This document shows, one piece after another, positions 1 to 21,848 of a DNA stretch of 21,848 bases (the stretch's first letter is position 1; every line of letters begins with the position of its first letter). Source of the DNA: a virus; IMG/VR virus record IMGVR_UViG_3300006802_000672, positions 1 to 21,848 of that record; one strand, written 5' to 3'. Below the pieces are notes generated by a model, which worked only from the letters and a program-made list of their open reading frames with translations, was not told the DNA's origin and did not search any database. The position numbers were made by a program, and so were the translations under genes.

Positions 1-54
1 GTTGTGATTGATGGTTGCCAATTAGTAGAAAATCATCATTTAAACATTAAATAG
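1..54 (+). CDS. 3' end of an upstream gene (partial)
   Basis: Frame 1 is open from the first base and ends with TAG at 52-54, giving the last 17 residues of a protein (ending HHLNIK). The next ATG follows two bases later, so this fits the tightly packed operon style seen throughout. Too little is present to name a family. It could also be a chance open frame of 54 bases. Confidence 0.45.
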   Translation, partial: VVIDGCQLVENHHLNIK

Positions 55-56
55 TT

Positions 57-248
57 ATGAAATATATAAAAAAACAATTATACAGAGTGGACGGCGAGAC
101 ATACCAATACATAGGGTGCAGTAATTCCAATTATTATCAAGCATGGTCATATCATGTATTTTTTTCTCAGGATTTATCTAAACGATTACGAATACAAACC
201 AGAGACTTAAAAAATTATAAAATAGAGGAGATAACTAACAATGAATAA
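57..248 (+). CDS. Small hypothetical protein, early region
   Basis: A 63-residue basic protein rich in Tyr, Lys and Gln (MKYIKKQLYRVDGETYQYIG...). I do not recognise a family and see no signal peptide or membrane segment. There is no clear Shine-Dalgarno sequence before ATG 57, but the start lies 2 bases after the preceding stop, so translational coupling is possible. Its 3' end overlaps the SSB start by 8 bases, which supports it as a real cistron of the replication operon. Confidence 0.55.
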   Translation: MKYIKKQLYRVDGETYQYIGCSNSNYYQAWSYHVFFSQDLSKRLRIQTRDLKNYKIEEITNNE

Positions 249-579
249 AAACGTAGCGTGTGGCCGAGTATTACAGGACCCAAAAATTAGAGAATCAAAC
301 GGCGTATTAATTGCGTCATTGCTGTTAATAACCAAACACACATATAAAACACGTGGGGAGTATTTAAGTGATACCATTTTATATAAAGGGTTTGGGCCAG
401 TGGCCGAACACATCGCCAAAAACATACGAAAAGGCGATGCTGTTATGATAGAGGCAAACTTGTCCAATTATGTCTATAAAAACTCAGACGGCATTACCCA
501 ATCCGAGGTCCAATTAACCATTAATAGTATTGAGAGATTTACGAAACACACTGAAAACACCCTTGAATTATTAGACTAA
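241..579 (+). CDS. ssb: Single-stranded DNA-binding protein (OB fold)
   Basis: A 112-residue SSB-like protein that would coat single-stranded DNA during phage replication. The N-terminal pattern NKNVACGRVLQDPKIRESNGVLIASLLL, followed by a short strand at residues 55-70 and the GDAVMIEANLSNYVYKNSDGI segment near residues 73-95, follows the usual order of OB-fold strands in bacterial and phage SSBs. It is shorter than a typical bacterial SSB and lacks the acidic DDDIPF-type tail, ending in ENTLELLD. GAGGAG at 225-230 is a good ribosome binding site. Its place next to the initiator gene fits a replication role. Confidence 0.8.
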   Translation: MNKNVACGRVLQDPKIRESNGVLIASLLLITKHTYKTRGEYLSDTILYKGFGPVAEHIAKNIRKGDAVMIEANLSNYVYKNSDGITQSEVQLTINSIERFTKHTENTLELLD

Positions 580-642
580 AAAATGCATAATAAAGAGGTA
601 GAACCATTGGTTGCTTTTCCCAAAAATTCAACCGAGGTGAAC

Positions 643-1428
643 ATGACACATAAAGAAAATCCATCGTATTATTCCATTCTAACGGCAGATGTCCGTTATA
701 GTACGGATATCAATTGGTTTGAGAAAGTTTTATATTCTGATATAACATCCCTTACCAATAAAAATGGATATTGTACTGCATCCAATAAATATTTTTCTAA
801 AATTTTCGGCGTTTCGATACGGACAATAAGCCGTGCCATTTCCAATTTAGCTGAATGTAAATTCATTCAGTGTGTTTTAGTACGAGACGACCAAAATGAA
901 ATAATCGAGCGTAAAATATACCTGTGTCATAGCGTGTCTATACCTATAGACAAATCTGTCCATACCCCTATAGACAATTCTGTCCATACCCCTATAGACA
1001 AAAATGGCGTATATAATAATACAAGTAATATTAATAATATAAATAATAATAATAAAAAAAATATAAATACAAAAAAAGGAATTGATTTAGCAATTATTGG
1101 AATTAATGATTGCGACAATGTGGAACTTGAACAGGCTGAATATGACAAACTGTTAATTGATTATGATTTTGAAACCGTCAAACAACAGATCATGCAGTTA
1201 GACGCATATTTAGAAGACCACCCAAAAAAATACAAATCCCACTACAAGACATTACGAACATGGATTTTAAAGCAATCTAAGACGCAAAGTGGGGCAACAT
1301 ATAGGGGGGCAACGCAAAACGCTAACCACGGGACGATTTTAAGCCAAAGGCAAATAAATAATATAAACGCCGTAAAGCAAGCCATAGCCGAAACGTCAGG
1401 GATGAGTCATGCAAGCCAAAGTGAATAA
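643..1428 (+). CDS. Phage replication initiator with winged-helix DNA-binding domain
   Basis: The predicted protein has 261 residues. Residues about 44-75 (CTASNKYFSKIFGVSIRTIS...) form a clear helix-turn-helix of the kind found at the N terminus of phage replisome-organiser proteins. The C-terminal stretch PKKYKSHYKTLRTWILK resembles the C-terminal motif of that group. The middle is low-complexity (repeated SVHTPID and an Asn/Lys run) because the DNA there carries tandem iterons and an AT-rich tract, as in lambda O. I chose ATG 643 over the in-frame ATG 583 because GAGGTGA at 635-641 is a strong ribosome binding site, while 583 has none. Expected role: bind the origin inside its own gene and recruit the host helicase. 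Confidence 0.75.
   Translation: MTHKENPSYYSILTADVRYSTDINWFEKVLYSDITSLTNKNGYCTASNKYFSKIFGVSIRTISRAISNLAECKFIQCVLVRDDQNEIIERKIYLCHSVSIPIDKSVHTPIDNSVHTPIDKNGVYNNTSNINNINNNNKKNINTKKGIDLAIIGINDCDNVELEQAEYDKLLIDYDFETVKQQIMQLDAYLEDHPKKYKSHYKTLRTWILKQSKTQSGATYRGATQNANHGTILSQRQINNINAVKQAIAETSGMSHASQSE
935..1078 (+). other. Putative replication origin: three palindromic iterons plus AT-rich unwinding element
   Basis: Three tandem units lie at 935-953, 957-977 and 981-1001. The first is TGTCTATACCTATAGACAA, containing an exact 8-bp inverted repeat (TGTCTATA/TATAGACA). The second and third are identical, TGTCCATACCCCTATAGACAA, with a 24-bp period. Directly downstream, about 1011-1078 is almost purely A and T. 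Palindromic iterons followed by an AT-rich tract inside the initiator gene is the arrangement of lambda ori in gene O. The sequence shows the repeats; the origin function is inferred. Confidence 0.65.
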
Positions 1429-1975
1429 TCCATACCATCTAGTCGCTAACGAGCAATACGACAATGAGCAGTTTTTCAAATCATTGGGTTATTTAGCCGA
1501 AATATATTCAGTGACGCTTGGAATTGACACAATGAAAGCGTTTTATTTTGCCTTTAAAGAAAAACAAAAATTCCCATACATCCCAGAGACGTTTAACATT
1601 GCCAAATCGAAAACCTTTTATAGGGATTCAAGTAAGACAGGGTTACGATTCCCAACCATCGAAGAATTTAAAAATATTCACGACGAGTATGCCCGATCAT
1701 TAATACTAAACCAACGGCCAGAAGAACAAAAAATTTTAATGGACGACAAACAAAAACACGCAAACTATACCCTTGGTATGTATTTAATTCAGACGTTCAA
1801 ATGTGATTCTGATATGGTCATGGACATGGTAGCCGAAGGGCGAATTATAGCCGATCAGTCATTCATTGATACAAATTTTTTCAGTCAAACAGAAAACAAA
1901 AAGGAGGCGATAAAACAACACATTTTAAAAAACTATAAAAATATTTTAAATGAATTGAAAGGAATAAATAAATGA
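1409..1975 (+). CDS. Hypothetical replication accessory protein, possibly helicase loader
   Basis: A 188-residue protein starting inside the last 20 bases of the initiator gene, with AGGGA at 1398-1402 as ribosome binding site. The first half (FFKSLGYLAEIYSVTLGIDT..., then RFPTIEEFKNI near residues 75-85) resembles the small helical proteins encoded after phage initiators that hand the replicative helicase to the origin, such as lambda P or SPP1 G39P type. The resemblance is one of pattern and position rather than a recognised signature. No Walker motif is present, so it is not a DnaC-type ATPase. A small terminase subunit is an alternative I consider less likely. Confidence 0.5.
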   Translation: MQAKVNNPYHLVANEQYDNEQFFKSLGYLAEIYSVTLGIDTMKAFYFAFKEKQKFPYIPETFNIAKSKTFYRDSSKTGLRFPTIEEFKNIHDEYARSLILNQRPEEQKILMDDKQKHANYTLGMYLIQTFKCDSDMVMDMVAEGRIIADQSFIDTNFFSQTENKKEAIKQHILKNYKNILNELKGINK

Positions 1976-2040
1976 TCGATGAAATACAAAAGGCATTTAA
2001 TGCTATTAAAACGAAAAATAATGTGGTCATAAAAAAATAA
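1972..2040 (+). CDS. Possible 22-residue micro-ORF
   Basis: ATG 1972 overlaps the stop of the preceding gene in an ATGA junction, with AAAGGA at 1958-1963 upstream, and encodes MIDEIQKAFNAIKTKNNVVIKK. The start context is good, but the product is very short and no family is recognisable. It could be a true micropeptide, the remnant of a truncated gene, or chance. Confidence 0.3.
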   Translation: MIDEIQKAFNAIKTKNNVVIKK

Positions 2041-2042
2041 AA

Positions 2043-2051
2043 TGGTATAAT
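2043..2051 (+). promoter_or_regulatory. Extended -10 promoter element (TGGTATAAT)
   Basis: TGGTATAAT matches the extended -10 consensus TGnTATAAT exactly. A start near 2058 would give only about 50 bases before the terminator at 2072-2110, so it would drive a very short RNA or read through. Confidence 0.4.
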
Positions 2052-2071
2052 TAATTTAATTTATTGGGATA

Positions 2072-2110
2072 GGTGGCCTGTCATGGCTGTAAGGCCACCG
2101 TTATTTATTT
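2072..2110 (+). terminator. Rho-independent terminator of the replication operon
   Basis: GGTGGCCT at 2072-2079 pairs exactly with AGGCCACC at 2092-2099 (8 bp, 12-base loop). GTTATTTATTTTTTTT follows immediately. This is a standard intrinsic terminator placed just after the last early gene. Confidence 0.8.
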
Positions 2111-2178
2111 TTTTTATATAATGTTGTATATTAAGTACGTGGCTCATTATTAAGCCCTTTGGGCCACTAATCATAAAA

Positions 2179-2187
2179 TGTTATAAT
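2179..2187 (+). promoter_or_regulatory. Extended -10 promoter element (TGTTATAAT), copy 1
   Basis: This is part of the repeated 10-mer ATGTTATAAT. No good -35 box is visible at the expected distance, which is typical for promoters depending on TGn. Transcription would start near 2194 and meet the terminator at 2236-2264. Confidence 0.55.
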
Positions 2188-2193
2188 AAAATT

Positions 2194-2264
2194 GTTTGTA
2201 TATTCATTCGTGGTTACCCACGTTCCTTTCATTTTGGCCTCACTTGGGATGGTGGGGCCTTTTT
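2194..2264 (+). ncRNA. Candidate small RNA (about 70 nt)
   Basis: An extended -10 at 2179-2187 predicts a start near 2194. The stretch then has a 5-bp hairpin (CGTGG 2209-2213 with CCACG 2218-2222, loop TTAC) and ends at an intrinsic terminator (2236-2264). It has no ORF with a ribosome binding site. Promoter, hairpin and terminator within 90 bases are the normal layout of a small RNA gene. No known RNA family is recognised and both ends are predicted only. Confidence 0.4.
2236..2264 (+). terminator. Intrinsic terminator
   Basis: GGCCTCAC (2236-2243) pairs with GTGGGGCC (2252-2259) through 8 bp with one G-U pair and an 8-base loop. TTTTT follows at 2260-2264. It would end transcription from the promoter at 2179. 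Confidence 0.65.
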
Positions 2265-2382
2265 ATGTACACCACTAAAAAAAGGCGATCTTAAATTTGA
2301 GGCTAAATATTATTTTTTAAATTTATTTTTTGCGTAAAACCAGCATAATCATAAAAAAAAGGCGCCTTATTAATTGTGGAGG

Positions 2383-2427
2383 GGGCATGGGAGAATCTTA
2401 GCTCATGACAACATTGGACCCATGCCC
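2383..2427. repeat. 9-bp perfect inverted repeat with 27-base loop
   Basis: GGGCATGGG at 2383-2391 is the exact reverse complement of CCCATGCCC at 2419-2427. The G-rich left arm extends back through GGAGG at 2378-2382. It does not fold as a tRNA and has no U-tract. It may be an RNA stem-loop, a protein-binding site, or part of a cos/pac site given its place upstream of the lysis and terminase genes; nothing here decides between these. Confidence 0.55.
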
Positions 2428-2458
2428 ATATGATAATCGTGTTTATTATAACACAATA

Positions 2459-2467
2459 TGTTATAAT
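2459..2467 (+). promoter_or_regulatory. Extended -10 promoter element (TGTTATAAT), copy 2
   Basis: The second copy of ATGTTATAAT. A 7-bp hairpin (GGGGAAT 2490-2496, ATTCCCC 2502-2508) lies 22 bases downstream and is followed by A-rich rather than T-rich sequence, so that hairpin is not a forward terminator. The next promoter follows at 2522. Confidence 0.55.
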
Positions 2468-2521
2468 GTAATTGGAAAATGCAAAGCTAGGGGAATTTTA
2501 TATTCCCCGATTAAAAAAATA

Positions 2522-2530
2522 TGTTATAAT
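2522..2530 (+). promoter_or_regulatory. Extended -10 promoter element (TGTTATAAT), copy 3, upstream of the lysis/late operon
   Basis: The third copy of ATGTTATAAT. A start near 2537 gives a leader of about 50 bases holding the UUCG-loop hairpin at 2553-2568 and the ribosome binding site GAGGGAA at 2579-2585 of the holin-like gene. This is the best candidate for the main promoter of the lysis and packaging genes. Confidence 0.55.
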
Positions 2531-2552
2531 ATGTTGGTAATCTCATCACACC

Positions 2553-2568
2553 GGTCCCTTCGGGGGCC
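2553..2568 (+). promoter_or_regulatory. UUCG-loop hairpin in the 5' leader of the holin-like gene
   Basis: GGTCCC and GGGGCC pair across a TTCG tetraloop (one U-G pair), a very stable RNA hairpin type. It ends 10 bases before the ribosome binding site of the gene at 2588, so it may protect the 5' end of the mRNA or present the ribosome site. The effect is inferred; the fold is read from the sequence. Confidence 0.55.
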
Positions 2569-2587
2569 ACTTAACACGAGGGAAGTA

Positions 2588-3043
2588 ATGTTAAATATAA
2601 TAGGCAATGTGATAGGTGGCGTGGTGAATACTGTTGGTGGCATTGTAAAAAAAGACCAGCAAATTAAAGAAATTAAAGAAAAAGGCCGTTTATCCATTGA
2701 ACAGGCAAAAATAGACCTTGACGTGGCTAAATTACACGCACAGATTAAACAACAAGAAACACAGGCCGAAAATGATATGACCTATGACATGCAAGTATTG
2801 AAAAATAGGCGTGAGTCTTTAATTGATGAGTTTATAATCGTTGGTTTTTTTGTGATTTTAGTTTTGACTTTTATACCGGCCACTCAGGCGACCATGGCGT
2901 TAGGTTGGCAGGCACTAAATGATACGGCGTGGTGGTTCGAGTTTGGCATTGTTGGAATATTAGTATCGACCCTAGGCCTAAAGGACGTATTAAGAATTTT
3001 TATCGGGGGGTCAATTGATAAATTAAGAAAAAAAAAAGAATAA
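2588..3043 (+). CDS. Holin-like membrane protein
   Basis: The predicted protein has 151 residues. The N terminus (MLNIIGNVIGGVVNTVGGIV) is an amphipathic Gly/Val-rich helix, then a charged coiled-coil-like stretch runs to about residue 80. Two hydrophobic segments follow (FIIVGFFVILVLTFIPA and WWFEFGIVGILVSTLGL), and the tail is basic (DKLRKKKE). This is the plan of the 3-TM phage/GTA holins, which open the inner membrane at lysis. ATG 2588 is chosen for GAGGGAA at 2579-2585. The frame stays open upstream to ATG 2405, but that extension crosses the promoter repeats and looks non-coding. The next gene encodes a peptidoglycan-directed fold, supporting a lysis role. Confidence 0.65.
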   Translation: MLNIIGNVIGGVVNTVGGIVKKDQQIKEIKEKGRLSIEQAKIDLDVAKLHAQIKQQETQAENDMTYDMQVLKNRRESLIDEFIIVGFFVILVLTFIPATQATMALGWQALNDTAWWFEFGIVGILVSTLGLKDVLRIFIGGSIDKLRKKKE

Positions 3044-3057
3044 ATGACGATAATGAA

Positions 3058-3483
3058 TTGGTCCAAGATCAGGAGACCAATGATCTAAACCGGTCGAATT
3101 CGACCCCTTTAGTTTTTAACCCCACTAAACAATTAAAAAATGGTATTGAGGGTATGCTACATACCGAGGAGTCGCAATATCATGCCATTAGTGGGTTATG
3201 GGGCAATGGTGCATTACCTAGCGGGCAATACATTGTTTCAAAAGTATACAAATTAAAACCAATTAAAGGCAAAACGGAGCCATACACAGGCACCAGCTTC
3301 CCATGGATTGCAAAACTAGACCCGCAATTCAAGACCGACAGAACCGGTTTATTAATCCATCCTGATGGTGGGGTAAAAGGCACACGGGGGTGCATTGGTA
3401 TAACGCATAACGATACCCAATGTTTTTATGATTTATTCGAATTATCAAAACAACATAAACCATTAACTTTAAACGTAAAATGA
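3058..3483 (+). CDS. YkuD-fold L,D-transpeptidase-like protein, candidate lysis enzyme
   Basis: A 141-residue protein. HPDGGVKGTRGCIGI at residues 101-115 matches the catalytic motif of YkuD/L,D-transpeptidase folds (His followed by Gly, then GCI with catalytic Cys, here C112 with H101). The preceding SGLWGNGALPSGQYIV (45-60) is the typical substrate-side strand pair. Such enzymes act on peptide stems of Gram-negative peptidoglycan by transpeptidation or L,D-carboxypeptidation. There is no signal peptide, so release through the neighbouring holin-like protein is plausible. The start is uncertain: TTG 3058 is the only usual start codon before the fold begins, with no clear ribosome site. ATG at residue 33 would cut into the fold. 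It overlaps terL by 4 bases. Confidence 0.7.
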   Translation: MVQDQETNDLNRSNSTPLVFNPTKQLKNGIEGMLHTEESQYHAISGLWGNGALPSGQYIVSKVYKLKPIKGKTEPYTGTSFPWIAKLDPQFKTDRTGLLIHPDGGVKGTRGCIGITHNDTQCFYDLFELSKQHKPLTLNVK

Positions 3484-4655
3484 ACCTAAAAACTACTTGT
3501 CATTATGAATTTTTACAGGAGTCTAAAAAATACATTTCAGTTTTTCAGGGTGGGACAAGGTCCGGCAAGACTTACAACATTATGTTATGGCTAATATGCC
3601 ATTTACGAGCAAACCCACGAGTGCGGGCCGAGGTAGTACGTAAAACATCGCCATCGATGCACACGTCGGTCATAGCCGATTTTAAAGAAATTATGATAAA
3701 TAACGGATGGTTTGATGATAGGCATTATTCCAAAAAATTTTTATTGTATGAATTTCAAAATGGCTCAACCATACAATTCATATCATGCGATGACCCACAA
3801 AAAAAACGGGGTTCAAAACGGAATATACTATACATTAATGAGGCCAACGAGCTTGAATTTGATGATTTTTTTCAGTTATCTATAAGAACAACAGAAAAAA
3901 TAATATTAGACTTTAACCCGTCAGACCAGCATCACTGGATTTATGACGATGTGATCACCCGACCCGATGCGGAATTACACAAGTCATCATACAAGGACAA
4001 TCCATTTTTACCAGAACAAACCATTAAAGGCATCGAACATTATCAAGGCGATAGTTTTTTATGGTCAGTTTTTGGTCTTGGTGAACGATCAGTTAATCAG
4101 GCACAGATATTCACTGAATGGCATACATTGCCTCATATTAACCATATAGATACCGGCCAAGTGTATATTGGGATGGACTTCGGTTATAACGACCCGACCG
4201 TTATCGTATTGGTTAAGATATATGATAAAGACATTTATATTGATGAATGGTGTTATGAAACACACATGCTAGAAACAAACATGATCAATTCTTTAAAAGA
4301 TTTACACGCCAAAATAAAAATAAGCCCGCCAATATACGGGGACGGATCACGGCCCGAGATCATCGAGTCAATACGTCGAGCCGGTTTTAATATTAAGGCA
4401 GCAAAAAAGGGCAAAAACTCAATATTGGATGGTATCAATCTTATGAAGTCACGCAAAATATACATCACATCACGCTCCATTAATATCATTAAAGAATTAA
4501 AAATGTATAAATTCAAGGAAGGTAAAGACGGCATAATGGACGAACCAATCGATAAATTTAATAATGGGATTGATGCGATACGATATGCATTAACGCCCGA
4601 ACGCATCACCGATACCTACAAAAACTCAACGTTGGCCTATCTAGGCATTAAGTAA
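3480..4655 (+). CDS. terL: Terminase large subunit (ATPase and nuclease)
   Basis: A 391-residue DNA packaging motor of the PBSX-like terminase group. Walker A is GGTRSGKT (residues 24-31). Walker B is ILYINE (116-121) with catalytic Glu121. The C-terminal RNase H-like nuclease shows the metal-binding acids in GMDFGYND (D233), YGDGS (D288) and FNNGIDAIRYAL (D365). Length is close to the family norm, and both domains look intact. ATG 3480 overlaps the stop of the previous gene (ATGA), implying coupled translation. No recognisable small terminase subunit precedes it; upstream are lysis genes instead. Confidence 0.95.
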   Translation: MNLKTTCHYEFLQESKKYISVFQGGTRSGKTYNIMLWLICHLRANPRVRAEVVRKTSPSMHTSVIADFKEIMINNGWFDDRHYSKKFLLYEFQNGSTIQFISCDDPQKKRGSKRNILYINEANELEFDDFFQLSIRTTEKIILDFNPSDQHHWIYDDVITRPDAELHKSSYKDNPFLPEQTIKGIEHYQGDSFLWSVFGLGERSVNQAQIFTEWHTLPHINHIDTGQVYIGMDFGYNDPTVIVLVKIYDKDIYIDEWCYETHMLETNMINSLKDLHAKIKISPPIYGDGSRPEIIESIRRAGFNIKAAKKGKNSILDGINLMKSRKIYITSRSINIIKELKMYKFKEGKDGIMDEPIDKFNNGIDAIRYALTPERITDTYKNSTLAYLGIK

Positions 4656-4664
4656 TGTTATAAT
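4656..4664 (+). promoter_or_regulatory. Extended -10 promoter element (TGTTATAAT), copy 4, just before portal
   Basis: An exact copy of ATGTTATAAT between terL and portal. The portal ATG (4671) starts 7 bases after the last base of the -10, where transcription would be expected to start, so the mRNA would be leaderless. GAAGGA directly abuts the ATG and is too close to act as a normal ribosome binding site. Confidence 0.5.
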
Positions 4665-4670
4665 GAAGGA

Positions 4671-5993
4671 ATGACTAAAACACATAAAAACGATTCGATG
4701 CTCAACGTGGCGACGAAATTGAACACCGCCCAAGACAAGCAAACCCAAATTAATATTTCAACAAATATATTGACGCGTGAGGGGGCCGATAATCTATACC
4801 AGAGCGATGCAATGAGCCGTAAATTGGTTGATCGTGTGGTGAATGAGGGGATACGTAAATGGATTGATTTACAAAACATAGAACCCGAAATAAAAACGGT
4901 ATTCAATAATTATATGGACAAATTGCAGGTTAAAAAAGCCATTCGTGAGGCGTGGCGTTATGCTAGGTTATACGGTGGGGGTGCCATTCTCATTAATGTT
5001 GATGACGGCTTAGAATTATCAGACCCACTAAATTTGAACCTAATCAAAAAAATAAAATCATTTTTACCGTTAAGCCGGTATCACCTATTTAGGCAATCAA
5101 CGATTATTGATGATATCGATTCGCCATATTTCGGCGATCCAGAATATTATTCACTATCAGAAAGCTCAACCGGTGAGTATATTAACCAAATACACCACAC
5201 CCGATTAATTAAAATTCATGGTGCGTATCTACCATTTCATTTATACCAATATAATAACTATTGGCATGATAGCGTATTAAGCGGTTCATTTACGGCTATA
5301 CGTAACTATCAACAGGCACACGATATGGTATCGTCCATGATACAAGATTACAGGGAACGGACGTTATCCATTGAAGGGTTAGACGAGGTTTTATCGATGC
5401 CAGATGGTGAGTCAATATTGATACAACGTATGCAGATTCAGGATAAAGTCAGATCATCATTAAAAACCAATATAATTGGCTCAAATGATAAAATGGAGGT
5501 ATTAACCACTAATTTTAGTAGTATCTCGGATATATTGGATAGGGTAGATAAACGATTAGTAGCCAGTACCAATTTACCGCATACGATTGTTTTAGGTGAT
5601 TCGCCAGTAGGTGGACTTAACAATTCAGGCCAAAATGAGAATAGAGATTGGTACGATTTTGTTTCAGACCAACAAGAAGATCACATACGAGGCCCAATAA
5701 AACAAATACTAAATATATTGATGCATGCAACCGATGGCCCAACAAACGGCCAAGTATTGCCGGATTTAACTTTTGTTTTTAATTCGCTTTGGCAAATGGA
5801 TGATAAGGAACAAGCAGAGATTGAAAAAATCGTGGCTGAAAAAGATGCCATTTACTATAACATTAATGTTTTGACTGAGTCCGAGATAGCCAATAACCGA
5901 TATGGTGGGGCAACATATTCACAGGACACCGTTTTGGACGATATCGAACGGGACGACATGAACATCGAACCGGAACCAGATGGCGAAGAATAA
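4671..5993 (+). CDS. Portal protein (DUF1073-like)
   Basis: A 440-residue protein that should form the dodecameric ring at the capsid vertex through which DNA passes. The N-terminal pattern NLYQSDAMSRKLVDRVVNEG, the segment RYARLYGGGAILINVDDG near residues 95-115, and VASTNLPHTIVLGDSPVGGLNNSGQ near 302-325 fit the DUF1073 portal family known from Gram-negative phages. Its position directly after terL and before a Mu F-like gene is the standard portal position. The C terminus is acidic and ends by overlapping the next gene by 14 bases. Some relatives carry an anti-CBASS Acb1 domain; I see no such HxT/HxS pair here. Confidence 0.88.
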   Translation: MTKTHKNDSMLNVATKLNTAQDKQTQINISTNILTREGADNLYQSDAMSRKLVDRVVNEGIRKWIDLQNIEPEIKTVFNNYMDKLQVKKAIREAWRYARLYGGGAILINVDDGLELSDPLNLNLIKKIKSFLPLSRYHLFRQSTIIDDIDSPYFGDPEYYSLSESSTGEYINQIHHTRLIKIHGAYLPFHLYQYNNYWHDSVLSGSFTAIRNYQQAHDMVSSMIQDYRERTLSIEGLDEVLSMPDGESILIQRMQIQDKVRSSLKTNIIGSNDKMEVLTTNFSSISDILDRVDKRLVASTNLPHTIVLGDSPVGGLNNSGQNENRDWYDFVSDQQEDHIRGPIKQILNILMHATDGPTNGQVLPDLTFVFNSLWQMDDKEQAEIEKIVAEKDAIYYNINVLTESEIANNRYGGATYSQDTVLDDIERDDMNIEPEPDGEE

Positions 5994-6804
5994 ACCACCC
6001 ATTCAGCGTTTTCCAATCACGGCTGAGAGACGATACACGCACTATCTATTGCGTTATGTACGCCGTATTTCAAGGGCCATAATTGAAAAATCAAATCAAT
6101 ATTTACCGACGGTTGTTGAAGAGGCCAAACGCAACCTTATAAATGACGATTTTACCGACACGATTAGTGATTTAGTTAGTAGTATAAATATTGAATTGTC
6201 AGGGTTAGCCGTTATTAATAGCCTAGATCAGGGGATACTTGAAACAGCGGAGGCGATTAACACCCAAAACCGTAAAGAGATGACCAAAATAATAACGCAA
6301 ATTTTAGGCATTAGTTTATCAGATTATGAGCCGGCAGTAGGCGAACAAATGAAAGCCTTCCAAAAAGAAAATATAGCCCTGATTAAATCATTGACTACCC
6401 AGCAGGTAGAACGGGTAGAACCGATGATATATAGAGGCGTTAGGCAAGGCTTATCGTATAGCCAAATTATGAAAGACATACAAGCCGATCAGGCAGTAAG
6501 CCGTAACCGTGCCAGACTAATAGCCAGAGACCAAACCAATAAATTTAACGGGCAACTTTCACAAATTCGGCAAAAATCGGTTGGCGTGAAAGAATATCGG
6601 TGGCGAAATGCCAATGATAGCCGTGTTCGTGGGAATCCATCCGGATTATACCCGAAGGCAAAATATAGCCACTGGAACCGTGAAGGTAAAAAATTCAAAT
6701 GGAATGAACCGCCACCAGACGGCCACCCGGGCGAACCCATACAATGTAGATGTTGGGCTGAACCCGTCATTGAAGAATTAGAAAACCCAGACGATGTGAT
6801 ATAA
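5980..6804 (+). CDS. Minor head protein, Mu F / SPP1 gp7-like
   Basis: The predicted protein has 274 residues. The C-terminal half (about 150-262) carries the phage head morphogenesis domain: YRGVRQGLSYSQI, then RNRARLIARDQTNKFNGQLS, then YRWRNANDSRVRG, and the closing CRCWAEP motif. These proteins associate with the portal and few copies enter the capsid; some travel with the DNA. The N-terminal half is helical and variable, as usual. It begins inside the end of the portal gene, in line with coupled synthesis. Confidence 0.9.
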   Translation: MAKNKPPIQRFPITAERRYTHYLLRYVRRISRAIIEKSNQYLPTVVEEAKRNLINDDFTDTISDLVSSINIELSGLAVINSLDQGILETAEAINTQNRKEMTKIITQILGISLSDYEPAVGEQMKAFQKENIALIKSLTTQQVERVEPMIYRGVRQGLSYSQIMKDIQADQAVSRNRARLIARDQTNKFNGQLSQIRQKSVGVKEYRWRNANDSRVRGNPSGLYPKAKYSHWNREGKKFKWNEPPPDGHPGEPIQCRCWAEPVIEELENPDDVI

Positions 6805-6805
6805 T
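6797..6805 (+). promoter_or_regulatory. Extended -10 promoter element (TGATATAAT) before the 89-residue gene
   Basis: TGATATAAT fits TGnTATAAT exactly. It overlaps the stop of the minor head gene, and ATG 6813 begins 8 bases after its last base, again predicting a leaderless or nearly leaderless mRNA. No ribosome binding site is present in TATACAT between the two. Confidence 0.45.
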
Positions 6806-6812
6806 TATACAT

Positions 6813-7082
6813 ATGATCGAGTATCGAGGATTTCAATTTGAGGGATACAACAAACCAAAAAAAACCCCATGGCATAAAACAAAAAGTCATATGGTACTAG
6901 CCAAAGAAGGAGATGTCATTAAATTAATCCGATTCGGGCAACAGGGCGTCACAGGGGCAGGTGCCAATCCAAAAACAGAAAAACAAAAAGCACGGCAACG
7001 GTCATTTAAAGCCCGTCATGCTAAAAACATTAAAAAAGGTGTGTTATCAGGTGCATATTGGGCAGATAGGGTAAAGTGGTAA
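6813..7082 (+). CDS. Small conserved phage protein (DUF5872-like)
   Basis: An 89-residue, very basic protein. FEGYNKPKKTPWHKTKSHMVLAKEG, IRFGQQGVTGAG and the ending FKARHAKNIKKGVLSGAYWADRVKW match a well-conserved small protein found in many phage genomes, which I recall as DUF5872 (the name is from memory). The RHAKNI...YWA..VKW ending is its strongest mark. Function is not established; the charge and conserved basic patches suggest nucleic acid or virion association. It lies between minor head and nuclease genes. Confidence 0.7.
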   Translation: MIEYRGFQFEGYNKPKKTPWHKTKSHMVLAKEGDVIKLIRFGQQGVTGAGANPKTEKQKARQRSFKARHAKNIKKGVLSGAYWADRVKW

Positions 7083-7453
7083 TGTATAAATTTTTTAATC
7101 AAACAAAAAGCAAATATAACAACAAAAAAATAAAAATAGATAATCATGTGTTTGATTCATTGGGTGAGGCTAACCGCTATCGTGAACTTAAAATGCTATT
7201 ACGTGGGGGCATGATACGAAATTTACAAATCCAGCCTATTTTTACACTACAAGAGAAATTTACACACGACAACAAGTGCATACGAGCCATTCAATACGTC
7301 GCTGATTTTCAATATGAAACGTTAAACGATCAAAAATGGGTAAAAGTCGTCGAGGATTACAAAGGATATAAAACAGATATATATTTACTCAAAAAAAAGA
7401 TGTTTCTTAAATTATATGGCAAAAAATACGAATTTATCGAATCAAATCATTGA
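7082..7453 (+). CDS. DUF1064-type PD-(D/E)XK nuclease
   Basis: A 123-residue protein. KSKYNNKKIKIDNHVFDSLGEANRYRELK near the N terminus, then YVADFQYE and VKVVEDYKGYKTDIYLLKKK form the conserved order Glu, Asp, Glu-x-x-Lys of the DUF1064/VRR-like nuclease fold. Relatives are small phage endonucleases, possibly acting on branched DNA before or during packaging. I chose ATG 7082, which shares bases with the previous stop (TAATG), over GTG 7076. AGGG at 7067-7070 may serve as ribosome site. Confidence 0.75.
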   Translation: MYKFFNQTKSKYNNKKIKIDNHVFDSLGEANRYRELKMLLRGGMIRNLQIQPIFTLQEKFTHDNKCIRAIQYVADFQYETLNDQKWVKVVEDYKGYKTDIYLLKKKMFLKLYGKKYEFIESNH

Positions 7454-7471
7454 ATTTAATGTATAACCGTA

Positions 7472-7480
7472 TGTTATAAT
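7472..7480 (+). promoter_or_regulatory. Extended -10 promoter element (TGTTATAAT), copy 5, before the prohead protease
   Basis: An exact ATGTTATAAT in the 35-base gap between nuclease and protease genes. ATG 7489 begins 9 bases after the -10 and has no ribosome binding site in the intervening CTACGTAT, so a leaderless transcript is predicted. Confidence 0.5.
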
Positions 7481-7488
7481 CTACGTAT

Positions 7489-8601
7489 ATGCATAAACAA
7501 GAAACAATTATAATTGATTTTTTAAATAATTATGAGAAATTGGACAATGGATTTATTAGAATACCGGCCAAGGTTACACGCTCAGGGATATTCTTATATA
7601 AATTGGCCGATGGACGAGTAATCAGGGAGAACCGATCTAAAGATGAAGTTTTTTCAGAGGATTCATTGAAGACACTTATGGGCGTAACCATTACCAATGA
7701 CCACCCAACGAATAATAGACAAGTAACCGCTAACAATTTTAAAGAATTGGCCGTCGGATTTGTTGGCGATTCTGTTCAGGTGGTGGATGATAAATATGTC
7801 ATGGTGCCATTAACCATCACCGATGCCGATACGATCAGGGACATCGAAAACGGTAAACGTGAACTATCCTGCGGATATAATGCCGTTGTTGTTAATGAGT
7901 CAGGTATCAATGACGAGGGGGATGAATACGATACCAAACAAACTGAAATTAGATATAATCATGTAGCGATTGTCACCAAGGGGCGTGCAGGTTCGAGCGT
8001 CCGAATTGACAATCAAGAGGCCGTATTGGTGGAGGCCGAGAACACACCAAAAACAAAAACAACAGAAGGAGTAAATAAAAAAATGAAAGATCAAAAAAAC
8101 GATACCGATATGATTAATACATTGGCCCAATTAAAAGCCGATATTAAAGATCGTGACAATCAGATTGAAGCGTTAAATCTAAAATTGCAAAAATCAGATA
8201 GTCAAAATCAAACCATTTCGCAGGAATTGGACGAAATAAAAGAACAATTAAAAGAGGCTAACATCCACTTGGATTCGTTCGATGAGCGTGTTAATGAATA
8301 TGCCAAAGAAAGGGCCAATTTAATTAAAGCCACCGAGTCATTAGTAAAAGCCGATGAATTGGATGGCCTTTGCAATTCAGACTTAAAGGTCAAATTCATT
8401 CAATCTAAAACTGATAGTTTTGATGTTGAAGGAAAAACAGCCGATCAGATTGGTATTGCTTTTGATGCCATTCGTTCAATTAAAGAAGTGAAAGCCGATT
8501 CTATTGGTTCAGACATTCTATCTAAAAAAGTTGTCACAATGAGCGACAAAGAAAAAGCATATAAAGAATCATATAAAAACGCTTGGAAGGAGAACAAATA
8601 A
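7489..8601 (+). CDS. Prohead protease fused to scaffold (DUF2213-like)
   Basis: The predicted protein has 370 residues. The first 175 match the DUF2213 head-maturation group: VTITNDHPTN (68-75, His72), GKRELSCGYNAVV (122-134, Ser127) and RYNHVAIVTKGRAGS (155-169, His158). The exact catalytic residues are my guess from conserved positions. After a linker, residues about 200-290 are a charged coiled coil (NQIEALNLKLQKSDSQNQ...), the shape of a scaffold that shapes the prohead and is then cut. It ends by overlapping the decoration gene start (TAATG). It begins with an apparently leaderless ATG. Confidence 0.82.
   Translation: MHKQETIIIDFLNNYEKLDNGFIRIPAKVTRSGIFLYKLADGRVIRENRSKDEVFSEDSLKTLMGVTITNDHPTNNRQVTANNFKELAVGFVGDSVQVVDDKYVMVPLTITDADTIRDIENGKRELSCGYNAVVVNESGINDEGDEYDTKQTEIRYNHVAIVTKGRAGSSVRIDNQEAVLVEAENTPKTKTTEGVNKKMKDQKNDTDMINTLAQLKADIKDRDNQIEALNLKLQKSDSQNQTISQELDEIKEQLKEANIHLDSFDERVNEYAKERANLIKATESLVKADELDGLCNSDLKVKFIQSKTDSFDVEGKTADQIGIAFDAIRSIKEVKADSIGSDILSKKVVTMSDKEKAYKESYKNAWKENK
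8083..8601 (+). CDS. Probable nested scaffold protein, in-frame internal start
   Basis: Inside the protease-scaffold gene, AAGGAG at 8066-8071 precedes an in-frame ATG at 8083 (residue 199 of the long product) with a run of A and T between. It would give a separate 172-residue coiled-coil protein (MKDQKNDTDMINTL...). The start falls exactly at the junction between protease and coiled-coil parts. Lambda uses the same trick with C and Nu3. The spacing of 11 bases is a little long, so use is likely but unproven. Confidence 0.55.
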   Translation: MKDQKNDTDMINTLAQLKADIKDRDNQIEALNLKLQKSDSQNQTISQELDEIKEQLKEANIHLDSFDERVNEYAKERANLIKATESLVKADELDGLCNSDLKVKFIQSKTDSFDVEGKTADQIGIAFDAIRSIKEVKADSIGSDILSKKVVTMSDKEKAYKESYKNAWKENK

Positions 8602-9389
8602 TGCCACAATTGACTTATAGTTATGATATGGTTGTGGGCGTTGAAGGCGAGTTAGCCGATGCCAGACAATCAACCATCGTATCACGATTGGCCGAGGGAA
8701 ATGTAAGATTCGGACGTTTTGTTGCGTTGGGATCTAATCCCGACACACAATGCCGAGTCGTACAAACCGGAACCGACGTATGGGGAGCTAAGAACCATAT
8801 TGGTTTTTCAGTAGCGACTAATGCTAAAGAACAAAAAGCCGATGGAACCGTCCAATATGATGATGGTGAAGCAGTAAGTATTATTAAAAATGGTGCGATT
8901 TTGATCAAATCAGAAACCGCAATGACCCCAACCAGTGACGTGTTTATACGTTTTCAGGCAAAGTCGCAGGTTTACACTTTAGTATTCGATGCCACAACCG
9001 TAACAGGCAACGAAATCAATGGCGAAATTAATGGTGTGGCCATAAATCCAGTAACGTTTGCCACTTCTAATGCAAATACGTTGTCGTTATTAGCCACAGA
9101 AATCGCTAATTTTAGTGCTGATATTTTAAGTGCCGTATCAAATGGAACGGATACCATCACTATCACCAGCGTCATTGATAAATCCGTCACAGTGTCAAAT
9201 TTTGTTGTAACCGGTGGAGCGTCACAGCCAACCATTACAGCCACGCAAACCGAGGCAGGTAAGCCTACCAGCGATGTGGGCATTATCCGAAACACGTCAG
9301 ACGGTGGAACAGCTCAAGATTCGCCTTATTTACGCGTAATTCGTGGATGCAATGCCGGCGAGCTAGCCACAGTAGAAATTGAATTTTAA
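8601..9389 (+). CDS. Capsid cement/decoration protein with inserted beta domain
   Basis: The predicted protein has 262 residues. The outer parts fit the small beta-barrel cement proteins found beside phage capsid genes (Gp24/DUF2190-like): ADARQSTIVSRLAEG and a closing IRNTSDGGTAQDSPYLRVIRG. The family is usually about 120-170 residues. The excess is a beta-rich insert at about residues 121-222, ending FVVTGGASQPTITATQTEAG, which resembles a segment of the sheath protein at 16820-17113. GGAGAA at 8589-8594 is the ribosome site, and ATG 8601 shares bases with the previous stop, so I reject the upstream TTG at 8583. Confidence 0.72.
   Translation: MPQLTYSYDMVVGVEGELADARQSTIVSRLAEGNVRFGRFVALGSNPDTQCRVVQTGTDVWGAKNHIGFSVATNAKEQKADGTVQYDDGEAVSIIKNGAILIKSETAMTPTSDVFIRFQAKSQVYTLVFDATTVTGNEINGEINGVAINPVTFATSNANTLSLLATEIANFSADILSAVSNGTDTITITSVIDKSVTVSNFVVTGGASQPTITATQTEAGKPTSDVGIIRNTSDGGTAQDSPYLRVIRGCNAGELATVEIEF
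8961..9266 (+). repeat. Inserted decoration domain, member 1 (in cement protein)
   Basis: Residues about 121-222 of the cement protein. The pattern runs LVFDATTVTGNEI, then VTFATSNANTLSLLATEI, then DTITITS, then NFVVTGGASQ. The second insert of the sheath gene follows the same order of elements, and both share CCGGTGGAGCGTC in the DNA. Confidence 0.6.
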
Positions 9390-9400
9390 GGAGGTATAAA

Positions 9401-10300
9401 ATGAACGAAACAGTTTTTCTACAAAAAGACCTTGATTATCTAAAATCACAATCATACGACATAAAAACACCCAAGCTTAAATTCGCTTCAGGATTATTAA
9501 TTCCAATTTCTGAGGAAACCCCAGCCGGTGCCAACACTATGACGTATTACACATATGAGCATACCGGACTAGCTAAGGTTATTAGCGATTATGCCGATGA
9601 TCTACCCAATGCCAGCGTGAAGGCAAAAGAGGAAACCATTAAACTATATGATATTGGTTCGTCTTTTGGGTATTCTGATCAAGAAATTCTAGCGTCACGA
9701 TACGCAAACAAAGATTTAGACCAAAAGAAGATGGTAGCAGCGAAAAAGGCCAACATGTCTCAACTGGACAAAATTGGTTTATTAGGCGAGCCAAACTCAA
9801 AAATGTATGGTTTATATAATCACCCCAATATTCTTGAGTACACTGTTCCTAACGGGGCAAGTGGTCAAACAAAATGGTCAACTAAAACAGCCGACGAGAT
9901 TTTAGATGATATGACCAATCTTGTGGATACCATCGTCACCACAACTAAAGAGGTGGAGTCACCCGATACGTTGTTATTGCCTACTGAAGCATACTCAATT
10001 ATCACTAATACCCGTATCCCTAACGTCAACACTACCATTAAAAAATTCTTTTTGGATAATAACGGCCGGATAACCAATATTTTTTCAGTGGCTAGACTAA
10101 CTGGATTAGGTGCCGGTGGTACTGGTGTTATGATCGCATACCGTCGAGATGCTAATAACCTTCAAATGGAAGTGCCGACAATGTTTGAGATGCGTCCTCA
10201 AACCCGTCAGAACTTGTTTACTACTATTCCATGCGTAACTCGTACCGGTGGCGTGGTAATTTACTACCCTCTTTCAGTTTGTAAAGCAGAAGGTATTTAA
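9401..10300 (+). CDS. Major capsid protein (DUF2184-like)
   Basis: A 299-residue protein forming the icosahedral shell. The order of segments fits the DUF2184/HK97-fold capsid group of Gram-negative phages: an N-terminal arm, then ETPAGANTMTYYTYEHTGLAKVISDYADDLP, the long DIGSSFGYSDQEILASRYANKDLDQKKMVAAKKANM helix region, the NHPNILEYTVP loop, PDTLLLPTEAYSII, and the terminal strand TRTGGVVIYYP. AGGAGGT at 9389-9395 is one of the strongest ribosome sites in the window, as expected for the most abundant protein. It follows protease, scaffold and cement genes. Confidence 0.9.
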   Translation: MNETVFLQKDLDYLKSQSYDIKTPKLKFASGLLIPISEETPAGANTMTYYTYEHTGLAKVISDYADDLPNASVKAKEETIKLYDIGSSFGYSDQEILASRYANKDLDQKKMVAAKKANMSQLDKIGLLGEPNSKMYGLYNHPNILEYTVPNGASGQTKWSTKTADEILDDMTNLVDTIVTTTKEVESPDTLLLPTEAYSIITNTRIPNVNTTIKKFFLDNNGRITNIFSVARLTGLGAGGTGVMIAYRRDANNLQMEVPTMFEMRPQTRQNLFTTIPCVTRTGGVVIYYPLSVCKAEGI

Positions 10301-10304
10301 ATTT

Positions 10305-10703
10305 ATGATTGTCAGGTACGATGCACCGAATATATTGACCATTGGCGGACAAAACAATAAAAAAATTGTATTAATCGCCGGAAATAATATTGTTGATGAC
10401 GAACTATGGGAAGAACTCACCGAGAACCACCCGATCATTCAACATAAGGACAATACTGGATTAATCACAATTAATCGAACCGTACCCGTACAACACGAAA
10501 AAGCACAATCACCAGCGGAAATCCTATCACAAATGAAACCTAAAGAGGCAATCGCTTTTTTAGATGGATTCTTGAACATGGCCGAATTAAGACAAATGGT
10601 GGCAACCGAAAAAAGAAAAAAAGTTTTAAATAAAATTGAAAGCCAAATTAAACTCATTGATTCAATGGGTGAACAATCAGAGGATAATGGCAATCAATCG
10701 TAA
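10305..10703 (+). CDS. Hypothetical head protein after capsid gene
   Basis: The predicted protein has 132 residues. The N-terminal half (IVRYDAPNILTIGGQNNKKIVLIAGNNIVDDELWEELTENHPII) resembles small proteins often encoded between capsid and connector genes, with a typical 'pipe-up' sentence of beta strand followed by D-x-x-WEE-L helix. The C-terminal half is helical and charged (EILSQMKPKEAIAFLDGF...). Function is unknown; I would expect a head or head-tail role from position. The ribosome site is weak (AAGG at 10289-10292). Its last 17 bases overlap the next gene. Confidence 0.6.
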   Translation: MIVRYDAPNILTIGGQNNKKIVLIAGNNIVDDELWEELTENHPIIQHKDNTGLITINRTVPVQHEKAQSPAEILSQMKPKEAIAFLDGFLNMAELRQMVATEKRKKVLNKIESQIKLIDSMGEQSEDNGNQS

Positions 10704-11028
10704 TTCAGTTATAACAAGATATCCCGAATTTGCGGATATTCCCGCCGGTGAATATTTCAACGCCGTTATAGCACAAGCCAATCTAATGGTAAGTGCTACG
10801 GCGTGGGGGCCATTATACAATGAGGGATTAATGGCCCTTACGGCTCACTATTTAGAGTTAGGCCGATCAACAAGAGCGGGCAAAGCAGGGGCAATCAGTG
10901 CCGAGCGTGTAGGCCAATTATCAACCAATTACGCAACGGGTACCATGACCGATGCATACGATACCACATCATACGGCCAAATATTTAAAAACATGCGTAA
11001 TGGCTTGCCTAGAGTGCGGATACTATGA
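10687..11028 (+). CDS. Head-tail connector/adaptor (DUF4054-like)
   Basis: The predicted protein has 113 residues. ITRYPEFADIPAGEYFNAVIAQANLMVSATAWG, then LMALTAHYLELGRSTR, and the TSYGQIFKNM ending match the DUF4054 family, a helical adaptor that docks under the portal. An in-frame ATG at 10636 would add 17 residues overlapping the previous gene; I prefer ATG 10687, which has AGAGGA at 10679-10684 just upstream and begins with the typical MAINRNSVI. It ends in an ATGA junction with the next gene. Confidence 0.82.
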   Translation: MAINRNSVITRYPEFADIPAGEYFNAVIAQANLMVSATAWGPLYNEGLMALTAHYLELGRSTRAGKAGAISAERVGQLSTNYATGTMTDAYDTTSYGQIFKNMRNGLPRVRIL

Positions 11029-11504
11029 GTACCAAAGACATCGATCGTGGTTATGATCAGGCATATAAAAACATGCTAGACATGGCAAAAAAACCATATG
11101 TGAAAATAGGTATTATTAACAATAAAAAATATGAACAAACAGACAATAAAAAAACGTCACCATTAACAATTGTCGAGGTGGCAACGTATAACGAATTTGG
11201 AACAAGAACCATCCCCGAACGGTTATTTTTAAGATCAACAGCAGATGAAAATAAGAACAAGTGGCCGAAAAAATTTGAGCCACTCCAAAACCAAATGATA
11301 ACCGGCAAAATTAAGGTTAAAAAAGCCTTATCATTGGCCGGCATGGCTATTGAAGCCGACATTAGAAAAATGATTCAACGTACCAACCCCAAATGGAAAC
11401 CATTGGCGTTCAAAACAATTAAACGTAAAAAAAGCAGTCGTCCATTAATAGATACCGGCCAATTAATTAATTCAATAGCGTCAAAAGTAATAATGAATAA
11501 ATGA
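11025..11504 (+). CDS. Virion morphogenesis / tail-neck protein (HK97 gp10-like)
   Basis: The predicted protein has 159 residues. YVKIGIINNKKYEQTDNKKTSPLTIVEVATYNEFGTRTIPERLFLRST is the hallmark of gp10-like neck proteins ('EFGT...IPERPFLR'), and LIDTGQLINSI near the C terminus is the second conserved element. The family takes part in joining heads to tails. The start overlaps the previous stop by ATGA, and the end overlaps the next gene by ATGA. Confidence 0.85.
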   Translation: MSTKDIDRGYDQAYKNMLDMAKKPYVKIGIINNKKYEQTDNKKTSPLTIVEVATYNEFGTRTIPERLFLRSTADENKNKWPKKFEPLQNQMITGKIKVKKALSLAGMAIEADIRKMIQRTNPKWKPLAFKTIKRKKSSRPLIDTGQLINSIASKVIMNK

Positions 11505-11851
11505 TTCAAAATTTTTTCACGGACGACATTACAATAACTAGATATACCGGTTCAACATACACTAAAGGCCGATGGGTTAAAGGGGTTAGTGCCGACACCA
11601 CCATAAAGGCCAGCGTTCAACCAATAACGGGTAATGATACGTTATATCTACCCGAGGGGCGAAGCGAACGGGATGCATTTACCCTATACACCATCGACGA
11701 GATAAAGGGACAAGACGAACAGCAAACAGGGGATATTTTAACCATACGTGGCCTTAAATATGAGGTACTAAATGTTAAAAGATGGTCAAATACGAGAAGT
11801 GATCATTATGAGGTTGTATGCGTTAATATCCGAGATGAGGGGAACCGATGA
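11501..11851 (+). CDS. Head-closure / head-tail joining protein
   Basis: The predicted protein has 116 residues. DDITITRYTGSTYTKGRWVKG, then IKASVQPITGNDTLYLPEGRSERDAFTLYTID, then GDILTIRGLKYEVLNVKRWSN follows the beta-barrel stopper pattern of phage head-closure proteins (SPP1 gp16-like). It closes the DNA-filled head before tail attachment. It is tied to both neighbours by ATGA overlaps. Confidence 0.75.
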   Translation: MIQNFFTDDITITRYTGSTYTKGRWVKGVSADTTIKASVQPITGNDTLYLPEGRSERDAFTLYTIDEIKGQDEQQTGDILTIRGLKYEVLNVKRWSNTRSDHYEVVCVNIRDEGNR

Positions 11852-14466
11852 GTACTAATATAATCAAACCTAGCACACAGGTTAATAATATTAGTATTTA
11901 TGATGATTCCAAGCCACTAAATTCATCATTGCAAACAGGCTCAACCAGCCTTGAAAACGACATACAGGGCGTTTTAAGCGTATTAAATGCGATTAAGGAC
12001 GCAACCCTAACGGGTAAGTGGTACGACGATATTTTTGAGGTTAATTCAAAAAAACGAGGCATAAAACAATTAAACGTTGATTTAAACACGTTAGAGATTG
12101 AAGTGGCCAATTTAATAATTGAAAATCAAAACTATTATTTAGTTTCGGCCTCATTTAACACAGCCACAGGATTATTGACGATGACGCTTAATAATGGGGT
12201 AAACGTTACGGTTAATCTTGATGGTCGTTACCTAACAGGAATAGCTGATGAGTCTATAACAAACCCCAAATTAGCACATATTGCAACGGGGACGGTCAAA
12301 GGACGTACAACAGCTGGAACCGGTGACGTTGAAGACCTAAACATTCAAACACAATTAAAACCGGCCTTAAATCTAACAAAAAACGATGTGGGATTATCCA
12401 ATGTGCAAAACGTCGATACAACCAACGCCTCAAATATTGCCGACGGTTCAGTATCCAATACTGAATTTCAATATTTAGCCAATGTCACCAGTGACATACA
12501 GGCCCAGATTAATGGACTAGGCCCGTCGAAATACCTAGTAAGTGCTAGTTTTAATACATTGAATGGGGTATTAACTCTAACATTGAATGACACATCGACG
12601 ATTACGGCTAATTTTGATGGTAGGTATCTACAAAATGTTATTGATGATACATCGCCACAATTGGGTGGCAATTTATTTTTAAACAACAATGATATTTTAG
12701 GTACGGGTAATATCCAAATCGACGGAGAAATTGAGGCAAATTTACACATTGGCCCGTTACGAGGTGAAATTTGTTTCAACGCCAAAGCAGGCGAAGCGAT
12801 AACTAAAGGCGACCCCGTTTATATTAGCAATTTTGACACAGTGGGCAATACGCCCGTTGTTGGTATATCCGATGCCGATAGTCCCAAAAAAATGCCGTCG
12901 TTTGGATTGGCAAAAGCTAACGCATCTCTAAACGCTAGTGTAACCATAGTCACATTCGGAACACTAGATGGGATTGATACATCATCCTTCAATTTAGGCG
13001 ATATACTGTATATATCGACCACAGGAACATTGACCAATGTGAAGCCAACCGGCGAAACGGCATTGATACAAAATATCGGTAAGGTTATGCGGTCACATGC
13101 AAGCAATGGGGCAATTAAAGTGGGTGGGGCAGGGCGTAGCAATGACACCCCCAATCTCAACAATGGCAATGTATTCATTGGTAACGCATCCAATCAGGCC
13201 GAGGCACGAGCATTAACGCTTGATGATGTATCAGAGACATCCACTAAAAAAATATTAACCGATATCGAACAAACCAAATTAAGTAATATTAGCGTCACCC
13301 AGCCCGTTGATTTAGATACCATGGAATCGGATGTTTCCGTGAATAATACAAAAATAACCAATGCCACACATACGGGCGATGTGACAGGATCGCAGGCATT
13401 AACAATATCGAATAATGCCGTTGATAATAATAAATTGTCAGACATGGCACAGGGTACTGTTAAGGCCCGAACCAATGTGGGAACCGGAGACCCACAAGAC
13501 GTTGACATATCAACAACATTTAAATCGGCGTTAGGATTAATAAAAGATGATGTGGGTTTATCCAACGTCCAAAACGTTGACCAAACCAATGCTAGTAATA
13601 TAACAACGGGGACATTAGATATTCCTTCAGGCAATTTTACCACGGGCCTCAATGTTGGGTTTTCAGGCGGTACGACTTCTGACCGAATTAATCTTGGGGA
13701 TAGTGCATTTTATATTGATAGAGGTAACGCAAATCTCCCATTAATTAATTTTGACCCCAGCGACTATCTTTCTTACAACCGAACAAATAACGCATTGTCC
13801 ATGGTCATGGGTGGAATTGAGGAGCTAAAATTATCGACGGGCGTTAATTATCCGACCCTTACCATGCGAGGCCAAGCCGTACTAAACGAGGCCGACCGAA
13901 CAGTATACGGCAGCGGCGATGATTTAAATAATTTTAAATCTTGTGGGATATATGTGATAGGTGCACTAATAGCTAATTTACCACCACAGCGTGATACAAA
14001 CGAATCATCGTACGTATTGCATGTTTATACGTGGGGGGCACAGAATGGGATACAAATTCTATATTGTACGGACCGTGACGCAGCTAATAAACACAACGCT
14101 ATCTATTCACGATGTTGGGAAAACACTCTATGGACAGACTGGAATTGTGTTTCATCGACCCCCGAGGAATTGTGTGATGTGGTTGTGTCTATTGGCATTA
14201 CCTATACCAATTTTACTGTTAATGAAGCTTTAAGCACGATTGCAACTCGTTATAAGTGGGTTTTAATTATGTATGAATCATCCGCTTATGCAGGCAGTAT
14301 GATACTTGACGGCCCTACTATCGATATCAATCAAAATTGGGAAATCGGAAAATATTCAACGAGATCAATAAATTTTAAAACGCCAACGTCGTCAAGCTCA
14401 ACAACATGGCAGGCGGCGGCCTCAGGCGTAACACTAACAAGAATTAAAATGATAGGGTATAGATAA
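11848..14466 (+). CDS. Tail or neck fibre protein with pyocin-knob-like domain
   Basis: An 872-residue fibre, the longest gene in the window. Residues 1-95 look like a virion-anchoring region. Two related beta segments (YLVSASFNT...DGRYL) lie at about 97-129 and 229-261. Two related repeats (GTVKxRTxxGTGD...DVGLSNVQNVD) lie at about 148-190 and 536-578. Residues about 305-430 form a domain seen in other phage fibres (AKAGEAITKGDPVYISN...MPSFGLA). Residues about 693-769 (GIYVIGALIANLPP...LWTDWNCVSS) resemble the pyocin knob, often a receptor-binding part. The last 100 residues are probably the host-specific tip. Its position between head-closure and neck-terminator genes is odd for a tail fibre. 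Confidence 0.8.
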   Translation: MSTNIIKPSTQVNNISIYDDSKPLNSSLQTGSTSLENDIQGVLSVLNAIKDATLTGKWYDDIFEVNSKKRGIKQLNVDLNTLEIEVANLIIENQNYYLVSASFNTATGLLTMTLNNGVNVTVNLDGRYLTGIADESITNPKLAHIATGTVKGRTTAGTGDVEDLNIQTQLKPALNLTKNDVGLSNVQNVDTTNASNIADGSVSNTEFQYLANVTSDIQAQINGLGPSKYLVSASFNTLNGVLTLTLNDTSTITANFDGRYLQNVIDDTSPQLGGNLFLNNNDILGTGNIQIDGEIEANLHIGPLRGEICFNAKAGEAITKGDPVYISNFDTVGNTPVVGISDADSPKKMPSFGLAKANASLNASVTIVTFGTLDGIDTSSFNLGDILYISTTGTLTNVKPTGETALIQNIGKVMRSHASNGAIKVGGAGRSNDTPNLNNGNVFIGNASNQAEARALTLDDVSETSTKKILTDIEQTKLSNISVTQPVDLDTMESDVSVNNTKITNATHTGDVTGSQALTISNNAVDNNKLSDMAQGTVKARTNVGTGDPQDVDISTTFKSALGLIKDDVGLSNVQNVDQTNASNITTGTLDIPSGNFTTGLNVGFSGGTTSDRINLGDSAFYIDRGNANLPLINFDPSDYLSYNRTNNALSMVMGGIEELKLSTGVNYPTLTMRGQAVLNEADRTVYGSGDDLNNFKSCGIYVIGALIANLPPQRDTNESSYVLHVYTWGAQNGIQILYCTDRDAANKHNAIYSRCWENTLWTDWNCVSSTPEELCDVVVSIGITYTNFTVNEALSTIATRYKWVLIMYESSAYAGSMILDGPTIDINQNWEIGKYSTRSINFKTPTSSSSTTWQAAASGVTLTRIKMIGYR

Positions 14467-15318
14467 ATGAGCGAAATCGAAATATCTACAACAAATTCAT
14501 ACTTAATATGTTTTAATGAAAATAACTACCAATGTAATTTTGTAAAAAATAATCCTGTTGATATCGCTATGATGCAAAGAAATGGTATTGATAGATCATC
14601 ATGGCTACCATCCCCACCAGAATTTATCCCCGATCAATCAATATGCGTAAACGACGCAGGAATCCCCCGATTAGCAACCCCAGCGGAATTACAATACAAA
14701 ATAGGATACGATAATAATGGCGTGCAGGCGACATACTATCTAGTTAACGTTGGTGAGCCACAATTAACAGCCGATTTTTATTTGCGATTGTACTTAGATG
14801 CTCCCAGTGGGTTCGGTACAGACAACCATTTTTTTAGTTTAATCAATACGACAACAGACGAAAAATTTAATTTATCGGCTAATAATACCAATCAGTTTTT
14901 TAAATACAAAAAAAACGAAATTGAAATAACAGCTGTCCCAGAGGCATTGCGAGCCGTTTTTGAACAGTGCAAAAAAAACATAATTATTGGTGATTGGTTA
15001 CCAGCTATTAATGAAAAAAAAGACGAATTAATTCAAACAATTAACGCTAGTGACAGAACGATGATTTTGGGTAGTTTGAAAACTGAATCGAAATACTATA
15101 CCGACACATGGCAATTGTTCTATCAACGGCTTCAGAATATCAGATTTAACCCCACCTTAGATTTTTCGAATGACCAGCGTACTACGGCTGATCGATTGAT
15201 ATCATCCATTGATGTTTACACTGAGAAAAAAAGGCTACTTTTAGGTCACATGCAGGGATTAACCATCGAACAATTACAAGCATTCAATCCGTTGGCCGAT
15301 GAATGGTGGGCGGTATAA
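14467..15318 (+). CDS. Hypothetical protein coupled to the fibre gene
   Basis: A 283-residue protein that begins directly after the fibre stop (TAA then ATG). I do not recognise a family. The first 170 residues look beta-rich (TYYLVNVGEPQLTADFYLRLYLD), while the last 110 are helical and end in LADEWWAV. From position it could be a fibre chaperone or a second fibre component. It is longer than common tail fibre assembly proteins and shows no clear match to them. Confidence 0.6.
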   Translation: MSEIEISTTNSYLICFNENNYQCNFVKNNPVDIAMMQRNGIDRSSWLPSPPEFIPDQSICVNDAGIPRLATPAELQYKIGYDNNGVQATYYLVNVGEPQLTADFYLRLYLDAPSGFGTDNHFFSLINTTTDEKFNLSANNTNQFFKYKKNEIEITAVPEALRAVFEQCKKNIIIGDWLPAINEKKDELIQTINASDRTMILGSLKTESKYYTDTWQLFYQRLQNIRFNPTLDFSNDQRTTADRLISSIDVYTEKKRLLLGHMQGLTIEQLQAFNPLADEWWAV

Positions 15319-16085
15319 TGAGACAGGTTTATTACAATTTAACGTCACAAGTTAACGGTATTACCGATACGTTTAGTTTTAATGACCAATTAGGCAAACA
15401 TTCAACGTCAGTTTTTAGTGTTAGGTGGAATACGACAACCGTACCACAATCAGATATTACAGAGTTAAGTAATACTAGTTTTAGGCTTGATTTTGTTCCA
15501 GAATCGGGCGATATATTAGAGGTATGGTATCTATCTAATCAGGTCACTCCGCGTATAGAGTTACCCGATAGTGGCATATCAGGCGACCAAATTACCTATA
15601 CCCAAATACAAGACATTATATGGGATTGGGTAGATGCATATTCAACCGATTACGAAGGGGTTCCGAGTGTAAAATATCCCGTTATATGGGCCGAGCAGTC
15701 CGGCCCACAGCCAACCGGTCGATTTATAACATTAAAAATTATCAGTTTTACACCTACAGAAATCACGAATAATTATGATTATAAAGATGGTGAGTATCAA
15801 TACTACAAAAATGTATCTATAACGCTATCAATTAACGCCTATGGTGGTAACGCTATACATATATTACAGCAGATTGATAATTCTTTAATTCTGCCAGAAA
15901 CAAGGGAATATTTTAGATCGGCACACTTAACCCAATACGACAGTACAGACGTTGAAGATTTAACCGTTTTACTAAATTCTAATTTCGAAAATAGAGTAAA
16001 TCTTGACGTTCAATTCTATTGTACAAGAACCATTACTTCGAGCGTAGGATGGATAGAAAATGTAACAACACCAACAATACTATAA
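15318..16085 (+). CDS. Neck/tail terminator protein (LIC_12616-like) with extra N-terminal domain
   Basis: The predicted protein has 255 residues. From about residue 90 (YTQIQDIIWDWVDAY, VIWAEQSGPQPTGRFITLKI, then SITLSINAYGGNAI and NRVNLDVQFYCTRT) it fits the LIC_12616/neck-terminator group, which caps the tail. The first 75 residues (VYYNLTSQVNGITDTFSF...SGDILEVWYLSN) form a separate small beta domain common on phage surface proteins. ATG 15318 shares bases with the preceding stop (TAATG); the upstream in-frame ATG 15303 lies inside the previous gene and is rejected. Confidence 0.75.
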   Translation: MRQVYYNLTSQVNGITDTFSFNDQLGKHSTSVFSVRWNTTTVPQSDITELSNTSFRLDFVPESGDILEVWYLSNQVTPRIELPDSGISGDQITYTQIQDIIWDWVDAYSTDYEGVPSVKYPVIWAEQSGPQPTGRFITLKIISFTPTEITNNYDYKDGEYQYYKNVSITLSINAYGGNAIHILQQIDNSLILPETREYFRSAHLTQYDSTDVEDLTVLLNSNFENRVNLDVQFYCTRTITSSVGWIENVTTPTIL

Positions 16086-16094
16086 TGTTATAAT
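16086..16094 (+). promoter_or_regulatory. Extended -10 promoter element (TGTTATAAT), copy 6, before tail sheath
   Basis: An exact ATGTTATAAT directly after the stop of the neck-terminator gene. A start near 16101 leaves a leader of about 17 bases containing AGGAGG at 16103-16108 before ATG 16118. It would boost sheath and tube production. Confidence 0.55.
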
Positions 16095-16117
16095 AAAATT
16101 TTAGGAGGTATAAAAAA

Positions 16118-17713
16118 ATGAGCAGTATAGATGAAGTAGTCATAGTCAATATTAATAGGGAGGCGGTAGGCGTAACGCAGACCGGATTCGGTACCCCGTT
16201 GGTATTGGGCCAGCATACCCGATTCCCCGAATTAATCAAATCATATACGTCAATAAGTGAAGTGGCTGATGATTTTAGCACAACCGATGCAGAATATAAA
16301 AAAGCGTTAGCGTTATTTTCACAAGCCGTTAAACCACCAGTAATCAAAATTGGTAAACGCACGGCCAACGTGGCACAGGTTGCCAATATATCAGTACCCA
16401 CGGTATCAGATACCACGTCATACGTTGTAACCCTTAATGGTACGGCTTATGAATACGTATCAGGTGGCGGTGCAACAGCATCCAGCATCGTTGATGGTTT
16501 AATTTTAGCCATTACGGCAGGAGGGGAACCCGTAACTCTAACCGATAACGGCAATGACTTTGATATTACGGCCAATCTAGCCGGTTTTGGGTTCAGTGTA
16601 ACCACTACAGCAAATTTAAGTGTGTCAGCTACACAGGCCAATGTATCGGTAGTTACTAACCTACAAGCCATTCAAGATGTTGACGATGATTTTTATTTTG
16701 TTTTATTGACCAGCAAAACACAGCAAGACATATATCAAATGGCACAATACATCGAAGCACAAGAGAAATTATTCGTGGCATTAACCAATGATGCCGATGT
16801 TATCCAGTCACTACGTGCCACATTAACTCTAACGTTTGACATTGATTTTGTTACTAGTAATACCATTGATTTAGATATTGATGAGGTGGCAATCGCACAG
16901 ACAACATTTACAACAGATCAGGCCACTACAATCGGTATTTTAGCCCAAAATATTCAGGATAGTTCAAAAGTATTAACCGCAACCGTAACAGGCCCAAGAG
17001 AAATAACAATCGTAGCAGAAAATGCGGGCGTTGTATTAGATATTGATAATATCGTGGTGGCCGGTGGAGCGTCGCAAGCGGTTGGTACAGTGGCGACCGT
17101 GGTTGACCCCGTAGGTGATATTGGATCAATACTAAAATCATTAAACTATAACCGAACCAGTTTAATTTACTCATCGACCACAACAAACAACCTAGACGGG
17201 GCATGGGTTGGAATTTGCTCACCAGAAAAAGCCGGCTCCGTTAATTGGTCATTCAAGACGTTGGCCGGAGAAGTGGCGGATGCCCTAACAGGGAGCCAAA
17301 AACTATCTGCACACTCAAAAAATGTAAATACATATACAACCGTGGGCGGTATTGGTATCACCCAAAATGGCTATGTATCCAAGTCACCAAATTATATTGA
17401 TGTAATCCGTGGCGATGACTTCACCAAAGCACGACTCCAAGAAAAAATATTAACAATTTTAGCAACACAGAAAAAAGTGAGCTATACAGAAGCCGGCCTT
17501 GATATTATCCGTGCAGGAATTGTAGAAGTTATTAATTTAGCCATATCTCAGGGCATATACTCAGAAGATTTTACGCCGGTAATCAATATACCGAAAGTGA
17601 GTGCTATACCAGATGCGGACAAAAACGCACGATTACTACAAGGTATAACGATTAACGTGGTTAGAGCGGGAGCGATTAACAAAGTATCGTTACAGCTAAA
17701 TATTTCATTATAA
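16118..17713 (+). CDS. Tail sheath protein (DUF3383-like) with two inserted beta domains
   Basis: The predicted protein has 531 residues. It starts with SSIDEVVIVNINREAVGVTQTGFGTPLVLG, typical of DUF3383 sheath proteins, and ends with the C-terminal sheath domain: SHSKNVNTYTTVGGIGITQNG-type loop, DVIRGDDFTKARLQEKILTIL, and the last strand INVVRAGAINKVSLQLNISL. Between these, inserts at about residues 101-180 and 235-332 are beta-rich and likely lie on the outside of the tail. A sheath means a contractile tail (myovirus). It has a strong AGGAGG ribosome site and its own promoter motif. Confidence 0.88.
   Translation: MSSIDEVVIVNINREAVGVTQTGFGTPLVLGQHTRFPELIKSYTSISEVADDFSTTDAEYKKALALFSQAVKPPVIKIGKRTANVAQVANISVPTVSDTTSYVVTLNGTAYEYVSGGGATASSIVDGLILAITAGGEPVTLTDNGNDFDITANLAGFGFSVTTTANLSVSATQANVSVVTNLQAIQDVDDDFYFVLLTSKTQQDIYQMAQYIEAQEKLFVALTNDADVIQSLRATLTLTFDIDFVTSNTIDLDIDEVAIAQTTFTTDQATTIGILAQNIQDSSKVLTATVTGPREITIVAENAGVVLDIDNIVVAGGASQAVGTVATVVDPVGDIGSILKSLNYNRTSLIYSSTTTNNLDGAWVGICSPEKAGSVNWSFKTLAGEVADALTGSQKLSAHSKNVNTYTTVGGIGITQNGYVSKSPNYIDVIRGDDFTKARLQEKILTILATQKKVSYTEAGLDIIRAGIVEVINLAISQGIYSEDFTPVINIPKVSAIPDADKNARLLQGITINVVRAGAINKVSLQLNISL
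16820..17113 (+). repeat. Inserted decoration domain, member 2 (in sheath protein)
   Basis: Residues about 235-332 of the sheath protein follow the order LTFDIDFVTSNTI, then QTTFTTDQATTIGILAQNI, then REITIVA, then NIVVAGGASQ. This parallels the cement protein insert element by element. The sheath insert at 16418-16657 (residues 101-180) is a looser relative. Confidence 0.6.
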
Positions 17714-17726
17714 GGAGGTTTAAAAA

Positions 17727-18140
17727 ATGGCATTACATAGTATTAAAGATTTTTCGATTATATACGGAGCAACCGAGATTACAGGATTGGCCGAGGATGG
17801 GGTATCGATAGCATTTAACGGTGAAGGGTACACTCAAACGATAGGGGCTCAGGGTGAGGTATCATTAAACCTAGACGCCAACGAATCGGCAACGGTTACT
17901 ATCAATTTGTTGTCCACCAGTCAATCTAACGATTATCTATCTAATTTGTATCAGTTAGGTAGAAATGGTGGGACCAAAGAATACCCGTTGGTATTACGAG
18001 ATCATAACGGAAACACACTATACACAAGCTCAAACGCTGTTATTAAACGCATACCCGATACAACCCGAGGCAAAGAAACCGGCACAAACCCATGGGAGAT
18101 TATATGCGGGCGTTTAGTAGGATACGAAGGCGGTAATTAA
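17727..18140 (+). CDS. Tail tube protein (DUF3277-like)
   Basis: A 137-residue protein. ALHSIKDFSIIYGATEITGLAEDGVSIAFNGEGYTQTIGAQGEVSLNLDANESATVTINLLSTSQSNDYLSNLYQ fits the DUF3277 phage structural family, the inner tube of contractile tails. The closing IKRIPDTTRGKETGTNPWEIICGRL matches too. It follows the sheath gene, the usual order. AGGAGGT at 17713-17719 is a strong ribosome site, as expected for an abundant protein. Confidence 0.85.
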   Translation: MALHSIKDFSIIYGATEITGLAEDGVSIAFNGEGYTQTIGAQGEVSLNLDANESATVTINLLSTSQSNDYLSNLYQLGRNGGTKEYPLVLRDHNGNTLYTSSNAVIKRIPDTTRGKETGTNPWEIICGRLVGYEGGN

Positions 18141-18142
18141 TC

Positions 18143-18586
18143 ATGAATTTAATTGAGTTCGAAGTAAATTATAAAGATGACGTATATTATTATGGCATCG
18201 ATTTACTTCAAGTAGATGAAGGCATTAAAACGGGCGTTAAACTAACCAAATATTTTGGTGATAGTATTGCCAATGTTAAAAGTTTTAGTGGGGATTTTTT
18301 GGATCAACAAATTGGCCCTATTATTGCAGGCATTATATATAAAATCGACGCCCAAGAATTAATTGATCTTAAACGAACATTATTAAAAAACCTTAAAAAG
18401 AGGAACGAAAAAGGCGAGTATATTCCATTCGATTTAGAAACTGAGTTTAAAGGCAAATTCGCATTGTTATGTAAGGTTTTAGGACAAATAATCAAATATA
18501 ACTATGAGGATTTTTTTTTAATGTTAAAGGACGCTTTCAGTGGCGAGGGGGTGGCGGGAATGTCCCAAACGTCGAAACAAAAATAG
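18143..18586 (+). CDS. Tail assembly chaperone, short form (G-like)
   Basis: A 147-residue protein between tube and tape measure genes, the fixed place of the tail assembly chaperones. Residues DLLQVDEGIKTGVKLTKYFGDSIANV and the charged IDAQELIDLKRTLLKNLKKRNEKGEYIPF segment fit small helical chaperones of myoviruses, which are not in the virion. The gene carries a run of nine T and an A at 18511-18520 that contains TTTTTTA in the right phase for a -1 ribosomal shift; the -1 frame then runs to 18753. Confidence 0.72.
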   Translation: MNLIEFEVNYKDDVYYYGIDLLQVDEGIKTGVKLTKYFGDSIANVKSFSGDFLDQQIGPIIAGIIYKIDAQELIDLKRTLLKNLKKRNEKGEYIPFDLETEFKGKFALLCKVLGQIIKYNYEDFFLMLKDAFSGEGVAGMSQTSKQK

Positions 18587-18753
18587 AATGGTGGATATGG
18601 AGGCCCGTCATGGAAAAATTAGGCACACTTAAAGAAGTTAAACATGAATGGACAATCCCCGATTTATTGGACGCACATGAATGTTTAGATTATAAATCAT
18701 ATGTTCAAGATTTTGAGCTAAAACAACTAAAGGAAAAAAATGGCCACAGTTAG
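18143..18753 (+). CDS. Tail assembly chaperone, long frameshift form (G-T-like fusion)
   Basis: The -1 frame is open from 18508 to TAG 18751-18753, filling the otherwise empty 153-base gap before the tape measure gene. It encodes KIEWWIWRPVMEKLGTLKEVKHEWTIPDLLDAHE... in parts, the typical composition of the second chaperone half. A -1 slip on T-TTT-TTA (18514-18520) would give a fusion of 203 residues. A second possible slip site is AAA before the TAG at 18584, which gives the same length. ATG 18610 with a nearby GGAGG (18599-18603) could also start the second half alone (47 residues). The order short and long chaperone, then tape measure, is conserved in phages. Confidence 0.65.
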
Positions 18754-20077
18754 AGAATTAGTCACAAAATGGGCGTTCGATGCCGACACGCACAAAGTGG
18801 AGCAGTTTAATACCAGCTTAAAAAACGCGTCAAAAAAAATGCAGGATGTGGGCGGTAAATTCCAGAAATTTGGCCGTAATGCAACCATAGGCGTATCATT
18901 GCCTTTATTATTTTTAGGGAAAAAAATGGTGGGTATCGCGTCAGAAGCACAGGAGACACAATCAAAATTTAATGATGTGTTCATGGAGATTAGTGGCGAG
19001 GCACAAGTCATGGCCAATGCATTATCCAAAAATTTTGGCATGGCTAGAGATGAAGCCCAAGAGTTATTAGCCAACACCGCTGATTTATTAATAGGTTTTG
19101 GGTTTACTAGAAAAGAAGCGTTAAAACTATCAAATGCAGTGCAGGAGCTATCAGTTGATTTAGTCTCATTTACTAATTTTTCGGGTGGTGTAACGGGTGC
19201 ATCACGAGCATTTACCAAGGCATTGCTTGGGGAAACCGAATCAATCAAATCGTTAAATAAAGTGGTAAGACAAGAAGATATAATGAAACAGGTTCGAATT
19301 AATGCCGCCAAAGGCTTAATTTTTGAAACATTGAATCAAGCCAAAGCACAAGCGACCTTTAATATTATACAAGAACAATCACGAGCGGCCATAGGTAATT
19401 ATGCGAGAACACAAGAAGACTTTGCCAACGTTTTGAGAAAAACAGAGGCTGAAATGCGTGATTTGAGTGCCACTTTAGGTGGTGATTTTATTCCGCAATT
19501 ATCTAAATTATTAACACGTATCAATGGAGTCCTTGACCGATTTAGTCAATTAGACGCAAGAATTAAAAAAATAATTCTAGCGATTGGCGGTTTAGGTATT
19601 GTATTGCCCCCAATAATATTACTTTTAGGTACATTAATTAATTCGGTTGGTGTTATTGTAGGAGGCTTAACATTACTAAAACCAGTATTTATGGCATTAG
19701 GAGTAGGTTTGCGTTTTATGCTTGGGCCGTTAGGTTTAGTTGTAGGCGGATTTTTACTAATTAAAGAAATTATGAAATGGATGGATGGTAAAAAAAATAT
19801 TTTCACGACGATTTCTGATATGGTTAAGGGAATAAATACCCCCGAAAAAGCTAGACAGTTTTATATGCATTCACCAATCCCACAGAATTTTTTTGGGAAT
19901 CCATCACAGAATAATAATAATCAAAGTATCAATGTAAATGCCCCGATCAATGTTAGCGTGCCACCGTCAACCGATCAGGCGAGTATTGGCCCAGCTATTA
20001 CAGACGGCATAAGAACCGCAATGAATGACACATTTAGGCAGGCTATTAATTACAGTTCACCGGTATTTACGGTGTAG
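18740..20077 (+). CDS. Tape measure protein (short)
   Basis: A 445-residue protein. The first part is helical and charged (VEQFNTSLKNASKKMQDVGGKFQKFG), then comes a TP901-type core with SEAQETQSKFNDVFMEISGEAQVMANALSKNFGMA at about 67-101 and DLVSFTNFSGGV at 140-151. A long hydrophobic stretch lies at about 277-343. An Asn-rich segment and a helical C terminus follow. It sets tail length during assembly and probably enters the host membrane during infection. The size is small for a tape measure protein. Its start overlaps the frameshifted chaperone end by 14 bases. Confidence 0.85.
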   Translation: MATVRELVTKWAFDADTHKVEQFNTSLKNASKKMQDVGGKFQKFGRNATIGVSLPLLFLGKKMVGIASEAQETQSKFNDVFMEISGEAQVMANALSKNFGMARDEAQELLANTADLLIGFGFTRKEALKLSNAVQELSVDLVSFTNFSGGVTGASRAFTKALLGETESIKSLNKVVRQEDIMKQVRINAAKGLIFETLNQAKAQATFNIIQEQSRAAIGNYARTQEDFANVLRKTEAEMRDLSATLGGDFIPQLSKLLTRINGVLDRFSQLDARIKKIILAIGGLGIVLPPIILLLGTLINSVGVIVGGLTLLKPVFMALGVGLRFMLGPLGLVVGGFLLIKEIMKWMDGKKNIFTTISDMVKGINTPEKARQFYMHSPIPQNFFGNPSQNNNNQSINVNAPINVSVPPSTDQASIGPAITDGIRTAMNDTFRQAINYSSPVFTV

Positions 20078-20085
20078 AATAGATT

Positions 20086-20777
20086 ATGAGTATTCAAAAT
20101 TTAGCCAAAGTTTTCTTGATAAATACGATAGGGTAGCAATTCTTAACAATCAATCAAAAATAGTTATTGAGTTTGATGCGACGGTATCCATATCACACCA
20201 ACGAGAGGCCAATATCACCAGCTATATGATCGAGGATGGATCAAGAATTAGTGATCATGTATCAATGAATAATCCCAGCGTAACGATTGACGCAACGATA
20301 TCAGATTTTAGCCCAAATACGTTCGACGGTTTGGCAGGTAGTGCCGTCACGTCATTGGTGAATTACGTTACAGACACCAATTTAATACCAACCGAGGCGG
20401 TGAGCATTGCCGGATTGCTAAATAATACTCAAAACCGTAAACAAGTGGCCTATGACATCCTAAAAGAGGTATTAAACGCAAAACAGTTATACAAATTAAA
20501 AACAGGATTCGAGATTTACGATAACATTTTAATTAGATCAATGAGCGTCACTGAAACATCCAATAGCGTTAATTCATTAAATGTATCGCTAACCATTGAA
20601 CAAGTGCGAATCGTTAAAACACAAAAAGACAAAATAAACCCATTGGCATTAAATGAGAGTGTTCGGGCCAGCGGTTCATTATTCACTAACGACGGATTGG
20701 TTAATACCACTAACATTCAGGGCAATATAAGCAATAAGGCCAATTCATTTAGTGATACATTATTGGGGGTAGCATAA
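20086..20777 (+). CDS. Dit-like baseplate protein with apparent frameshift near the start
   Basis: The main frame encodes FLDKYDRVAILNNQSKIVIEFDATVSISHQREANITSYMIEDGSRISDHVSMNNPSVTIDATISD, which fits the Dit-like baseplate hub-adaptor family of Gram-negative phages (DASVSE...HPVE.G..ISDH pattern), with a helical then beta C-terminal part. The only ATG in this frame upstream (20025) lies inside the tape measure gene and its first 25 residues look like antiframe translation. ATG 20086, 8 bases after the tape measure stop, starts a peptide MSIQNLAKVF that joins the main frame perfectly if one base is gained in GTTTTC (20110-20115). So the gene probably begins at 20086, with a -1 shift or a missing T. 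Confidence 0.65.
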
Positions 20778-21094
20778 TGGCCATAATTGAAATACCCATC
20801 GACATAGCAAACAAAAAAATAAAACAACAGGTGACACTTGATAACGTCGTGTATGGTTTAGAATTTAAATATAATAAACGATATACAGCTTGGACGATGA
20901 ATATATTAGACGACCAAAACAATATGATAGTGAGCGGTATAATTCTTTACACAAATACGTCATTATTAACCAATTATTACCATCTACCCGTCCCCAAGGG
21001 CATGTTGTTTATAATTGATAGTGACGGGACGCAAACAACAGCCGACGAGACCAATTTAGGCATTACGCATAAATTATTATATAGGGAGCCATGA
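20777..21094 (+). CDS. Baseplate plug protein (Pam3 gp18-like)
   Basis: The predicted protein has 105 residues. IIEIPIDIANKKIKQQVTLDNVVYGLEFKYNKRYTAWTMNILDDQNNMIVSGIILYTNTSLLTNYYHLPVPKGMLFIIDSDG follows the plug pattern (LDG..Y.L...YN.R...W.MDL.D..G..I..G). The protein would close the central channel of the baseplate hub. ATG 20777 shares bases with the previous stop (TAATG), and its end overlaps the hub gene by ATGA. Confidence 0.8.
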   Translation: MAIIEIPIDIANKKIKQQVTLDNVVYGLEFKYNKRYTAWTMNILDDQNNMIVSGIILYTNTSLLTNYYHLPVPKGMLFIIDSDGTQTTADETNLGITHKLLYREP

Positions 21095-21848
21095 CATATC
21101 AATTCATTCGTAGTTATAGATTACGTGTGATAGATGGTAACGATGTTTATGTTATAACTGATAATAGACTACGCTTTAAAATAACTAAAACAAGCTCATG
21201 GGAGCCAAACAAGGCCTTAATCTATCTATACAATCTATCGGCTGATACATCATCGATTTTTGATAAAGACAATATCAAAATTGAGCTTGAATGTGGTTAC
21301 ATTAATGATGCAGGATTAATACCATTAACGACAATTTTTGTCGGAAATATTGTTAATAGTCGAACATATAGACAGGGAGTAGATACAATCAGTGAAATTG
21401 AATTAGGCGACGCACAAAATGAAGTCTTGCGGAAAATAGTTAATAAAACATTTACGGAAAAAAGAACATACTTACACATCGTTAATTATATTATTTCGGT
21501 TATGCGTATCCCAGTGAGAGAAGAAACTTTAAAACTAATACCAAATAGTAAAGTCAAAAATGAAGACGTGAGCTATACATTATCGGGCCGAGCCAGTGAC
21601 GTATTGGCTCAATTATTAGTGCCTATTGGCATTAATTACACTATTCAGAACTATCAATTGATTTTCTACCCCATAGATAAACGAGTGGTACAAGAGGAGG
21701 CTTATCGATTGAATTATGATACGGGTTTGATATCTACAGAAAAAATGATTGAATCGGGCATTAATTCGTTATTTATTGCGGGCAATATCTACACAGTTAA
21801 AGCCTTAATAAATCCAGCCGTATACCCTACACAGATTATCTATATAGA
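21091..21848 (+). CDS. Baseplate hub protein (partial, runs off the window)
   Basis: The frame opens at ATG 21091 within the ATGA junction and stays open for 252 codons to the window end. It begins YQFIRSYRLRVIDGNDVYVITDNRLRFKITKTSSWEPNKALIYLYNLSAD, typical of hub proteins of the gpD/gp27 kind with the 'F.V.K......N...I.IYNLS' N-terminal pattern. Further on, YLHIVNYIISVMRIP and VSYTLSGRASDVLAQLLVPIGINYTIQN fit the second hub domain. The rest, and probably the spike gene, lie beyond the window. Confidence 0.75.
   Translation, partial: MTYQFIRSYRLRVIDGNDVYVITDNRLRFKITKTSSWEPNKALIYLYNLSADTSSIFDKDNIKIELECGYINDAGLIPLTTIFVGNIVNSRTYRQGVDTISEIELGDAQNEVLRKIVNKTFTEKRTYLHIVNYIISVMRIPVREETLKLIPNSKVKNEDVSYTLSGRASDVLAQLLVPIGINYTIQNYQLIFYPIDKRVVQEEAYRLNYDTGLISTEKMIESGINSLFIAGNIYTVKALINPAVYPTQIIYI

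What the first reader, a model, noticed from the sequence alone, without database searches (positions are those of the whole stretch)
2041..2587. Array of promoter-plus-hairpin units in the non-coding region
Four extended -10 elements (2043, 2179, 2459, 2522) are each followed by a stem-loop that begins 20, 21, 22 and 22 bases after the -10 (2072, 2209, 2490, 2553). A fifth, looser unit has TATAAT at 2117-2122 and a stem-loop 16 bases later (2139-2167). Hairpin sequences share GTGGCC/GGCCAC cores. The stretches CCCTTTGGGCCACTAA (2155-2170) and CCCTTCGGGGGCCACTTAA (2556-2574) look like diverged copies. Such constant spacing puts a hairpin about 15 bases from each predicted RNA 5' end. This could be a family of short RNAs, a pausing or antitermination device, or 5' caps that stabilise RNA.
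Basis: partly seen in the sequence, partly recalled or inferred. Interest (0 to 1): 0.62.

Follow-up and report, generated by a model that had tools for sequence, protein, structure and literature searches.

The report
Phage array of promoter-hairpin small RNAs
Between its replication genes and its lysis genes, this uncultivated phage carries a row of small transcription units, each a promoter followed about 20 bases later by an RNA hairpin, and one of them starts with an 11-base sequence that otherwise unrelated phages also use, each with a different hairpin behind it; it looks like an undescribed class of phage small RNAs.

Summary
Four extended -10 elements lie 20, 21, 22 and 22 nt before stem-loops at the stated coordinates (Fisher p about 2e-4 against shuffles). 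Units 1-4 and the minus unit recur in two close relatives, and hairpin 2 changes by compensation; the looser unit at 2117 exists only in this window. A distant relative has its own array at the same place, with another promoter type and a covarying RNA, but the same 20-22 nt spacing. The predicted 5' end of unit 4, GTAATCTCATC, occurs in eight contig groups 6-7 nt after a -10, followed by five different hairpins, mostly with no gene behind it on the same strand. The full pattern is absent from 369 gammaproteobacterial genomes. Unit 2 ends in a conserved intrinsic terminator with no gene before it. I conclude these are self-contained small-RNA transcription units. Their existence as conserved promoter-leader-hairpin modules is well supported; transcription and function are inferred. 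A lambda pR'/tR'-like late-control role is the main rival. No Rfam family matches; phage PeSL cassettes, HK022 put and lambda pR' are the nearest known things.

The parts
2043..2051 (+). Unit 1 extended -10 (TGGTATAAT); weak -35 TGGTCA at 2024
   Evidence: TATAAT conserved in L003/L004, there preceded by TTG
2072..2099 (+). Unit 1 hairpin GGTGGCC...GGCCACC, starting 20 nt after the -10
   Evidence: stem kept in L003/L004 with a changed loop
2117..2167 (+). Unit 5: TATAAT 2117-2122 and hairpin 2139-2167; found only in this window, inserted inside hairpin 1 relative to the relatives, probably an old tandem duplication
2179..2187 (+). Unit 2 extended -10 (TGTTATAAT)
2209..2222 (+). Unit 2 hairpin CGTGG-TTAC-CCACG; L004 has CGTGT-TTAA-ACACG (compensatory pair)
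2236..2264 (+). Intrinsic terminator ending unit 2 (9-bp stem + T5); stem-loop identical in all three relatives; predicted RNA about 2194-2264, 70 nt
2445..2453 (-). Minus-strand unit extended -10 (TGTTATAAT read from 2453 to 2445), back to back with the unit-3 -10
   Evidence: TGATATAAT in L004, TATACT in L003
2383..2427 (-). Minus-strand unit hairpin GGGCATGGG...CCCATGCCC, 17 nt after its -10
2459..2467 (+). Unit 3 extended -10 (TGTTATAAT)
2490..2508 (+). Unit 3 hairpin GGGGAAT...ATTCCCC; a related GCTAGGGGAA..TTCCCC hairpin stands in a gene leader of the distant relative (L195 minus 9154)
2522..2530 (+). Unit 4 extended -10 (TGTTATAAT)
2537..2547 (+). Unit 4 leader GTAATCTCATC, predicted RNA 5' end, shared with other phages at the same distance from a -10
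2553..2568 (+). Unit 4 hairpin GGTCCC-TTCG-GGGGCC, directly upstream of the holin ribosome-binding site
2588..3043 (+). Holin-like gene, first gene downstream of units 3 and 4

Best explanation
The region is an array of small self-contained transcription units. Each has a sigma70-type promoter (here an extended -10), a single-stranded leader of about 14 nt and a stem-loop. The likeliest role is regulatory small RNAs: the unpaired 5' leader acts as the recognition (seed) stretch and the hairpin protects or presents it. Unit 2 is a complete RNA gene of about 70 nt with its own terminator. Transcripts from units 1 and 5 should end at the same terminator. Units 3 and 4 run on into the holin gene, so there the element is also the 5' leader of the lysis/late operon. 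The minus unit makes an opposing RNA from a promoter that overlaps that of unit 3, so the two promoters probably exclude each other. Arrays grow by duplication of units, and in unit-4 relatives the leader stays while the hairpin sequence is exchanged. Shown here: the anatomy, the spacing, the conservation, the compensatory changes, the recurrence across phages. Inferred: transcription, the exact 5' ends, and action in trans.
For: Spacing beyond chance. Units 1-4, the minus unit and the terminator are conserved in L003 and L004, with compensatory change in hairpin 2. The distant relative L038 (49% portal identity) has three units in the same intergenic place, with TTGACT-17-TAATAT or similar promoters and hairpins 20, 22, 22 nt on. 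One RNA family there covaries (10 cells changed on both sides, 0 of 500 shuffles) and recurs as a lone unit between convergent genes in L010/L014, at 65 bits. The unit-4 leader recurs after a -10 in other contigs with five different hairpins; four contig groups were found without selecting for a -10. The pattern has 0 hits in 369 gammaproteobacterial genomes. In L012, L027, L212 and L218 no gene follows on the same strand, which fits an RNA gene better than an mRNA leader. No Rfam family matches.
Against: No expression data. In the window and L010 the GTAATCTCATC unit does sit before a gene. Most hairpins lack a U-tract, so most units have no evident 3' end. No target was found: complementarity of the leader to E. 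coli 16S/23S rRNA is at chance level. The L016 group carries a related hairpin with a shortened leader lacking the 11-mer. The covariance model of the L038/L010 RNA does not hit the window units, so the window units and that RNA share architecture, not demonstrable sequence descent.
Confidence: 0.5

Rival explanations
1. Late-gene control region of the lambda pR'-tR' kind: constitutive promoters give short RNAs that stop at the terminator 2236-2264 until a phage factor, or the nascent hairpin RNA itself, lets polymerase run through into holin, terminase and head genes.
For: Gene order is lambdoid: SSB, O-like initiator, array with terminator, holin, a YkuD-like gene, terminase, portal. Promoters 1, 5 and 2 lead only to a perfectly conserved terminator. 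lambda/21 Q acts at pR' upstream of tR' (PMC6606751).
Against: No Q-like protein among the proteins scanned. Promoters 3 and 4 lie beyond the terminator and could serve the late genes directly. Unit-4-type elements in L212/L218 face against the early operon with no late gene downstream.
Confidence: 0.22
2. DNA-level cassettes: the hairpins are palindromic protein-binding or recombination sites next to promoters, as proposed for the promoter-stem-loop cassettes of T4-type phages, and the array reflects cassette shuffling.
For: Hairpin swapping behind a constant leader and tandem duplication of units; single units at different genomic places.
Against: Arm length and loop vary widely (loops 4 to over 30 nt), unlike a dimer operator. 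The inner helix of the L038 RNA covaries inside a longer fold. The strict -10-to-hairpin distance is better explained by an RNA counted from its 5' end.
Confidence: 0.13
3. 5' leaders that stabilise or regulate the mRNAs behind them.
For: Unit 4 and the unit at L195 minus 9154 stand in gene leaders with a ribosome-binding site after the hairpin; a hairpin leader also precedes a gene in L038 (583) and L249.
Against: Predicted 13-16 unpaired 5' nt is long for a protective 5' stem-loop; units 1, 2 and 5 and many relatives have no mRNA.
Confidence: 0.1
4. Chance: AT-rich intergenic DNA with promoter-like and hairpin-like words.
For: Simple promoter scanning of the region gives no excess (26 against 27.2); TATAAT-like words are common at 38% GC.
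Confidence: 0.03

Closest known systems
PeSL (promoter early-stem loop) cassettes of T4-type phages (Arbiol 2010, Comeau 2014; papers not held here, titles read in the reference lists of PMC4177764 and PMC5931544; details from memory)
   Same: Small dispersed modules in phage intergenic DNA that pair a sigma70-type promoter with a stem-loop and appear to be exchanged between phages.
   Different: There the stem-loop is described as a terminator in a composite terminator/promoter motif; here it follows the promoter at a near-fixed distance, mostly lacks a U-tract, and one class has an invariant 11-nt leader. These are not T4-type phages.
Lambdoid late control region pR'-6S RNA-tR'
   Same: Same place in a lambda-like gene order; short RNA ending at an intrinsic terminator upstream of the lysis genes.
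   Different: Several promoters with hairpins, an opposing promoter, no Q recognised, further promoters past the terminator.
HK022 put RNA
   Same: Structured RNA close to phage promoters.
   Different: put is about 70 nt with two stem-loops that bind RNA polymerase (PMC9378689); here there is one stem-loop of variable sequence per unit.
lambda nut sites (boxA + boxB)
   Same: Conserved single-stranded stretch followed by a hairpin that differs between phages, as in unit 4 and its relatives.
   Different: Leader AATCTCATC is not a boxA (GCTCTTTA); it sits at the predicted +1; stems are 6-12 bp with loops of 4 to about 35 nt.
Start-associated sequences (SAS/ESAS) of cluster K mycobacteriophages
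   Same: Short dispersed phage repeat, about half with an inverted repeat, function unknown (PMC3203893).
   Different: SAS lies at ribosome-binding sites of genes, not at promoter starts, and is not tied to a -10.

Membership tests
Known RNA family (Rfam 15) | Match at or above the family's gathering score | tested here: not met
   No match in the window, L038 or 14 related loci
PeSL cassette of T4-type phages | Promoter and stem-loop joined in one dispersed module | tested here: met
PeSL cassette of T4-type phages | Stem-loop is an intrinsic terminator | tested here: not met
   Hairpins 3, 4 and the relatives' hairpin 1 have no U-tract; only the separate 2236-2264 stem and L217 unit iv / L038 501 do
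PeSL cassette of T4-type phages | Carried by a T4-type phage | tested here: not met
   phrog_146-type portal, KPP10-like and DUF3383 proteins; no T4-type signature among proteins scanned
HK022 put | Two adjacent stem-loops of related sequence | tested here: not met
   One stem-loop per unit, sequences unrelated between units
HK022 put | Makes polymerase resistant to terminators in cis | not testable with these tools
   needs a transcription assay
lambda pR'/tR' late control | Promoter, short untranslated RNA and terminator directly upstream of lysis genes | tested here: met
lambda pR'/tR' late control | Q-type antiterminator protein and Q-binding element | tested here: inconclusive
   No Q family among the proteins scanned, but not every protein of the incomplete genome was scanned
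nut site | boxA core GCTCTT(T)A | tested here: not met
   Absent from the leaders as read
5'-terminal stabilising stem-loop | Stem-loop at or within a few nt of the RNA 5' end | tested here: inconclusive
   About 13-16 nt expected from promoter spacing; true 5' ends unknown
Phage small regulatory RNA | Own promoter and own terminator, no gene between | tested here: met
   Unit 2 only: promoter 2179, terminator 2236-2264
Phage small regulatory RNA | Expressed and acts on a target | not testable with these tools
   needs RNA sequencing and mutants

The most novel reading that the evidence does not exclude
A widespread, undescribed class of phage RNA in which a fixed 5' sequence (GUAAUCUCAUC) is kept as a single-stranded seed or factor-binding end while the hairpin behind it is freely exchanged, carried by several unrelated uncultivated phages against a target shared by their hosts.
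Probability: 0.35. Interest if true: 0.75.

Novelty: new variant of a known kind. Interest (0 to 1): 0.6.

Why it matters
Non-coding RNAs of uncultivated phages are little explored. Here a motif anchored to promoters links phages with different gene content, and its pattern (constant start, swapped hairpin) makes a sharp prediction: the start of the RNA, not the hairpin sequence, carries the information. If true, it points to a conserved host target or factor that many phages address in the same way, and gives a simple signature (-10, 6-7 nt, GTAATCTCATC, hairpin) for finding such RNAs in metagenomes.

Tried and rejected
1) Rfam, at gathering and relaxed thresholds: nothing above gathering, only chance eukaryotic hits. 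2) Hairpins as intrinsic terminators: rejected for units 1, 3 and 4 for lack of U-tracts in relatives. 3) Protein-coding reading: ORF 2405-3043 runs through the array into the holin, but relatives differ by small indels there and no such ORF is listed for L002. 4) One common RNA family for all units: a covariance model from L038/L010 finds no window unit, and aligning window unit 1 with L038 B/C gives no convincing homology. 5) Leader pairing with rRNA: best 10-11 bp with E. coli 16S/23S, reached by 8% and 13% of shuffled leaders, so rejected. 6) The array as replication origin: less likely, because iterons and an AT-rich stretch lie inside the initiator gene. 7) A host-chromosome version of the motif: none in 369 gammaproteobacterial genomes, but the host is unknown, so this tests little beyond the background rate. 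8) Named-phage relatives: no nucleotide match; the nearest phages are under 40% identical in terminase and portal. 9) Reading the PeSL papers: not held.

Full report
What the window is. G000 is a 21,848-base uncultivated virus record. It encodes an SSB (241-579), an O/DnaD-like initiator (583-1428), a 188-aa protein (1409-1975), then non-coding DNA, a holin-like gene (2588-3043; its Pseudoalteromonas homologue is annotated as holin), a gene with a YkuD-like motif (3058-3483, read by eye, no family hit), terminase, portal, head and tail genes. No named phage matches at nucleotide level.

Observation. TGNTATAAT occurs nine times in the window against 3.0 expected. Hairpins begin 20, 21, 22 and 22 nt after the -10. 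Shuffling the downstream 70 nt gives p = 0.008, 0.058, 0.014 and 0.047; combined p = 2.1e-4. A fifth unit lies on the minus strand (-10 2453-2445, hairpin 2427-2383, p = 0.002). It is back to back with unit 3: ATTATAACA-CAATA-TGTTATAAT, so the two promoters overlap. The promoter/terminator consensus scan by itself shows no promoter excess; the signal is in the extended -10 plus hairpin combination.

Close relatives. L004 (= L002; terminase 93% identical) and L003 (92%) carry units 1, 2, 3, 4 and the minus unit in the same order. Hairpin 2 is CGTGG-TTAC-CCACG, CGTGT-TTAA-ACACG or CGTGG-GTAA-CCACG. The terminator stem-loop behind it (GGCCTCACTTGGGATGGTGGGGCC followed by T5) is identical in all three; a near-exact pattern for it found only these relatives in the virus collection. 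Unit 5 is missing from both relatives: their single hairpin 1 corresponds to the 5' half of window hairpin 1 and the 3' half of window hairpin 5, as if a unit had been duplicated. The three contigs give few independent changes, so covariation within them is supportive only.

Distant relative. L038 (portal 49%, terminase about 50% identical) has no TGNTATAAT there, but at the same place, between the 187-aa gene at the position of the window's 188-aa gene and the holin, it has three units: GTGACT/TTGACT-17-TATTAT/TAATAT followed after 20, 22 and 22 nt by GGTGGC/GGTGAC...GTCACC hairpins. Two of them form a 129-bp tandem repeat at 95% identity. A further copy lies on the minus strand at 9753-9686, and a lone copy in L010/L014 between convergent genes, with TTGACT-17-TATTAT upstream and TTTTTT downstream. 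Aligned, these RNAs share a terminal stem and an inner helix with changes on both sides at four of eleven pairs; the covariation score was not reached by any of 500 shuffles, and sliding the partner lowers it. This is only five sequences from two phages. A covariance model built from them finds L038 and L010/L014 copies only, not the window units. So the window and L038 share place, spacing and architecture, but not demonstrable RNA homology.

The shared 5' end. GTAATCTCATC, starting 7 nt after the unit-4 -10, was searched in all loci fetched up to then (4.08 Mb counting both strands, redundant). Every hit lay 6-7 nt after TATAAT or TATACT and was followed by a hairpin, in four contig groups: window/L003/L004, L010/L011/L014, L012/L013, L027/L028. 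L010 and L012 are related to each other, so these are about three independent lines. A scan of the virus collection for TATAMT-N6/7-GTAATCTCATC gave 57 stretches. About 25 have a strong hairpin starting 3-8 nt after the motif; most of the rest lie in long reading frames without one. Five hairpin sequences follow the same leader: GGTCCC..GGGGCC, GGCAAG..CTTGCC, GCCAGGGC..GCCCTGGC, TGGCCTACC..GGTAGGCCA and GTTCCCCC..GGGGGAAC. The second and third occupy what looks like the same place in related phages, next to a gene beginning MN(I/V)KTIS. Near misses (1-2 mismatches) gave only three hits, of which one (L195) is a related leader before a gene. The pattern has no hit in 369 gammaproteobacterial genomes. 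In the L016 group (L015-L017, L019-L021, L023, L024, L026, L029, L030) a similar element after the lysis genes keeps the hairpin but has a shortened leader, so the 11-mer is not indispensable.

Context of the elements. In L212, L218 and similar contigs the element points against minus-strand early genes; in L012 and L027 it faces convergent genes; only in the window group and L010 does a gene follow on the same strand. This independence of gene orientation is the main reason for preferring RNA genes over mRNA leaders or late-operon antitermination. L217 (1560-2080) has another array of four to five promoter-hairpin units, one ending in T8, so arrays are not peculiar to the window.

Mechanism. 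Committed reading: small RNAs with a single-stranded 5' recognition stretch and a hairpin. Shown: promoter words, spacing, hairpins, conservation, recurrence. Inferred from sigma70 promoter geometry: 5' ends 7-8 nt after the -10, hence a leader of about 14 nt. Not shown: transcription, termination of units 1, 3, 4 and 5, targets. The gene order and the terminator fit lambda pR'-tR' control (PMC6606751), which is kept as the first rival. HK022 put (PMC9378689) is ruled out as a family, not as a way of working.

Known kinds. PeSL cassettes of T4-type phages are the nearest described objects, but the papers are not held and I rely on their titles and memory. Cluster K mycobacteriophage SAS/ESAS (PMC3203893) are a looser parallel. 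I found no description of the present elements, within the limits of the literature tool.

Noticed in passing
window 935-1077: About three 24-bp direct repeats (containing CTGTCCATACCCCTATAGACAA) followed by an AT-rich stretch inside the initiator gene: a possible lambda-like origin of replication within the O-like gene.
   Followed up: partly
window 4656-4671, 6797-6813, 7472-7489: Extended -10 elements 6-8 nt before the start codons of the portal gene and two further genes, kept at the same places in L004 (6496, 8637, 9312) and, for the portal gene, in L003; this would give leaderless mRNAs. None is followed by a strong hairpin.
   Followed up: partly
window 1972-2040; L004 2867-3851: L004 carries four small ORFs between the 188-aa gene and the array; the window has only a 22-codon ORF there, so these genes are dispensable or were lost.
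   Followed up: no
window 2445-2467: Two extended -10 elements facing away from each other with 5 bp between them (2 bp in L004); probably mutually exclusive promoters, kept in the relative despite a 3-bp deletion.
   Followed up: partly
L003 456-603; window 2278-2365: AT-rich block present as a 78-bp tandem repeat in L003 and about once in the window; function unknown.
   Followed up: no
L009-L030 compared with window 2588-3043: The holin protein is 83-90% identical in a different phage group with other upstream genes, so it seems to have been exchanged between lineages.
   Followed up: no
L217 1560-2080: Another array of four to five promoter-hairpin units upstream of a gene; the stretch TTGTTCATCCTGCATAG recurs in L228.
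   Followed up: partly
L038 583; L249 8542 minus: Promoter, hairpin TTCACTACCTAAATAGTGAA and ribosome-binding site shared by two phages: a hairpin gene leader.
   Followed up: no
L038 1837-2326 and 2919-3584: Reading frames made of 84-bp repeats that look like leucine-rich-repeat units, unusual in a phage.
   Followed up: no
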